Source: Dyella amyloliquefaciens
GTDB taxonomy: Bacteria; Pseudomonadota; Gammaproteobacteria; Xanthomonadales; Rhodanobacteraceae
Assembly: GCF_004296575.1 (NCBI RefSeq)
Contig: NZ_SAYT01000005.1
Coordinates: 434,001 to 498,000 of the forward strand
DNA: 64,000 nucleotides
Reading direction: 5' to 3'
Numbering within the stretch: the stretch's first letter is position 1; each line of letters begins with the position of its first letter. Both the position numbers and the translations under genes were made by a program. The notes beneath the pieces were generated by a model. It was not told the origin of the DNA, ran no database searches, and saw only the letters and a list, made by a program, of their open reading frames with translations. This document shows positions 1-64,000 of the stretch, piece after piece.

Positions 1-222
1 ATCTGGCACGCCAACGCGCGCTGCGAGTGTTTGCGCACGGGCACGCACGCGCTGCTCACGGCTAGTGTCCCGACCAGCCATGCCGGCACGCGACTTCAGC
101 CATGCGACGACTCGCACGAGACGCCGACGTGCCGCCAAAAGAAGGATCAATCCGTCATCGACCCCATCGATGGCGCCACGCGCACGATCAAGGAACCAGC
201 GATCACGCGGAAGCGACAGCAC
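1..222 (-). CDS. Chorismate mutase, AroQ class (C-terminus beyond window edge)
   Basis: The frame is open from a GTG at 222 to the window edge (74 codons) and continues outside. It reads as the helical AroQ fold: an LDRxRxxID start, VDDxLIxLLAxR, then an LK and an RDxxRE motif. The E. coli-type active-site residues (first-helix Arg, central Lys in LKS, Asp-x-x-Arg-Glu) all have counterparts. The expected reaction is chorismate to prephenate for Phe/Tyr synthesis. The GTG start is preferred because an AGGAG lies 7 nt upstream; an ATG at 237 is the alternative. The start lies inside the 3' end of the DGC-domain gene (20-bp overlap), so it is probably translationally coupled to it. This makes it the last visible gene of the DUF2249/NnrS-like/DGC operon, an unusual setting. 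No signal peptide is seen, so it is probably cytoplasmic. Confidence 0.8.
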   Translation of the reverse strand, partial: MLSLPRDRWFLDRARGAIDGVDDGLILLLAARRRLVRVVAWLKSRAGMAGRDTSREQRVRARAQTLAARVGVPD

Positions 223-610
223 CGGGATGCTCCTCATTGGCGACGATCAAGGCATGCGCAGCGGGCAGCACGGCGCCGGCATACACGCGTGATGCCTCAT
301 CCGGCGCGAAGTCCACATGCTGTCGTTTCTTGACGTCGTAGTCCGACAGCACCAGATGAGCGTCGGCGACCACTCCTGCGCGCGCCAGACAGGCAGCCAC
401 GCAGCGCATCTCACATCCATCGAGTGCGAGTATCCGTCGCCCGCTTTTTGCCGTCCGCACCAGACCGGGCACACCACCACCCACACCTGCGATGCAGGAC
501 ATTTCCGCCACCCCCTCGCGATCGAGACGCAACGCAAGGTGATTGGCCATCTGTGCCGCGCTCGAGCATCCCGAGCAGGCGTAGACGAGAGTTCCCTTGG
601 GCATGTTCAC
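203..610 (-). CDS. DGC-domain putative zinc-binding protein
   Basis: A 135-aa protein with the hallmarks of the DGC family (named for its conserved Asp-Gly-Cys): C12-S-G-C15 near the N-terminus, a central LALDGCEMRC segment and further cysteines. The family is annotated as putative zinc-binding; its molecular role is not established. It is often found with anaerobic or nitrogen-oxide genes, which fits here. Its start overlaps the stop of the NnrS-like gene by 4 bp (ATGA) and its end overlaps the chorismate mutase start, so it is the third gene of a tightly coupled operon. No signal peptide or membrane segment is seen. The family call is fairly sure, the function is not. Confidence 0.75.
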   Translation of the reverse strand: MNMPKGTLVYACSGCSSAAQMANHLALRLDREGVAEMSCIAGVGGGVPGLVRTAKSGRRILALDGCEMRCVAACLARAGVVADAHLVLSDYDVKKRQHVDFAPDEASRVYAGAVLPAAHALIVANEEHPGAVASA

Positions 611-1863
611 CGTCCCGGATTCGCTTGATCACGCAAGAACCGCTGCACGCGGCGGCGCGTGCCGAGGAAAGCGGCCGCCACTCCTCCCCATGCAACGCAC
701 TGAAGCAACCCCGCCGCACGGGCAATCCACGCCGCGGGATACAGCGTCGCCAGTACGACCATCGTGCCGGCAACAGCCAGGGCGATAGCCACCGCACCAC
801 GCTCTCTTGCGGGCATCAGGCGCTGCACGCCGGGCAACTGAACACCTCGACCAACACGCCGGTGAAGTTCGATCCAGCCCAGGAAGGCGACGATTTCCAG
901 TGCCATGCCGGTCACCAGCAAGGGCAACGCCACACCCAGCGCAAGCGCTGCCGCAAGCAAGGGCGCGTGGCTTTGCCATGGCAGCGCCAGCACCGATGCC
1001 ATCAACGCGAATGCAGCCCCTCGCCAGCTCCACCACAGGGGGCCGCGACGTGCCTGGGTCGTGCGCATCTGCAGCCAGGCCACCGTGAGTGCGAACGACA
1101 TGCCGAAGAGCGCCAGCGTCGCCGGCAAGCCCGTTTCGTTCATGCCGGACAGACGCAGGGCTGCGGCAATCGGCAAAAGCACCACCACACTGCCGAGCCA
1201 GGCCGCATGCCACTTCACCGGCGGCACGCCGGTGCCCTGAAACATCGGCATGACCACGCGCCCCACGCTGGCCAGCAGCAGCACGACCCAACCGAGCACT
1301 CCGAACGATGCATGGACATCCACCCACTTCGGCATGGCCAACGACAACCGGCCGCTGCCGCAAAGTGCCAGAGCGCCGCCAACCAAGGCCGTTGCCAGTC
1401 CGTAAACGAGCGATGCGCCGACGCCCATTCGCAGCAGCCGTTGCCCGGCGGAGCGACACACCGCGGGCAGGATGATGCCGGCCATGGCCAGGAATGCCAG
1501 CGGCAACAGCAGCCCCCCCAGCGTCAGCAGCACGGACGAGCCGAGATAGAAGCCGCACACGAGTGACAATGCACCCGCGTTCAATGCGACGTGCACCCAG
1601 GCGCCCAGCCGCTCACCGCGAAGCGGAACCCCGGCGGCGGCCGGCAGGAACTGCAGCAGGCTGCCGAACATGGCATTGCCGAGCACGCCCAGGGTGATGG
1701 TATGCACCAAAGCCAGCGTGCCAGGATGCCAACGCGATCGCAGCAAGCTGTCGCCATCGATCACCAGCAGCAGGCCTGCCAGCACGCCCCAGATCGGCAT
1801 GGAGCACAGGAACCGACGCGGAAGCGAAACGATCGGCGCCTGGTCAAGCGCCAGCCGGGCCAT
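607..1863 (-). CDS. NnrS-like polytopic membrane protein
   Basis: A 418-aa protein with about 12 hydrophobic segments. The early segment LALVHTITLGVLGNAMFGSLLQFLP and later His-containing helices (ASFGVLGWVV, VVMPMFQGTGVPP) resemble the NnrS family and the related quinol/heme-copper-oxidase-like membrane proteins found in denitrifiers. NnrS contains heme and copper and is linked to relief of nitrosative stress. Here the role is inferred from the neighbours: DUF2249 upstream, with the start 20 bp inside that gene, and a DGC protein downstream. It could also be a paralogous family without bound metal. I could not align it to decide. Confidence 0.6.
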   Translation of the reverse strand: MARLALDQAPIVSLPRRFLCSMPIWGVLAGLLLVIDGDSLLRSRWHPGTLALVHTITLGVLGNAMFGSLLQFLPAAAGVPLRGERLGAWVHVALNAGALSLVCGFYLGSSVLLTLGGLLLPLAFLAMAGIILPAVCRSAGQRLLRMGVGASLVYGLATALVGGALALCGSGRLSLAMPKWVDVHASFGVLGWVVLLLASVGRVVMPMFQGTGVPPVKWHAAWLGSVVVLLPIAAALRLSGMNETGLPATLALFGMSFALTVAWLQMRTTQARRGPLWWSWRGAAFALMASVLALPWQSHAPLLAAALALGVALPLLVTGMALEIVAFLGWIELHRRVGRGVQLPGVQRLMPARERGAVAIALAVAGTMVVLATLYPAAWIARAAGLLQCVAWGGVAAAFLGTRRRVQRFLRDQANPGR

Positions 1864-2149
1864 GACCGGTCGCAGCCCCGTGCGGAATGCAACGAATGAT
1901 CACTTTCGCGCCGCCCCCGGAAAGCGTGATCGCCTGTGCCTGCAAGCCACGCTCGGCCAACGCTGACAGCAACGGCATCGGCATCAGCGGGGTCAGGACT
2001 TCCAGCACCTGACCCGGTGCCAATCGGTCTGCTGCCGCCAATGCCTGCTGCATCGGCTCCGGCGGTTGCAGGGAGCGAAGATCGAGCAAGGCCGTAGCCG
2101 CAGCAGTTCCCGAGCCACGGCATACGCAGGTATGAGTAGACGTATTCAT
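1844..2149 (-). CDS. DUF2249 domain protein, first gene of the operon
   Basis: A 101-aa protein whose core (LDLRSLQPPEPMQQALAAAD, then LEVLTPLMPMPLLSALAERG) matches DUF2249, a small TusA-like fold common in denitrification and NO-response loci. It has Cys8 and Cys10 near the N-terminus. No Shine-Dalgarno sequence stands in front of the ATG at 2149. An FNR-type palindrome is centred 41.5 bp upstream of this ATG, so the transcript may start at or very near the start codon. A TTG at codon 21, just before LLDLR, is a possible alternative start. It heads the chain DUF2249, NnrS-like, DGC, chorismate mutase. Confidence 0.7.
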   Translation of the reverse strand: MNTSTHTCVCRGSGTAAATALLDLRSLQPPEPMQQALAAADRLAPGQVLEVLTPLMPMPLLSALAERGLQAQAITLSGGGAKVIIRCIPHGAATGHGPAGA

Positions 2150-2176
2150 GCCGTCATTTCATCGAATCTGCCGCGG

Positions 2177-2204
2177 CGATGCGCTGACCTGAGTCAGCGC
2201 ATCG
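2177..2204 (-). promoter_or_regulatory. FNR-family operator in a 28-bp perfect palindrome
   Basis: The core is CTGAC-CTGA-GTCAG at 2184-2197. The symmetry continues outwards to give 12-bp perfect arms around a 4-bp spacer (2177-2204). The centre at 2190.5 is 41.5 bp from the ATG of the DUF2249 gene at 2149, the class II activator distance if transcription begins at the ATG. The half-sites keep the TGA/TCA of FNR boxes but have C/G where FNR has T/A. The same core recurs upstream of the porin gene, nirK and hemN. Confidence 0.65.
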
Positions 2205-2241
2205 ATGAAGCCGTCACCCGGGACGGGCAACTACGGCTTCG

Positions 2242-3474
2242 TTACAGCGGCTGCTTGCCCTGCCATTCCAGTTGCAGCCAGACCTTGGTGTCATCGTGCG
2301 CGTAATGATCGGCATTGTAGCTGGCGACCTTCACCAGTCCGGTCAACCCCGGCACCAGCGGGAACGACAGCGACGCATTCCACTCGTCGCCGTAATGCAT
2401 GCTGCCCTTGTCGGCGTGGTAATCGTGATAGGCCACGACCCAGCCGAGCTTGCTTGCCCAGCCCTGCTTGCCGAGATTGCCGTTGAGGGATACGTAGTAG
2501 TCCTCGAGGCCGTTCACCGGCGTCACGGTGAACTGGTCATCCCAGCCGTTGAAGGCGTGCAGCGTGGCCAGCGGCGTCTGCAGTGCGGTGTGGCCATCGC
2601 CACCCAGATGTTCCCAGGCCAGCTTGCCCGTGACACCCCACTGCGTCCACGCAGGCTCCAGCAGCCAGTAGCTGTGGCTGAAGTTCTGCGGATTGTTCGC
2701 GTAGTCGTACTGGCGTGCGCCTTCCACTGCCCAGCTGAATCCGCCCTCCGGTGACGGCTTGCCGACCCAGCGCGCACCGTAAGTCGCGGTGGAGGCCGTG
2801 GCGACGTCCTTGTCCTTGTGCAGATACGCGTAACCCGACACCTGCTGGCTGCCATGGGACCAGGCGGCGTTGAACAGATGCGTGTTGAGCAAACGGTTGC
2901 GGGCCAGTGGATTGAGCGCATCCGGCCCGGCCACGCGGTTCACGCGATCGAGCCAGTCGTAGCGCAAAGTCCAATTCGCAGCCGGCTTCCATTGCATGCT
3001 GACGGCGTCGAAGGTCTGCTCGAACTGCCGCCAGGCCACGTTGCCTACCCAGCGCTGGTTGTCGAGCACGATCTCCTGTCGACCGACCTTGGCACCGAAG
3101 TCGCTGCCCTGCCACGCCAGCCAGGCCTGGTTGAGTTCGGTGCCATGCGGATCGGTGATGCCCGGATACTGCGTCTGACCATTCGCCCCGCTGTTGTAAT
3201 GATCGTTGGCGCTCGCTACGCCCGCACCCTCGATGAAACCACTCCAGCCGCTACCAAAATTGGCGTGCAGACCCAGGCGAAGCCGCAAGGTATTCGCCTG
3301 TGCATCGTGGTGGAATGCGTCATCGTCAACCTGCTCATGACGAAGTCGCGCATTCCATTCCACTTGCAGCGGCGTTGATGCGTCCGTGCCCGACTGGGCA
3401 TTCGCTGCGAAAGAAACACCAAGCATGGCCAAACCACATGCTGCCAATGAACGACGATGGCATGCCCTTTTCAT
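2242..3474 (-). CDS. Alginate-export family outer-membrane porin
   Basis: A 410-aa protein with a signal peptide (ends near AANA-QS, residue 26) followed by alternating, aromatic-rich beta strands. Segments such as VEWNARLRHEQVDDD, NQAWLAWQGSDFGAKVGRQEIVLDNQRWVG and the TLRYDWLDRVNR region are typical of the alginate_exp (AlgE-like) 18-strand barrel family. The substrate cannot be read from sequence. Homologues often lie beside nir genes in this bacterial group, which suggests anion or nitrite passage across the outer membrane; that is inference. It lies downstream of sco but has its own FNR-type box, so it is likely a separate, co-regulated unit. The last residue before the stop is Leu, not the aromatic residue often seen in barrels. 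Confidence 0.75.
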   Translation of the reverse strand: MKRACHRRSLAACGLAMLGVSFAANAQSGTDASTPLQVEWNARLRHEQVDDDAFHHDAQANTLRLRLGLHANFGSGWSGFIEGAGVASANDHYNSGANGQTQYPGITDPHGTELNQAWLAWQGSDFGAKVGRQEIVLDNQRWVGNVAWRQFEQTFDAVSMQWKPAANWTLRYDWLDRVNRVAGPDALNPLARNRLLNTHLFNAAWSHGSQQVSGYAYLHKDKDVATASTATYGARWVGKPSPEGGFSWAVEGARQYDYANNPQNFSHSYWLLEPAWTQWGVTGKLAWEHLGGDGHTALQTPLATLHAFNGWDDQFTVTPVNGLEDYYVSLNGNLGKQGWASKLGWVVAYHDYHADKGSMHYGDEWNASLSFPLVPGLTGLVKVASYNADHYAHDDTKVWLQLEWQGKQPL

Positions 3475-3810
3475 CCAACTACTCCTGTCGAGCTACTCCC
3501 CATTGAGTGAAGCTAGTCTCGACAGGTATGCGGCGATCCGGCCTGACCGTCGTCAATTCGATGGCGCATGGAGAGTTAATGTGACAACGCGCCGCGTCAA
3601 AAGCAGAAGCACGGATGACTCTTCGCGCTGAAAGCGCGCTAGTCGCACATTCACTATCGCCATAGGGACGAAAACGACTGCAGCGAACGACACTACGTTG
3701 GTGCCTGAGATGATGTATCCCACGCATGCTTCTTAGGAGCGATGGACGAGCACCACCCGCCCCTTCGCACCAAGGCAAAAAGTGATTCGTGCGTGACCGG
3801 CCAGCGAAGG
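3475..3810. other. Intergenic region upstream of the porin gene
   Basis: This stretch of about 336 bp carries the porin promoter with its FNR-type box (3543-3556). Between box and gene lie 9-bp inverted repeat arms, CCTGTCGAG (3484-3492) and CTCGACAGG (3518-3526), that could be an operator or a leader hairpin. A small GC-rich hairpin without a T-run sits near 3630-3646, downstream of sco. I see no convincing gene in it. Confidence 0.5.
3543..3556 (-). promoter_or_regulatory. FNR-family box upstream of the porin gene
   Basis: On the plus strand it reads CTGAC-CGTC-GTCAA, i.e. TTGAC-N4-GTCAG on the coding strand, identical in half-sites to the box in front of nirK. The centre is 75.5 bp upstream of the porin ATG. 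With class II spacing, transcription would start near 3508, leaving a 34-nt leader. No clear -10 hexamer could be recognised. Confidence 0.6.
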
Positions 3811-4374
3811 CTAAGGTGCGCTAAGCGTCTTCTTCACCACCTGCACGAACTCGGGATCGAGGCGCCCGATGACGGTGGTACGCGCCACGATGCGCCCTTC
3901 TTCGTCCAGCAACAGGAGTTCGCTGGAGTGATTGAAGTCGCCGTCCGGCAGAGGGCGATATTGGACGCCAAGCAATGCCGCGAGTTGACGGGTAGGCGCC
4001 GGTTCGGCGCGGGCCAGCGTCCAGCGTGGCGCTTCAAGCTTGCGCCGCTCGGCGTATTGGTTGAGCACCGCCACGCTGTCGCGCGCGGGATCGAAACTGA
4101 TCAGCAGGAGATCCACCCGGTCGCGGTCAGGCTCGTCCACCGCCTTCTGGGTCAGCTTCAGCGTGTCCACGATCATCGGGCATACCATCGTGCACGACGA
4201 ATAGAACATCGATACCAGCTGCACGTGGCCACGACGCGACGCCAACGGCCACGTCTTGCCGGCCTGGTCGGTCAGCTTGACGTCCAGCTGGTAGATCGAA
4301 TCCCTGGGCAACGGTGTCGTTGCCTGAGCCGCACTGCATAACACCAGGCATAGCAACACGAGCAGCCGCTTCAT
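3811..4374 (-). CDS. SCO1/SenC-family copper chaperone
   Basis: A 187-aa protein with an N-terminal signal sequence (cleavage near AQA-T, about residue 18) and a thioredoxin-like SCO fold. The copper ligands are visible: C61-TMV-C65 in the FYSSCTMVCP motif and the distal His149 in FNHSSE. SCO proteins deliver copper to, or reduce, metal sites of exported cuproenzymes, classically the CuA site of oxidases. Here the gene starts 10 bp after the nirV stop and is the third gene of nirK-nirV-sco, so delivery of copper to NirK in the periplasm is the likely job (inference). Confidence 0.88.
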   Translation of the reverse strand: MKRLLVLLCLVLCSAAQATTPLPRDSIYQLDVKLTDQAGKTWPLASRRGHVQLVSMFYSSCTMVCPMIVDTLKLTQKAVDEPDRDRVDLLLISFDPARDSVAVLNQYAERRKLEAPRWTLARAEPAPTRQLAALLGVQYRPLPDGDFNHSSELLLLDEEGRIVARTTVIGRLDPEFVQVVKKTLSAP

Positions 4375-4384
4375 CGATCATTCC

Positions 4385-5146
4385 TCAGTCGGACTTCGCA
4401 CAACGAAAGCCAAGATTGGTGGTGGTATTGGATGCCTTGAGCGAGGACAACATGGCCACGCGCATCAGCGTGGCGTAGTTTTCCTTCTCCTGCATGTTGA
4501 GCGCACCGGCGCCACAGAACTTGAATTTGTCCGCGCCATCCTGGTCACGGCTGTCGCTGCCCACCAGCAGCGCATTGAAGTCGTCGACCCATTCCCATAC
4601 GACGCCATTGAGGTCGCGCACGCCATGCACGTCGGCGGGTCCGCCGATCTCCGGCAGCGGCGCATTCGATGGACGGCTGTACCAGACCAGCACACGCTCG
4701 CGCCAGGCGGGATCTTTGCGGGCATCGGCGCGCTGGCCATCGGCTGCGGCCGCGTACTCCCACTCGTACCAGGTGGGAAGGCGTGCCTGCTCGCTCTCGC
4801 AATACGCCTCCGCCGCAAACCAGCTGACGCGTGTAACGGGCTGCGAAGGCGATATCGCCGCTCCCAGCGCATCATTGCCGGCCCACTGAGATAGATATCC
4901 TGCGTCGGCAAACAATGCCGGCACACGATCACGTTGCCACTCGGGACGCTTCTGCGTGAACGCCAGGAACTCGGCATTGGTCACCGGCTCGATGCGCAAA
5001 CGGAACGGCGCAATACGCGCCGGCGCCACCTTGCCATCCGCCGGGAGCACGCTGGAAAAGCTGCCTCCCGGCAAGGCGACATAGTCTGCCGCCGCTGCCG
5101 GGAGGGCTAGCAGCAGGCCGGAAAGGATCACGGCCAGCTGTTTCAT
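4385..5146 (-). CDS. nirV: NirV-like formylglycine-generating-enzyme (SUMF1) family protein
   Basis: A 253-aa protein with a signal peptide (MKQLAVILSGLLLALPAAAA). The rest is the SUMF1/FGE-sulfatase fold: PVTNAEFLAF, PVTRVSWFAAEAYC, LPTWYEWEYAA, LNGVVWEWVDDF and the terminal LGFRC. The ATG at 5146 is chosen because the signal peptide begins there and the codon overlaps the nirK stop region; 12 further codons upstream look non-coding. Genes of this family directly behind nirK are called nirV. Mutant data elsewhere have been inconclusive, and a role in NirK maturation is only presumed. I did not establish whether the two FGE catalytic cysteines are kept. Confidence 0.85.
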   Translation of the reverse strand: MKQLAVILSGLLLALPAAAADYVALPGGSFSSVLPADGKVAPARIAPFRLRIEPVTNAEFLAFTQKRPEWQRDRVPALFADAGYLSQWAGNDALGAAISPSQPVTRVSWFAAEAYCESEQARLPTWYEWEYAAAADGQRADARKDPAWRERVLVWYSRPSNAPLPEIGGPADVHGVRDLNGVVWEWVDDFNALLVGSDSRDQDGADKFKFCGAGALNMQEKENYATLMRVAMLSSLKASNTTTNLGFRCAKSD

Positions 5147-5147
5147 C

Positions 5148-6653
5148 TCAGTGCCCCGTGGCTGCCGGTGCCGGCGTGGCACGTACCTTGGACACTTCCT
5201 CCTTGCTCACCTGTCCACCCGGGTTGTCCCAGCTGTTCAGCACATAGGTGAGGATGTTCGCCACTTCGTCGTCCGTCAGCTGGCTCATCGGCGGCATCAC
5301 GGAGTCGTATTCCTTGCCGTTGACGGTGACCTTGCCGGTCAGGCCGTGCAGCGGGATGCCGATCAGATGGTCCTTGTCCTGCTTTGCCAGATAGTCCGAC
5401 TTGGCAAGCGGCGGGAACACGCCCGAAAGACCTTCACCATTGGCCTGGTGACAGACCGAGCAGGTGCCGGTGAACAGCTGCTTGCCCGCGGCGATCTGGT
5501 CGTCCTTGCTCAGCGTGCCGGAGGCATTGGCCTTGGCGGCCGCGGCCACAGCGTGCAGGTTGGGATTGGCGCGATCACCCAGGTACACCGAGTCCACCTC
5601 CTTGCCGGAGTAGATCGCCTTGTTCTCGGGACCGTCCACCTTGAGGATGCCCAGTGCGCCCTTGTTGAAGGCACGGAAGATCGAATGGTCGACCAGCACG
5701 TAGCTGCCCGGCACGTCGACATGGAACTCCGCCATCATCGCGCCACCGGCGGGAATCAGCGTGGTCTGCACGTTTTCCTGTGCGTGCGTGCCGCCTTCGT
5801 AATAGACCTTGTCGAAGATCTCGCCGATCACGTGGAAGCTCGACACCAGGTTCGGGCCGCCGTTGCCCACGAACAGGCGCACCGAGTCACCCACCTTGGC
5901 GGTCAGCGCATGGTCGCCGGTGAGCGAACCCTCGTGACCGTTGAACAGCACGTAGGTCGGACGCTCCTCGATGGCCTTGTCCATGTCGAACGGCTGGTGA
6001 CCCTTCTCGCGGTACTTACCCGTGGTGTAGAAGTCACCCTGCATGACGTAGTACTCATGATCCACCTTCGGCAGACCTGCCGGTGGCTCGACCAGGATCA
6101 GGCCATACATGCCATTCGCGACGTGCATGCCCACCGGTGCGGTGGCGCAGTGGTACACGTAGAGGCCGGCGTTGAGCGCCTTGAAGGTGAACTGGCTTTC
6201 ATGACCCGGCGCGGTAAAGCTCGACGCCGCACCGCCGCCCGGACCGGTGACGCCGTGCAGGTCGATGTTGTGCGGCATCTTGTTGTCGGGCGAGTTCTTC
6301 AGATGGAACTCCACCGTGTCGCCCTGGCGTACGCGGATGAAGCTGCCTGGCACGGTGCCGCCGAAGGTCCAGTAGGTGTAGGTGACACCCTCGGAAATCT
6401 GCATTTCCTTCTCGATCACTTCGAGATCGACGATTACCTTGGCAGGGGTCTTGCGATTGATCGGCGGTGGCACATTCGGCGGAATGCCGAGCACCGCGTG
6501 AATAGGTTCACCTTGTGGCGGTCCGAAATCTATCGGCGCCGCAAGAGGCGCCGGACTGGCCGCGGCAACTACGGCCAGTGGTGCCTTGCCGGCGAGTACG
6601 GCCCCGGGCAGCAAGCCAGCGGCGATGAGTACAGTGGCTAACAATCGTGACAT
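5148..6653 (-). CDS. nirK: Copper nitrite reductase NirK with C-terminal cytochrome c domain
   Basis: A 501-aa protein from the ATG at 6653, with AGGGAGA just upstream; a longer frame starting at 6680 lacks a signal-like start. It has a signal peptide, then two cupredoxin domains with type 1 and type 2 copper ligands ([40 protein letters not shown]). After a linker, a class I cytochrome c domain carries CSVCH near residue 397 and a distal MPPM. It reduces nitrite to NO in the periplasm; the fused heme is presumed to be the electron entry point. The heme-fused form is longer than the usual 340-380 aa NirK. It is first in nirK-nirV-sco and has an FNR-type box in its promoter. Confidence 0.96.
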
Positions 6654-6679
6654 GGGTTTCTCCCTTGATTCCCAACTCA

Positions 6680-6720
6680 AGCCTAGGCAGCGTCATGAAT
6701 CTCCGCTTGACTGATGTCAG
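6680..6720 (-). promoter_or_regulatory. nirK promoter with FNR-family box
   Basis: The box TTGAC-TGAT-GTCAG lies at 6707-6720 (centre 6713.5). A weak -10 (TAGGCT on the minus strand, 6685-6680) fits a start near 6672, which puts the box at -41.5. The leader is about 20 nt and includes the AGGGAGA ribosome-binding site. The nearby sequence TTGATTCCCAACTCAA (6665-6680) looks similar to an FNR site but has the wrong spacing. Confidence 0.6.
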
Positions 6721-6769
6721 AGACGGCGAAGCGCATGACCAAATGCGTCAACCTGCCACGGCGTTTCCT

Positions 6770-7531
6770 TTAGTTCGCACACTCGTCGCGAGCCATATCG
6801 CGAAGCGCTTTTCGATCGAGCAACGTGACGGATCGCCCGTTGATGTCGATGAGTTTCTGACTGCGAAAGCGCCCCAGCACGCGACTCACCGTTTCGGCGG
6901 CAAGGCGCAGGTAGTTCGCAATGTCGCCGCGTGCCATGCTCAGTCGAAACTGCGTTCCCGAAAAACCTCGCGCCTGATAGCGATCGCCCAGGTCCAGCAG
7001 AAATGCGGCCATGCGTTCGTCCGCGGTGTGGTCGGCAGCGAGCAGCGTCGCTGTGCCAAGCTCCTTGCTCAGCAGGCGGAACAGGTGCTGTTGCAAGGCT
7101 GGCATGCGCGACGCCAGCGCACTCATGGCGGGGAACGAGAAGCGACAGAATTGGGCCGCTTCCAAGGCCACCGCGTCGCAGGGAAACTGGTCCGGATAGA
7201 TCGCGTTGAGGCCAATCACTTCGCCCGGCAGGTAAAAACCCAGCACCTGTTCGCGGCCATCCTTGTCGACCACACAGGTCTTCACCGTGCCGGCGCGCAC
7301 CGCATAGATCGCGCGGAACGGGTCACCCGTTCGAAATACATGCGCCCCCGTGCGATACGGCCCCACGTGTTCGACCAGGCAATGGAGTGCGGACAGCTCA
7401 GGCTTGCCGTAACCCACCGACAGGCAGGCATCGGAGAAGGCACAGGTACTGCAGAAATGGACCTCGTCACCATCATCCGCAATGGGATTGCACGGATGGA
7501 GCGTGCAGTCGATGGACTTCCCGGAAAGCAT
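6770..7531 (-). CDS. fnr: FNR-type oxygen-sensing transcription regulator
   Basis: A 253-aa Crp/Fnr family protein. The N-terminus has C27-x2-C30-x5-C36 and the central Cys129, the same four-cysteine pattern that binds the [4Fe-4S] cluster in E. coli FNR. A cNMP-type beta-roll (residues ~50-130), a dimer helix and a helix-turn-helix follow (RGDIANYLRLAAETVSRVLG). Recognition residues E213, S216 and R217 match E. coli FNR E209/S212/R213, so binding to TTGAT-N4-ATCAA is expected. It follows hemN by 28 bp in the same direction, with AGGGGG upstream of its ATG, so the pair is probably one operon. It is a candidate activator of the cbb3 and nir promoters in this window. Confidence 0.92.
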   Translation of the reverse strand: MLSGKSIDCTLHPCNPIADDGDEVHFCSTCAFSDACLSVGYGKPELSALHCLVEHVGPYRTGAHVFRTGDPFRAIYAVRAGTVKTCVVDKDGREQVLGFYLPGEVIGLNAIYPDQFPCDAVALEAAQFCRFSFPAMSALASRMPALQQHLFRLLSKELGTATLLAADHTADERMAAFLLDLGDRYQARGFSGTQFRLSMARGDIANYLRLAAETVSRVLGRFRSQKLIDINGRSVTLLDRKALRDMARDECAN

Positions 7532-7559
7532 GTTCAGCCCCCTAGCTGGGTCTCATCCG

Positions 7560-8960
7560 TCAGATCGTGCGCGAGTAGCGGGACGTTTCTGCCGGGTTAT
7601 TGAGGTACGCGTCGAAGTTCATCGCGATGTTGCGCAAGAGCAGACGTCCGCGCGCAGTGATTCGGATCGTCGCGTCATCCACTTCCACCAGGCCGTCGGA
7701 CGCTTGCTCGCGCAGTCGATCCAGCTCCATGGTGAAGCGGTCGGAAAAATCCAGTTGATGGTGCTCGCCGAAGCCGCGCATATCGAGTTCACCGTGGCAC
7801 ATCAGCTCACTGATCACGGCGCGGCGGATGAGATCGTCGCCACTTAGCGAAATGCCACGTGCCACCGGCAGGCGCCCCGCCTTGATGGCGGCTTCGTAAC
7901 CGATGAGGTCGCGCGCACTCTGGCTGTAACTGTCACCAATGCGACTGATGGCGCTGACGCCGAGTCCGATGATGTCGCAGTCGCCGTGGGTTGAATAACC
8001 CTGGAAGTTGCGCTGCAACGTGCGACTGCGTTGTGCACGCACCAGTTCGTCGTTGGCGCGCGCGAAATGATCCATGCCCACGTAGACATAACCCGCATCG
8101 CACAGGCGCTTGAAGGCGCGGCCGAACAGCGCCAGTCGCGTGGCGGGATCGGGCAGTTCATTGGCGTCGATCTGCTGCTGCGCCTTGAACAGCTTGGGCA
8201 GATGGGCGTAGCCATAGACGGCGATACGATCCGGAGCGAGACCGAGCACTTCGTCCAGGGTGCGGTCGAAGCCATCGAGGGTCTGACGCGGGAGCCCGTA
8301 GATGAGATCCACGCTCACTGAGCCATAGCCCGAGGCGCGCGCCGCATCCAGCACTTCGCGTGTCTGTTCCACGCTCTGGATGCGGTTGACGGCTTTCTGC
8401 ACGGCCGGATCGAAATCCTGAATACCCACCGAGATGCGGTTGAAGCCCAGCGTGGCCAGTTCCGTGATGTAGCGGCCGTCGGCGAAGCGCGGGTCGATCT
8501 CGATGCCGTACTCCCGCTCCCCTTGGCGGCGATAGTCGAAATGCCGCTCCAGCGTTTCGATCACCGCTGTCATGCGCGGCAGGTCGAGGTAGTTCGGCGT
8601 GCCGCCACCGAAATGGAGCTGCTTCAGCGGCCGGTCGCGATCGAACATCGGCCCCGCCATGGCGATCTCCTGGAACAGCAGCTCCAGGTAGTGGTCCGCC
8701 TTGGCGATATCGCGCGTGATGACGCGCATGCAGCCGCAGTAGAAGCAAGGGCTGAAGCAGAAGGGCACGTGTACGTAGACCGACAACGGCCGTGGCACGA
8801 GGTCTTCGTTGGAGGCCTGCGCCGCCGCCCGCAGGGCGGCTTCATCGAACCCGGTATGGAACTGCGGTGCCGTCGGATAGCTGGTGTAACGCGGTCCGGC
8901 GACGTCGTACCGGGCGATGAGGGTGGCGTCGAATTCGGGAACGATGGTATCGGTGCGCAT
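7560..8960 (-). CDS. hemN: Oxygen-independent coproporphyrinogen III dehydrogenase HemN
   Basis: A 466-aa radical SAM enzyme converting coproporphyrinogen III to protoporphyrinogen IX without oxygen. The cluster-binding motif is C68-x3-C72-x2-C75 with a further Cys77, as in E. coli HemN. RYDVAGPRYTSYPTA near the N-terminus and the GGGTP and EIDPR motifs are typical. Length matches the family (about 455-460 aa). It provides heme under low oxygen for cytochromes such as the NirK heme domain and the cbb3 oxidase. No Shine-Dalgarno sequence is visible before the ATG at 8960, and an FNR-type box lies 42.5 bp upstream, suggesting a leaderless transcript. fnr follows. Confidence 0.95.
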   Translation of the reverse strand: MRTDTIVPEFDATLIARYDVAGPRYTSYPTAPQFHTGFDEAALRAAAQASNEDLVPRPLSVYVHVPFCFSPCFYCGCMRVITRDIAKADHYLELLFQEIAMAGPMFDRDRPLKQLHFGGGTPNYLDLPRMTAVIETLERHFDYRRQGEREYGIEIDPRFADGRYITELATLGFNRISVGIQDFDPAVQKAVNRIQSVEQTREVLDAARASGYGSVSVDLIYGLPRQTLDGFDRTLDEVLGLAPDRIAVYGYAHLPKLFKAQQQIDANELPDPATRLALFGRAFKRLCDAGYVYVGMDHFARANDELVRAQRSRTLQRNFQGYSTHGDCDIIGLGVSAISRIGDSYSQSARDLIGYEAAIKAGRLPVARGISLSGDDLIRRAVISELMCHGELDMRGFGEHHQLDFSDRFTMELDRLREQASDGLVEVDDATIRITARGRLLLRNIAMNFDAYLNNPAETSRYSRTI

Positions 8961-8967
8961 GGGCGGC

Positions 8968-9009
8968 AGTATCGAACCGCCCCTGCGAGACTCATCTGAC
9001 GCCAGTCAG
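8968..9009 (-). promoter_or_regulatory. hemN promoter with FNR-family box
   Basis: The box CTGAC-GCCA-GTCAG (8996-9009) is a perfect palindrome centred at 9002.5. A -10-like GATACT (minus strand, 8973-8968) places the start at about 8960-8961, i.e. at the ATG, with the box near -41.5/-42.5. Box, -10 and start codon are therefore all consistent with a leaderless mRNA. The rest of the 123-bp gap up to the FAH-family gene shows nothing else. Confidence 0.6.
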
Positions 9010-9083
9010 GCGCCTGCGACATTTAGTGTAGGTTTCCGGCGCAAATCCCTGTGGTAAAGCGCCGCAGGTCACACCCATGTCGC

Positions 9084-10070
9084 TTAGCGCTTCTGCGGCG
9101 CGATCACCTGTTCGATGGAGCCGAAGATCGAGGCGCCGGACGCGTCGGTGACATCGATGCGCAGGCTGTCGCCAAACTTCAGGAACGGCGTGCTGGGCTT
9201 GCCGTCACGCAGGGTTTCCACCGTGCGCTGCTCAGCCAGGCACGACGCCCCCTTGCCGGTGTCTTCGTTGGCGATGGTGCCCGAGCCGACGATGGTGCCG
9301 GCGGTCAGCGGACGGGTCTTGGCGGCATGCGCCACCAGCTGTGCGAAGTTGAACTGCATGTCCACGCCGCACTCGGCCTCGCCGAACCACTGGCCGTTGA
9401 GCCAGGTGCGCATGGGCAGGTGCAGCTTCTCGTCCTGCCAGTCGTCGCCCAGTTCGTCCGGCGTCACGAACACCGGCGACAGCGCCGAGCGCGGCTTGGA
9501 CTGCAGGAAGCCGAAGCCCTTGGCGAGTTCGGCGGGAATCAGGCCACGCAGCGACACGTCGTTGACCAGGCCCACCAGCTGGATATGGCCCGCCGCCTGC
9601 GCCGGCGTCACCGCCATCGGCACGTCGTCGGTGACCACCACCACTTCGGCTTCGAGGTCGATGCCGTAGTCCTCGCTGGGCACCACCACCGGGTCGCGGG
9701 GGCCCAGGAAGCCGGCGCTGGTGGCCTGGTACATCAGCGGATCGACGTAGAAGGATTCCGGCACCTCGGCGCCGCGGGCGCGACGCACGCGCTCCACGTG
9801 AGGCAGATAGGCGCTGCCGTCGACGAACTCGTAGGCACGCGGCAGCGGCGACGCCATCGCGGTGACGTCCAGCGCGAACGCATCGGCGGCCTTGCCTGCG
9901 TTGAGATCGTCCGACAGCGCATTCAGGCGCGGCGCCACGTTGGACCAGTCGTCCAGGGCGGCCTGCAGGGTGGCGGCAATGCCCGTGGCCTTCACGGCCT
10001 TGGCCAGGTCGCGGCTGACAACGATGAGCGTACCGTCGCGGCCGCCTTCCTTCAGGGAACCCAGTTTCAT
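9084..10070 (-). CDS. Fumarylacetoacetate hydrolase family protein (tyrosine degradation)
   Basis: A 328-aa protein from the ATG at 10070, preceded by GGAGCAAAAC; 35 codons of upstream open frame look non-coding. It has an N-terminal extension (MKLGSLKEGGRDGTLIVVSRD) and a FAH catalytic domain with DYGIDLEAEVVVVTDDVP, NDVSLR and GTIVGSGTI, where the acidic residues bind Mg2+/Ca2+. It is expected to split 4-fumarylacetoacetate into fumarate and acetoacetate, the last step of homogentisate degradation. Position directly after hmgA supports this over other FAH-superfamily hydrolases. Being about 330 aa, it is shorter than the ~420-aa eukaryotic-type fumarylacetoacetase. Confidence 0.88.
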   Translation of the reverse strand: MKLGSLKEGGRDGTLIVVSRDLAKAVKATGIAATLQAALDDWSNVAPRLNALSDDLNAGKAADAFALDVTAMASPLPRAYEFVDGSAYLPHVERVRRARGAEVPESFYVDPLMYQATSAGFLGPRDPVVVPSEDYGIDLEAEVVVVTDDVPMAVTPAQAAGHIQLVGLVNDVSLRGLIPAELAKGFGFLQSKPRSALSPVFVTPDELGDDWQDEKLHLPMRTWLNGQWFGEAECGVDMQFNFAQLVAHAAKTRPLTAGTIVGSGTIANEDTGKGASCLAEQRTVETLRDGKPSTPFLKFGDSLRIDVTDASGASIFGSIEQVIAPQKR

Positions 10071-10135
10071 GTTTTGCTCCGGTGGCCGCGCCGGGGCGCG
10101 GCCCTGTCGTTCTTGGTGGATACGGTGACCCGGCC

Positions 10136-11437
10136 TTACTTGCCGGTGAAATGCTTCTGGATGCCCTGCCAGCACTCGTAGTAGCTGCCCTGCAGCTGCT
10201 TCGATTCCAGCGCCTGCCGGGTCGGATGGATCACCCGGCGCGTCTCGAACATGAAGGCCATGGTGCCTGTGATCACGTCCGGCTGGGACAGGTCACGGGT
10301 CGACGCCTTCTCGTACGTCGCCGCGTCCGGCCCGTGGCCGCTCATGCAATTGTGCAACGAGGAGCCGCCCGGCACGAAACCCTCGGCCTTGGCATCGTAG
10401 GCGCCGGTGATCAGGCCCATGAACTCGCTGGCGATGTTGCGGTGGAACCACGGCGGGCGGAACGTGTTCTGCGCCACCAGCCAGCGCGGCGGGAAGATCA
10501 CGAAGTCCATGTTGCTCACGCCCGCGGTGTCGCTGGGCGAATGCAGCACGAGGAAGATGCTCGGGTCCGGATGGTCGTAGCTGATCGAGCCGATCGTGTT
10601 GAAGCGGCGCAGGTCGTACTTGTATGGCGCGTAGTTGCCATGCCAGCCGACCACGTCGAGCGGCGAGTGATCGATCTGCGCACGCCACAGGTTGCCTTGG
10701 AACTTCGCGACCAGTTCGAACTTGCCTTCCACGTCTTCATACGCGGCCACCGGCGTGAGGAAGTCACGCGGGTTGGCCAGGCCGTTGCTGCCGATGGGAC
10801 CGAGGTCCGGCAGGCGCAGCAGCGCGCCAAAGTTCTCGGCGATATAGCCTCGCGCGGTCTCGTCCAGCAGCTCCACGCGGAAACGCACGCCACGCGGAAT
10901 CACCGCCATTTCCAGCGGCTCCAGCTCGATCACGCCGAACTCGGTAGCCAGGCGCAGGCGCCCCTGCTGCGGCACGATCAGCAGCTCGCCGTCGGCGTTG
11001 TAGAAGAAGCGACCCTGCATCGAGCGATTGGCCACGTACAGGTGGATGCCGACGCCCGACTGCTCGGCCGGACCTCCGTTGCCCGCCATGGTGACGATGC
11101 CGTCGATGAAATCGGTGGGCTCGCCAGGCAGCGGCAGCGGGTCCCAGCGCAGCTGGTTTGGATTCGCCGGCACTTCGTTGAAGCGGTTGTGGAAGCGGCC
11201 TTCCGGCACCGCATCGAACGGGTGATGCATCGCCGCCGGGCGAATCCGGTACAGCCAGCTGCGGCGGTTGCTGTGGCGCGGCGCCGTGAAGGCGGTTCCG
11301 GACAGCTGCTCGGCATACAGGCCGTGCGCGACCTGCTGTGGCGAATTCTGCCCTTCAGGCAGCACGCCGGGCATGGCCTCGGTGGCGAATTCGTTGGCGA
11401 AACCGGATTGGTAACCCTTGCTGGCCTTATCAGACAT
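10136..11437 (-). CDS. hmgA: Homogentisate 1,2-dioxygenase
   Basis: A 433-aa protein, the usual length. It opens the aromatic ring of homogentisate to 4-maleylacetoacetate using non-heme iron. Typical segments are [13 protein letters not shown] at the N-terminus, [17 protein letters not shown], the C-terminal iron site around [18 protein letters not shown], and the H-E-H ligands in that region and in [11 protein letters not shown]. The ATG at 11437 ([10 protein letters not shown]) is chosen by homology; the open frame to 11569 runs back into repeat DNA. It follows hppD, from which it is separated by the DUF559 unit, and precedes the FAH gene. No maleylacetoacetate isomerase gene is seen in the window. 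Confidence 0.96.
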
Positions 11438-11456
11438 GCATCCGCCTTGTGCTTTT

Positions 11457-11503
11457 TCTAAAGCCCCTCTCCCTCCGGGAGAGGGGTTGGGGTGAGGGTT
11501 CGG
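11457..11503. repeat. Inverted repeat, hmgA-proximal end of DUF559 unit
   Basis: A 47-bp copy starting TCTAAAGCCCCTCTCCC and containing a 10-bp-stem hairpin. It supplies the stop codon and the last dozen codons ([13 protein letters not shown]) of the DUF559 protein. It matches the reverse complement of 11859-11905 with three mismatches. Confidence 0.85.
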
Positions 11504-11856
11504 TCTTGCGCAGCGCCAAGAATAGCCTCGAGCACCGCAGCCGTTTGTTGCAGAACCTCGTTGTCCCAATAGCGCAGGACCTTGAGGCCAAGCGATTCAA
11601 GAAAACGAGTGCGCGTTTCGTCTGCGCCCTCGTTGTGTTGCGAACCGTCAAGCTCGATCACCAGCCTGGCCGAGTCGCAGTAAAAATCCGCTACGTAGGG
11701 AGGGATGGGATGCTGCCTGCGGAATTTAAGCCCGTTCAAGCGCCCTGCCCGAAGGTGGAGCCAGAGGCGCTGTTCGGCTTCCGTACTTGAATGCCGAAGT
11801 TCGCGCGCATGACCGCGCGTTCTGGTTGGCAACGGTGGCTTCCTGCCTCCGCGCAT
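11458..11856 (-). CDS. DUF559 domain protein, Vsr-like PD-(D/E)XK nuclease fold
   Basis: A 132-aa protein. The core reads as DUF559, related to the very-short-patch-repair endonuclease fold: [34 protein letters not shown] followed by [12 protein letters not shown], with the candidate metal-binding Asp and the E-x-D-G motif intact, and then [21 protein letters not shown]. The C-terminal residues are encoded by the flanking repeat. Biological function is not established for the family. It is on the same strand as hppD and hmgA, so it could be co-transcribed with them. It may be the nuclease that helped spread the repeat pair. Confidence 0.85.
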
Positions 11857-11858
11857 TT

Positions 11859-11905
11859 CCGCACCCTCTCCCCAACCCCTCTCCCGCAGGGAGAGGGGCT
11901 TTAGA
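11859..11905. repeat. Inverted repeat, hppD-proximal end of DUF559 unit
   Basis: A 47-bp copy ending in GGGAGAGGGGCTTTAGA, which is the reverse complement of the other end apart from three positions. It lies between the hppD stop (11916) and the DUF559 start (11856). It has no T-run, so it is not a standard terminator. Confidence 0.85.
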
Positions 11906-11915
11906 GCAAAAGCGT

Positions 11916-13013
11916 TTACAGGAAGCCGCGCTTCATCTGGTCGCGTTCGATCGACTCGAACAGCGCCTGGAAGTTGCCTTCACCGAAGCCTTCATTGCCC
12001 TTGCGCTGGATGATCTCGAAGAAGATCGGGCCGATGTTGTTCTGCGTGAAGATCTGCAGCAGCTTGCGCTGCTTGGTCTCCGGATCGGCGTCGATCAGGA
12101 TCTTGTTCTTCGCCAGGCGCGGCACGTCCTCGCCGTGGTTCGGAATACGCATGTCGATCACGTCGAAGTAGGTGTCCGGCGTATCGAGGAATTCCACGCC
12201 CTGCGCGCGCATCGCTTCCACCGTGTCATAGATGTTGTCGGTGAACAGCGCAATGTGCTGGATGCCTTCGCCGTGATAGGCGTCGAGGTACTCGTTGATC
12301 TGCGACTTCGGATCGCTCGATTCGTTGAGCGGGATGCGCACGATGCCGTCCGGCGCGGTCATCGCCTTGGACACCAGGCCGGTCTTGGCGCCCTTGATGT
12401 CGAAGTAGCGGATCTCGCGGAAGTTGAACAGGCGCTCGTAGTAGTCCGACCACTTCTGCATGTTGCCGAAGTAGAGGTTGTGCGTGAGGTGGTCGATGAA
12501 GGTGAGGCCAAAACCCTTCGGATGCTGCTCGGCACCCGGGATCGGCGCGTAGTCGTCGCCGTAGATGCTGCCCGTGTCGCCGTAACGATCCACCAGGTAC
12601 AGCATGCAGTCGCCGATGCCCTTCACCACCGGCGCGTTGATCGCCTTGGTGGCTTCGCCAAGTTCGCCCAGCGACTCACCGCCGTTACCGAGCACGGTGG
12701 CACGCACCTCGTCGGCCGGCTTCTTGAAGCGGATGGCGAAGCCTGCGGCGCAAGGACCATGCGCCTTGGCGAATTCGGCGGCGAAGGAGTCCGGATCCTC
12801 GTTGACCAGCAGGCTCACGTCACCCTGGCGGTAGACCGTGATCGGACGGCTCTTGTGCTTGAGCACGGCGCTGAAGCCCATGCTCTTGAACAGGTCGTGC
12901 AGCTCCTGCTCGCGACCGGCCGGGGCGGCAAACTCAACGAACTCGAAGCCGTTGATGCCCATGGGGTTTTCGAAGGTGGTGACCTGCATGCCAAGATTGG
13001 GCTGCGCGCTCAT
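11916..13013 (-). CDS. hppD: 4-hydroxyphenylpyruvate dioxygenase
   Basis: A 365-aa non-heme iron dioxygenase converting 4-hydroxyphenylpyruvate to homogentisate and CO2. It has two VOC-type halves, with the C-terminal half holding the iron site: FIDHLTHNLY (His), EGIQHIALFTDNI (His) and GPIFFEIIQRKGNEGFGEGNF (Glu), plus the conserved C-terminal EGNFQALFESIE. Length fits bacterial HPPD. The ATG at 13013 has AGGAGATTCCC upstream. First gene of hppD, DUF559, hmgA, FAH; its promoter faces the divergent MarR gene and has an operator-like palindrome between -35 and -10. Confidence 0.97.
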   Translation of the reverse strand: MSAQPNLGMQVTTFENPMGINGFEFVEFAAPAGREQELHDLFKSMGFSAVLKHKSRPITVYRQGDVSLLVNEDPDSFAAEFAKAHGPCAAGFAIRFKKPADEVRATVLGNGGESLGELGEATKAINAPVVKGIGDCMLYLVDRYGDTGSIYGDDYAPIPGAEQHPKGFGLTFIDHLTHNLYFGNMQKWSDYYERLFNFREIRYFDIKGAKTGLVSKAMTAPDGIVRIPLNESSDPKSQINEYLDAYHGEGIQHIALFTDNIYDTVEAMRAQGVEFLDTPDTYFDVIDMRIPNHGEDVPRLAKNKILIDADPETKQRKLLQIFTQNNIGPIFFEIIQRKGNEGFGEGNFQALFESIERDQMKRGFL

Positions 13014-13082
13014 GGGAATCTCCTGGTGGATCGATGCTCAATGGCCCTACGCCAAGCGTGCGACCATCCTCATAATCCCAGC

Positions 13083-13111
13083 GTTATAGTTACATATGAA
13101 ACCAATTGCAA
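13083..13111 (-). promoter_or_regulatory. hppD promoter with MarR-type operator in the spacer
   Basis: On the minus strand there is TTGCAA (13111-13106), a 17-bp spacer and TATAAC (13088-13083), a good sigma-70 promoter with a start near 13076. The spacer is occupied by the imperfect palindrome GTTACATATGAAAC (13089-13102), symmetric but for one base pair. A protein bound there would block polymerase. The divergent MarR gene starts 24 bp beyond the palindrome, so it is the likely repressor and may also control itself. Confidence 0.6.
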
Positions 13112-13125
13112 GGAGCATCGCATCA

Positions 13126-13584
13126 GTGTCCGCTGAACGCCATCCCGACCATGCCCCGCTGGAGCTGGAGCATTTCCTGCCCTACAGGCTCTCCATCCTG
13201 TCCAATGCGGTCAGCCAGGCCATCGCCGACGACTACCAGCGGCGTTTCGACCTCAGCATGACGGAGTGGCGCGTGATGGCCGTGCTGGCGCGATTTGACG
13301 GCCTGTCGGCACGTGAAGTGGCCGAACGCACCCTGATGGACAAGGTGGCGGTGAGCCGGGCCCTGGCCAAGCTGGTCGAGGCCGGCTGGGTGACCCGGGC
13401 CACCCACGATGGCGACAAGCGCCGCTCGGTGCTGGGCCTGAGCGAGGCCGGCTGGGCGATCCACGAGGTGGTGGCGCCGATGGCGCGGGCGCACGAGCGC
13501 AACCTTCTGGAAAAGCTCGACGAAGAGGAGCGCACCTGGCTGCTGCGCATCCTCGACAAGCTGCAGGCGATCGAGCCGAAGTAG
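13126..13584 (+). CDS. MarR-family transcription regulator, divergent from hppD
   Basis: A 152-aa protein from the GTG at 13126, which has AAGGAG 10 nt upstream. An in-frame ATG at 13096 would add 10 residues, but it lacks a ribosome-binding site and lies within the operator palindrome, so I reject it. A winged-helix domain is clear: LTEWRVMAVLARFDGLSAREVAERTLMDKVAVSRALAKLVEAGWVTRATHDGDKRR (read with SM before TEW). Divergence from hppD suggests that it represses homogentisate-pathway genes, with a pathway intermediate as ligand. That role is inference. Confidence 0.85.
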   Translation: MSAERHPDHAPLELEHFLPYRLSILSNAVSQAIADDYQRRFDLSMTEWRVMAVLARFDGLSAREVAERTLMDKVAVSRALAKLVEAGWVTRATHDGDKRRSVLGLSEAGWAIHEVVAPMARAHERNLLEKLDEEERTWLLRILDKLQAIEPK

Positions 13585-13607
13585 GCAGTAAGCGCCACCT
13601 TTTGATC

Positions 13608-13835
13608 GTCATTCCCGCGAGGTGCTCTTCAACAGCTGAAAAGCTGGTCAAGCGGGAGGCGCTTCAAAACAGCGAAGCTGGTCATCCAGTGCCTTGGCTC
13701 TTATTGCACCGAAAAGTCGCTGGATGACTCGCTACGCTCACCCCTTCGGGGCCGCCCTACGGGCGTTCTGCGCGCTTCGCGCTTGTCCCGCTTGACCAGC
13801 CTGCGGCTGTTGAAAGGCACCTCGCTGGAATGACG
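13608..13835. repeat. Dispersed intergenic repeat, family A (long copy)
   Basis: It fills the gap between the MarR gene and the first POT transporter. It begins GTCATTCCCGCGAGG, ends with a matching inverted GGAATGACG, and contains GGATGACTCGCTACGCTC, CCCCTTCGGGG and GCGTTCTGCGCGCTTCGCG. Related copies are at 17116, 20485, 34323 and 35189. No protein-coding signal is seen; it may form a long hairpin between convergent genes. Confidence 0.75.
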
Positions 13836-13850
13836 GAGTTGAGGGCTTCC

Positions 13851-15359
13851 TTACTTCACCCCGTGCATCAACCGGTTGATCAGCGGCGCGATCAGGAACA
13901 ACAGCACACCCGCCCCGGCCAGCAGCCAGAAGCTGAAGGTGAAGCCGCTCAGCGCGGAGGCGACGGTCATGCCGGTTTCGCCGCTGACGTGGCCGGCGAA
14001 GATGCCCGAAAGGTTGTTGCCGATCCCGGTGGAGAGGAACCAGCCGCCCATGGCGAAGCCCACCAGGCGCACCGGCGCCAGCTTGGTCACCATCGACAGG
14101 CCGATCGGCGACAGACACAGCTCGCCAAGGGTCTGCAGTACGTAGACCAGTACCAGCGGCCAGAACGGGATCAGGTTGCGGCTATCGACCAGGCTGGACA
14201 GCGCGTACATCAGCACCACGAAGGCCAGCGCATTGCCGAGCAGGCCCAGGCCGAACTTTCGCGGGATCGAAGGCTCCATGTTGCGCTTGTCCAGCCAGCC
14301 CCAGGCGATGGACACGAACGGCGCCAGCAGCACCAGCGCCAACGGCGCGACCGACTGGAACCAGCCCACCGGGAATTCCCAGCCGCCGAACATCTTGCGG
14401 TCGACGATGTTCTGCGCGAGGAAGTTGAACGAGCTGCCCGCCTGTTCGTAGAACATCCAGAACAGCACGTTGAACACGAAGATGATCAGCATCGCGATCA
14501 CGCGGTTGCGCTGCACCTTGCCCTCGCGGATGCCTTCCACCAGCAGCAGCGCGGACAGACCCACGAACAGCACGCTGAGCATCCACTGCAGCACCACGGC
14601 GCCGGCCTTCGCCATCACCAGGTAGACCAGCGGGATGGCAAGCACGCAACCGATGAACACGTAGAGCACGCGCATGCGGTTGGCCTGGTCCGCCGTCGGG
14701 CGACCCACGCCCTTGAGCTGGCGACGGCCGACCCAGAACCAGAACAGGCTGATCAGCATGCCGATGCCCGATGCCAGGAACACCAGCTTGTAGTTCTGCT
14801 GCATCGGCGTGTCGGTGAAATAGCTCGCCATCCAGCCGGTGATCAGCGGCGAGAACAGTGCACCCGCGTTGATGCCCATGTAGAACAGGGTGAAGCCGCG
14901 GTCGCGGCGCGCGTCACTCACGCCGTAGAGCTGGCCCACCATCGAAGAGATGTTCGGCTTGAACAGGCCATTGCCGACGATCACGGTGGACAGGCCGAGC
15001 AGGAAGATGTCCTGGTTCGGCACCATGATCAGGAACAGGCCGGCCGACATCACGATGGCGCCGACCAGGATCGAGCGCTGGTAGCCAATGATGCGGTCGG
15101 CGACATAGCCGCCGAACACCGCCGCCGCATAGACCAGCGCCAGATAGGCGCCATAGGTGCGGCTGGCGAAGCCCTGCCCCGACGGATCGTTGTTGAAGAA
15201 CTCCGCCACGATGTACAGCGTGAGCGCCCAGCGCATGCCGTAGAAGGCGAAGCGCTCCCAGAACTCCGTCATGAACAGCATCCACAACGGACGCGGATGC
15301 CCCATGGTCTGCGGGTAATCGGGTACCGACGGCGCGGTGGTCGTGGTGGCGTGGGTCAT
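13851..15359 (-). CDS. POT/PTR-family proton-dependent oligopeptide transporter
   Basis: A 502-aa inner-membrane protein from the ATG at 15359 with AGGGGAACGC upstream; about 30 upstream codons in frame look non-coding. The family signature is clear: the proton-coupling ExxERF in FMTEFWERFAFYG, the GGYVADRIIGYQRSI motif between early helices, and FKPNISSMVGQLYG. About 14 membrane segments are expected. It imports di- and tripeptides with protons. It is a tandem paralogue of the next gene, with near-identical N-terminal blocks (PQTMGHPRPLWMLFMTEFW). Confidence 0.93.
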   Translation of the reverse strand: MTHATTTTAPSVPDYPQTMGHPRPLWMLFMTEFWERFAFYGMRWALTLYIVAEFFNNDPSGQGFASRTYGAYLALVYAAAVFGGYVADRIIGYQRSILVGAIVMSAGLFLIMVPNQDIFLLGLSTVIVGNGLFKPNISSMVGQLYGVSDARRDRGFTLFYMGINAGALFSPLITGWMASYFTDTPMQQNYKLVFLASGIGMLISLFWFWVGRRQLKGVGRPTADQANRMRVLYVFIGCVLAIPLVYLVMAKAGAVVLQWMLSVLFVGLSALLLVEGIREGKVQRNRVIAMLIIFVFNVLFWMFYEQAGSSFNFLAQNIVDRKMFGGWEFPVGWFQSVAPLALVLLAPFVSIAWGWLDKRNMEPSIPRKFGLGLLGNALAFVVLMYALSSLVDSRNLIPFWPLVLVYVLQTLGELCLSPIGLSMVTKLAPVRLVGFAMGGWFLSTGIGNNLSGIFAGHVSGETGMTVASALSGFTFSFWLLAGAGVLLFLIAPLINRLMHGVK

Positions 15360-15513
15360 GCGTTCCCCTGTTGGGTGTGGTCGGCACGTCGCGTGCGGAC
15401 CGGTTGAAGCGGACGGGGAGATGTAACCGGCCAGCGCCGAATCCGTCAAATGCACCGCAGCATATTGCGAATCTGATAAGGCGCCACGGAAACCTGCCGT
15501 GGCGCCCCTTCAT

Positions 15514-17022
15514 TCAACGCACGCCGTGCATCAAGCGATTGATCAACGGCGAGATCAGCAACAACAGCACGCCTGCGCCCGCCAGCAGCCAGAAGCTGAA
15601 GGTGAAACCAGCCAGTGCCGAGGCGGCGGTCATGCCACTCTCGCCGCTGATCTGGCCCGCCAGCAGGCCGGAAAGATTGCCGCCCACCGCCATCGACAGG
15701 AACCAGCCGCCCATCGCCACGCCCACCAGGCGCGGCGGCGCCAGCTTGGTCACCATCGACAGGCCGATCGGCGACAGACAGAGCTCGCCGACAGTCTGCA
15801 GCACGTAGCAGGCGGTCAGCGGCCAGAACGGGATCAGGCCGCGGCTGTCGATCGAATAGGTCAGCGCATACATCAGCGCGGTGAAGCCCAGGCCGTTGAA
15901 GACCAGGCCGAAACCGAACTTGCGCGGAATCGACGGTTCCTTGTGGCGACGCGCGAGGAACGACCACACCTGAGTCACCACCGGTGCCAGCACGATGATC
16001 GCCACCGGGCTCACCGACTGGAACCAGCCCACCGGGAACTCCCAGCCGCCGAACATCTGGCGATCGACCATGTTGGCCGCCAGGAAGTTGAACGAGGTGC
16101 CGAGCTGGAAGTACATCATCCAGAACAGGACGTTGAAGGCGAAGATGATCAGCATCGCGATCACGCGTTCCAGCTGCACGCGGTCGTGGCGAATCGCCTC
16201 CACGATCAGCATGGCGGCCACGCCGACGAACAGCAGGCTCAACAGCCACTGCAGGCCGTTCGCGCCGATGAAAGCCAGCAGCAGGTAGACCAGCGGCACC
16301 GCCACCGCCACGCCCACCAGCACCCACACCACGCGCATGCGGCTGGCTGCTTCCGGCGCGGGACGGCCCACGTTCTTCAGGCCGCGACGACCGAACCAGA
16401 ACCAGAACAGGCTCAGCGCCATGCCCACGCCCGCGGCGCCGAACACGATGCGGTAGTTCTCCTGCGTCGGCGTGTCGGTGAAGTGGCTGGCGAGCCAGCC
16501 GGTCAGCAGCGGCGCCAGCAGCGCTCCGCCATTGATGCCCATGTAGAACAACGTGAAGCCGCGATCCCGACGTTCGTCCTTGGAACCATAGAGCTGGCCG
16601 ACCATCGAGGAGATGTTCGGTTTGAACAGGCCATTGCCGACCACGACCATCGCCAGGCCGAACAGGAAGATCTCCTTGCCTGGCAGCATCACCACGAACA
16701 GGCCCACGGCCATCACCAGCGCACCGATCAGGATCGAGCGCTGGTAACCGATCACCTTGTCGGCCACGTAGCCGCCGAAGATGCTGGTGGCGTAGATCAG
16801 CGCAGTGTACGCGCCGTAGATCTTGCTGGCCCAGGCCTCACCGGCCGGGTCGCCGTTGAAGAAGTGCGCCACGATGTACAGCGCCAGCGCCCAGCTCACG
16901 CTGTAGAACGCGAAACGCTCCCAGAACTCCGTCATGAACAGCATCCACAGCGGACGCGGATGCCCCATCGTCTGCGGGAAATCAGGCGCGGACGCGGGTG
17001 CGGTCTCGGCTGTGTGGCTCAT
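15514..17022 (-). CDS. POT/PTR-family oligopeptide transporter, tandem paralogue
   Basis: A 502-aa protein of the same length and architecture as its downstream neighbour: ExxERF in TEFWERFAFYS, GGYVADKVIGYQRSI and FKPNISSMVGQLYG. It differs mainly in loops and in helices 5-9, so the duplication is not recent. AAGGGGCATGC precedes the ATG. The two genes are separated by about 150 bp with no terminator-like T-run, so they could be co-transcribed. Confidence 0.93.
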   Translation of the reverse strand: MSHTAETAPASAPDFPQTMGHPRPLWMLFMTEFWERFAFYSVSWALALYIVAHFFNGDPAGEAWASKIYGAYTALIYATSIFGGYVADKVIGYQRSILIGALVMAVGLFVVMLPGKEIFLFGLAMVVVGNGLFKPNISSMVGQLYGSKDERRDRGFTLFYMGINGGALLAPLLTGWLASHFTDTPTQENYRIVFGAAGVGMALSLFWFWFGRRGLKNVGRPAPEAASRMRVVWVLVGVAVAVPLVYLLLAFIGANGLQWLLSLLFVGVAAMLIVEAIRHDRVQLERVIAMLIIFAFNVLFWMMYFQLGTSFNFLAANMVDRQMFGGWEFPVGWFQSVSPVAIIVLAPVVTQVWSFLARRHKEPSIPRKFGFGLVFNGLGFTALMYALTYSIDSRGLIPFWPLTACYVLQTVGELCLSPIGLSMVTKLAPPRLVGVAMGGWFLSMAVGGNLSGLLAGQISGESGMTAASALAGFTFSFWLLAGAGVLLLLISPLINRLMHGVR

Positions 17023-17115
17023 GCATGCCCCTTAGATTGCTAACAAATGGCGCGAAGTGCGCCGACAGAAATTACGAAAGGACCCGAACGCGTCCGCGCC
17101 CCAAACCCGCCCCGC

Positions 17116-17223
17116 CGTCATCCCCGCGCAAGCGGGGATCCAGTGACTTTCACGCCAAAGCCAAGGCGCTGGATGACCAGCTTCGCTGTTGTAAAGCGCC
17201 TCCCGCTTGCGCGGGAATGACAG
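17116..17223. repeat. Dispersed intergenic repeat, family A (short copy)
   Basis: It begins CGTCATCCCCGCGCAAGCGG and ends in inverted TTGCGCGGGAATGACAG, with GGATGACCAGCTTCGCTG inside. It lies between the second POT gene and kynA. No gene is seen. It resembles the outer parts of the 13.6-kb copy. Confidence 0.7.
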
Positions 17224-17287
17224 TGGGGGATAGTGACCATAAAAGGGCGCGTGAGCGGTCTTGATGTTCGAGAGGCGTGGCAACGCC

Positions 17288-18136
17288 TCAGGTGCCCAGC
17301 TCCGTGCGCACGTCGAGCAGTTCCGGGAAGAATTCCAGGTCCAGCGCCTTCTTGAGGAAAGCCACGCCGGAGGAGCCGCCCGTGCCGCGCCGGTGTCCGA
17401 TGATGCGTTCCACGGTTTTCATATGGCGGAAACGCCAAAGCTGGAAACTCCCCTCCATGTCCACCAGCTGCTCGCACATGTGGTACTCGGGCCAATACGC
17501 CGAACGGTTTTCATAGATGCGCTTCAGCACCGGAAGCAGGTCCGCGTGCCGCTGGTAAGGCTGCGACCAGTCGCGTTGGGTGAGTTCCGGCGGCACCGCA
17601 TGGCCACGGCGCGCCAGGTAGCACAGGAACTCGTCGTACAGGCTCGGCGCTTCCAGTACCGCGCGCAGGTCGGCTTGCGCCACCGGGTCATACGCAAACA
17701 CCTGCAGCATCTGCGCGTTCTTGTTGCCGAGCAGGAATTCGATGGTGCGGTACTGCAGCGACTGGAAGCCGGACGAGGAGCCCAGCACGCCGCGAAATTC
17801 CAGGTATTCCGAGGGGGTCAGCGTTTCCAGCACGCCCCACTGTTCGAACAGCTGTCGCTGAACTTGCTTTACGCGCGCCAGGATCTTCAGGCACGGGTCG
17901 AGGTCGTCGCGGCGCAGGCTGGCGATGGCGGCCTTGAGCTCGTGGATGATCAGCTTCATCCACAGCTCCGACACCTGGTGCTGCACGATGAACAGCATCT
18001 CGTCGTGGTGCGGCGGGTCGCTCAGGGGGTGCTGCGCGGTGAGCAGCTGGTCCAGCCGCAGATAGCCGCCATAGGTCAGTCGCCCGTTCAGGTCGAGTTC
18101 GATACCGGCCTCAAGGTCGCGCTGGTTCTCGGTCAT
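17288..18136 (-). CDS. kynA: Tryptophan 2,3-dioxygenase
   Basis: A 282-aa heme enzyme opening the indole ring of L-tryptophan to N-formylkynurenine, the first step of the kynurenine pathway. Conserved blocks are [25 protein letters not shown] with the active-site His, [31 protein letters not shown] and the C-terminal [24 protein letters not shown]. The ATG at 18136 is chosen because homologues begin close to NLRDLEPGI; an in-frame GTG at 18211 would add 25 unrelated residues. No other kynurenine gene is next to it. Confidence 0.95.
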
Positions 18137-18268
18137 GTCGATCCGGAGTGCGGAAAAGTCCGCATGGTAACCGGTGTGGCGGCCGGCCCCGTACGAGGGC
18201 GCATGCTGCACCGTGCCTTGCAGCGCAACAAGGCCCCCTGTAACAATTTCGCTCTTGCTCAGGGCTTT

Positions 18269-18321
18269 AGAGCCTGTTCAAGGTCTCGGCGTGGCCCATG
18301 CCGAGACCTTGAACAGGCTCT
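18269..18321. repeat. Perfect 22-bp inverted repeat between kynA and E1 alpha
   Basis: Arms 18269-18290 and 18300-18321 are perfect complements around a 9-nt loop. The left arm starts AGAGCCTGTTCAAGGTC. It sits in the 264-bp divergent gap, 80 bp before the E1 alpha start. There is no T-run, so it is not a simple terminator. It may be a regulatory hairpin, or one copy of a dispersed palindrome. Confidence 0.85.
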
Positions 18322-18400
18322 TGTCCGCTGCTGGCCCCACTGGATGGGCCGCCGCTTCCCAGCATCCAAGATCTCCATTAACTCTCTCCGGGAGCGAGTT

Positions 18401-19486
18401 GTGTCCATCGCCGCCAAGTTTGAAATCGAATACCTCCAGTATCTCGATGCGGAAGGCAAGCAGGTCCGTGACGATCTGCCTGCGTTCGCCAACGACCTCG
18501 ACCACATGGTCGAGCTGTACAAGTTGATGATGTCGACCCGCGTGTTCGACGCGAAGTCGGTCGCCTTGCAGCGCACCGGCAAGCTCGGCACCTATGCCAG
18601 CTGCCTCGGCCATGAAGCCGCGCACGTGGGCATCGGCAGCGCCATGAAGCCCGAAGACGTGTTTGCGCCGAGCTACCGCGAATACGGTGCCCAGCTGTAC
18701 CGCGGCGTGCAGCCGCGCGAGGTGTACATGTACTGGGGCGGCGACGAGCGCGGCAACGACTATCAGAACGAGCCGGCCCGCCACGACTTTGCCTGGTCGG
18801 TGCCGATTGCCACGCAGTGCCTGCATGCCGCCGGCTCCGCGCTGGCCTTCAAGATCCGCAACGAAAAGCGCGTGGCCGTGTGCACCATCGGTGACGGTGG
18901 TTCGTCCAAGGGCGACTTCTACGGCGCCATCAACATCGCCGGCGCGCAGAACCTGCCGATGGTGGCGGTGATCGTCAACAACCAGTGGGCCATCTCGGTG
19001 CCGCGCAAGATCCAGTCGGGTGCACCGACGCTCGCGCAGAAGGGCATCGCGGCCGGCCTGTACTGCATCCAGGTCGACGGCAACGACATCATCGCCGTGC
19101 GCAAGGCCATGGGCGACGCCCTGGACCGCGCGCGCAACGGCGAAGGCGGCAGCGTGCTCGAGCTGGTGACCTATCGCCTCGGCGACCACACCACCGCCGA
19201 CGACGCCCGCCGCTACCGTGGCGAGCAGGAAGTGAAGGACGCCTGGGCGAAAGAGCCGATGAAGCGCCTGCGCGCGTGGCTGGTGGCCAAGGGCGTGTGG
19301 GATGACGCCAAGGAAGAAGCCTGGAAGGTGGAGTGCGACGACTGGATGGACAACGAGGTGAATGCCTACCTCGAGACCAAGACCCAGCCGGTCACGGCGA
19401 TGTTCGATTACACCTTCGCCGAAGTCCCCGCTGATCTCGCCAAGCAGCGCGATCTCGCACTCCAGCTCGACAAGAAGGCCCACTAA
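18401..19486 (+). CDS. pdhA: 2-oxoacid dehydrogenase E1 component, alpha subunit
   Basis: A 361-aa protein from the GTG at 18401 with GGGAG 6 nt upstream; the much longer open frame to the left is antisense to kynA. The thiamine diphosphate motif is present: GDGGSSKGDF through VNNQWAIS, matching GDG-x(25-30)-NN. The N-terminal LMMSTRVFDAKSVALQRTGKLG and SYREYGAQLYRGV blocks are standard. With E1 beta it decarboxylates a 2-oxoacid and transfers the acyl group to the lipoyl arm of E2. The symbol assumes pyruvate; branched-chain 2-oxoacids cannot be excluded from sequence. Confidence 0.9.
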   Translation: MSIAAKFEIEYLQYLDAEGKQVRDDLPAFANDLDHMVELYKLMMSTRVFDAKSVALQRTGKLGTYASCLGHEAAHVGIGSAMKPEDVFAPSYREYGAQLYRGVQPREVYMYWGGDERGNDYQNEPARHDFAWSVPIATQCLHAAGSALAFKIRNEKRVAVCTIGDGGSSKGDFYGAINIAGAQNLPMVAVIVNNQWAISVPRKIQSGAPTLAQKGIAAGLYCIQVDGNDIIAVRKAMGDALDRARNGEGGSVLELVTYRLGDHTTADDARRYRGEQEVKDAWAKEPMKRLRAWLVAKGVWDDAKEEAWKVECDDWMDNEVNAYLETKTQPVTAMFDYTFAEVPADLAKQRDLALQLDKKAH

Positions 19487-19489
19487 GCC

Positions 19490-20470
19490 ATGGCACAGAT
19501 CACTCTTATCGAAGCCGTCACCCAGGCGCTCGCCTATGAGATGGCGCACGACGACAGCGTCGTGGTGCTGGGTGAGGACGTGGGCGTCAACGGCGGCGTG
19601 TTCCGCGCCACCCAGGGCCTGCAGGAAAAGTTCGGCGAACTGCGCGTGCTCGACACGCCGCTGGACGAAACCACCATTGCCGGCGTCACCGTGGGCCTTG
19701 CCGCCCAGGGCATGAAGCCGGTGGCCGAAGCGCAGTTCGAAGGCTTCATCTACCCGATGATGGAGCAGATCGCCTGCCACGCCGCGCGCCTGCGCAACCG
19801 CACCCGCGGCCGCATCACCGTGCCGGCCGTGTGGCGCGCCCCGTGGGGCGGCGGCATCCGTGCGCCGGAGCATCACTCCGAAGCGAACGAGCACCTGTTC
19901 ACCAACATCCCGGGCCTGCGCGTGGTGATGCCGTCGTCGCCGGCGCGTGCCTACGGCCTGCTGCTCGCCGCCATCCGCGATCCGGATCCGGTGATGTTCT
20001 TCGAGCCCAAGCGCATCTACCGCCAGTACAAGGAAGAAGTGCCCGATGACGGCGAGGCGCTGCCGCTGGACGTGTGCTTCGTGCTGCGCGACGGCACCGA
20101 CGTCACCATCGTCACCTGGGGTGCCCAGGTGAAGGAAGCGCTGGAAGCCGCCGACGAGCTCGCCGCCGACGGCATCAGCGCCGAAGTGATCGACGTGGCC
20201 ACGCTGACCCCGCTGGACTTCGACACCATCGCCGAGTCGGTGCAGAAGACCGGCCGCTGCGTGATCGTGCACGAAGCCCCGAAGACCGCCGGCTTCGGCG
20301 CGGAAATCGCCGCCCGCATCGCCGAGGAATGCCTGTACGACCTGCTGGCTCCGGTCGAGCGCGTCACCGGCTTCGACACGCACATCCCGCTGTTCCGCCT
20401 GGAAATGAAGTACCTGCCGAGCACCGAGCGCGTGGTGGAAGCCGCCAAGCGCACGCTGGCCGCCAGCTAA
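19490..20470 (+). CDS. pdhB: 2-oxoacid dehydrogenase E1 component, beta subunit
   Basis: A 326-aa transketolase-like subunit completing the alpha2beta2 E1. ITLIEAVTQALAYEMAHDDSVVVLGEDVG at the start, the EAQFEGFIYPMMEQIACHAA block, PAVWRAPWGGGIRAPEHHSE and the C-terminal RVTGFDTHIPLFRLEMKYLPS are typical. It starts 3 bp after the alpha-subunit stop, so the two are co-translated. A family A repeat then separates it from the E2 gene. The gene symbol carries the same substrate caveat as pdhA. Confidence 0.92.
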   Translation: MAQITLIEAVTQALAYEMAHDDSVVVLGEDVGVNGGVFRATQGLQEKFGELRVLDTPLDETTIAGVTVGLAAQGMKPVAEAQFEGFIYPMMEQIACHAARLRNRTRGRITVPAVWRAPWGGGIRAPEHHSEANEHLFTNIPGLRVVMPSSPARAYGLLLAAIRDPDPVMFFEPKRIYRQYKEEVPDDGEALPLDVCFVLRDGTDVTIVTWGAQVKEALEAADELAADGISAEVIDVATLTPLDFDTIAESVQKTGRCVIVHEAPKTAGFGAEIAARIAEECLYDLLAPVERVTGFDTHIPLFRLEMKYLPSTERVVEAAKRTLAAS

Positions 20471-20484
20471 AATCTTTCCGCGCT

Positions 20485-20586
20485 CGTCGTCCCTGCGAAG
20501 GCAGGGACCCAGCGCCACGAACCAAGACACTGGATCCCCGCTTGACCAGCTTTTCAGCTGTTGAAGAGCACCTCGCGGGGATGACG
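20485..20586. repeat. Dispersed intergenic repeat, family A, inside the dehydrogenase operon
   Basis: It starts CGTCGTCCCTGCGAAGGCAG and ends CACCTCGCGGGGATGACG. Its ends are inverted relative to each other. It fills almost all of the 141-bp gap between E1 beta and E2, so it would be transcribed as part of the operon and could affect mRNA stability. Confidence 0.7.
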
Positions 20587-20611
20587 ACCAAACAAATTCG
20601 CGAGAATCAAC

Positions 20612-22012
20612 ATGGCCGACATCAAGACGTTCTACCTCCCCGACCTCGGCGAAGGCCTTCCCGACGCAACCATCGTCGAGTGGCACGTGAAGGAAGGCGA
20701 CACCATCAAGCTCGACGCACCGCTGTGCTCGATGGAAACCGCCAAGGCCGTCGTTGACGTGCCCTCCCCGTACACCGGCAAGGTCACCAAGCTGCACGGC
20801 GCTGCCGGCGACATCATCGAGACCGGCGCCGCGCTGGCCGAGTTCGAGCCCGACCCGAACGCCAAGCAGCGCGCCGAGGCCGAGTCCACTGGCCACCACC
20901 ACGGCCCGAAGAAGGGTGCCGGCAGCGCCGCTGCCGAGCCGAAGAAGGTCGTCGCCTCCGATGAAGGCGGCGAGATCGAAAGCAACGGCACCACCCAAGG
21001 TGGCCCGGCCGCCGACCGCGAAGACGAAGGCACCGTGGTCGGCGCCATGATCTCCGGCAGCCACGTGCACGTGGAGCAGGCCAGCAGCGTCGGCGGCGTG
21101 AAGGCCGTGCCGGCCGTGCGCGCCCTCGCCAAGAAGCTCAAGGTCGACCTGTCCCGCGTGAAGCCGACCGGCGCCGACGGTGTGGTCACACTGGGCGACG
21201 TGAAGAACGCCGCCGCCAACGGCACGGCACAGCTCGGTGCTGCGCCTGCCCGCGCCGTGCACGAAGACGCCGGCCGTCACCTTGCCCCGCGTCTGCCCGA
21301 ACCGGAGCCGTCCCGCACGGCCACTTCGCTTGCCGGCAAGCCGGTGCGCACGGCCCCGCCGAGCGTGCAGGCCAGCGGCCAGCCGGAACAGCTCAAGGGC
21401 GTCCGCCGCAACATGGCCCGCGTGATGGCCGAAGCCCACGCCAACGTGGTGCCGACCACCCTGGTCGATGACGCCGACCTGCACGCCTGGATCGGCAAGC
21501 AGGACATCACCGCCCGCCTGATCCGCTCCATCGTGGTGGCGTGCAAGACCGTGCCGGCGCTCAATGCCTGGTTCGACGGCAAGAACCTCACCCGCACGCT
21601 GCATCCGCACGTGGACATCGGCATCGCCGTGGACACCGAGGAAGGCCTGTTCGTGCCGGCCCTGCGTAACGCCGACGTGCTCGACGGCGCCGGCATCCGC
21701 GCCGCGATCAAGCGCCTGCGTACGTCGGTGGAAGATCGCACCATCCCGGCGTCGGAGCTCTCGGGCTACACCATCAGCCTGTCCAACTTCGGCATGTTCG
21801 CCGGTCGCTACGCCACGCCGGTCGTGGTGCCGCCGTGCGTCGCCATCATTGGCGCGGGCAAGTTGAGCCATGACGTGGTGGCGGTGATGGGCGGCATCGA
21901 AGTGCATCGCCGCATGCCGATCTCGCTGACGTTCGACCATCGCGCTGCCACCGGTGGCGAAGCCGCGCGCTTCCTCAAGGCGCTGCTGGACGATCTGTCG
22001 CTGCCGAACTGA
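20612..22012 (+). CDS. 2-oxoacid dehydrogenase E2, dihydrolipoamide acyltransferase
   Basis: A 466-aa protein with one N-terminal lipoyl domain (lipoylated K45 in METAKAV), an Ala/Pro/charged linker, a peripheral subunit-binding domain near residues 165-205 (VPAVRALAKKLKVDLSRVKPTG) and a CAT-like catalytic domain. The C-terminal active-site motif reads FDHRAATGGEA where most E2 enzymes have DHRxxDG: the His is kept, the Asp position is Thr. The acyl substrate is thus open (acetyl or branched-chain). No E3 gene follows; a strong terminator ends the operon 20 bp later. Confidence 0.9.
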   Translation: MADIKTFYLPDLGEGLPDATIVEWHVKEGDTIKLDAPLCSMETAKAVVDVPSPYTGKVTKLHGAAGDIIETGAALAEFEPDPNAKQRAEAESTGHHHGPKKGAGSAAAEPKKVVASDEGGEIESNGTTQGGPAADREDEGTVVGAMISGSHVHVEQASSVGGVKAVPAVRALAKKLKVDLSRVKPTGADGVVTLGDVKNAAANGTAQLGAAPARAVHEDAGRHLAPRLPEPEPSRTATSLAGKPVRTAPPSVQASGQPEQLKGVRRNMARVMAEAHANVVPTTLVDDADLHAWIGKQDITARLIRSIVVACKTVPALNAWFDGKNLTRTLHPHVDIGIAVDTEEGLFVPALRNADVLDGAGIRAAIKRLRTSVEDRTIPASELSGYTISLSNFGMFAGRYATPVVVPPCVAIIGAGKLSHDVVAVMGGIEVHRRMPISLTFDHRAATGGEAARFLKALLDDLSLPN

Positions 22013-22031
22013 GGTTCGACGTTCCACGAAG

Positions 22032-22058
22032 AGCCCCGGCATGTCCGGGGCTTTTTTT
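22032..22058 (+). terminator. Rho-independent terminator after E2
   Basis: AGCCCCGG, a 5-nt loop and CCGGGGCT (22032-22052) are followed by a run of seven T. It lies between the convergent E2 and globin genes. Confidence 0.92.
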
Positions 22059-22072
22059 ATGCATCCGCCGAG

Positions 22073-22477
22073 TCAGTAGTGCTCGATGAAGTACGACGTG
22101 GTGTGATCGAGCGCCTTGCGCCAGCGCTGCTCCAGCGCGAAGTCGTATTCCGGATCGTGCTCGGCGATGGCGCGCAGCAGGCTGTCCGACCAGTAGAGAT
22201 ACAGCTCGGGCCGCACCGGCGCCCTGCCCTTGCGGCCATGAACCTGCGCCGTCTCGGTCATGGTCCGTCGCGTCAACCTGCTGCCGCCCGCATGGGCAAT
22301 GGCCGCGCTGATGCCACGACGCAGGGCGAGGTGCTGCACGCTGAAATCGGTGTGGCTGAACATGCCCGGGATGTCCGGGTGGCTCGCCATGAAGATCTCG
22401 TAGAAGCGGGCGATGAAGCCGCCATGGCGCAGGCAGCGCCCGTAGCTGGTTTGCAGGTCATCGAATGTGTCGGTCAT
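22073..22477 (-). CDS. Globin-like heme protein
   Basis: A 134-aa protein from the ATG at 22477 with AGGAGG 5 nt upstream; an in-frame ATG at 22498 would place that site inside the gene. The segments FDDLQTSYGRCLRHGGFIARFYEIFMASHPDIPGMF and FSVQHLALRRGISAAIAHAG fit helices A-E of a single-domain globin. A candidate proximal His lies in the later region (VHGRKGRAPVRPELYLYWSDSLL). Such globins bind O2 or NO; a role here is not shown. It stands alone between convergent and divergent neighbours. Confidence 0.75.
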   Translation of the reverse strand: MTDTFDDLQTSYGRCLRHGGFIARFYEIFMASHPDIPGMFSHTDFSVQHLALRRGISAAIAHAGGSRLTRRTMTETAQVHGRKGRAPVRPELYLYWSDSLLRAIAEHDPEYDFALEQRWRKALDHTTSYFIEHY

Positions 22478-22647
22478 GCCAGCCTCCTGCACTGACATCG
22501 GCTATCCGTAGGCAGCGCAAGCTAGCACGCGATTTTGCACGCGCCGTAGAGGCGCATGGTCGCAACGCCGGCATCTTCCCGTGTTGACGACTTCTCGACC
22601 CGCGCGCGGCTATACGAACGGCATCGTCGCATCACGGGGACCGCACC

Positions 22648-23031
22648 ATGCATCACAGCCGGCTCTGCACTGTCGTCATCGATTGCCAGACGGACGACCT
22701 CACCCAGGCAGCCACTTTCTGGAGTCATGCGCTCGGCAAGTCCGTCGTCACCGTCGACCAGGATGGCGATGGCCGTTACGCAGAACTGGCGACCGAAGAG
22801 GACGAACCGATCATTCTCCTGCAACGCGTGCAACACGAAGGCCGCGTGCACCTGGATATCGAAACTGATGACCTCGACGCGGAAGTGGCGCGGCTGGAAA
22901 AGCTGGGTGCCACGCGTGTGGCCTTCGTGCGCGATCGCTGGTGGGTGATGCAGGCGCCGAGCGGGCATCGATTCTGCGTGGTACGGCCGCAGCGGGAAAA
23001 ATTCGGCCCGCATCTGAATCGCTGGGAGTGA
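22648..23031 (+). CDS. VOC superfamily (glyoxalase-like) protein
   Basis: A 127-aa protein with two beta-alpha-beta-beta-beta halves of the vicinal oxygen chelate fold: VVIDCQTDDLTQAATFWSHALG at the start and VHLDIETDDLDAEVARLEKLGA in the second half, then PSGHRFCVV. These match the glyoxalase-like domain common in Actinobacteria and Proteobacteria, whose substrates are generally unknown. No function is assigned. Confidence 0.8.
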   Translation: MHHSRLCTVVIDCQTDDLTQAATFWSHALGKSVVTVDQDGDGRYAELATEEDEPIILLQRVQHEGRVHLDIETDDLDAEVARLEKLGATRVAFVRDRWWVMQAPSGHRFCVVRPQREKFGPHLNRWE

Positions 23032-23049
23032 GGCGGAACAGTCCTCCCC

Positions 23050-23151
23050 TGTAGGAGCGCACCCCGTGCGCGATAAACCTATCGCGCGCAGGTGACGCCG
23101 GGTTGCGGTAACCCTGCAACGCCGCGATCGCGCACTGGGTGCGCTCCTACA
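23050..23151. repeat. REP-like inverted pair (family B)
   Basis: Two 25-nt arms, 23050-23074 and 23127-23151, match in inverted orientation at 24 of 25 positions (consensus starts TGTAGGAGCGCACCC). They lie between the convergent VOC and LysE genes. The same unit recurs singly or in pairs at 34276, 34788, 35302 and 38671. Confidence 0.85.
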
Positions 23152-23175
23152 AGAGAAGGAGCAGGCACGCCTTGC

Positions 23176-23805
23176 TCAGACCGCGCGCTTCGAAAAGATC
23201 AGATGCAGGCCGAAGGCCACGAACACGGCGCCGGCCAGGCCGTCGATCCAGCGCGAGAGGCGCAGGTAGCCGCGACGCATGGCGGGCAAGGCAAACACGC
23301 CGGCCACCACGGTGAACCAAAGCAAGGTTTCCACCACCACCATGCTCCATAGGCCCCAGCGGGCACCCGCGCTGACGCCATCGCCAAGGAAGGCGGAAAA
23401 CACGCTGCCGAAGTAGATGACCACCTTCGGATTGGACAGATTGGTGAGCAGCCCCGCGCGCAGCGTGGCCCAGTCGCTCTGCTGCAGCACCTGCTGCGGC
23501 TCGCCGGCAAGCGTCGCGGGAGCGCGAATGGCTCCGCGCAGCATCTTCACGCCCATCCAGGCGAGGTAGAGGCCACCGGCAATGCTGATCAGCCGTTCCA
23601 GCCAGGCCAGCCGCTGCAGTACCAGTTGCAGGCCCGCCAGCGCCAGCGCCGACCACACCACCACGCCCAGGGTGATGCCGATGACACCGAACATCGCCTG
23701 CCGGCGGGTGCGGCTCACCGCGGTCTGCGACACGAAGAAGAAGTCCGGGCCGGGGCTCAGCAGGGCCACCAGGTGCACGACGGCGATGGTCAGAAACAGG
23801 TTCAC
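23176..23805 (-). CDS. LysE/RhtB-family amino acid exporter
   Basis: A 209-aa membrane protein from the GTG at 23805, with GGAG 6 nt upstream. The family signature LLSPGPDFFFVSQTAVSRTRRQAMFGVIGITLGVVVW lies at the N-terminus, with NLSNPKVVIYFGSVF in the middle; about six membrane helices. It exports amino acids or related compounds; the substrate cannot be read. Alternative starts up to 23862 add no conserved sequence. Confidence 0.88.
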   Translation of the reverse strand: MNLFLTIAVVHLVALLSPGPDFFFVSQTAVSRTRRQAMFGVIGITLGVVVWSALALAGLQLVLQRLAWLERLISIAGGLYLAWMGVKMLRGAIRAPATLAGEPQQVLQQSDWATLRAGLLTNLSNPKVVIYFGSVFSAFLGDGVSAGARWGLWSMVVVETLLWFTVVAGVFALPAMRRGYLRLSRWIDGLAGAVFVAFGLHLIFSKRAV

Positions 23806-24028
23806 GGCGCTCTCCACAGTGGCGGAACCGCACTTTCTCGCGGCGACGCAACTTGTCGCCACTGCGGTGGTTCCTCTAGGCTGCTATTTTTACACGTCCT
23901 CGGGACGCCCTAGGCCGTGCAGGGGATCTCCGCCTCACCTGGACAGACCCGGCCTAGGCCCGGCCTGCCGCTTGGCGCGTGCCTCCCGGACTGACTTCCA
24001 TCGCTTTTTTGAACCAACGACGACACTG

Positions 24029-25288
24029 ATGAGCCTTCGACTCCGCCTCATTGCAATGAACTTCCTGCAATTTTTTGTATGGGGGTCGTGGCTGCTCACC
24101 ATCGGTGCCTACTGGTTCCAGGACAAGCACTGGTCAGGCGCGCAGTTCGGCGCGATCTTCTCGACGATGGGCATCGCCTCGCTGTTCATGCCGTCCATTG
24201 CCGGCGTGATCGCGGACAAGTACATCAATGCGGAGAAGCTCTACGGCATCTTCCACCTGTGCGGCGCCGCCGTCCTGTTCTGCGTGCCGATGGTGCAGTC
24301 GCCCAGCCTGATGTTCTGGGTGATGCTGCTCAACATGATGTTCTACATGCCGACCATCTCGCTCTCCATCGCGGTGGCGTACAACGCGCTCAAGAGCGAC
24401 GGCAAGGACATCGTCAAGGACTATCCGCCAATCCGCGTGTGGGGCACGGTGGGCTTCATCGCCGCGCTGTGGACGGTGAGCCTGCTGCGCCTGGAAACCT
24501 CCTCGGGCCAGTTCTACGTCGCTTCCGGCGCCGCCGTGCTGCTGGGCCTGTATGCGTTCACGCTACCGGCCTGCCCGCCGCGCTTCCAGCGCCGCGCGAA
24601 CCAGTCGTGGCTGGACACGTTCGGTCTCACCTCGTTCAAGCTGTTCCGTGAAGCGCGCATGGCGATCTTCTTCATCTTCGCCATGCTGCTGGGCGCGGCG
24701 CTGCAGCTGACCAATGCCTACGGCGACACCTTCCTGCACGACTTCGCGCAGATGGGCGAATACAAGGAACTGGTGGCGGTGCGTTACCCGGCCATCATCA
24801 TGTCCATCTCGCAGATCTCCGAAACGCTGTTCATCCTGGCCATCCCGTTCTTCCTGCGCCGCTTCGGCATCAAGACGGTGATGCTGATCAGCATGCTGGC
24901 GTGGACGCTGCGCTTCGGCCTGTTTGCCTATGGCAACCCGGGTTCGGGCCTGTGGATGATCGTGCTGTCGTGCATCGTGTACGGCATGGCGTTCGACTTC
25001 TTCAATATCTCCGGCTCGCTGTTCGTGGAAGGCCAGAGCGATCCCTCGATCCGCGCCAGCGCGCAGGGCCTGTTCATGCTGATGACCAACGGCATCGGCG
25101 CCGTGCTCGGCAGCTCGATCAGCGGCCTGATCATCGAGGCGTTCTTCACCCGTCCGGACCAGAGCAAGGACTGGCACGGCATCTGGATTACCTTCGCCAC
25201 CTATTCGCTGGTGGTGGCCGTGCTCTTCATGTTCCTGTTCAGGCACAAGCACGAACCAGCCAGCCTGCGGGAGGCAACGGCGCATTGA
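24029..25288 (+). CDS. MFS permease of the nucleoside:H+ symporter (NupG/XapB) family
   Basis: A 419-aa protein with 12 membrane segments. LRLIAMNFLQFFVWGSWLLTIGAYW at the N-terminus and GIASLFMPSIAGVIADKYINAEKL are characteristic of the Nuc_H_symport family. It imports nucleosides or, in some family members, other small solutes. The ATG at 24029 is chosen because helix 1 begins there; the long open frame upstream is antisense to lysE. The 223-bp upstream gap shows no other gene. A strong bidirectional terminator follows. Confidence 0.85.
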   Translation: MSLRLRLIAMNFLQFFVWGSWLLTIGAYWFQDKHWSGAQFGAIFSTMGIASLFMPSIAGVIADKYINAEKLYGIFHLCGAAVLFCVPMVQSPSLMFWVMLLNMMFYMPTISLSIAVAYNALKSDGKDIVKDYPPIRVWGTVGFIAALWTVSLLRLETSSGQFYVASGAAVLLGLYAFTLPACPPRFQRRANQSWLDTFGLTSFKLFREARMAIFFIFAMLLGAALQLTNAYGDTFLHDFAQMGEYKELVAVRYPAIIMSISQISETLFILAIPFFLRRFGIKTVMLISMLAWTLRFGLFAYGNPGSGLWMIVLSCIVYGMAFDFFNISGSLFVEGQSDPSIRASAQGLFMLMTNGIGAVLGSSISGLIIEAFFTRPDQSKDWHGIWITFATYSLVVAVLFMFLFRHKHEPASLREATAH

Positions 25289-25307
25289 ACCCGTCGTCCA
25301 CGTCGCT

Positions 25308-25347
25308 AAAGAAAAGGCCGCGCCGGCAACAGCGCGGCCTTTTCTTT
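25308..25347. terminator. Bidirectional rho-independent terminator
   Basis: Sixteen-bp perfect arms, AAAGAAAAGGCCGCGC (25308-25323) and its complement (25332-25347), surround an 8-nt loop, with T-rich ends on both strands. It ends the permease gene. Confidence 0.93.
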
Positions 25348-25469
25348 GATGCAGGCACCGTCGAAATAGTTGGCATGACTTCAGCCATGCGGCACAGCCC
25401 CCGGGTTGCCGCTACTGTCGGGTCACCCGCCCTCGTGGCGGCCTGACCACGACTTCAAGGAAAGATGTC

Positions 25470-26957
25470 ATGACCCGACTCCTGACTGCATCCATGGCTT
25501 TGGCACTGGGTACCGTTGTCGCACTGCCGTCGCACGCCCGAGACGCCGCACCCGGGGGCGAGGAACTTGGCAAGGTGGTGCAAGCCGAAGGCGAGGCCTT
25601 CATCAAGCAAGGGCGCAGTGACGGCCTCTCGATTGCCGTTGTGCGCGACGGACAGGTGAGCTTCTACAACTTCGGCACCGTGTCCCGCGAGAAGCCGCAG
25701 GCGCCGACCAAGGACACCGTCTACGAGATCGGCTCCATCAGCAAAACCTTCGGCAGCCTGCTGCTGGCCCAGTCGATTGTGGCCGGCAAGGCCAAAGCCA
25801 GCGACGAGCTGCATCTGTACTTGCCCGGCGACTACGCCAACCTCGCCTACCAGGGGCATCCGATTCGCCTGATCGATCTCGTCAACACCACCAGCGGGCT
25901 GCCCGACAACCTGCCCGACATCGGCTCGGTCGTTCAGGGCGTGCCACCCGACCAGGTGCCGGCGAAAGTTGTCGAGATGTTCAATGGCTTGACGCAGGAA
26001 GCCATGCTCAAGGATCTCAAGGGCGTCTCGCTGCAGACGCAACCCGGCACGGCTTCCAAGCATTCCAACGTGGCCGCCGAATTGGTGGGCGTGACGGTGT
26101 CGCGCGTGGAAGGCCAGCCCTTCGAGGTCCTGCTTGCCAGCCGCATCGAAAAGCCGTTTGGCATGCAAAGCGGCGTAGGCAACGAACGGCAGGCGCTTAG
26201 GGCGATCGGTTACAACGATAGCGGCGTCGTGGCACCCGCACTGATGGGCACGGTGATCCTGCCCGCCGGTGGCCTGCACTACAGCGCCGCCGACATGGCG
26301 CAATACATCACCGCGCAGCTGAAGAGCGACGACGCTGCCGTCGCCCTGACCCACCGACCGGCCTGGAACGGCGGAGGCAAGACCATCGGCTACAACTGGA
26401 CCATCGGTACCACCATGGATGGCGAGCAACGCCTGAGCCACACCGGGGGCACCCTCGGCTTCTCCAGCTTCGTCGATCTCTTCCCCGACTCGCACTACGG
26501 CATCGTGTTGCTGGCCAACCGCAGCAGCCCCACTCTGCAGGGCCAGTTGTGGGCGATGTCGGACTCGATTCAGCGCCGCGTGTGGGGCGAATCTCCGGGG
26601 TTCACTGCACTCAAGGCGCAACTGGAAAAGGAGGGCTACGCAAAGGTCGGCGTTGCGGTAACCCAGGTGCACCGCACGTATCCGCAACTGACGCTGTCCG
26701 AGGACGAGGTCAATCGCTGGGGTTACAGCCTGCTGCGGGACAAGCGCACCAAGGAGGCCATCAGCGTGTTCGCGTTCAACACCGAGCAGCATCCGCAAAG
26801 CGCCAATGCCTTCGACAGCCTTGCCGAGGCCCGCCGGGCCAACGGGGACATCCCCCAGTCGTTGCGCGATTTCCGACGCTCGCTGGAGCTGAATCCTGGC
26901 AACGACAACGCCCGCAAGCAGATTGCCGAGTTGGAAGCCGCTGGCGACAAGGGCTGA
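25470..26957 (+). CDS. Secreted serine hydrolase, class C beta-lactamase family, with C-terminal repeat region
   Basis: A 495-aa protein with a signal peptide (to about SHA, residue 23). The catalytic SxxK is S89-I-S-K92 (EIGSISKTFGSLLL), and HTGGTLGFSSFVDLF is the third motif of the family (HxG). After residue ~380 there is a helical, TPR-like part (LLRDKRTKEAISVFAFNTEQHPQSANAFDSLAEARRANGDI...NPGNDNARKQ). Such proteins include D-aminopeptidases, esterases and peptidoglycan hydrolases. A drug-resistance role should not be assumed. Confidence 0.85.
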   Translation: MTRLLTASMALALGTVVALPSHARDAAPGGEELGKVVQAEGEAFIKQGRSDGLSIAVVRDGQVSFYNFGTVSREKPQAPTKDTVYEIGSISKTFGSLLLAQSIVAGKAKASDELHLYLPGDYANLAYQGHPIRLIDLVNTTSGLPDNLPDIGSVVQGVPPDQVPAKVVEMFNGLTQEAMLKDLKGVSLQTQPGTASKHSNVAAELVGVTVSRVEGQPFEVLLASRIEKPFGMQSGVGNERQALRAIGYNDSGVVAPALMGTVILPAGGLHYSAADMAQYITAQLKSDDAAVALTHRPAWNGGGKTIGYNWTIGTTMDGEQRLSHTGGTLGFSSFVDLFPDSHYGIVLLANRSSPTLQGQLWAMSDSIQRRVWGESPGFTALKAQLEKEGYAKVGVAVTQVHRTYPQLTLSEDEVNRWGYSLLRDKRTKEAISVFAFNTEQHPQSANAFDSLAEARRANGDIPQSLRDFRRSLELNPGNDNARKQIAELEAAGDKG

Positions 26958-27074
26958 GAGCGTGCGCAGGGGAGTAACCGCATCCGGGGAGCATCCGTCG
27001 CTCCCCGGAGTCGTGCCCGGCAAGCTCGCAGGCCCATTCCGACGCTCATTTGGCGCTCCCGTTACAATGGCGGG

Positions 27075-28061
27075 ATGCAGATCGGCCCCTACCGCATCGA
27101 CCCGCCCGTGGTGCTCGCGCCCATGGCCGGGGTCACCGACAAGCCTTTCCGCCTGCTGTGCAAGCGGCTGGGCGCGGGTCTGGCCGTGTCGGAAATGACC
27201 AACGCCGATCCGCGCCTGTGGCGCACGCGCAAGTCGTTGCAGCGCATGGACCACGTGGGCGAGCCCGAGCCGGTCAGCGTGCAGATCGCGGGCTACGACC
27301 CGGCCATGCTGGCCGAGGCGGCACGCTACAACGCCGACAACGGCGCGCAGATCATCGACATCAACATGGGTTGCCCGGCCAAGAAGGTCTGCAACGTGTG
27401 GTCCGGCTCCGCCCTGTTGCAGGACGAGCCGCTGGTCGCGCGCATCGTGAAGGCCGTGGTCGATGCCGTGGACGTGCCGGTCACGCTGAAGATCCGCACC
27501 GGCTGGGATCGCCAGAACAGGAACGCCCTCAACATCGCGAAGATCGCCGAGGACTCGGGCATCGCCGCGCTCGCCGTGCACGGCCGCACGCGTGCCGACA
27601 AGTACGAAGGCGAGGCCGAGTACGAGACGATCGCTGCCGTGAAGGCCGCGGTGCGCATCCCGGTGCTCGCCAACGGCGACGTGCTCACGCCACAACAGGC
27701 GAAGCACGTGTTCGACGCCACCGGCGCCGATGCGGTGATGGTGGGCCGTGGCGCGCAGGGTCGTCCGTGGATCTTCCGCGAGATCTCGCATTACCTCGCC
27801 ACCGGTGAAACGCTGCTCGAACCGACGCCCACCGAGGTGCGCGACATCCTGGTGCATCACCTGGAACACCTCTATGCGTTCTACGGCGAACTGCAGGGCG
27901 TGCGCATCGCCCGCAAGCACCTGGGCTGGTACGCGAAGGATCGTCCGGAAAACGCCGCGTTCCGCGACGTGGTGAACCGCGCCGAGAACGCCGTCGACCA
28001 GCTTCGCCTGACCCGCGATTATTTCGACGCGCTGCAGGAAGGCCTGCGCCTCGCGGCGTGA
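27075..28061 (+). CDS. dusB: tRNA-dihydrouridine synthase B
   Basis: A 328-aa FMN enzyme that reduces uridines in the tRNA D-loop (U17 for DusB). LAPMAGVTDKPFRLLCKRLGAGLAVSEM at the start, the catalytic C100 in DINMGCPAKKV, KIRTGWD, VHGRTR and the FMN-binding ANGDV and MVGRGAQGRPW motifs are all present. In many gammaproteobacteria dusB is followed by fis; here a lipoprotein-like hydrolase gene follows instead. Confidence 0.95.
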   Translation: MQIGPYRIDPPVVLAPMAGVTDKPFRLLCKRLGAGLAVSEMTNADPRLWRTRKSLQRMDHVGEPEPVSVQIAGYDPAMLAEAARYNADNGAQIIDINMGCPAKKVCNVWSGSALLQDEPLVARIVKAVVDAVDVPVTLKIRTGWDRQNRNALNIAKIAEDSGIAALAVHGRTRADKYEGEAEYETIAAVKAAVRIPVLANGDVLTPQQAKHVFDATGADAVMVGRGAQGRPWIFREISHYLATGETLLEPTPTEVRDILVHHLEHLYAFYGELQGVRIARKHLGWYAKDRPENAAFRDVVNRAENAVDQLRLTRDYFDALQEGLRLAA

Positions 28062-28072
28062 GCGCACCCCGC

Positions 28073-28105
28073 AGCCCTCAGCCCTCAGCCCTCAGCCCTC
28101 AGCCG
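28073..28105. repeat. Short tandem repeat, four copies of AGCCCTC plus a partial copy
   Basis: Four exact 7-bp units from 28073 to 28100 are followed by AGCC. It lies between dusB and the next gene, before the chosen start at 28187. As 7 is not a multiple of 3, copy-number change would shift any frame reading through it. Confidence 0.9.
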
Positions 28106-28186
28106 CCACATAGCCCGCGAAGGGCATCGCAACCCCTTGCGGCAAAGCTCAGGGCATCATGGCGCCTGGCGTCCCTCAGCAGGCCC

Positions 28187-29092
28187 ATGCCCCCCATGCC
28201 GTCGACCCAAGCGAAGCGCCGGAAAGCGTGGCTGATGCCACTGCTGGCCTGCAGCTGCCTGCTCCTTTCGGGTTGCGAAGGAACGCTGTTCGCCGGACTC
28301 AACGCCACCGACCAGCATCACGGCATCGTGGAACGGCACGACGTGGTGTTCGATGCCACACATGAGCTCGCCCTCGACGTGTACGCCCCCGCGCATGCCG
28401 AACACGCACCGGTCGTAGTGTTCTTCTACGGCGGTGACTGGGCGCGTGGCCAGCGGGCCTGGTATCGCTTCGTGGGCACGGCACTCGCCGCCGAAGGCGT
28501 GGTGACGGTGGTCCCCGATTACCGCAAGGTGCCGCAGGTATCGCTGGACGGTTTCATGAGCGATGCAGCGGAAGCGGTGGCGTGGACGCGTGCCCATGCC
28601 AGCGAGTTTGGCGCCGCGGCGGACGACATCTTCGTCATGGGCCATTCTGCCGGCGGACAGATCGCCGCCCTGCTCGCCACCGATCCCGAATGGCTGGCGG
28701 CTTCCGGTATGCGGCCGCGTGACCTGGCCGGTTTCATCGGCCTCGCCGGCTGCTACGACTTCGTGCCCGTGCCCGACGACGACAAGGACATGATCGCCGC
28801 CTTCGGTGACACACCTGAGGCCCAGCGGCGCGGAGAGCCGGTGTCCTATGTCAGCGGCAGCGAACCGCCCATGCTGTTGCTGCAGGGTGAGGACGACCAT
28901 GAAGTCACGCCTTCGAATGCCATCTCGCTATCGCGGGCCATGAACGCGCAGCACGAGGACGTGACGATGAAGCTCTATCCGGACACCGGGCATGAAGGCG
29001 TGTTGTTTGCGTTGTCGCGCCCAATGCGCAGCGACGCGGCGACACTGCCTGACGTACTGGCGTTCATCCACACGCATCCATCGGCGCACTGA
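28187..29092 (+). CDS. Alpha/beta hydrolase, predicted lipoprotein
   Basis: About 301 aa from the ATG at 28187 (a second ATG is at 28196). A basic start and hydrophobic stretch end in LLLSGC, a lipobox. The hydrolase part has an oxyanion-hole FFYGGDW, the nucleophile elbow GHSAGG, and late Asp and His candidates (LQGEDDHEVTPS, PDTGHEGVLF). It resembles the carboxylesterase/BD-FAE group. Substrate unknown. The open frame extends up to 28058, but that part crosses the tandem repeat and is unlikely to be translated. Confidence 0.8.
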   Translation: MPPMPSTQAKRRKAWLMPLLACSCLLLSGCEGTLFAGLNATDQHHGIVERHDVVFDATHELALDVYAPAHAEHAPVVVFFYGGDWARGQRAWYRFVGTALAAEGVVTVVPDYRKVPQVSLDGFMSDAAEAVAWTRAHASEFGAAADDIFVMGHSAGGQIAALLATDPEWLAASGMRPRDLAGFIGLAGCYDFVPVPDDDKDMIAAFGDTPEAQRRGEPVSYVSGSEPPMLLLQGEDDHEVTPSNAISLSRAMNAQHEDVTMKLYPDTGHEGVLFALSRPMRSDAATLPDVLAFIHTHPSAH

Positions 29093-29166
29093 TCGCGACC
29101 TCGCATCCACGCCCGCAGGCGTAGCTTGGACGCTTCATTCCAGCACGCTCGAATGGGGCTACCGCG

Positions 29167-29997
29167 GTGAACAGCATCGTGACCGGCGAGTTTCCCTACA
29201 TCCACGGCTTCTCCGCCGAGGAGCAGTCGCGGTTGATCCGGCAGGCGCGCATGTTCGAATCCGTCCTGTTCAGCCGCATCGACTACAGCGAGGCGTCCCG
29301 ACTGCTCGAGGTGGGTTGCGGCGTCGGCGCACAGACGGAAATCCTGCTGCGCCGGTTTCCGAACCTGGAGGTAACGGGCGTGGATCTCTCGGACGCGCAG
29401 CTCGCCGCCGCCGAACAGAACCTCGCGCAGACGGCCTGGTGCAGCTCCCGCTATACGCTGCAGCAGGCGGACGCCACCGACCTGCCCTTCCCCGACCGCA
29501 GCTTCGACGCGGCCTATCTGTGCTGGGTGCTGGAGCACATGCCCAGCCCGGCGCGCGTGCTGAGCGAGCTGCGCCGCGTGCTGAGTCCGGGCGCGGTGGT
29601 GTACGTGACCGAGGTGCTGAACTCCTCGTTCTTCCTCGATCCGTATTCCCCCAACCTGCTGCGCTACTGGATGGCCTTCAACGACCATCAGTACGACAGC
29701 GGAGGCGATCCCTTCATCGGCGCCAAGCTCGGCAACCTGCTGCTGGCCGGCGGCTATCGCGACGTGCAGACCGAAGTGAAGAGCTTCCACCTCGACAACC
29801 GCCAGCCCGGCAAGCGCAAGCAGATGATCGAGTTCTGGGAAGAACTGCTGCTGTCGGCAGCCGACCAGCTGGTGGCCACCGGCAAGGTGGACACCGCGAC
29901 GGTCGAGGGCATGCGCCGGGAACTGCAGGCGGTACGCAACGATCCGAACGCGGTGTTCTTCTTCGCCTTCGTGCAGGCGCGCGCGCTGGTTTACTGA
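29167..29997 (+). CDS. Class I SAM-dependent methyltransferase
   Basis: A 276-aa protein starting at a GTG. Motif I is LLEVGCGVGAQTEILLRR; the acidic end of strand 2 is VTGVDLSDAQL; motif II/III QADATDLPFPDRSFDAAYLCWVLEHM is typical of the UbiE/methyltransferase_11 group. The C-terminal third (SFHLDNRQPGKRKQMIEFWEELL) is helical. The substrate cannot be told. Its stop overlaps the end of the convergent SGNH hydrolase gene by 7 bp. Confidence 0.85.
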   Translation: MNSIVTGEFPYIHGFSAEEQSRLIRQARMFESVLFSRIDYSEASRLLEVGCGVGAQTEILLRRFPNLEVTGVDLSDAQLAAAEQNLAQTAWCSSRYTLQQADATDLPFPDRSFDAAYLCWVLEHMPSPARVLSELRRVLSPGAVVYVTEVLNSSFFLDPYSPNLLRYWMAFNDHQYDSGGDPFIGAKLGNLLLAGGYRDVQTEVKSFHLDNRQPGKRKQMIEFWEELLLSAADQLVATGKVDTATVEGMRRELQAVRNDPNAVFFFAFVQARALVY

Positions 29998-30695
29998 GCG
30001 GGCGCGTGCACGGAGAAGCCGTACTGCGCCAGCACCGGCTTCAGCGCGGCGATCCACAGGGCGTAGCCGGTCGGCAGCATGTGCAGGCCATCGGGGCGGA
30101 ACAGCTCGGGGCGCGGCTTGCCCTGCGCATCGAGCATCACGGGTGCGATGTCCACGAAGCGCACGTCTTTCTGCGTGGCTGCCCAGTCGCGGATCTTGTC
30201 GTTGGCCGCCTTCATGGTCGGCCACAGGGCCATGCGCGCGAGGCTCGGCTTGATCGAGACATAGACGATGGGCACGCCCGGCACGCCTTCACGCGCACGC
30301 GCCACGAACTTCTGGAACGAGGCCAGCACCTGGTCCGCCGTAGCGCCGTCGTTGATGTCGTTGTCGCCCGCATACATCACGATCAGGTTGGGCCTGTACG
30401 GCCACACGATGCGATCGGCGTAATAGGTGGAATCGGGCAGCGCCGAGCCGCCGAACCCGCGGTTGATCACGGGAATGCCCGGGAAGTCCTGCGCCAGCGA
30501 CTTCCAGAACTGGATGGACGAGCTGCCGATGAACAGGACGCCGTGCGGGGCCGGCGGATGCTCGCGATCGGCGGCAACGAAGGCGTTGATGTCAGGCGTC
30601 CAATGCGACGGCGGCGCGCTGTCGGCCATGGCGCCCGAGCACAGCGTGCCGAGCACGAACAACGTGGCCACTACGCGCCAGATCAGTGACTTCAT
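29991..30695 (-). CDS. Secreted SGNH/GDSL hydrolase
   Basis: A 234-aa protein with a signal peptide (to about AMA-D). The SGNH blocks are block I LFIGSSSIQFWKSL with the nucleophile Ser, block II Gly in NRGFGGS, block III Asn in AGDNDIND, and block V LFRPDGLHMLPTGY with catalytic Asp and His. It is expected to hydrolyse esters, possibly acetylated glycans or lipids, in the periplasm. It is convergent with the methyltransferase gene and divergent from the FAD-oxidase gene. Confidence 0.88.
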   Translation of the reverse strand: MKSLIWRVVATLFVLGTLCSGAMADSAPPSHWTPDINAFVAADREHPPAPHGVLFIGSSSIQFWKSLAQDFPGIPVINRGFGGSALPDSTYYADRIVWPYRPNLIVMYAGDNDINDGATADQVLASFQKFVARAREGVPGVPIVYVSIKPSLARMALWPTMKAANDKIRDWAATQKDVRFVDIAPVMLDAQGKPRPELFRPDGLHMLPTGYALWIAALKPVLAQYGFSVHAPAQ

Positions 30696-30934
30696 CCTGG
30701 CGATCCTCCTTGCGGCTTCCGGGGTGGGGAACGTTCGATTATGTATGCCGCGTCAGGTATCGCCAAACCCGCGGTGACGATGAGGAACACGACCTTTCAC
30801 GCCGCAGGTCCTCCTCCCGTCCGCCCCATCCCTCCCACGGTTCGTCCCCGGGCAGCCTCGTCTCATCACCTGACGCTTGTTCTGCTTTAGGGTCAGCGGA
30901 GAGTGGCGACATCCCGAATGACACGGAGTCCACC

Positions 30935-32752
30935 ATGCGCCGTCGCGACCTGCTCAAGGCTGCCATCACACTGCCCCTGATTCCCTGGGTGGCTGCCTTC
31001 CCTACGCTCGCTTCCGCCCGGGAGGCCATGGCCGCCGTCGGCCAGTGGCGTGCCCGCGTCCGCCCGGGCCAGCCCGGCTGGCCGAGCGAGGCGCAATGGG
31101 ACCAGCTGCGCAAGGCGGTCGGCGGGCGCCTTGAGCGCGTGCAGTCGCCCTTCGACGCGGGTGCCGGCGTGGCGGCCCGCCAGGAAGCGTTGGCGCAGAT
31201 CAAGAATCCCTACTACATCGGCGACACGCCGGCGCTCACCCAGACCAGTGGCTGGGTCGACGCCTGGACGTCCCGGCCCAGCGCCTACGTCGTCGTCGCC
31301 GCGCAGACGGCCGACGTGGTCGCCGCTGTGAACTTCGCCCGTGAGCACCGTCTGCGACTGGTGGTGAAAGGCGGCGGCCACAGTTACCAGGGCACCTCGG
31401 ATGCGCCCGATTCGCTGTTGATCTGGACGCGCCACATGAATGCCGTGACCTTGCTTGAGCAATTCGTCCCGCAAGGCTGCGAAGGGCAGCAGGCCCCACT
31501 GCCGGCGGTGACCGTGCAGGCGGGGGCCATGTGGGTGGACGCGTACAACGCCGTGACCACCGAAGCCGGTCGCTACGTGCAAGGCGGCGGCTGCATGACC
31601 GTCGGCGTGGCCGGCCTGGTACAGAGCGGCGGCTTCGGCAGCTTCTCCAAACAGTTCGGCACCGCCGCCGGCAACCTGTTGGAGGCGGAAGTCGTCACCG
31701 CGGACGGCAAGACACGCGTGGTCAATGTGCGCCAGGATCCGGAGCTATTCTGGGCGATCAAGGGCGGTGGCGGCGGCAGCTTCGGTGTGGTCACGCGACT
31801 GACGCTGCGCACGCACGACCTCCCGGAGGTATTCGGTGCGGTGTTCGGGCTGATCCAGGCGGATTCGGACGAGGCCTACCGCGCACTCATCGCTGAAGCG
31901 GTCCGCTTCTACCGTGATGCGCTGTTCAATACGCACTGGGGCGAACAGATGGTGTTCCGCGGCGACAACGCGCTGCGCCTGTCCATGCTGTTCCAGGGGC
32001 TGGATCAGAAAACGGCGGAACAGACCTGGGCACCCTTCTTCGCATGGGTGCGCGCACGCAAGGACTGCCGCTTCAAGGATGAACCCCGCATCATCGCCCT
32101 GCCGGCGCGGCATTTCTGGGACGCGGAATTCTTCCGCCAGCACGCACCGCAATTGATCGCCTCGGACAGTCGCCCCGGCGCGGCACGCGATCGTGTGCTG
32201 TGGGCGGGTGACCAGGGACAGGTGGCCCAGTTCATCCACGGCTATCGCTCGGGCTGGTTGCCGCAATCGCTGCTCGACCCGCAGCAACAGGGCAAGCTGG
32301 TCGACGCGTTGTTCAACGCCACCCGCCACTGGGGCCTGTCGCTGCATTTCAACAAGGGACTCGCCGGCGCGCCGGCCGATGCCCTCGCGCGCTCGCGCGA
32401 CACCGCCACCCATCCGCAGGTGCTCGACGCCTTCACCCTGGTCATTACCGGCTCCGAAGGCGACCCGGCCTTCCCCGGCATGCCCGGCGCCGGGCCGGAC
32501 CTGGAGAACGCCCGCTCCGAAGCGCGCCGCATCGACGCGTCGATGGATGCACTGCTCAAGGTGGCGCCAGGGGCGGGCTCCTACGTATCCGAGAGCAATT
32601 ACTTCGAGCGGGACTGGCAGACCTCGTTTTGGGGCAGCCATTACAACCGTCTCGCCGCCGCCAAACGACGGTACGACCCCGAGGGTCTGTTCTTCGTGCA
32701 TCACGGCGTCGGCAGCGAGGCCTGGAGCGACGACGGCTTCACCCGCCGCTAA
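30935..32752 (+). CDS. Tat-exported FAD-linked oxidase (berberine bridge enzyme-like)
   Basis: A 605-aa protein from the ATG at 30935 with GGAG 8 nt upstream. The N-terminus MRRRDLLKAA with a hydrophobic stretch looks like a Tat signal with a weak RR motif. The PCMH-type FAD domain has KGGGHSYQGTSD, whose His (near residue 148) and the Cys near residue 220 in GGGCMTVGVAG match the two residues that bind FAD covalently in BBE-like oxidases. The C-terminus RYDPEGLFFVHHGVGSE is the BBE domain. Folded, cofactor-loaded export fits Tat. Substrate unknown, possibly a sugar or phenolic alcohol. Confidence 0.85.
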   Translation: MRRRDLLKAAITLPLIPWVAAFPTLASAREAMAAVGQWRARVRPGQPGWPSEAQWDQLRKAVGGRLERVQSPFDAGAGVAARQEALAQIKNPYYIGDTPALTQTSGWVDAWTSRPSAYVVVAAQTADVVAAVNFAREHRLRLVVKGGGHSYQGTSDAPDSLLIWTRHMNAVTLLEQFVPQGCEGQQAPLPAVTVQAGAMWVDAYNAVTTEAGRYVQGGGCMTVGVAGLVQSGGFGSFSKQFGTAAGNLLEAEVVTADGKTRVVNVRQDPELFWAIKGGGGGSFGVVTRLTLRTHDLPEVFGAVFGLIQADSDEAYRALIAEAVRFYRDALFNTHWGEQMVFRGDNALRLSMLFQGLDQKTAEQTWAPFFAWVRARKDCRFKDEPRIIALPARHFWDAEFFRQHAPQLIASDSRPGAARDRVLWAGDQGQVAQFIHGYRSGWLPQSLLDPQQQGKLVDALFNATRHWGLSLHFNKGLAGAPADALARSRDTATHPQVLDAFTLVITGSEGDPAFPGMPGAGPDLENARSEARRIDASMDALLKVAPGAGSYVSESNYFERDWQTSFWGSHYNRLAAAKRRYDPEGLFFVHHGVGSEAWSDDGFTRR

Positions 32753-32993
32753 GCCCCGCTCCGGGGGCCGTGCGACCCGGCTGGGCTATGCTGACCGCAC
32801 GCCAGCGCCCGACCAGGGGCTGGCATGCGCCTTTTCCGCCCCGGAAAAAAGGCCGCAAAGCCGTCCAAATGGCTGAATCGGCATGAAATCGTCATGTCCC
32901 GACCCCATGCTGAGGCTGCAAAGCGGGGGTGGGCCGTGTATCATGCGCCACCCCCTTTTATCTCTTTATCCGTAAGGAAGGATATAACCCGCG

Positions 32994-34193
32994 ATGAGCA
33001 ACTTCCTCTTCACCTCCGAGTCGGTCTCCGAAGGCCATCCGGACAAAGTCGCCGACCAGATCTCCGATGCCGTCCTCGATGCGATCATCGCGCAGGATCC
33101 GCGTGCGCGCGTGGCCTGCGAAACGATGGTGAAGACGGGCGTGGCGATCGTCGCCGGCGAAATCACCACCAGCGCCTGGATCGACCTGGAAGCGCTGACC
33201 CGCAAGGTCATCGTCGACATCGGCTATGACTCCTCGGACGTCGGTTTCGACGGCGAAACCTGCGGCGTGCTGAACCTGATCGGCAAGCAGTCGCCGGACA
33301 TCAACCAGGGCGTGGACCGCAAGAAGCCGGAAGAACAGGGCGCTGGCGACCAGGGCCTGATGTTCGGCTACGCGACCAACGAGACCAAGGACTTCATGCC
33401 GGCGGCGGTTTACTACTCGCACCGCCTGGTCGAGCAGCAGGCCAAGGTCCGCAAGAAGAAGAACTCGCCGCTGCCGTGGCTGCGCCCGGACGCCAAGAGC
33501 CAGGTCACCCTGCGCTATGAGAACGACCAGGCCGTCGCCATCGACGCCGTGGTGCTGTCGACCCAGCACGATCCGAGCGTGAAGCAGAAGGACCTGATCG
33601 AGGCCGTGCGCGAGTACATCCTCAAGCCGGTGCTGCCCGCCAAGCTGCTGCACAAGGGCACCAAGTTCCACATCAACCCGACCGGCAAGTTCGTGATCGG
33701 TGGCCCGGTGGGCGACTGCGGCCTGACCGGCCGCAAGATCATCGTCGACACCTACGGCGGCTGGGCCCGTCACGGTGGTGGCGCGTTCTCGGGCAAGGAC
33801 CCGTCGAAGGTGGACCGTTCGGCCGCCTACGCCGCCCGCTACGTGGCGAAGAACATCGTGGCCGCCGGCATCGCCGACCGCTGCGAAGTGCAGGTGAGCT
33901 ACGCCATCGGCGTGGCCGAGCCGACCTCCATCTCGGTCACCACCTTCGGTACCGGCAAGATCACCGACGAGAAGATCGAGAAGCTGATCCGCAAGCACTT
34001 CGACCTGCGCCCGTACGGCATCATCAAGATGCTCGACCTGGTGCACCCGATGTACCAGCAGACCGCCAGCTACGGTCACTTCGGCCGCACCCCGTACGAA
34101 GTGAAGGGTCCGGACGGCAAGACCTACACCGCGTTCTCGTGGGAAAAGACCGACAAGGCCGAGGCGCTGCGCGCCGATGCCAAGCTGAAGTAA
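32994..34193 (+). CDS. metK: S-adenosylmethionine synthetase
   Basis: A 399-aa enzyme making SAM from methionine and [65 protein letters not shown] and [19 protein letters not shown] are all standard. It feeds methyltransferases; ahcY and metF elsewhere in the window continue the cycle. The 240-bp leader has a possible -10 TATCAT (32939-32944). Near the start codon TATCC and GGATA can pair around the purine-rich GTAAGGAA. No known riboswitch is recognised there. Confidence 0.97.
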
Positions 34194-34214
34194 GCGATTC
34201 TCTTGCCTCAACTG

Positions 34215-34246
34215 AAAACGGGCCGCGAAAGCGGCCCGTTTTTTAT
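34215..34246 (+). terminator. Rho-independent terminator after metK
   Basis: AAAACGGGCCGC, loop GAAA and GCGGCCCGTTTTTT at 34215-34246. A strong hairpin with a T-run, 22 bp after the metK stop. Confidence 0.94.
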
Positions 34247-34275
34247 TGCCCGGCTGACGGCGACCCTCAACCCCT

Positions 34276-34300
34276 TGTAGGAGCGCACCCAGTGCGCGAT
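34276..34300. repeat. REP-like unit (family B), single copy
   Basis: An exact match to the 25-nt consensus beginning TGTAGGAGCGCACCC, next to the composite repeat tract. Confidence 0.8.
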
Positions 34301-34524
34301 CGCCTTTCGCCCCGGTCTACACCGTCATCCCCCCGAGACGTTTTTCAACAGCCGCAGACTGCTCAAGCGGGACAAGCGCGAAGCGCGCAGAACGCCCGTC
34401 GGGCGGCCCCGAAGGGACGAGCGCAGCGAGTCATCCAGCGCCTTGGCTCTCGGCTTCCAGTTCTGTAATTCCCGCCAACTTGCTCGCCTGCCGCGGGCTT
34501 CCGGACCGCTGCCGCGGCCCGGGT

Positions 34525-34558
34525 CACTTTCTCTTGCTTGCCCAAGAGAAAGTAACCA
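34525..34558. repeat. Hairpin with 14-bp stem, left member of a covarying pair
   Basis: GTCACTTTCTCTTG, loop CTTGCC and CAAGAGAAAGTAAC, with one G-T pair in the stem. Compare the right member at 35073-35106, which keeps the stem with different bases. Confidence 0.8.
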
Positions 34559-34787
34559 AAGAGAACGGCACCCCGCGTGGCGCTGGCCGGGCCTACGGCC
34601 CAGCCAGTCCGTGAGGGGCGGCCGGGCTTTTCGACCGGGCTCCTGCCCGGACGAAAAGTGCCCGCCGTCCTTGTCGGGCACCCCTGCGGGGCCTGATCGT
34701 CCACCCCTCACCGCCACACAGGGGATGTTTGAAGGCTCGTGCCGCTGCGCGGCACATCGCGTTAGAGAGGCAGGCGTCATCGTTCGT

Positions 34788-34862
34788 TGTGGGAGCGCAC
34801 CCAGTGCGCGACCGCAGAGGTCATGCCCCACGCCGCGGTCGCGCACTGGGTGCGCTCCCACA
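34788..34862. repeat. REP-like inverted pair (family B)
   Basis: Two 28-nt arms (34788-34815 and 34835-34862) are perfect complements. The left arm starts TGTGGGAGCGCACCCAGTGC. It lies in the middle of the composite tract. Confidence 0.88.
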
Positions 34863-35072
34863 GGGTAGGAGAATCCGCTCTTCGCTCCGGCTCTTGATCT
34901 CCCCTCCCCTATGCCGCGGCGGGCGGGTGGAGGAACAGCCCGAAGGGTGGCCGGCAGGACGCCGGCCAGTTGGTCGTCAGGGCAGGAGGCCCTGTCGACA
35001 AACCCCGGAGCCCGGCCGCGGACCTTCCGGGCGAACGCCCGGAAGGCGCGAAATGGGGTGGCCTTTCTCTTG

Positions 35073-35106
35073 GTTACTTCTCTTTGGCCACGCAAAGAGA
35101 AGTAAC
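35073..35106. repeat. Hairpin with 14-bp stem, right member of a covarying pair
   Basis: GTTACTTCTCTTTG, loop GCCACG and CAAAGAGAAGTAAC, a perfect stem. Relative to the left member, changed positions on one arm are matched by changes on the other. Confidence 0.8.
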
Positions 35107-35301
35107 CCGGCGGCCGGCAGGCCGTCGGAAGCCCGCGGCAGGCGAGCCAACTGGCGAGAACGTCACGCCCGGAAGCAGAGAGCCAAGTCACTGGATGACT
35201 CGCTACGCTCGCCCCTTCGGAGTAGCCCTGCGGGCGTTCTGCGCGCTACGCGCTTGTCCAGCCTTCGCTGGGATGATGAGCGATAAAGACCGGGGCGAAG
35301 G

Positions 35302-35329
35302 GCGGTCGCGCACTGGGTGCGCTCCTACA
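35302..35329. repeat. REP-like unit (family B), single inverted copy
   Basis: GCGGTCGCGCACTGGGTGCG continuing to CTCCTACA. It is the reverse complement of the family B consensus and lies just outside the composite tract. Confidence 0.8.
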
Positions 35330-35353
35330 GAAAGCGTTTCGTTTCGCCCAAAC

Positions 35354-35379
35354 AAAAACGGGCCGCTTGCGCGACCCGT
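35354..35379 (-). terminator. Rho-independent terminator of the carboxypeptidase gene
   Basis: On the minus strand: ACGGGTCGC, loop GCAA and GCGGCCCGT, followed by TTTT. It is 25 bp after the carboxypeptidase stop. Confidence 0.8.
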
Positions 35380-35403
35380 CTGCTGCATCTCCGCTGAGCC
35401 GCC

Positions 35404-36483
35404 TCACTTGTCCGGCGACGACCCCACCGACGCCACCTTCCTCGCCGTCGCCTTCGGCGCCGGGCAGGTGGAGGCCTTCTTCTTCGAGCAGGTGGCGGCG
35501 CCACGAGCAGCCACGGCGTCAGCCTTGCTGCGGCGATGGTGGCGACGCGAGGCCGGCGTGGCGTCGGCCACGGCGGTGGCCTTGGCGGACGCCTTGCTGC
35601 GGCTGCCCTTGGCGGCGGCCGGCACGGCACCAACCTGCGCGACCAGCTCGGCCGGCGTCTCCTGGTTCTCGAAGCCGTCGTCCAGCAGGCGGGCCATCAG
35701 GCGGTCGCGCGTGGCGGCGGTACGGCCGCCGAGCACCACGCTGAACAGGCGACGGCCATCCTTCGTGGCGGTGGAGGCCAGGTTGAACCCCGCGGCATTG
35801 GTGTAGCCCGTCTTCAGGCCATCCATGCCCGGGTACTTGTCCATCAGGTTGTTGTGCCCGCGCACCAGGCGACCGCGGAACATGAATTCCTTGGTGGCGA
35901 AGTAGTGCGAGTACTGCGGGAAGTCGTGGTACAGCGCCATCGCCAGCTTGCTCATGTCGCGGGCGGTGGTGGTGTCTTCCGGATCGGGCAGGCCCGAAGC
36001 GTTGGCGAAGCGGGTGCTGCTCATGCCCAGCAACTGGGCCTGCGCGTTCATCATCTCGACGAAGTGGCTTTCCGTACCGCCCATGCCTTCGGCCATCACG
36101 GTAGCGGCGTCATTGGCCGACTTGGTGATCATGCCGAGCACGCAGTCTTCGACCGAGATGGTCTGGCCATTGCGAAGGTCAAGCTTGGTTGGCGCCTTGG
36201 AGGCAGCCCACGAGGACACCGGAAGGTCCTGGTCCATCTTCAGCGTGCCGTTCTGCACCGACTGGAAGGTGAGGTACAGCGTCATCATCTTGGCCAGCGA
36301 GGCCGGATGAGCAGCTTCATCGGGATTGACGGCGGTGATCACCTGGCCATCGGTGTCGTCCACCACGATGGCGGAAGAACCCGCATGTGCGATACCTGTG
36401 ACACTGCCGGCGAACGCCACCAACAATGCGATCAGGCCACGACGCCAGGTGCCCCCGGCCGGCGTTACGGACTTGATAGCCAC
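35404..36483 (-). CDS. D-alanyl-D-alanine carboxypeptidase, PBP5/6-type family (S11)
   Basis: A 359-aa protein with a signal peptide (cleavage near AHA-G, residue 34). The penicillin-binding motifs are S62-L-A-K65, S122-A-N124 and K225-T-G. It trims or cleaves D-Ala peptides in the periplasmic cell wall. After residue ~290 the usual C-terminal domain and membrane-anchoring helix of DacA are absent. Instead there is a low-complexity Ala/Lys/Arg/Ser tail of about 70 residues (KGSRSKASAKAT..., with RRHHRRSK), strongly basic, which may bind the wall or another acidic polymer. Confidence 0.9.
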   Translation of the reverse strand: MAIKSVTPAGGTWRRGLIALLVAFAGSVTGIAHAGSSAIVVDDTDGQVITAVNPDEAAHPASLAKMMTLYLTFQSVQNGTLKMDQDLPVSSWAASKAPTKLDLRNGQTISVEDCVLGMITKSANDAATVMAEGMGGTESHFVEMMNAQAQLLGMSSTRFANASGLPDPEDTTTARDMSKLAMALYHDFPQYSHYFATKEFMFRGRLVRGHNNLMDKYPGMDGLKTGYTNAAGFNLASTATKDGRRLFSVVLGGRTAATRDRLMARLLDDGFENQETPAELVAQVGAVPAAAKGSRSKASAKATAVADATPASRRHHRRSKADAVAARGAATCSKKKASTCPAPKATARKVASVGSSPDK

Positions 36484-36798
36484 CCCGTTACCCTCGCTTC
36501 CAGCTCGCCGACAACAGGACGTTGCGAGATCGTCATCGCAGCGTCAGCCATGGGCAGAGACAATACTTGAATTAATACACATAAGTCCATGTTTCCATGG
36601 ACGATAAAACGAAAACAGCGCCTTTGGCGCCGCCTTTACATAGATTTCACCGTGAAAACGATGTCTACGTTGCCAGCCGAGTTTGCCCGCAAAAGGCCGT
36701 CGGCGAAAGACTTTTTCCCTATCGGCGCCCTTCTATTTCCCTTGAGTGCCGTTAACGCGAAACCCTGAGGCGATGTCGGCAGACGCTACAATGGGCGG
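36484..36798. other. Divergent intergenic region, carboxypeptidase / uup
   Basis: About 315 bp without a gene. It is locally A+T-rich around 36570-36615, likely holding promoters. A perfect 7-bp-arm palindrome GTCCATG-TTTC-CATGGAC lies at 36585-36602, and a small AGCGCC-TTT-GGCGCC hairpin is near 36613-36627. No regulator can be named. Confidence 0.5.
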
Positions 36799-38664
<1,866 letters not shown>

Positions 38665-38670
38665 CGCACT

Positions 38671-38753
38671 TGTGGGAGCGCACCCTGTGCGCGACCGCAA
38701 CGTCGCATCTTCACCGCGTCACAGGCCTATCGCGCACTGCGTGCCCTCCTGCA
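38671..38753. repeat. REP-like inverted pair (family B), diverged
   Basis: The left unit starts TGTGGGAGCGCACCCTGTGC (38671-38698). The right, inverted unit at 38729-38753 has several changes. It lies between the convergent uup and ppc genes. Confidence 0.75.
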
Positions 38754-38769
38754 GGGAAGACGACGAGGC

Positions 38770-41475
38770 TCAACCCGTGTTCTGCAATCCCTGCGACACG
38801 CCATTGACGCAGGCCACCAGCGCCGTGAGCAACGCATCATCGCTCTCGCCGCCGGCGCGCCAGCGCTTCAGAAGATCCACCTGCAACAGGCTCATCGGAT
38901 CGACGTAGGGATTGCGCAGGCCGATCGACAACGACAAGCGGGGCTCGTGCTGCAGCAGGCTGTCACTCTGCCTGAGGCGCAGCAGCCAGCGGCGCGTGCG
39001 ATCGAACTCGTCACGGATCATTCCGAAGAACGGCTCATGCAGCGGGCCGGCCAGTTGCGAAAATGCCTCGGCGATATCCAGGTCGCTCTTGGCCAGCACC
39101 ATCGCCACATCGTCGAGCATGTTCGCGAAGAACGGCCAATCACTGGCCATCTCGATCAACGCAGCCTCGCCATACTCGGCCGCGCCAAACTCCAGCGCCG
39201 TACCCAGGCCATACCAGCCGGGCAGGATCGAGCGGCACTGCGTCCATGCGAACACCCACGGAATCGCCCGCAGGTCCTGCACGCCACGCATGCTGCGCCG
39301 GCGTGAAGGGCGCGAACCCAGCGTCATGCGCTCGATCACGTCGATCGGCGTGGCGGTGCGGAAATAGTCGACGAAACCCTCGCGATCCACGAACGCGCGG
39401 TAGTGCTGCCGGCTGCACGCCGAGAGCACACCCATGCGCTCGCGCCACGCTTCCTCGCGTGGCTCGCTCGTTCGTGGGCGCAGCGATGCGCGCAGCACGG
39501 CACCTACGGTCTGCTCGAGATTGCGCAGGGCCAGCGCACGGATGCCGTACTTTCGATGGATGACCTCGCCCTGCTCGGTAACGCGCAATACGCCGGCCAC
39601 CGAACCCCGCGGGGAGGACATCAACGCAGGCGCGATGCGCGCGCCGCCACGACTGGCCGAGCCACCGCGTCCATGGAAGAACGAGAGACGGATATCAAAC
39701 TCCGCCGCCACTTCCAACAGCTCCACCTGGGCGCGCTGCAAACCCCAGCGCGAGGCCAGCGTGCCGCCATCCTTGCCGCTGTCGGAGTAGCCAAGCATCA
39801 CCCACTGGCGCCCTCCGCGCGAGGCGAGATGCTCGCGATACACCGGATCTTCCAGCAACGCGCGCAGCGTTGTCGGTGCATTCGCCAGGTCGTCCACGGT
39901 CTCGAACAGCGGCGCGATATCCAACGGCACGCGTCCCTGCTCCACGAGTCCGCCATAGCGCGCCAGCGCCAGCACGGCGAGCACATCAGCCGCCGAGCGC
40001 GCCATGCTGATGATGTAGAGGCCGAGTGCGTCGGCGCCGTACCGCTCACGCGATTCGCGCAAGGTGGCGAAGACATCGTGCAGCGCGACCGCCGCGGTTT
40101 CCTCGCTGGCAGCGAGCGTTTGCTCGCCACCGGCAAAGGGGCGCAGGCGTTGTGCCTTGTCGGCCACGTCACGCGTCGACCACTCGGCGTCGTCCAGCAA
40201 CAAGGCCAGCGCATCGTCGTGCATGCGCGAGTCCTGTCGCACGTCCAGGCGCGCGAGATGAAAACCGAAGGTGCGCACGCGCCATATCAGGCGGCGCACG
40301 GCATAGGCGCCGGCATGCAGGCCGCGATGATCGATCAGGCTCGCCGCAATCAGGTGCAAGTCGTCCAGCAACTCCTGCGCCGAGGCATAACCTTCCGGAT
40401 GTCCGTCGTCATGCGTCGCCTCCAGGCGGGCGCAGATGATGGTCAGCAGGCTGCGGTACGGCATGTCCGCATGGCGCGGACGAACCTTGGCCGCTGCCTC
40501 CGGATAGCGCACGCGGTAATCGAACAGTTGCCGCGCCAGCGCGCTGTCCACGTCGACGCGATCCTCCGTCTGGCTGAGCAGGCGCGCCAATCCGGACAGG
40601 TCTTCGATGTAATGCTCCAGCACATGCGCGCGCTGCGTCGACAGGCTGTTGGCGATAGTCGCGGCGCCCACGTTGGGGTTACCGTCCATGTCGCCGCCCA
40701 CCCAGGTGGCGAAGCTGAGCAGGCGCGGGATGGGCACGGCCACGCCGTACACCGTCTGCAAGGCATCGGCCAGCGACTCGTACAGCGCCGGCACGATGCG
40801 GTAGATCGGATTGGCGAGGTAGAAGCCGACGTGATGGTGCTCGTCCTGCACGGTAGGACTGATGGGCGATGCCTCGGCTGTCTGCCAGCCCGCGCTCAGC
40901 GCCATGTAGATGCGATCGTCGTCTTCCTTGCGTTCCTGCGGCGTGCGTGTGGGGTCGAAGTTGTCGACCAGCGCGCGCACGATGGATTGCTCCTTCTCCA
41001 GCAGCGAGCGGCGCACGGCTTCAGTGGGGTGCGCGGTGAATACGGGTTCGATCTGCAGCCGTTCCAGCCATTCGAGCAGTTCGCCCGCCTCGACACCCTG
41101 CGCCTTCAGGCGTGTCAGCGCGTCCAGCAACGATTCGGGCTGCGGCGCACCACCTTCGCGCTGGTAGTCGCGGCGACGGCGGATGCGGTGAATGCGCTCG
41201 GCGATATTCACGGCCTGGAAATAGCTGGCGAATGCACGAGCCAGCGACTCGGCATGCCCGGTGTCGACGCCGGTCAACAGTCCGGACAGCGCATCGAGCG
41301 GCAGGTCTTCCTGCCGGCGCTCGATGGCAGCCATGCGGATGCGCTCGATCTCATCGAGGAATGCGGGGGAAATCTGCTCGGCCAGCATGTTGCCGACCAG
41401 GGTGCCAAGGCGGCGAACGTCTTCGCGCAGGGGTGCGTCGTGCGGGGCGAACTCAGGACTGCGGTGCTGGTTCAT
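38770..41475 (-). CDS. ppc: Phosphoenolpyruvate carboxylase
   Basis: A 901-aa enzyme making oxaloacetate from PEP and bicarbonate, an anaplerotic step. The N-terminal [13 protein letters not shown] with the catalytic His, [12 protein letters not shown], the [10 protein letters not shown] region, [13 protein letters not shown] and the C-terminal QNTG are all conserved. The ATG at 41475 is chosen because homology starts soon after it; the frame runs open to 41604 over the terminator of the preceding gene. Length is normal. Confidence 0.96.
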
Positions 41476-41569
41476 CGATGCCACATTGCGGATGTCTGGA
41501 CGTCCAAGACTACTCGAAGCGGAGACGATTTGTGCGCTGCCACAAAAGCGAATTGAAAAGGCATCAACG

Positions 41570-41595
41570 AAAACGGGGCGCCAGGCGCCCCGTTT
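41570..41595 (-). terminator. Hairpin terminator between the S9 peptidase gene and ppc
   Basis: On the minus strand GAAACGGGGCGCC pairs with GGCGCCCCGTTTT in a compact hairpin with a short T-run. It separates the S9 peptidase unit from ppc. Confidence 0.75.
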
Positions 41596-41613
41596 CAGAT
41601 GCAACCATTTCGC

Positions 41614-44112
41614 TCAAGGCGCGCCGGCTGCGCTGCCCTCCGCGGGCTTGGCCTGCTTCACGTAACGCTCCAGCCACGCGTTGGTCTCGGCCAGCATCTG
41701 CATGATGGACTCACGCGCGCGATAGGCATGCGCCTCGTTGGGCAGCATCACCAGTCGCGCCGTGCCGCCAAGCCCCTTGATCGCCGCGTACAGACGCTCG
41801 CTCTGCACCGGGAAGGTGCCGGAATTGTTGTCCTGCTCGCCGTGGATCATCAGCAGCGCGTCCTTGATGTTCTCGGCGTAATTGAACGGCGACATCGCCT
41901 GGTACACGTCCTGCGCCTGCCAGTAGTTACGCTCCTCCGACTGGAAGCCGAACGGCGTAAGCGTGCGGTTGTAGGCGCCGCTGCGCGCGATGCCCGCCTT
42001 GAACAGGCGCGTATGCGCCAGCAGGTTTGCGGTCATGAACGCGCCGTACGAATGCCCGCCCACCGCGATGCGATTGCGATCGGCCACGCCACGGCGCACC
42101 ACTTCATCCACCGCTGCTTCGGCGCTCGCCACCAGCTGCGGGATATAGGTGTCGTTGGGTTCCTTGCTGCCCTCACCCACGATTGGCACCGAGAAGTGGT
42201 CCAGCACGGTGTAACCCATGGCGAGGAAGGCCTGCGGACCCCAGAAGCCGATGCTGTTGAATCGGTAGGGCGAGTCGGTGACCTGACCGGCGGCGTCGGC
42301 CGATTTGAACTCCGCGGGATACGCCCACATCAGCATCGGCCGCGGGCCGTCCTTCTTCGGATCGTAGTTCGGCGGCAGGTACAACGTGGCGGAGAGTTCC
42401 ACGCCATCCTTGCGCTTGTAGCGGATCTGTTCCTTCTTCACGCCCTTCAGCTGCGGCAACGGATGCGGGAAGTGCGTGAGCGGACGCGGCTGCCCCTTGG
42501 AGGCCAGGTCACGCACGTAGTAGTTGGTCGGCTCGTTGGGTGATTCGCGCGACACCAGCGCGCGCTTTCCTTCGCCGTCCAGCAGCACCAGGGCCGCTTC
42601 GTAATACGGTGCCTGCGAGCGGAACAGGCGCGTGCTCTGGCCGTTGCCGAGATTCACCTTGTCCAGGAACGGACGATCGCCCTCGGGCGAGGCGCCATCG
42701 CCCAGGCGATAGATGCTTTCGCCGTCGGCGGCCAGCATCAGGCGCGACTCGCCGTGTTCGTCGATCATCGTCGCGGGCTTGCCGGGATTGCGGTAGCGAT
42801 CTTCCGACGAGCCTTCGCGCACCAGCGAAGGCGCCTGCGAGGGTTCGTCCGGCGCCACGCGCCACTCCTTCACCTTGCGCGTCTTCCACCAGAACTCGTC
42901 GATCAGCGCGAGCTTGCCGTTACCCCAATAGGCACCGGCGTAGCGACTGCCCAGCCGGGCCAGCGTCACCGGTGCCTGGTCAAACGGCGCGGCCTGCATC
43001 AGCACGAGATCACGGGTCTCCGCCACACGTGCCGGGTCGCCGCCATCCTGCGCTTCGGCCCACACCAGCGTGGCCGGTGCGTCCGCGCGCCAGTCGATGT
43101 CGCGCACGCCCGTGGGCACGGCGTCATTGCCGGTCGGCAGGCCTTCCACCAGGGGCAGGTGGGCGATTTCCTTCACCAGCTTGCCGTCGCGATCCAGCAC
43201 TTCGATGCGGCGCGGGAAACTCACTACCGGCACCAGATAGGAGAACGGGCGCTCCACGCGCTCGCGCAACAGGTAGCGGCCATCCGGCGAGGCGCTGATC
43301 GCCAGCGTGAGCGCGGGCTCGCCCAGCGGCGTGACCTTGCCGTCGAGATCCACCAGGGCGGACTGCGAGCGCAGGTAATACTCCAGCTGTCGCGCATCGT
43401 CTTCGTTGCGCAGCATGTCCTGATAGGTACGGATCGCCTTCACGCCACTGCCGGCCTGCGTCTGCTGCGTGTTCGGGCCCGTCGGAATCACGCTGGCCAC
43501 CGGCGGCGCGCCCTGCCCTTCGGGCTGCAGCTGCACCAGCAGCTGCTTGCTGTCGGGCATCCAGCGATAGCCACGTCCTGCCACGGTGTTGAGCGGCAAC
43601 GCGGTGAGGCGGCGCGCCGTATGAGCGGCCACGTCGACGACCCACAATTCGTTGCGACCCTGCGCGGCATCCACCTGGTTGAAAGCCAGATAACGCTGGT
43701 CGGGCGACCAGCTCGAGGTCGCGATCGACAACGGCTTGGGCAGGCCCTGCAGGCGGATGTCCTTGCCACTGGCGATATCCAGCAGCCACAGGTCGGTGCC
43801 AAACAGGAAACGGCTCTGCGCATGGACGCGCGGGTTGATACGCAGGCCTGCCAACTTCAGCTCGGGCTGTGCCACGACATCGATGCCTGGCAACGCCGGC
43901 GACTGGGTCAGGGCGAGCAAATCGCGATGCGGACTGATCGACACCGCCGGTGGACGCGGCGCATCGACCAGCGCCTGCAGGGGCGCGGGCGGCGCGAGGT
44001 ATTCATTGACCGGTGCGGATGCGGCGGGCGGCGCCGTATCCGCCCATGTCACCAACGGCAGTGCGGCCAGCAGGAAGCCAACGAGGGCAAGACGTCGAAG
44101 CGAACGTTCCAT
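41614..44112 (-). CDS. Prolyl oligopeptidase-family (S9) peptidase, exported
   Basis: An 832-aa protein with a signal peptide (cleavage near TWA-D). An N-terminal beta-propeller-like region with WSPDQRYLAFNQ and WMPDSKQLLV repeats covers residues ~60-560. The C-terminal alpha/beta hydrolase domain has nucleophile Ser in GGHSYGAFMTA, Asp in HGEQDNNSGT and His in LPNEAHAYRARES. It cleaves short peptides, probably in the periplasm, as in the glutamyl/prolyl peptidases of Xanthomonadales. Exact specificity is unknown. The divergent gap towards ahcY holds the riboswitch. Confidence 0.9.
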   Translation of the reverse strand: MERSLRRLALVGFLLAALPLVTWADTAPPAASAPVNEYLAPPAPLQALVDAPRPPAVSISPHRDLLALTQSPALPGIDVVAQPELKLAGLRINPRVHAQSRFLFGTDLWLLDIASGKDIRLQGLPKPLSIATSSWSPDQRYLAFNQVDAAQGRNELWVVDVAAHTARRLTALPLNTVAGRGYRWMPDSKQLLVQLQPEGQGAPPVASVIPTGPNTQQTQAGSGVKAIRTYQDMLRNEDDARQLEYYLRSQSALVDLDGKVTPLGEPALTLAISASPDGRYLLRERVERPFSYLVPVVSFPRRIEVLDRDGKLVKEIAHLPLVEGLPTGNDAVPTGVRDIDWRADAPATLVWAEAQDGGDPARVAETRDLVLMQAAPFDQAPVTLARLGSRYAGAYWGNGKLALIDEFWWKTRKVKEWRVAPDEPSQAPSLVREGSSEDRYRNPGKPATMIDEHGESRLMLAADGESIYRLGDGASPEGDRPFLDKVNLGNGQSTRLFRSQAPYYEAALVLLDGEGKRALVSRESPNEPTNYYVRDLASKGQPRPLTHFPHPLPQLKGVKKEQIRYKRKDGVELSATLYLPPNYDPKKDGPRPMLMWAYPAEFKSADAAGQVTDSPYRFNSIGFWGPQAFLAMGYTVLDHFSVPIVGEGSKEPNDTYIPQLVASAEAAVDEVVRRGVADRNRIAVGGHSYGAFMTANLLAHTRLFKAGIARSGAYNRTLTPFGFQSEERNYWQAQDVYQAMSPFNYAENIKDALLMIHGEQDNNSGTFPVQSERLYAAIKGLGGTARLVMLPNEAHAYRARESIMQMLAETNAWLERYVKQAKPAEGSAAGAP

Positions 44113-44250
44113 GGCGTGCGAGACCTGGTGTCGTATGAACTTGCGACATTAGCCGTCTCGATGGCACTGAGCCAAGCCTGCCGATCGGCATGGAACCCGG
44201 GTGTCCAGGAAGCAAAGCCCGCCTGCCTGAGGCTATACTCCGAGGTCCCG

Positions 44251-44376
44251 TCGAGGGGCGCTGCGACCGGAGATCGGGTGCGACCGCACATGTCTGTGCC
44301 GTCCCCGTGCTCCGGCCAGGCTCGATGGATTTCATCTGTAACGGCGCCCGGACCACGATGCGACCTTCAGGTCGCA
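44251..44376 (+). ncRNA. S-adenosylhomocysteine (SAH) riboswitch upstream of ahcY
   Basis: The aptamer spans about 44251-44350. It contains the conserved CGAGGGGCGCTGCGACC at the start, GCCAGGCTCGATGG in the middle and AACGGCGCCC at the end, which together define the SAH riboswitch class. It senses the AhcY substrate and raises ahcY expression. A likely -10 (TATACT, 44234-44239) puts the transcription start just before it. The expression platform probably includes the TGCGACC-TTCA-GGTCGCA hairpin at 44359-44376, just before the CCGGAG ribosome-binding region. Confidence 0.9.
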
Positions 44377-44393
44377 ACACCCGGAGCTAAGCC

Positions 44394-45842
<1,449 letters not shown>

Positions 45843-45866
45843 GCGGCGTCGGTCTTTGCCTCAAAC

Positions 45867-45898
45867 AAAAAGGGTCGCCCACGGGCGGCCCTTTTTTT
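45867..45898 (+). terminator. Rho-independent terminator after ahcY
   Basis: AGGGTCGCCC, ACG and GGCGGCCCT, followed by seven T. The A-run on the left could make it work also for the convergent cco locus. Confidence 0.92.
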
Positions 45899-45960
45899 GC
45901 GTGGACGAATCGCGCGCAGGACACGCCCCCATCGAGCGTGCCCTGCGCGCAATCGCTCCC

Positions 45961-46683
45961 CTAACCGCTCGCGGGGCCGCAGCCCAGCATTCCCAGCACG
46001 CCGTGCAGTGCCGGCACATGCATCAGCCACGGTGCCGACAGCGTGAGTACGCCGGCGCACATCACCAGCGCCGCAGCACCGCGACGCAGGCCCGGTCGCT
46101 GCAGCCAACGCCCCACGCGCGCACCGGACCACGTCAAAGGCAGCATCACCGGCAAGGTGCCCAAACCGAAGGCTGCCATGATCAGCGCACCGTCACGCGC
46201 ACTCGCCGACAGCCACGCCGCCGCCAGCACCGTAGTGCTCAGGCCGCAGGGCAACCATCCCCACAACATGCCCGCCGCGAATCGGCGCATCGGCGTGTTC
46301 GCCGGAAGCAATCGCCGTTGCAGGGGCTGCAACCATTTCCAGATGCGCGCGCCCGGACGTGCGAGGAAACCCAGGCGCCCGCTCCGATCCAGCAGGCGCA
46401 ATGCCATCACCACCAGCACCAGCCCCACGGCGGTGCGCATGGCAAGCGCCAGGGCGTCCAGCTCGAACAGCCGCAACACCCCGTCACCGATGCCGCCAAC
46501 CGCTACGCCGGCCAGCACGTAACCCATCACCCGCCCCAGATTCAGCTGCAGCGCATTGCCCCAGCCCATACGTGGCGACCACACGGAGAAACCCGTCGCG
46601 ATGCCCCCGCACATGGCCGCGCAATGCACGCCTCCCAGCACGCCGGTCAAGAGGACAGCCGACAGTGCTGCGGCGTTAACCAT
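45961..46683 (-). CDS. TauE/SafE-like membrane protein of the cbb3 locus
   Basis: A 240-aa protein from the ATG at 46683, which overlaps the end of ccoS by 8 bp. Six or so membrane helices. The first has GGVHCAAMCGGIATGF, the HCxxMCGG motif of the TauE/SafE-type proteins found at the end of cbb3 assembly loci, and a later helix has GWLPCGL. The cysteines and methionines suggest a role in copper handling for the oxidase; this is inference and transport activity is unproven. Last gene of the cco run. Confidence 0.82.
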   Translation of the reverse strand: MVNAAALSAVLLTGVLGGVHCAAMCGGIATGFSVWSPRMGWGNALQLNLGRVMGYVLAGVAVGGIGDGVLRLFELDALALAMRTAVGLVLVVMALRLLDRSGRLGFLARPGARIWKWLQPLQRRLLPANTPMRRFAAGMLWGWLPCGLSTTVLAAAWLSASARDGALIMAAFGLGTLPVMLPLTWSGARVGRWLQRPGLRRGAAALVMCAGVLTLSAPWLMHVPALHGVLGMLGCGPASG

Positions 46684-46864
46684 GGTCGCGTCCGTCCAAA
46701 GTGCGTTCGGCCTTCGCTTCAAGGGGGCGATCGTCACTCAGGATGTCGATGGCAGGCGTATCCATGTCATCGAACTGCCCCTTGCGCACCGCCCATACGA
46801 ACGAGCCGATGGCGACCGCCAGCAACATCAGGCTCAACGGGATGAGCATCAGCAAAATGATCAT
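46676..46864 (-). CDS. ccoS: CcoS, cbb3 oxidase maturation protein
   Basis: A 62-aa protein: one N-terminal membrane helix (MIILLMLIPLSLMLLAVAIG), then SFVWAVRKGQFDDMDTPAIDIL, the hallmark of CcoS. CcoS is needed for heme and copper incorporation into cbb3 oxidase. Its ATG overlaps the ccoI stop (ATGA) and its stop overlaps the next gene, so it is translationally coupled on both sides. Confidence 0.92.
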   Translation of the reverse strand: MIILLMLIPLSLMLLAVAIGSFVWAVRKGQFDDMDTPAIDILSDDRPLEAKAERTLDGRDHG

Positions 46865-49329
46865 GAGGTCGACTCCGGTACGGACACACGCATCAGGCGA
46901 AGCGCATTGGCGGTGACCATCAGCGACGACAACGCCATGCCGAGTGCAGCCAGCGAGGGAGTCACCTGCCCCATCACGGCCAGCGGGAGTGCCAGCAGGT
47001 TGTAGCCGACGGCCCAGGCGAAGTTCTGGCGAATGATGCGCTGCGTGCGCCGCGCCAGCTGCACCGCTGCGGGAATACGCAGCAGGGACGGTGCGGTCAA
47101 CACCATGTCGGCTGCGCGCTGCGCCAGCGACGCGCCCTCGCCCATGGCTAGCGATACGTCGGCGCCCGCGAGCACCGGCGCATCGTTCAGGCCATCGCCC
47201 ACCATGGCGACTACGCAGCCTTCCGCCTGCAGCTTGCGCACCAGCGCCAGCTTGTCCTCGGAGCTCTGTCTTGCATGGGCGTCGTCGATATCGAGCTGGC
47301 GCGTCAGGCGCTCGACGGCACCAGACGCATCGCCACTGGCCAGATGGATGCGCAGGCCCAATTCGCGCAGGGCATTCACCGCGACACGCGCATCCGGACG
47401 CATGCGCTCCTCGAGCGTGAAGCACGCAACAGCGGCCAAACCATCTCCAAGCCACAGCCGGCCATCGTCAGCCTGTGCGGCCGCGAAAGGACCACGACCC
47501 AGTCTCCATTCCCTGCCATTTATCCGACCGCTCAGGCCCTGCCCCGCATGCACCTTCACGCCACTCGCCGCATGGAGTGTCTGCACGGACGCAAATGCCG
47601 CCGCGATCGGATGGCCGCTGTCGCGCTCGAGCGCAGCGGCGATGGCCATGGCTTCACTGGCAGGCATATGGGCAAACGTTCGTATCTCGCCAACCGCAGG
47701 GTCGATCCGGGTCAGCGTGCCCGTCTTGTCGAACACCACATCAGTCGCACGGGCCAGGCTGTCCAACCCCTCCGCACGCAAGGAAAGCACGCCCAGCCGC
47801 GCGAGTGCGCCATGGGTTGCCGTCAGGGCGGCTGGCACGGCCAGCGACAACGCACACGGGCAACTGATCACCAGCAGCGACAACGTGACCTCGAAGGCTC
47901 GCGACGGATCATGGATGCGCCAGCCGATGAATACCGCGACGGAGGCGAGCATCAACGCCACCACGAACCATGTACCGACGCGATCCGCCATTCGCGCGAG
48001 CGGCGGCCTGTGCGCCTGCGCCTGTTCGACCAGTCGCGTCAGTTGCGACAGTCGCGTCGCGCTGCCCACGCGCGTGACCTCGATCCGCGCCGGCGTCTCC
48101 CGGCAAACCGTGCCCGCGAATACCTGCGCACCTTGCGCCTTGGCAACAGGATGCGATTCACCGGTCAACAAGGCTTCTTCGAACATGGCCTGTTCGTCCA
48201 GCAGCACGCCATCCGCCGGCACTGCTTCACCAGCCGCCATGCAGGTAATGTCACCTACCTGGAGCGCCGTCAGCGGTACGGATTCGCGCGTTCCATCGGG
48301 TCGCTCGCGCACCGCCAGTGCAGGCCGCGCCCGCGCCAGCGCATCCACCTGGGAACTGGCGATGCGCCGGGCGCGCTGCTCAAGCATGCGCGCGCACAAC
48401 AACAGGAATACGAACATCGCCGCCGCGTCGTACCACACGTGCGCGCCGCCACGTACTGTCTCCACCGCACTCGCCAGATAGGCCAGCAGGGTCGACCCTG
48501 CCACCAGCGTATCCATGCCGGGATGGCGCTCGCGCCATTCACGCCACGCGCCTTGCAGGAAGGGCCAGCCGGAATAGAACACCACCGGCGTGCACACGAG
48601 GAACGTCACCCAGCGGAAGAAGTCGCGGGTATACAGCGCCATGTGGTGATTGAAGTCGAGATACAGCGCCTCGGACAGCATCATGGTCTGCATGGCGCCG
48701 AGTCCGGCGATGCCCAGCCGCAGCAGCCAGCGCCGCCGCTCGGCCAGCTTCTCGCGCTCCTGCGCGGCACCGCTGGCCAGGTAAGGTCGATAGCCGAGCA
48801 AGGCGAGCCGTTCGAGCACCGACGACAATGCCACGCGCGCCGGATCCCATGCAATACGAATGCGCCCCGTCACCGCATTGGCGCCGACATCCAGTACGCC
48901 GTCCACACGCTGCAGGGCGCGATCGATCAGCCACGCGCACGCCGCGCAACGCATACCGTCCGTGAGCAGGGTGATTTCCAGGCCACCTGTTACCGGAAAC
49001 GCGTGATCGGCGAGGACGTCGTCGCGGTCCCATGCTGCAAGGTCCGGCAGTTCCATATCCACCCGCGTACCGGCCATGCTACGCAAGCGGTAGTAATCAC
49101 CGAGATCGGACGAACGAATCCACTGCGCAGCGGCGAGACAGCCATCGCAGCAGAAGCCCTTGACGCTCCCATCGACATCCAGCAGCACGGGCGACGCCGG
49201 CAAGGCCTCGCCGCAGTGATAACAGGTCTCGACCCCGACCTGGCTGATGACATCGACCGCGCAGTCCACGTTCAGGGCATCAGTCGGATCGAACGCGCCT
49301 GCGGTGCCCAGCGTCCATGCATCAGCCAC
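46861..49329 (-). CDS. ccoI: CcoI/FixI copper-exporting P1B-type ATPase
   Basis: An 822-aa protein as annotated from a GTG at 49329; a GTG at 49269 is an alternative, since no clear ribosome-binding site favours either. It has an N-terminal Cys-rich part (CYHCGEAL, FCCDGC), a heavy-metal domain with MRCAACAW, eight membrane helices with the copper motif SCPCALSLAVP, phosphorylation site DKTGTL and the GDGLNDAP hinge. It moves copper across the membrane for the cbb3 binuclear centre. It lies between ccoH and ccoS. Confidence 0.94.
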   Translation of the reverse strand: MADAWTLGTAGAFDPTDALNVDCAVDVISQVGVETCYHCGEALPASPVLLDVDGSVKGFCCDGCLAAAQWIRSSDLGDYYRLRSMAGTRVDMELPDLAAWDRDDVLADHAFPVTGGLEITLLTDGMRCAACAWLIDRALQRVDGVLDVGANAVTGRIRIAWDPARVALSSVLERLALLGYRPYLASGAAQEREKLAERRRWLLRLGIAGLGAMQTMMLSEALYLDFNHHMALYTRDFFRWVTFLVCTPVVFYSGWPFLQGAWREWRERHPGMDTLVAGSTLLAYLASAVETVRGGAHVWYDAAAMFVFLLLCARMLEQRARRIASSQVDALARARPALAVRERPDGTRESVPLTALQVGDITCMAAGEAVPADGVLLDEQAMFEEALLTGESHPVAKAQGAQVFAGTVCRETPARIEVTRVGSATRLSQLTRLVEQAQAHRPPLARMADRVGTWFVVALMLASVAVFIGWRIHDPSRAFEVTLSLLVISCPCALSLAVPAALTATHGALARLGVLSLRAEGLDSLARATDVVFDKTGTLTRIDPAVGEIRTFAHMPASEAMAIAAALERDSGHPIAAAFASVQTLHAASGVKVHAGQGLSGRINGREWRLGRGPFAAAQADDGRLWLGDGLAAVACFTLEERMRPDARVAVNALRELGLRIHLASGDASGAVERLTRQLDIDDAHARQSSEDKLALVRKLQAEGCVVAMVGDGLNDAPVLAGADVSLAMGEGASLAQRAADMVLTAPSLLRIPAAVQLARRTQRIIRQNFAWAVGYNLLALPLAVMGQVTPSLAALGMALSSLMVTANALRLMRVSVPESTS

Positions 49330-49751
49330 GCGCCGCTATCGGACGCCAGCCGTACCGTCCAGTCGCGATCGCGATCCAGCGATCCGACGCCACGCCAGCC
49401 CAGTTCGCTCGGCGAGAGATGCACGGTGCGCTGCTCGCCCGACGAATCGGACAAGGTAAGGGTCAGCTTGCCGCCCCGCGGAAAATCACCATCCATCGGC
49501 AACACTTCGACCATGTCGCCCTTGGTCCGCAGCACGACACCTTCGGTGGATACCTCGGCTGGCGATTGCGCCGCCTCGGCGGACACCAGAAGCTTGCCCA
49601 CCTTGGTCACCCGCCCGACGGTCTCCATATCCTCGCGTCCCGGGTGGACGGCGGCAAACAGCAGCGCGAAACCGATGGCGACCGAGGCCAGCGGCAGACC
49701 CACCAGCATCCACACCATGGGTTCGCGCCATGCGCTTCGTGTCGTATTCAT
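49272..49751 (-). CDS. ccoH: CcoH/FixH family protein
   Basis: A 159-aa protein with one N-terminal membrane helix (PMVWMLVGLPLASVAIGFALLFAAV) and a periplasmic part. FixH/CcoH stays bound to the cbb3 oxidase and aids its assembly. Similarity is weaker than for the neighbours, and the order ccoG-ccoH-ccoI-ccoS supports the call. The start overlaps ccoG by 4 bp (ATGA). Confidence 0.85.
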   Translation of the reverse strand: MNTTRSAWREPMVWMLVGLPLASVAIGFALLFAAVHPGREDMETVGRVTKVGKLLVSAEAAQSPAEVSTEGVVLRTKGDMVEVLPMDGDFPRGGKLTLTLSDSSGEQRTVHLSPSELGWRGVGSLDRDRDWTVRLASDSGAWLMHGRWAPQARSIRLMP

Positions 49752-51301
49752 AGCGAAGGTCCGAAGAAACTGCTCTTGATGGTGGCGTCGGCGTCCACGT
49801 CGGTACCCCGCACCACGAATTGCACGTCATGCCGTCCGGTCACTTCGGAGGAGGCGCTGACCGTGATGGGAATGGACAGCACCTCACCGCTCTCGGCCTG
49901 CACCGTCCGCGCGCCGCCGCGAAGCGCGATGCCGGGCATATCGGTGGACACCACGTCGATGACGAAGTGGTGCGGCTGCTGCTCCTTGTTGACCAGCTTG
50001 AGCGTGTAGCTGTTCTCGATGCGCCCGTCGCTGGCCTGGCTGTACATGGCATTGCGATCGCGCAGCACCTCGGCAAGCAGCACGCTGCGATGGGTCACGC
50101 CGTACATCCAGCCGCCGAGCAAGGCCAGCAGCAGGCAGGCATAGACGATGATGCGAGCCCGCAGCACGCGGGTGGGTTTGCTGTCGATCTGGTTCTGCGT
50201 GGTGTAACGGATCAGGCCCTTGGGGTAGCCCATCTTGCCCATCACGTCATCGCACGCATCGATGCAGGCGCCGCACGCGATGCACTCGTACTGCAGGCCA
50301 TTTCGAATATCGATGCCCACCGGGCACACCTGCACGCATATGGTGCAGTCGACGCAATCACCCAAAAGCTCTGGCGTGAACTTCGGTAGCGGCTCGGCCA
50401 CCATGCCGGCGCCCGCCAGTGCAATGGTTCCGCCCGCATGCGCGCGATTGTCTGCCGCCGACGGATGCTGGCTGGCACGAAACACGTAATCGTAGGCCGT
50501 GACCTTGTCGAGCAGGCCGCGCGCCCGTTCCAGCACACTGGACAGGCCACGCTTGCGCGGACCGCGCGGCTCGCCGCGCATGGGGTCGTAGGCGATGATC
50601 AGCGTATTGCGGTCGAACATCGCGCTCTGGAAGCGCGCGTAAGGACACATGTACTTGCATACCTGCTGGCGCAGGAAGCCCGCATTGCCCCAGGTGGCGA
50701 AGCCATAGAACAGGATCCAGAACGTCTCCCAGCCACCCAGGCCGAATGGCATGCGCTGTGCCAGGTCCACGATCGGGCTGAAATAGCCGACGAAGGTGAA
50801 ACCAGTCCACAACGAGAACAACGCCCACAAGCTATGTCTTGCCGTCTTGCGCAGGATCTTCTCCCGTGTCCAGGGACCCGCATCGAGCTTCATGCGCTTG
50901 TTGCGGTCGCCTTCGCACCAGTGCTCGATCCACAGGGACACTTCGGTCCACACGGTCTGCGGACAGGCGTAACCACAGAAGAGGCGGCCCGCCAGTGCCG
51001 TGAAGAAGAACAGCGCCAGCGCGGCGATGATCAACAGCGTGGAGAGGAACAGGAAGTCCTGCGGCAGGAACATCCACCCGAACACGTGGAACTGGCGTGC
51101 GGGAAGATCCAGCAGCACAGCCTGCTTGCCGTTCCAGTGCAACCAGGGGAACAGGTAGTACATGCCGAGCAGCCAGATCACCGCCGCCACGCGCAGCCGG
51201 TTGAAAGTGCCCGACACCTCACGCGGATAAACCTTGCGTTCGCTGACGTAATAGGAACTGCTTTCGTCCTCGACGACGTGCAGCGGTATGCGACGACTCA
51301 T
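49748..51301 (-). CDS. ccoG: CcoG/FixG ferredoxin-like cupric reductase
   Basis: A 517-aa protein with about five membrane helices, a CxxxCP in GYACPQTVWTEV, and two [4Fe-4S] motifs of ferredoxin type: CVDCTICVQVCPVGIDIRNG and CIACGACIDACDDVM. The C-terminal region is an Ig-like periplasmic domain. CcoG reduces Cu(II) to Cu(I) for cbb3 assembly. It overlaps the small membrane gene upstream and ccoH downstream by 4 bp each. Confidence 0.95.
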   Translation of the reverse strand: MSRRIPLHVVEDESSSYYVSERKVYPREVSGTFNRLRVAAVIWLLGMYYLFPWLHWNGKQAVLLDLPARQFHVFGWMFLPQDFLFLSTLLIIAALALFFFTALAGRLFCGYACPQTVWTEVSLWIEHWCEGDRNKRMKLDAGPWTREKILRKTARHSLWALFSLWTGFTFVGYFSPIVDLAQRMPFGLGGWETFWILFYGFATWGNAGFLRQQVCKYMCPYARFQSAMFDRNTLIIAYDPMRGEPRGPRKRGLSSVLERARGLLDKVTAYDYVFRASQHPSAADNRAHAGGTIALAGAGMVAEPLPKFTPELLGDCVDCTICVQVCPVGIDIRNGLQYECIACGACIDACDDVMGKMGYPKGLIRYTTQNQIDSKPTRVLRARIIVYACLLLALLGGWMYGVTHRSVLLAEVLRDRNAMYSQASDGRIENSYTLKLVNKEQQPHHFVIDVVSTDMPGIALRGGARTVQAESGEVLSIPITVSASSEVTGRHDVQFVVRGTDVDADATIKSSFFGPSL

Positions 51302-51603
51302 GGGGCGTTACCGGAGTGGAATCCGCGCTTCACCTGCCAGGACGGCCGCAGCAGGATCCAGGTGAACAGGCTGGACGAGGCCGTGGCCAGCCAGAAGAGG
51401 AAGAAGCCCAGTGAGTAGCCCAGTTCGCGGCTGAGCTGCAGCGACGGGAAGGTGATCTCCCTGAGCCGCTCGGGGTCCACGATGGTGAAGAACACCATCG
51501 TGATGACCCCGGCGACGAAAAAGCTCGGCCAGAGGATGGCGCCGACGCGCTGCGAGGCAGGCGTCGGCTCCTGTTCCGGAGGTTTTGCGGAACGCGCGGT
51601 CAT
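51298..51603 (-). CDS. Small membrane protein of unknown function in the cco operon
   Basis: A 101-aa protein with two predicted membrane helices (AILWPSFFVAGVITMVFFTIV and ELGYSLGFFLFWLATASSSLFTWIL). Start at ATG 51603 overlaps the ccoP stop; its own stop overlaps the ccoG start by ATGA, so it is certainly within the operon. I do not recognise a named family. Position between ccoP and ccoG suggests a structural or assembly role in the cbb3 oxidase, but nothing in the sequence shows metal ligands. Confidence 0.85.
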   Translation of the reverse strand: MTARSAKPPEQEPTPASQRVGAILWPSFFVAGVITMVFFTIVDPERLREITFPSLQLSRELGYSLGFFLFWLATASSSLFTWILLRPSWQVKRGFHSGNAP

Positions 51604-52535
51604 CACTCGGCAACCACAGCGCCGGCAGGCGGCGGATCCTTGTGCGGCGACAGCGTCCACACATAGGCACCGACCAGTCGCGTACGGGTATCGCCCAGCT
51701 GGTCCTTCCAGGCCGGCATCACGCCCTGGCGACCTTCGGCCAGCGTCTTGTGCAGCGATGCCGAGCTGCTTCCGTACAGCCAGTAGCTGTCGGTAAGGTC
51801 CGGCGCACCCATCACCTGGTTGCCCTTGCCCTGCGGGCCATGGCACGCGGTGCAAATGCCGGCGAACAACTTCTCACCTCGCTCAGCCGCATCCTTCGGC
51901 TGGTCGGAACGGGACAGCGAGAGTACATAGGCAATGGTGTCATCCACTGCCGTGGCACCACCCTGCGCGGTAAGCGTATCGGCCCAGGCCGGCATCACGG
52001 CGTGGCGACCGTTCTGGATGGTGTCCAGGATGCGCGCGGGCGTTCCGCCCCAATGCCAGATGTCGTCGGTGAGATCCGGATAGCCGGTTGCGCCGTGACC
52101 GCTGGAACCGTGGCAGGCCGCGCAGCGATTGATGAAGATCGCACGACCGATCGACACGGCGTTGGCATTCTTCGCCAGCTCGTCCACGGGCTTGCCCGCA
52201 TAGAGCTTCAGCGTGTCATCGAGACGTGCATTTTCCGCCGCCGTCTCCATCGCCCACTCCGACCTCGAGCTCCAGTGCCCCCAGCCCTTGAGCGTGCCCA
52301 ATCCGTACCAGATCAGGTAACCGACGGAGAACACCAGGGTGATGTAGAACAGGTTGATCCACCATCGCGGGAGCGGCTTGTTGTACTCGGTGAGGTCGCC
52401 ATCCCACACGTGGCCGGTTTCATCCGGCCTGGGGTCGGTGGGGCGACGCTTGATGTTGGCCCTGAGCAGCCAGACGCAGCCCAGCAGGTTCAACACCGTG
52501 ATGGCCACCACGTACCACGTCCATGCGGAAGTCAT
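51603..52535 (-). CDS. ccoP: CcoP, diheme cytochrome c subunit of cbb3 oxidase
   Basis: A 310-aa protein with an N-terminal hydrophobic segment, a second helix (LFYITLVFSVGYLIWYGLG) and two cytochrome c domains with CAACH and CTACH heme sites and distal Met residues (AVMPAWAD, GVMPAWKD). It accepts electrons from soluble cytochromes and passes them to CcoO/CcoN. It overlaps ccoQ (4 bp) and the small membrane gene. Confidence 0.96.
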   Translation of the reverse strand: MTSAWTWYVVAITVLNLLGCVWLLRANIKRRPTDPRPDETGHVWDGDLTEYNKPLPRWWINLFYITLVFSVGYLIWYGLGTLKGWGHWSSRSEWAMETAAENARLDDTLKLYAGKPVDELAKNANAVSIGRAIFINRCAACHGSSGHGATGYPDLTDDIWHWGGTPARILDTIQNGRHAVMPAWADTLTAQGGATAVDDTIAYVLSLSRSDQPKDAAERGEKLFAGICTACHGPQGKGNQVMGAPDLTDSYWLYGSSSASLHKTLAEGRQGVMPAWKDQLGDTRTRLVGAYVWTLSPHKDPPPAGAVVAE

Positions 52536-52672
52536 GCCCTCTCCTCCTTGTCGTCATCCAGAGGCATACGGGCAGCGGCATCCAGCACGGGCTTCACACC
52601 CGGCCTCCAGAGCAGGATGCAGCCCACGATGAAAAGCACCAGCAGAAAGGCAGTGATCAGACCCGGAATCAT
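52532..52672 (-). CDS. ccoQ: CcoQ, small cbb3 oxidase subunit
   Basis: A 46-aa protein beginning [20 protein letters not shown], one membrane helix, followed by WRPGVKPVLDAAARMPLDDD. This is the CcoQ pattern. ATG at 52672 overlaps the ccoO stop and its TGA overlaps the ccoP ATG (4 bp). CcoQ stabilises the oxidase complex in other bacteria. Confidence 0.9.
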   Translation of the reverse strand: MIPGLITAFLLVLFIVGCILLWRPGVKPVLDAAARMPLDDDKEERA

Positions 52673-53313
52673 CACTCGGCTCCTTCTGCAACCTGCATGT
52701 CCGCCTGCGATACGTGCGTACCGAGGCTTTGCAGGTAGGCGACCACGGCATCCAGCTCGGTCTTGCCCTCGACGGCAGCCGGCGCGGCGGCGATCTCGGC
52801 ATCGCTGTAGGGGTCGCCGATGCGCTTGAGTGCGCGCATGTGCTGCGCCACTTCGGCGCCGTCCAGCTTCGCCTTCTCCAGCCAGGGATAAGCCGGCATG
52901 TTGGATTCCGGCACCACATCGCGCGGGTTGTGCAGATGGGCGCGATGCCAGTCATCGGAGTAACCACGCAGGCCTACGCGCGCCAGGTCGGGACCCGTGC
53001 GCTTGCTGCCCCACTGGAACGGATGGTCGTACACCGATTCACCGGCGAGTGAGTAATGACCGTAACGTTCCGTCTCGAAGCGCAGCGTGCGCACCATCTG
53101 CGAGTGGCAGTTGTAGCAACCCTCGCGGATGTAGACGTCGCGCCCGGCCAGCTCAAGCGCCGGATAAGGCTTGATGCCCGGCAGCGGTTTGATGGTCTCG
53201 GCCTGGAACATCAGCGGGACGATTTCGGCGAGACCACCGAATGACACCGCTACGGCCACCAGGATGGCCATCAGGCCGATGTTCTTTTCGATCTTTGCGT
53301 GCATATGGCTCAT
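52672..53313 (-). CDS. ccoO: CcoO, monoheme cytochrome c subunit of cbb3 oxidase
   Basis: A 213-aa protein from the ATG at 53313, with GAGGGAA upstream; eight further codons to 53337 are in frame but unlikely. It has an N-terminal membrane helix and a cytochrome c domain with [10 protein letters not shown] and [22 protein letters not shown] is the CcoO signature. It links CcoP to the catalytic subunit. Confidence 0.96.
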
Positions 53314-53323
53314 GTCTGTTCCC

Positions 53324-54769
<1,446 letters not shown>

Positions 54770-54831
54770 GAGGCCCACTCCTAGGCTTAACTGAACGGCG
54801 GGAAGTCTGTGGGGCTGGCCTCAGATCACAG

Positions 54832-54845
54832 TTGATCCAGATCAA
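54832..54845 (-). promoter_or_regulatory. Canonical FNR box upstream of ccoN
   Basis: TTGAT-CCAG-ATCAA, a perfect FNR palindrome. Its centre is 69.5 bp upstream of the ccoN ATG at 54769. With class II spacing transcription would begin near 54797, giving a 28-nt leader. The -10 is weak (CAGACT), as is common for activator-dependent promoters. Confidence 0.88.
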
Positions 54846-54901
54846 CGGGAACCGGGGGGACAGCTGTCGCGGTTTGTCGCAGGTCAAATTTGAGGGATGT
54901 C

Positions 54902-54929
54902 ATATCTCTTCATCGCGAAAAAGAGATAT
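54902..54929 (+). promoter_or_regulatory. Inverted repeat in the metF promoter region
   Basis: ATATCTCTT and AAGAGATAT are perfect 9-bp arms with a 10-bp spacer, 34 bp before the metF ATG. They may be an operator for a methionine-metabolism regulator (for example an ArsR-type SahR) or a leader hairpin. The regulator assignment is a guess from position. Confidence 0.5.
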
Positions 54930-54962
54930 ATACTTGGCTCGCCCTTGCCAGGACCCCCTGCG

Positions 54963-55790
54963 ATGCCTTCCATCAGCTTCGAGTTCTTCCCGCCCAAGAC
55001 CGACGAGCAGCGCGCCCAGCTGGATCAGGCCGCCACCCTGCTCAAGTCGCTTTCGCCCGAATATGTGTCGGTCACCTTCGGGGCCGGCGGTTCGACACTG
55101 AGCTATACCGGCGAAACCGTCGCCAGGCTGCACGGCAATCACGGCCTGAACGTGGCGCCGCATCTGTCCTGCGTGGGCGGCACGCGGGCGGAACTCGCCG
55201 AGCTGCTGGACACCTACCGGGCAGCCGGCTACCGCCGTATCGTGGCCCTCCGCGGCGACCTGCCCTCGGGCATGGCCACCCCTGGCGACTTCCGCTATGC
55301 CTCGGAACTGGTGAGCTTCATCCGCGAGTACACCGGCGATCACTTCCACATCGAAGTCGCGGCCTATCCGGAAACCCATCCTCAGGCGGACAACGCCCTG
55401 GCCGACCTGCAGCACTTCAAGGCCAAGGTGGATGCCGGCGCGAACGGGGCAATCACGCAGTACTTCTTCAACGCGGATGCCTATTTCCGCTTTGTCGACG
55501 ACGTGCGTCGCCTCGGCGTCGAGGTGCCGATCGTCCCCGGCATCATGCCGATCTCCAATTTCTCGCAGCTCAAGCGCTTCTCCGACCAGTGCGGCGCGGA
55601 GATTCCGCGCTGGATCGTCAAGCGCATGCAGGCCCATGGCGACGATGCCGCCTCGATCCGCGAGCTGGGCGCCGACGTGGTGGCGGACATGTGCCGTCGC
55701 CTGCTGCAGGGTGGCGCACCGGGGCTCCACTTCTACACACTGAATCGCGCTCGGGCCACGCAGGCAGTCCTGAACCGACTGCACAGTTGA
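54963..55790 (+). CDS. metF: Methylenetetrahydrofolate reductase
   Basis: A 275-aa FAD enzyme making 5-methyl-THF, the methyl donor for methionine synthesis. SFEFFPPKTDEQ with the catalytic Glu, VSVTFGAGGS, ALRGDLPSG, AAYPETHPQA, ITQYFFNADAYFRF, PIVPGIMPISNF and the C-terminal HFYTLNRA are standard. The ATG at 54963 is chosen as the homologous start; the frame is open to 54897 across the inverted repeat. It completes, with metK and ahcY, three steps of the methyl cycle in this window. Confidence 0.96.
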   Translation: MPSISFEFFPPKTDEQRAQLDQAATLLKSLSPEYVSVTFGAGGSTLSYTGETVARLHGNHGLNVAPHLSCVGGTRAELAELLDTYRAAGYRRIVALRGDLPSGMATPGDFRYASELVSFIREYTGDHFHIEVAAYPETHPQADNALADLQHFKAKVDAGANGAITQYFFNADAYFRFVDDVRRLGVEVPIVPGIMPISNFSQLKRFSDQCGAEIPRWIVKRMQAHGDDAASIRELGADVVADMCRRLLQGGAPGLHFYTLNRARATQAVLNRLHS

Positions 55791-55818
55791 AAGATGCCGC
55801 CGGGCGTAAGCTCGGTGG

Positions 55819-56388
55819 ATGCTTCCTTACTGGCTTCTCTTGCTGCTGCTCTGCCTGCCCCTGGGTGCCCGGGCACAAGACGGTATTCACCGTTGCGTGG
55901 GGGCCGACGGCAATCCCGTGTTTACGGACCAGCCGTGCGCAGCACTCAACGCCACACCGGTGGCGTCGCCCGCCCGTGACAGTGCCCCCACTACGACGGC
56001 ACCGATCGCGCCCGCCACGCCAGCGCCCGTCAGCTGCGCCACGACGGTGGCGGACTTGCGCCAGAGCGTGCTCGACGCGTTCTCGACCCGCGACCCGAAC
56101 CGGCTCGCCGGCCTGATGCTGTGGGGCGGCTACGGGCAGCAAAGCGTCGTGGCGGACATCCGTTCGCTGGGCGGCTTGATGCAGCGACCGCTGCTCGGCG
56201 TCGGTCAGGCCGATGACGATTCCGCCGACACCCCCGCCAGCTCCGGAAGCGCGCCGCCAGCGCCACCCAATGACGAGCGCCAACTGGTGGTGCGAACCGC
56301 CGCGGACGACGGCAGCGGCCAGCCCCGCGAAACCCGCTTCGACGTCGTGCGGCGTTCGGGCTGCCTCTGGCTGCGAGGACGCGGCTGA
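55819..56388 (+). CDS. DUF4124-type exported protein
   Basis: A 189-aa protein with a signal peptide (to ARA-Q, residue 19). Then IHRCVGADGNPVFTDQPCAAL fits the DUF4124 domain, which has a short Cys-containing beta motif common in Xanthomonadales secreted proteins. A Pro/Ala/Thr-rich spacer and a C-terminal part with conserved Cys (SCATTVADLRQSVLDAFSTRDPNRLAGLML) follow. Function unknown. It starts 28 bp after metF. Confidence 0.7.
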   Translation: MLPYWLLLLLLCLPLGARAQDGIHRCVGADGNPVFTDQPCAALNATPVASPARDSAPTTTAPIAPATPAPVSCATTVADLRQSVLDAFSTRDPNRLAGLMLWGGYGQQSVVADIRSLGGLMQRPLLGVGQADDDSADTPASSGSAPPAPPNDERQLVVRTAADDGSGQPRETRFDVVRRSGCLWLRGRG

Positions 56389-56458
56389 AAGCCGGTGACA
56401 ACGCTTCCGCCTGTGTGCCCGGGTTATCATGTACCGATTTTGTCCCCGGAGCATCGAC

Positions 56459-57376
56459 ATGGCGCAGCAGTACCCCGACTGGATCTGGCAGAACGGCGTG
56501 ATCAAGCCTTGGCCTGAGGCAACCACGCATGTCATGTCCCATGCGTTGCATTACGGCTCATCGGTATTCGAAGGCATCCGTAGCTACGCGACGCCGGATG
56601 GCGCGGCGATTTTCCGCCTGACCGACCATCTCAAGCGCCTCTACCAGTCGGCCAAGATTTACGACATGACCCTGCCTTACACGCAGGACGAGCTGGCTGC
56701 AGCCTGCCGCGAAGTGGTGCGCAAGAATGGTCTCTCGGCGGCGTATCTGCGCCCCGTCGCCTATCGCGGCCTGGGCGGCTTCGGCCTATCGGCGGAAACG
56801 CCGATCGACGTTGCTGTCGCGGCATGGCCGATGGGTCCGTACCTCGGACCGGAGGCACTGGAGACCGGCATCGAAGCGTGCGTATCGAGCTGGCAGCGCT
56901 TCGCACCGAACACCATTCCGGCCGGCGCCAAGGCAGGCGGCAATTATCTTTCGGGCCAGCTGATCGCGCGCGAGGCACGTCGCCTGGGCTTCGGTGAAGG
57001 CATCGCCATGGCGTCCTCGGGCCTGCTCAGCGAAGGCGCTGGCGAGAACCTGTTCCTGGTATTCGATGGCGTGCTGCACACCACCCCGGCCAGTGCCTCG
57101 ATCCTCACCGGCATCACGCGCGATACGCTCAAGACGCTGGCGCGCGAGGACGGTATCGAAGTGATCGAACGCGACATCCCGCGTGAATACCTGTACCTGT
57201 GCGACGAGCTGCTGATGTGCGGTACGGCGGCGGAAATCACGCCGATCCGTTCCGTGGACGGCAAGAAGATCGGCAGTGGCAAGGCCGGCCGCGTGACGCG
57301 TCGCCTGCAGGAACTGTTCTTCGGCCTGTTCAACGGCAAGACCAACGACCAGTGGGGCTGGCTGGAACCGCTGTAA
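56459..57376 (+). CDS. ilvE: Branched-chain amino acid aminotransferase
   Basis: A 305-aa fold-type IV PLP enzyme for the last step of Ile, Leu and Val synthesis. HALHYGSSVFEGIRSY, YLRPVAYRG, the PLP lysine in GAKAGGNYLSGQL, SEGAGENLFLVFDG and the C-terminal CGTAAEITPIRSVDGKKIG are diagnostic. The ATG at 56459 has GGAG 9 nt upstream; ten codons before it in frame are non-coding. Length is normal for the bacterial enzyme. Confidence 0.95.
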   Translation: MAQQYPDWIWQNGVIKPWPEATTHVMSHALHYGSSVFEGIRSYATPDGAAIFRLTDHLKRLYQSAKIYDMTLPYTQDELAAACREVVRKNGLSAAYLRPVAYRGLGGFGLSAETPIDVAVAAWPMGPYLGPEALETGIEACVSSWQRFAPNTIPAGAKAGGNYLSGQLIAREARRLGFGEGIAMASSGLLSEGAGENLFLVFDGVLHTTPASASILTGITRDTLKTLAREDGIEVIERDIPREYLYLCDELLMCGTAAEITPIRSVDGKKIGSGKAGRVTRRLQELFFGLFNGKTNDQWGWLEPL

Positions 57377-57385
57377 GGTCAGCAT

Positions 57386-57418
57386 CTGTCATGAGCGCAC
57401 CAGGTGCGCTCATGACAG
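57386..57418. repeat. Perfect 15-bp inverted repeat between convergent ilvE and histidine kinase genes
   Basis: CTGTCATGAGCGCAC and its complement flank a 3-nt loop. There is no T-run. Its GAGCGCACC core recalls the family B repeats. It may block read-through between convergent genes. Confidence 0.8.
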
Positions 57419-57424
57419 CGTCAC

Positions 57425-58708
57425 TCAGGAAAAGACGATGCTGGCGATGGCGCCATTGGTATCGTTGCGCGGACGCATCGACACCTCCCAGCCATAGAGG
57501 TCGCACAGGCGCCGCACGATGGCCAGACCAAGGCCCGCGCCACTGCCGCCCGCACCTTCGCCACGCACGCCACGCTGGAACAAGCGCTCGGCATCCTCCG
57601 GCTTGATGCCCGGACCGGTATCGATCACCTCGATGCGATCGCCGGTGACTTCCACCTTCACCGACCCTTCGAGCGTGTACTTGATCGCATTGCCGATCAG
57701 GTTGGTCAACGCCACGGACAACACCGAAGCGGGCGCGTTGACGCTCAATGGCTGCTTCACCACCATCTCGATGCTGAGCGGTTTGTCACGCATCTGCGGG
57801 CGCTGGCTTTCGATCACGTCAGAAGCAACTTTCGCCACTTCGGTCGTCTCGCCGCGCGTGGGGCCGCGACGCTCCGCGCGCGAGAGCAACAGCAGCGCTT
57901 CGATCAGTTCGGTCGCCTGGCGCGACGCACGCTCAATACGCTTGAGGCGCTCGCGCAGCTTGTCGGTGAGATCGGGCGACCCCTGCAGCAGTTCGGTGGT
58001 GCTGGCGATCACGGCCAGCGGCGTACGCAGCTCGTGGCTCACATCCGAGTTGAATTCGCGGTCGCGCTCGACCATCGCCGTAAGGCGCTGGGAGTACTCG
58101 TCCAGCGCGAGGGCCAACTCACCCACTTCATCGTCGGCGAAAAGCGGTGCCAGCGGCTCTGCCTTGCCGTTCTTGCGGAAATCACGCAGGCGTCGTGCCA
58201 GCTCGCTCACCGGCTTGAGCACTTTGCGCGACAGCCACAGGCCGATCACCAGCGACAGCAGGCCAAACAGGAACACCGCGCCGATGACGCTGAAAAGCAG
58301 CTGCTGCTTGCCCAGCTCTTCGCGGGTGACGTCGTAGCGGATAAAGCCGATCAGTCCGTATTTGCGGCGCACCGCCAGCTTGTAGTGGTGCGCCTTGCCG
58401 TCGGGTGCCTGCTCGTAGATGTCATGCACGCCGCTGTCGAGGTTCTGCCACGCCAAAGGCATGTTGTAGAGGGTGCGCTCGCTGCGCATCCAGGCTTCGA
58501 TCAGCGACGAGCTCTGCGGCTTGCTGGGATCGACGTGCACCTGCTCCACAGCCTGGTCGACGTCCTGCTGCAGGGCCGCCGTGACCAGCTGGTCTTCCAC
58601 GCGATCTCGAATATTCAGTGCCGCGAACGCAAACAGCGCGCTGAGGCCAAAGCCGAACAGCGCGAACGATACGACCAGGCGGAACCTGAGCTTACGCCTG
58701 GACCGCAT
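57425..58708 (-). CDS. Sensor histidine kinase
   Basis: A 427-aa protein with two membrane helices (residues ~10-30 and ~140-163) enclosing a periplasmic sensor, then HAMP, dimerisation domain with H225 in DVSHELRTPL, and an HATPase domain (NLIGNAIKYT, DTGPGIKPE, GAGLGLAIV). The start overlaps the response-regulator gene by 17 bp, so they are co-translated. The periplasmic part does not resemble PhoQ or other known sensors that I can recognise, so the signal is unknown. Confidence 0.93.
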   Translation of the reverse strand: MRSRRKLRFRLVVSFALFGFGLSALFAFAALNIRDRVEDQLVTAALQQDVDQAVEQVHVDPSKPQSSSLIEAWMRSERTLYNMPLAWQNLDSGVHDIYEQAPDGKAHHYKLAVRRKYGLIGFIRYDVTREELGKQQLLFSVIGAVFLFGLLSLVIGLWLSRKVLKPVSELARRLRDFRKNGKAEPLAPLFADDEVGELALALDEYSQRLTAMVERDREFNSDVSHELRTPLAVIASTTELLQGSPDLTDKLRERLKRIERASRQATELIEALLLLSRAERRGPTRGETTEVAKVASDVIESQRPQMRDKPLSIEMVVKQPLSVNAPASVLSVALTNLIGNAIKYTLEGSVKVEVTGDRIEVIDTGPGIKPEDAERLFQRGVRGEGAGGSGAGLGLAIVRRLCDLYGWEVSMRPRNDTNGAIASIVFS

Positions 58709-59378
58709 CCGGTTCGACCATTCGATATCCGATACCGTGCCGCGTGTGGATCAGCGGCTTTTCGAATGGCTTGTCGATCGCGGCGCGCAAACCATGGATG
58801 TGCACACGCAGCGAGTCGCTGTCGGGCAATTCCTCGCCCCATACGCGCTGCTCCAGATCCTGGCGCGTCACCACCGAAGGGCTGGCCTCCATCAGTGCCT
58901 GCAGGAGCTTCAAACCGATCGGGTTGAGCTGGATCGACTTGCCTTCGCGCGTGACGGTGAGCGTGTCGAGGTTGTAGGTGAGGTCGCCCACCTTCAACAC
59001 GCGGCTCTGCGGACCCTTGCCACGACGGGCCAATACTTCGAGGCGCGCCGCCAGTTCCTGCAACGCGAAAGGCTTGGTCATGTAATCGTCGGCGCCGGAT
59101 TCGAACCCCGTGAGCTTCTGCTCCAGCGCATCGCGCGCGGTCAGCATCAGGATCGGCGTCTGCTTGTGGGCCTCGTGCCGCAGCTTGCGGGCGACATCCA
59201 GGCCGTCCATGCCCGGCAGGGTGAGATCGAGCACGATCACGTCGAAATCGTGCACCACGGCCAAGTGCAGGCCGGTCACGCCGTCACCGGCAAAGTCGAC
59301 CACATGACCGCGGTCTTCCAGATAATCGCCGATGTTCGTCGCGATATCGCTGTTGTCTTCGATTACCAGTACGCGCAT
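58692..59378 (-). CDS. OmpR/PhoB-family response regulator
   Basis: A 228-aa protein from the ATG at 59378 with GGAGG upstream. The receiver has phosphorylation site D51 in VLDLTLPGMDG, K102 in MTKPF, and the usual acidic pair (ED) near the start. A winged-helix DNA-binding domain follows (LTVTREGKSIQLNPIGLKLLQALMEA...HGIGYRM). Forms an operon with the histidine kinase. Targets unknown. Confidence 0.94.
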   Translation of the reverse strand: MRVLVIEDNSDIATNIGDYLEDRGHVVDFAGDGVTGLHLAVVHDFDVIVLDLTLPGMDGLDVARKLRHEAHKQTPILMLTARDALEQKLTGFESGADDYMTKPFALQELAARLEVLARRGKGPQSRVLKVGDLTYNLDTLTVTREGKSIQLNPIGLKLLQALMEASPSVVTRQDLEQRVWGEELPDSDSLRVHIHGLRAAIDKPFEKPLIHTRHGIGYRMVEPDAVQA

Positions 59379-59748
59379 GCGTCCTCCATACGCAGTCGGC
59401 GTGGGGCCGACCGAGGGCTCAAGCTTAACAACTTGCACAGGGGGAAAGGGGCTTCTGGCGGGCCGCAAGCTGAACAAGCCGCCATACGGGCAAGAAAAAA
59501 GCCCAGGCTCGCTGACTTGTCGTCGCTCGCCTGGGCTCAAGCTACTGCCCCGATACCGAAATCTGCTGTCACCGGACCTTGCGGTTGAAGTGCCGAGCAA
59601 ATTGCAGTGGGGACTTTATAGGGGTGGCAGGGTTACGGTGTGGTTAATCGGTTCTCACCAGCGCGTTAACCGGTGCAGGACTTTTCTGCAGCAACCCGTG
59701 ACGCCGTGCTAACGCGGCCGGTCGATCGGCGGCCGCGCTTGAACGGCA
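59379..59748. other. Intergenic region with an orphan transcription unit candidate
   Basis: About 370 bp between the BlaR1-like gene and the response regulator, both minus strand. It holds a terminator at 59495-59537 and, 78 bp before it, a TATAAA (minus strand, 59620-59615). This could produce an RNA of about 110 nt, or be the leader/attenuator of the two-component operon. No clear -35 and no open frame of note. Confidence 0.4.
59495..59537 (-). terminator. Rho-independent terminator upstream of the response regulator
   Basis: AGCCCAGGC and GCCTGGGCT close a long loop, followed on the minus strand by six T. It lies over 200 bp after the BlaR1-like stop, too far to be that gene's usual terminator. 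Confidence 0.8.
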
Positions 59749-61440
59749 TCATTTGGACGAGCCTTCCACCGCATCCTGGCGCGCAGCCTCTTCGGGCGAG
59801 CGGCAGATATGTGTTCCGGTCACGACCTGGCAACCGATGCGCGCCTGGATTTCCCGGCTGCGCGTATTGCCCGCGCCGCCATCCAGGCTGAATGCCATGA
59901 CCTGCCGGTAACGCTCGGACAGAAGATGGCCCGGCGGCACCGAATAAACCCAGCCCCGCATGGCCATCAAAGCGGCCTGCTCGAATACGCCACCTGGATT
60001 TGCACTAACCACCCGCATGTCCTGCACGGAACCATCGCTGGCCAGACTGAACTCGATGACCACCTTACCCTCGACACCCCTCTCCAGCGCACCCGCGGGA
60101 TAGACGGGCTTGCGGATCCGCAGCGGGGTCAGCGCCGGGGAACTGATCCCGGTTTCCTCGATATGCGCCGGGAGCATCGCCGCGCGCCGTGGCGCGAGGT
60201 TGGCAATCGCCAGTGGCAGCGCACCGGGTACGGCCAGGCTCGGGGCCACACTGGGGTAGGCGAGGGAAAGCAGCGACTCATCCGGCGAGTCCAACGCTGC
60301 ATCGACCGGCCGCTGCAATGGCGCGGTGGTCGGCCTCAGGTTCGCCGGGTGCCAGGCTTGCTGCAGCGACTGCGCCAAGGGCAGCACAATCAACGAAGCG
60401 ACGCGGGGAACCGGACCCATCAGATCAGGCATGCCTTCGCGTTTCAGCGCCAGTCCCAGCACCAGCGTGGCGACCATGCCCAATGCCAGCAGCGCACCCG
60501 AATACGGGCGCGCAGGCTGCACCGCCATCGCGCCATGATCGGCAGCCATCTGGTGAACGCGATCCAGCAGCACGCCGCCGCTGGCCGCCATCATCATCGG
60601 GGCGGCCTGCTGCATGGTGCCCAGCGCCGAGAGCGCGCGGGCAAGATCACGCCAGTTGCCGCCATGCAGAGTGAGCGCCATCTGGTCGCAGCAGATCTCG
60701 CGTTCGTTGCGCACGTCTGCGGAAATCCAGTGCACGACCGGATGGAAGAAGAACAGGGTTTCCAGCACCACCTGGTAGAAATTGACCAGCGGGTCCAGGC
60801 GCTTCAGGTGGGCGAGCTCATGGGCCAGGATCAGCTCCAGCTGCGACCGGGGAAATCCGGTCGCCATCGTCAACGGCAGCACGATCACCGGGCGGAACCA
60901 ACCCACCAGCAAGGGCGTGTCCACGGTGCCGCTCCAGATGAGCGAAATGCGACGACGCATGCCAAAGCGCTCGGTGAGCCTCAACAGCATCCGCCACATC
61001 GGACCGTCATCTTCCACGCCATTGGCAATCAGGCCCTGCAGGCCACGCCATTGGCGCCACACGCGCACTGACAGCACCAGCACGCCGGCAAGCCAGACCA
61101 CCGTGAGCCAGGGCGTGATGCCGAAACGTCCGGCCACGTGATCGAGGATGGATGCCGGCGATTCACTCAGGCTGCCCGCGGCAACGACCACCGGGTCGAG
61201 CATCGCATCGTGGGAAGGCATCGGCGGCGACGTGCGCAGCACCCATGCCATGGTCAGCACCGGGCATATCGAAAGTACCAGCAATGCCGCCACACCGAGC
61301 CGGTAGCGTGCAGCGCCGCGGGGCAGCGCCGCCCGCACCGCCGCGTAAAACGCACCCACCAGCAGGCCCTGCCACAGGAAGTGCAGCAGGGTCACGCCCA
61401 CCAGTTGCAGGGTGTCGAGAAAGACGTGTGAGGAAACCAT
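59749..61440 (-). CDS. BlaR1/MecR1-like M56 metallopeptidase with C-terminal TonB domain
   Basis: A 563-aa protein. The N-terminal half has four or so membrane helices and the zinc motif H207-E-L-A-H211 in ILAHELAHLKRLDP with downstream NEREICCDQMA, as in M56 peptidases. After a further helix comes a C-terminal TonB-like domain (LRIRKPVYPAGALERGVEGKVVIEFSLASDGSVQ...). It lacks the penicillin-binding sensor domain of true BlaR1, so the signal is not a beta-lactam by sequence. It overlaps the blaI-like stop by one base and probably inactivates that repressor on signal. Confidence 0.88.
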   Translation of the reverse strand: MVSSHVFLDTLQLVGVTLLHFLWQGLLVGAFYAAVRAALPRGAARYRLGVAALLVLSICPVLTMAWVLRTSPPMPSHDAMLDPVVVAAGSLSESPASILDHVAGRFGITPWLTVVWLAGVLVLSVRVWRQWRGLQGLIANGVEDDGPMWRMLLRLTERFGMRRRISLIWSGTVDTPLLVGWFRPVIVLPLTMATGFPRSQLELILAHELAHLKRLDPLVNFYQVVLETLFFFHPVVHWISADVRNEREICCDQMALTLHGGNWRDLARALSALGTMQQAAPMMMAASGGVLLDRVHQMAADHGAMAVQPARPYSGALLALGMVATLVLGLALKREGMPDLMGPVPRVASLIVLPLAQSLQQAWHPANLRPTTAPLQRPVDAALDSPDESLLSLAYPSVAPSLAVPGALPLAIANLAPRRAAMLPAHIEETGISSPALTPLRIRKPVYPAGALERGVEGKVVIEFSLASDGSVQDMRVVSANPGGVFEQAALMAMRGWVYSVPPGHLLSERYRQVMAFSLDGGAGNTRSREIQARIGCQVVTGTHICRSPEEAARQDAVEGSSK

Positions 61441-61829
61441 CAGGGCACCTCCTGATCCAGCTTGTTCAGGAGATCGCGGATCTCGCGCAGCTCCTCACGC
61501 GTAGCGCGCTGGGTGCCCAGGGCGTGCAGCACCAGCTGTGAAGACGACCCGTCGAAAACGCGATTGACGATGTCGTGCAGAAAGCGCTTTTGCGTTCGCT
61601 CCTTGCTGACGGAAGGACGATAGACATGCGCACGCGCCGTATCGTCCCGCTCCACCAATCCCTTGCCATGCATGACCTGAAGCAACTTCAGGGCGGTCGT
61701 GTAGCCACCGCCCTCGCCCAGTGCCTCGTGTACTTCGCGCACCGTGCATGGCCCCTGCCGCCACATGACGCGCAGGATTTCAAGCTCGGCCACCGTAGGC
61801 TTGGGCGCGTCTGGCTTGGATGCTTTCAT
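61440..61829 (-). CDS. BlaI/MecI/CopY-family repressor
   Basis: A 129-aa winged-helix protein: PTVAELEILRVMWRQGPCTVREVHEALGEGGGYTTALKLLQVMHGKGLVERDD is the family pattern. The dimerisation part follows. It is paired with the M56 peptidase in the classic repressor-protease arrangement. A palindrome of BlaI type (ACTAC-N7-GTAGT) lies upstream of the next gene at 62480-62496. Confidence 0.92.
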   Translation of the reverse strand: MKASKPDAPKPTVAELEILRVMWRQGPCTVREVHEALGEGGGYTTALKLLQVMHGKGLVERDDTARAHVYRPSVSKERTQKRFLHDIVNRVFDGSSSQLVLHALGTQRATREELREIRDLLNKLDQEVP

Positions 61830-61859
61830 ATGCCTCCCCCAGCACCTTGTCAGGCATCA

Positions 61860-61881
61860 GGCCCCGGTGCACACCGGGGCC
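61860..61881 (-). terminator. GC-rich hairpin after the periplasmic protein gene (weak terminator?)
   Basis: Ten-bp perfect arms GGCCCCGGTG and CACCGGGGCC with a 2-nt loop and no T-run. It may limit read-through from the 61893-62372 gene into the repressor gene or stabilise mRNA ends. Confidence 0.45.
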
Positions 61882-61892
61882 CAACGGAACCA

Positions 61893-62372
61893 TCAACCGC
61901 CGCTGCGGTTCTGCACGGCGTGCGTCGAGGTGTCCTGCATGAACTTCTGGCTGTCCTGTCGGCTCTTCTCGATCTCGCCGTAAGTACGGCAGGTCGACTT
62001 GGGCAGCAAGGAGCCCGTCGGCGCAGAGCGCTCACAGATCACCCGGTTGCTGTCACGCTTGGTCAGGATGGCGTTGATGGCTTCCTGGTCGTTCACCAGC
62101 TTGACCTTGGAATCCTTGTCCATCTTGTCCGTGCTGTCGTACTTGTCGAACAGCGACTGCATGTCGCTGAAATGCGAGTCGATGGCGGTGCGCTCTTCCG
62201 TGGTCACGAACTCATAGCGTCCGCCCGGCTCCATCAGCTTGTGCACGGCCGCCGTCTGGGCCGTGAAGTCTTCCTTGTCCTGCGCCTTGACGACCACCTG
62301 ATCCTTGCTCGCAAACGCGGAGCCTGCTGCCAGGCACATCCCCAGGCCGAGCATCCAGATCTTGAATTTCAT
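61893..62372 (-). CDS. Predicted periplasmic protein of unknown function
   Basis: A 159-aa protein from the ATG at 62372, with GAGGGGAG upstream; an ORF to 62438 overlaps the promoter. It has a signal peptide (MKFKIWMLGLGMCLAAGSAFA), then a helical, charged body rich in Lys, Asp and Gln (FSDMQSLFDKYDSTDKMDKDSKVKLVNDQ). Two cysteines (VICERS, STCRTY) could form a disulphide. No family is recognised. It is just upstream of the repressor-protease pair and may belong to the same regulon. Confidence 0.7.
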   Translation of the reverse strand: MKFKIWMLGLGMCLAAGSAFASKDQVVVKAQDKEDFTAQTAAVHKLMEPGGRYEFVTTEERTAIDSHFSDMQSLFDKYDSTDKMDKDSKVKLVNDQEAINAILTKRDSNRVICERSAPTGSLLPKSTCRTYGEIEKSRQDSQKFMQDTSTHAVQNRSGG

Positions 62373-62436
62373 ACCACTCCCCTCCTCGACCATGCCGTAT
62401 CCCGACATGGGATAACACGCAGTATCGTCCTCAGCC

Positions 62437-62466
62437 ATCCTAATCAGGCTGTCCGGGGAGTGTCAA
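62437..62466 (-). promoter_or_regulatory. Sigma-70 promoter of the periplasmic protein gene
   Basis: On the minus strand TTGACA (62466-62461), an 18-bp spacer and TAGGAT (62442-62437). Transcription would start near 62430, giving a ~58-nt leader. Confidence 0.65.
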
Positions 62467-62473
62467 CGAAGAG

Positions 62474-62496
62474 ATTCGTACTACGAATGTCGTAGT
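62474..62496. promoter_or_regulatory. Overlapping palindromes, BlaI-like operator candidate
   Basis: ATTCGTA-C-TACGAAT (62474-62488, perfect) and ACTAC-N7-GTAGT (62480-62496) overlap. The latter resembles TACTAC/GTAGTA sites bound by BlaI-family repressors. It lies upstream of the -35 rather than between -35 and start, so direct repression is not assured. Confidence 0.5.
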
Positions 62497-62507
62497 CCTG
62501 CTGCCAT

Positions 62508-63392
62508 TCAGCGGCCGCGAGCGACGTTTTGTTCCAGGTGCTTGATGATTTCACCGGACACATCCACGCCCGTCACCGTCTCGATACCTTCCAGCCCGGG
62601 GGACGCGTTCACTTCGAGCAGGAGCGGGCCACGGTTCGAACGGAGAATATCCACGCCCGCCACGCCCAGGCCAAGTGCCGAGGCCGCCTGGACGGCGATG
62701 CGACGCTCCTCGGAGCTCAGGTCCGCCTTCATGGCCGAGCCGCCACGGTGCAGGTTCGCGCGGAACTCACCCGGGCTGGCCTCTCGCTGCATTGCAGCAA
62801 CGACTTTCTTGCCGACCACGAAACAACGCAGGTCGCTGCCTTTTGCTTCAGCGATGAACTCCTGCACCAGGAAATTGGCGTAGAGGCCGCGAAAAGCCTC
62901 GATCACGCTCTGGGAAGCGCTGCGCTTCTCCGCCAGCACCACGCCGGTGCCCTGGCTGCCCTCATTGAGCTTGATCACATGCGGCGGCTCGCCCAGGGTC
63001 GCGAGCACGTCGGCGGTGTCGTCGGGGTTGTCGCCAAACACCGTCGCAGGCATGTCCAGGCCCTTGGCGGCGAGGATCTGCAGGCAGCGCAGCTTGTCGC
63101 GCGCACGCAGCACGGCGTCGGACGAGTTGGGCGTGTACACCCCCATCATTTCCAATTGGCGCAGCACCGCCGTGCCATAGAACGTGCTGGTGACGCCGAT
63201 ACGCGGGATCGCCGCATCGATTCCGCGCAGCGCCTTGCCCTTGTAGCGGATCGACATGTTGCCCGGCGCAATGCGCACGTAGCAGCGCAGCGGATCGAGC
63301 ACCCGCACCACATGGCCACGCTCGCGCGCGACATCGACCAGTCGCTGGGTGGAGTACAGGCGGGCATTCCGCGACAGGATGGCGATCTTCAT
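62508..63392 (-). CDS. rimK: RimK-like ATP-grasp ligase (S6 glutamylation family)
   Basis: A 294-aa protein with the ATP-grasp fold and RimK-typical blocks: [81 protein letters not shown] and [13 protein letters not shown] with Mg-binding Glu/Asn. It adds glutamates to the C-terminus of ribosomal protein S6 in E. coli. Its start overlaps the rimB-like gene by 4 bp. Length is close to the E. coli enzyme (300 aa). Confidence 0.93.
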
Positions 63393-63844
63393 GAAATACC
63401 CATGGTGCCGGCCATCACCGGACGCGGCTGTGTATAGGAAAGGGAGGGATCGACGGCAAAACGCCCGTGCAGCGCGGTACGCCCAAGCAGCATCGGAAAC
63501 AGCATATGGCGGCGATCAGTCAAATTGATGTCTACCGCAAACAGTTCCCCCGCCAGCATCACGTCGGTGCGGATGAACCAGCGCAGGGTACGCCGTCCCC
63601 CGGTATCCGTGACCGCGCGCCGATCGAGCGCGGGGGTTTCGCATGCAACGGCAACGCGATGACGACCACCCACGTTCACAGCAAAGCGCAACCAGGTGTC
63701 GCCATCGCGCTCGAAGCTCTCCAGCGCATCCACGTGCAACGAGCTGCTGCGCGCCCCGGTGTCGAGCTTGGCCTTGAGCAGGCCGATGCCCAGCGTCGGC
63801 AACGCCAAACGCTCCCGCCAGCCGAGGGTGATCACATCCGCCAT
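63389..63844 (-). CDS. rimB: RimB-type retropepsin-like protease
   Basis: A 151-aa protein of the family once called ATP-dependent zinc proteases. [17 protein letters not shown] holds the catalytic D-T-G, as in retropepsins, and [25 protein letters not shown] is the family C-terminus (read as [10 protein letters not shown]). In Pseudomonas, rimABK is an operon controlling S6 modification and RimB removes or limits glutamates. The overlap with rimK (ATGA) supports the same function here. No rimA is seen. Confidence 0.88.
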
Positions 63845-63896
63845 TTATCAGCGCACGCCGCAGGGTTACGAGAAAGGGAGCTCGGTGGGGTCGAGT

Positions 63897-63970
63897 TGGA
63901 GCGGGTGAAGGGAATCGAACCCTCGTCAGTAGCTTGGGAAGCTACAGCTCTACCATTGAGCTACACCCGC
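63897..63970 (-). tRNA. tRNA-Gly (anticodon CCC)
   Basis: A 74-nt cloverleaf on the minus strand including encoded CCA: acceptor GCGGGTG/CACCCGC, D-arm GCTCAATGGTAGAGC, anticodon stem GTAGC/GCTAC with loop TTCCCAA (anticodon CCC), and T-arm GAGGGTTCGATTCCCTT. It is close to E. coli glyU. Confidence 0.97.
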
Positions 63971-64000
63971 ATCGCCGGAAGATGGTAACCCGGGACCCCG

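Follow-up and report, generated by a model that had tools for sequence, protein, structure and literature searches.

Which Crp/Fnr protein reads the four palindromes in the nirK region of this 64,000-nucleotide stretch of DNA (the window), all with the core TGAC-N4-GTCA? The FNR/ANR box is TTGAT-N4-ATCAA, and a class II activator site is centred at -41.5. The original prediction took the C at the fifth base of each half-site as the mark of a distinct specificity, such as that of a DNR/NnrR-type NO regulator. We find that the four boxes are very probably ordinary FNR/ANR-type operators of the form YTGAY-N4-RTCAR, read by a [4Fe-4S] FNR protein with class II activation.

The four boxes are where the prediction placed them, as exact TGACNNNNGTCA matches at 2185-2196, 3544-3555, 6708-6719 and 8997-9008; there is no further match in the window. 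They lie in promoter gaps, and none is inside a gene called by a simple gene caller. As read they are YTGACNNNNGTCAR. The outermost bases are C..G, C..A, T..G and C..G, so that T or C ends each half-site, as had been claimed. The TGA/TCA core is exact in all four; the first and fifth bases depart from the strict consensus, with C at the fifth base in eight of eight half-sites. The features are as follows.

1844 to 2149, minus strand: DUF2249 protein, first gene downstream of box 1 (domain profile match)
2184 to 2197, minus strand: FNR-type box before the DUF2249 gene (box 1), centre 41.5 bp upstream of the ATG at 2149
2242 to 3474, minus strand: porin-like gene, Alginate_exp family (domain profile match)
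3515 to 3520, minus strand: -10-like hexamer GAGACT, 22 nt past the porin box
3543 to 3556, minus strand: FNR-type box before the porin gene, centre 75.5 bp upstream of the ATG at 3474
5148 to 6653, minus strand: nirK, copper nitrite reductase with a C-terminal cytochrome c domain (profile matches; frame 5148-6680 was searched)
6680 to 6685, minus strand: -10-like hexamer TAGGCT, 21 nt past the nirK box
6707 to 6720, minus strand: FNR-type box before nirK, centre 60.5 bp upstream of the ATG at 6653
6770 to 7531, minus strand: FNR/ANR-type regulator (CxxC-x5-C plus a central Cys, helix E-T-V-S-R)
7560 to 8960, minus strand: hemN, oxygen-independent coproporphyrinogen III oxidase, upstream of fnr (TIGR00538)
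8968 to 8973, minus strand: -10-like hexamer GATACT, 22 nt past the hemN box
8996 to 9009, minus strand: FNR-type box before hemN-fnr, centre 42.5 bp upstream of the ATG at 8960
54832 to 54845, minus strand: canonical FNR box TTGATCCAGATCAA, 69.5 bp before a second ccoN

Next after the DUF2249 gene come a gene (607-1863) for a 418-aa membrane-type protein that belongs to no known family and then a DGC-domain gene. NnrS was considered for the 418-aa protein and rejected: it has no Pfam or NCBIfam match, and comparison with the true NnrS on contig 11 gave an E value of 1.1.

The prediction had put chance occurrence at about one core per 65 kb. Dinucleotide-shuffled versions of the window contain on average 0.86 TGACNNNNGTCA matches, with at least four in 3 of 100 shuffles. 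The whole genome (4.83 Mb) holds 56 TGAC-N4-GTCA sites against 31 in a reversed control; for YTGAC-N4-GTCAR the counts are 21 sites against 8. At the genome rate, the Poisson probability of four sites in 6.8 kb is about 1.5e-6 per stretch and about 1e-3 over the genome, and the clustering is therefore real.

We then compared orthologous promoters in 32 related nirK genomes, whose counts are not independent. The TGA-N6-TCA core lies 10-130 bp upstream in 121 of 127 promoters of seven genes (nirK, norB, nosZ, porin, DUF2249, hemN and ccoN), against a shuffle expectation of 1.6 (mean) and 6 (maximum). It precedes nirK in 31 of 32 promoters, hemN in 17 of 17 and DUF2249 in five of six genomes. The six promoters in which it is absent belong to nirK (one), ccoN (two), porin (two) and DUF2249 (one). 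The genome set corresponds to 31 of 80 nirK loci plus G000, and it samples the family in part; the other 49 loci include Dokdonella, several Rhodanobacteraceae MAGs, beta-proteobacteria and the additional nirK copy in Dyella silvae (L034), which has no box. Thirty ccoN loci were used (G012 and G030 contributed none), two of them (L155, L156) of the second ccoN type. These counts, like those for the -10 element below, exclude 13 diverged norB loci (<60% identity), eight nosZ of a 45-53% clade and a norB locus that was too short (L170). Most of the excluded diverged loci are without a box: a site within 300 bp is found in 5 of the 13 norB loci (three of the five with one purine fifth base) and in none of the eight nosZ. 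Of all 80 nirK loci, 72 show one or more sites, with no more than one mismatch allowed, in the interval from 350 bp upstream to 30 bp downstream of the nirK start; the bare core stands 10-130 bp upstream in 57, two of which have a purine fifth base.

The boxes are also in phase with a putative -10 element. In 120 promoters, a hexamer with A at position 2 and T at position 6 begins at an offset of 22 nt from the end of the box in 58% of cases and of 21 nt in 29%; at other offsets from 8 to 37 the same hexamer reaches at most 12%. The porin, nirK and hemN boxes follow this spacing, and box 1 is the exception, with no good -10 hexamer downstream. The phase fits the geometry of class II (-41.5) FNR activation, with start sites that are predicted. 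A search for consensus sigma-70 promoters in 1800-9200 gave 0 against 1.5 in shuffles, which has no bearing either way. The boxes thus most likely represent real FNR-family operators marking nitrogen-oxide and anaerobic genes. We give almost no credence to chance palindromes in GC-rich DNA: about one site per 64 kb is indeed expected, and 9 of the 21 genomic YTGAC-N4-GTCAR sites are intragenic, but chance accounts neither for the conserved core nor for the phased hexamer.

The fifth base is exchanged freely between C and T. Among the 242 half-sites of the 121 promoters, 151 carry C there and 91 carry T, none a purine, and the C share (62%) matches the upstream background (63%). The nirK tree requires 10 or more switches between CC, TT and mixed boxes; a count as low arose in 51 of 200 trials with shuffled labels, and the box types are thus hardly more clustered than by chance. 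Orthologous nirK, norB and porin genes commonly have a box with T in at least one half. Purine exceptions occur at nirK of L050 and L104 and at the second diverged norB of G000, G001 and G002. On the promoters compared, the box form in Dyella relatives is YTGAY-N4-RTCAR, with a fifth base that is nearly always a pyrimidine. The choice of C or T appears to be set mostly by base composition, so TGAC would be no separate code. Against this reading, eight C half-sites out of eight have a probability of 0.023 at a C share of 62%, and of 0.065 at 71%.

That the fifth base is changed consistently holds for the four window boxes but not for the genome, in which other FNR-type boxes carry T. T stands in both halves before an azurin-like gene, before the second ccoN and in one box of the first ccoN, and in one half before a distinct nnrS and a second DUF2249 gene. 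The box before the second ccoN shows the T form to be apparently in use in the same genome. The genome contains 25 YTGAT-N4-ATCAR sites and 33 with mixed halves; we read the contexts of all 21 YTGAC-N4-GTCAR sites, of 5 of the 25 and of 6 of the 33. One of the five lies inside ccoN and one before an acyltransferase-like gene, and one of the six mixed sites is inside a called gene.

Six Crp/Fnr proteins in this genome exceed the Pfam HTH cut-off, the listing of paralogues that the prediction had called for; three weaker HTH matches outside the six were followed as far as their reading frames. By recognition helices read by eye and by family comparison, the six comprise three FNR, one CRP/Clp and two CRP/NtcA-like proteins, and none is DNR-/NnrR-like. 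All three FNR paralogues have four cysteines and an E-T-V-S-R helix; the two CRP/NtcA-like proteins are without the E-xx-SR residues. The two FNR paralogues outside the window are as follows.

C11:287735-288415: second FNR (L016), near a ccoN operon
C10:275667-276335: third FNR

The window FNR (6770-7531) matches PF00027, PF13545 and PF00325, giving it cNMP-binding and Crp HTH domains. Its cysteines (CSTC-AFSDA-C and FCRF) align with those of FNR chains of solved structure, and its helix ETVSR, compared with ETISR, conserves E, S and R. Among solved structures it matches FNR at 1e-52 and the DNR chain 3dkw at 8e-11, which does not place it with DNR. The NCBIfam Fnr model scores 205.4 bits, below its cut-off of 228, and is still the best family. 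The third FNR likewise falls with FNR among solved structures. For the CRP/NtcA-like protein L019 the nearest solved chains are of CRP/NtcA type, with DNR at 2e-8; the second FNR and the other CRP/NtcA-like protein, L021, were compared with NCBIfam only.

The boxes share with the FNR/ANR box the TGA-N6-TCA core, the 4-base spacer and a phased -10 fitting about -41.5, and with FNR/ANR the targets hemN, cbb3 oxidase and denitrification genes. They are FNR-type palindromes, relaxed relative to the strict box at the first and fifth bases (mostly YTGAY). To our knowledge, FixK proteins lack FeS cysteines, whereas the window protein has them. The FixK-type box, TTGA-N6-TCAA, leaves the fifth base free, as here (PMC5582078). 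An Anr box in P. aeruginosa katAp2, TTGac-N4-gtCAA, has C at both fifth bases in an Anr-dependent promoter; that promoter is a catalase promoter with the box centred at -29, which differs from our case (PMC4974557). HcpR sites of two cyanobacteria (TTGACnnnnGTCAA) have the same core sequence as the window boxes but belong to another Crp/Fnr subfamily, and the only such sites there precede hcp and norB (PMC1274295). The same study gives a DNR box, CTTGATnnnnATCAAG, by which DNR reads the ordinary FNR box, and an NnrR consensus, ctTTGcgnnnncgCAAag, which differs from the FNR box and is not matched by the window boxes; denitrification and hemN targets are shared with both (PMC1274295).

A separate NO-responsive regulator of DNR or NnrR type, reading TGAC-N4-GTCA at nitrogen-oxide genes only, is very unlikely on this evidence. 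It would account for the eight C half-sites in the window and for a C share of 71% at nitrogen-oxide promoters against 48% at ccoN/hemN (135 C/55 T versus 58 C/64 T; odds ratio 2.7, p = 4e-5), a count over all sites that has several sites per promoter, the second nosZ of G001 (L202) and one ccoN of G019 twice (L151, L178). By genome, nitrogen-oxide promoters are richer in C in 22 of 30, with six opposite and two equal. After de-duplication, however, the excess falls to 78 C/32 T versus 39 C/31 T (odds ratio 1.9, p = 0.054), and what is left over for a distinct regulator is weak. Moreover, T is common in orthologous nitrogen-oxide boxes, the hemN box and a box before a U32-type gene carry C and yet serve no nitrogen-oxide genes, and the six Crp/Fnr proteins offer three FNR with the same helix and no DNR-like reader. 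Related bacteria exchange the fifth base freely, and an unusual base is therefore no pointer to a new regulator, a caution that extends to any base change so exchanged between orthologous sites. Genome GC was tried as the driver of the C share and dropped (rho -0.04 with local GC, 32 genomes), and inspection by eye of the 32 genomes showed no pattern between C bias and the presence of a second FNR.

The preferred reader within the FNR family is the window FNR, which is most likely the protein that binds the boxes; that the second or third FNR mainly reads them in vivo is possible but doubtful. All three share the cysteines and helix, and in G005, G020 and G030 nirK keeps its box with a best FNR match of only 60-64%. 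Against this, 17 of the 31 chosen nirK loci, some of which are incomplete, contain an fnr at 60% identity or more, and 15 of the 17 also have hemN. A match at least 74% identical to the window FNR occurs in 29 of 32 genomes (in two pieces in G014), and all 32 have an FNR homologue at 60% identity or more. A quite speculative variant is that the fifth base tunes the choice or affinity of FNR paralogues, with C-rich boxes being weaker or preferred by the nirK-linked FNR. If so, denitrification genes would be switched on at lower oxygen than the T-richer cbb3 oxidase, a graded code within one box family and no new regulator.

In the mechanism that we favour, an oxygen-sensing [4Fe-4S] FNR would bind the boxes; the simplest candidate is the product of the gene between nirK and hemN, with its two paralogues possibly sharing the role. 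Bound at about -41.5, the FNR would recruit RNA polymerase to the -10 element 21-22 nt downstream. Falling oxygen would then switch on four targets: nirK, the porin, the DUF2249 operon and hemN-fnr. For hemN-fnr this would form a feedback loop through fnr autoregulation. The form YTGAY-N4-RTCAR could be used to predict which genes of Dyella, Frateuria and Rhodanobacter belong to the anaerobic regulon; in this genome the strict TTGAT-N4-ATCAA pattern matches at only two sites.

Box 1 deserves separate mention. It lies in the gap that separates the porin stop (2242) from the DUF2249 ATG (2149), and forms the centre of a more extended perfect palindrome whose arms are 12 bases long, about 45 bp past the porin stop; these arms are largely conserved among Dyella relatives. 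Together with the missing -10 hexamer, this would suit a hairpin after the porin gene or the palindrome of another regulator, a reading of box 1 that we consider unlikely. No terminator-like site was found there, the core recurs before DUF2249 in related genomes, and the second DUF2249 gene elsewhere in the genome likewise has an FNR-type box, at 68.5 bp.

A pattern search for TGACNNNNGTCA gave four exact matches in the window and none elsewhere in it. All four lie in gaps 5' of minus-strand genes:

DUF2249 gene: ATG at 2149, minus strand, box in the gap before the gene
porin gene: ATG at 3474, minus strand, box in the gap before the gene
nirK: ATG at 6653, minus strand, box in the gap before the gene
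hemN: ATG at 8960, minus strand, box in the gap before the gene

Dinucleotide shuffles put the expectation at 0.86 per window, and 3 of 100 contained four or more. Across the genome (4.83 Mb) the motif occurs 56 times versus 31 for the reversed control, so that four boxes in 6.8 kb are a true cluster (chance about 1e-3 over the genome, Poisson estimate). The TGAC-N4-GTCA boxes are where the original prediction placed them, and they are real sites of a known kind. The longer form YTGAC-N4-GTCAR has 21 genomic sites, 9 intragenic and 12 outside genes as delimited by a home-made gene caller. Seven of these 12 precede norB (at 162.5 bp), a U32-type gene (probably ubiU), DUF2249, porin, nirK, hemN-fnr, and nosZ. 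The remaining five lie before or near genes without an obvious connection, and one of these sites falls between two convergent genes. Besides its box at 162.5 bp, norB (locus L107, 7664-7833) has a second one, TTGACTTGCGTCAT, which ends in T and lies 61.5 bp upstream of the ATG.

The C at the fifth base of the half-site, where the canonical TTGAT has T, had been read as a distinct specificity, for example that of a DNR/NnrR-type NO regulator. The same genome carries boxes with T at this base in both halves, before an azurin-like gene (CTGATCCAGATCAG) and the second ccoN (TTGATCCAGATCAA, window 54832-54845). At the first ccoN, one box is T/T and two are mixed (C/T); mixed boxes also precede a second DUF2249 gene and a true nnrS. 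We then compared 32 genomes (31 of 80 nirK loci and the window's own), searching for bare TGA-N6-TCA, its fifth base unconstrained, in the interval from 130 to 10 bp upstream of seven genes. The core is present in 121 of 127 promoters (nirK 31/32, norB 16/16, nosZ 7/7, porin 17/19, DUF2249 5/6, hemN 17/17, ccoN 28/30), a count that leaves out the diverged copies of nosZ (8, none with a box) and norB (13, five with a box). Shuffled controls gave a mean of 1.6 promoters with a core and a maximum of 6. Of the 242 half-sites, 151 carry C at the fifth base and the other 91 carry T; with no purine among them, this position is nearly always a pyrimidine. Purines occur there in the diverged norB box of three genomes (G000-G002) and, in the wider set of 80 nirK loci, in two (L050, L104) of the 57 with a core at 130-10 bp.

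The choice between C and T is about as composition predicts, C making up 62% of the pyrimidines at the fifth base versus 63% in whole upstream DNA. The nirK box itself differs among near relatives: the window reads CTGACATCAGTCAA, D. solisilvae (L029) CTGACATTGATCAA, and D. japonica (L031) TTGATTTTGATCAA. On the nirK protein tree, which has good support on only 11 of 29 inner branches, there are at least 10 changes among CC, TT, and mixed boxes over 31 tips. Shuffling the labels gave as few changes in 51 of 200 trials, so that these states show hardly any clustering beyond chance. A strict second TGAC code is incompatible with such swaps between orthologous boxes, and the distinct specificity is not upheld; the boxes read as ordinary FNR/ANR-type sites, YTGAY-N4-RTCAR. 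A residual excess of C at nitrogen-oxide promoters may reflect a weak tuning effect. With duplicates and relatives included, the counts are 135 C/55 T versus 58 C/64 T at ccoN and hemN (p = 4e-5); with each site sequence taken once per gene they are 78/32 versus 39/31 (p = 0.054). On the full counts, the C share at nitrogen-oxide promoters exceeds that at ccoN and hemN in 22 of 30 genomes, falls below it in 6, and equals it in 2.

Related sites are described in earlier papers. In P. aeruginosa, the katAp2 promoter, which depends on Anr, contains the Anr box TTGac-N4-gtCAA (PMC4974557), FixK boxes are given as TTGA-N6-TCAA (PMC5582078), and the gonococcal nitrite reductase gene aniA has a ChIP-supported FNR site, TTGACTTAAATTAA (PMC1802743). 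Burkholderia hemN is preceded by DNR sites, and HcpR sites in two cyanobacteria are TTGACnnnnGTCAA (PMC1274295). A literature search on nirK and FNR promoters by the genus name Rhodanobacter gave no paper, and among the titles listed by a broader one none concerns this box.

Six Crp/Fnr proteins of the genome score above the Pfam HTH cut-off. Three of them, encoded in the window, on contig 11 near a ccoN operon, and on contig 10, are FNR-like: each has the CxxC-x5-C motif, a central Cys, and E-T-V-S-R. One is Clp/CRP, and two are CRP/NtcA-like, with CSRP(V/I)LN and without the E and R of the FNR helix, the residues that read TGA in FNR. Against solved-structure chains the window FNR gave 1e-52 for FNR and 8e-11 for DNR. 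Its 205 bits fall below the NCBIfam Fnr cut-off of 228, and "FNR/ANR-type" is therefore used broadly. Encoded behind hemN and its box and beside nirK, it is, of the three paralogues, the simplest candidate reader of the boxes, and would then regulate its own expression by feedback. The contig 11 fnr is convergent with a ccoN operon and a copper-ATPase-like gene (L109, 5663-12331; non-ccoN names by eye), where ccoN is preceded by three boxes of the FNR type, near -180, -112, and -60.

A hexamer carrying A as its second and T as its sixth base follows the box at a preferred distance: of 120 promoters, 58% have it starting at 22 nt and 29% at 21 nt, versus at most 12% at other offsets from 8 to 37. 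This spacing is that of class II FNR promoters, centered at -41.5, and an FNR-type protein on the boxes would have class II activation geometry. The window has these -10-like hexamers:

TAGGCT, 21 nt after the nirK box
GAGACT, 22 nt after the porin box
GATACT, 22 nt after the hemN box (window 8960-8973, from the hexamer to the ATG)

The DUF2249 promoter shows no good -10 hexamer. GATACT ends 7 bases 5' of the hemN ATG, with a comparable layout in several relatives, so transcription may begin on the start codon or beside it; the sequence suggests a leaderless or almost leaderless hemN message. The DUF2249 box is the center of a perfect palindrome (2177-2204) with 12-base arms, CGATGCGCTGAC-CTGA-GTCAGCGCATCG, mostly retained in three Dyella relatives (L027, L028, L029), which could be a hairpin or a second operator.

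FNR-type boxes also lie 63.5 bp 5' of a FabA-family gene (L108, 2727-3312), a hint that FNR-type control may extend to anaerobic fatty-acid synthesis, and 63.5 bp 5' of a gene whose 102-aa product has no Pfam match (L107, 14823-15201).

The genome is Dyella-like, its NirK sharing 96% identity with the Dyella jiangningensis protein and carrying a cytochrome c tail. The genes around the boxes are DGC, a 418-aa protein, DUF2249, porin, SCO1, an FGE-sulfatase-domain protein, nirK, the FNR-type regulator, and hemN. The 418-aa membrane-type protein (607-1863), behind DUF2249, had no match in Pfam, NCBIfam, or a comparison with NnrS; it stays beside DUF2249 or porin in several relatives. Two tandem, mutually similar transporter-like proteins of 534 and 502 aa (13851-17022) look by eye like the POT family.
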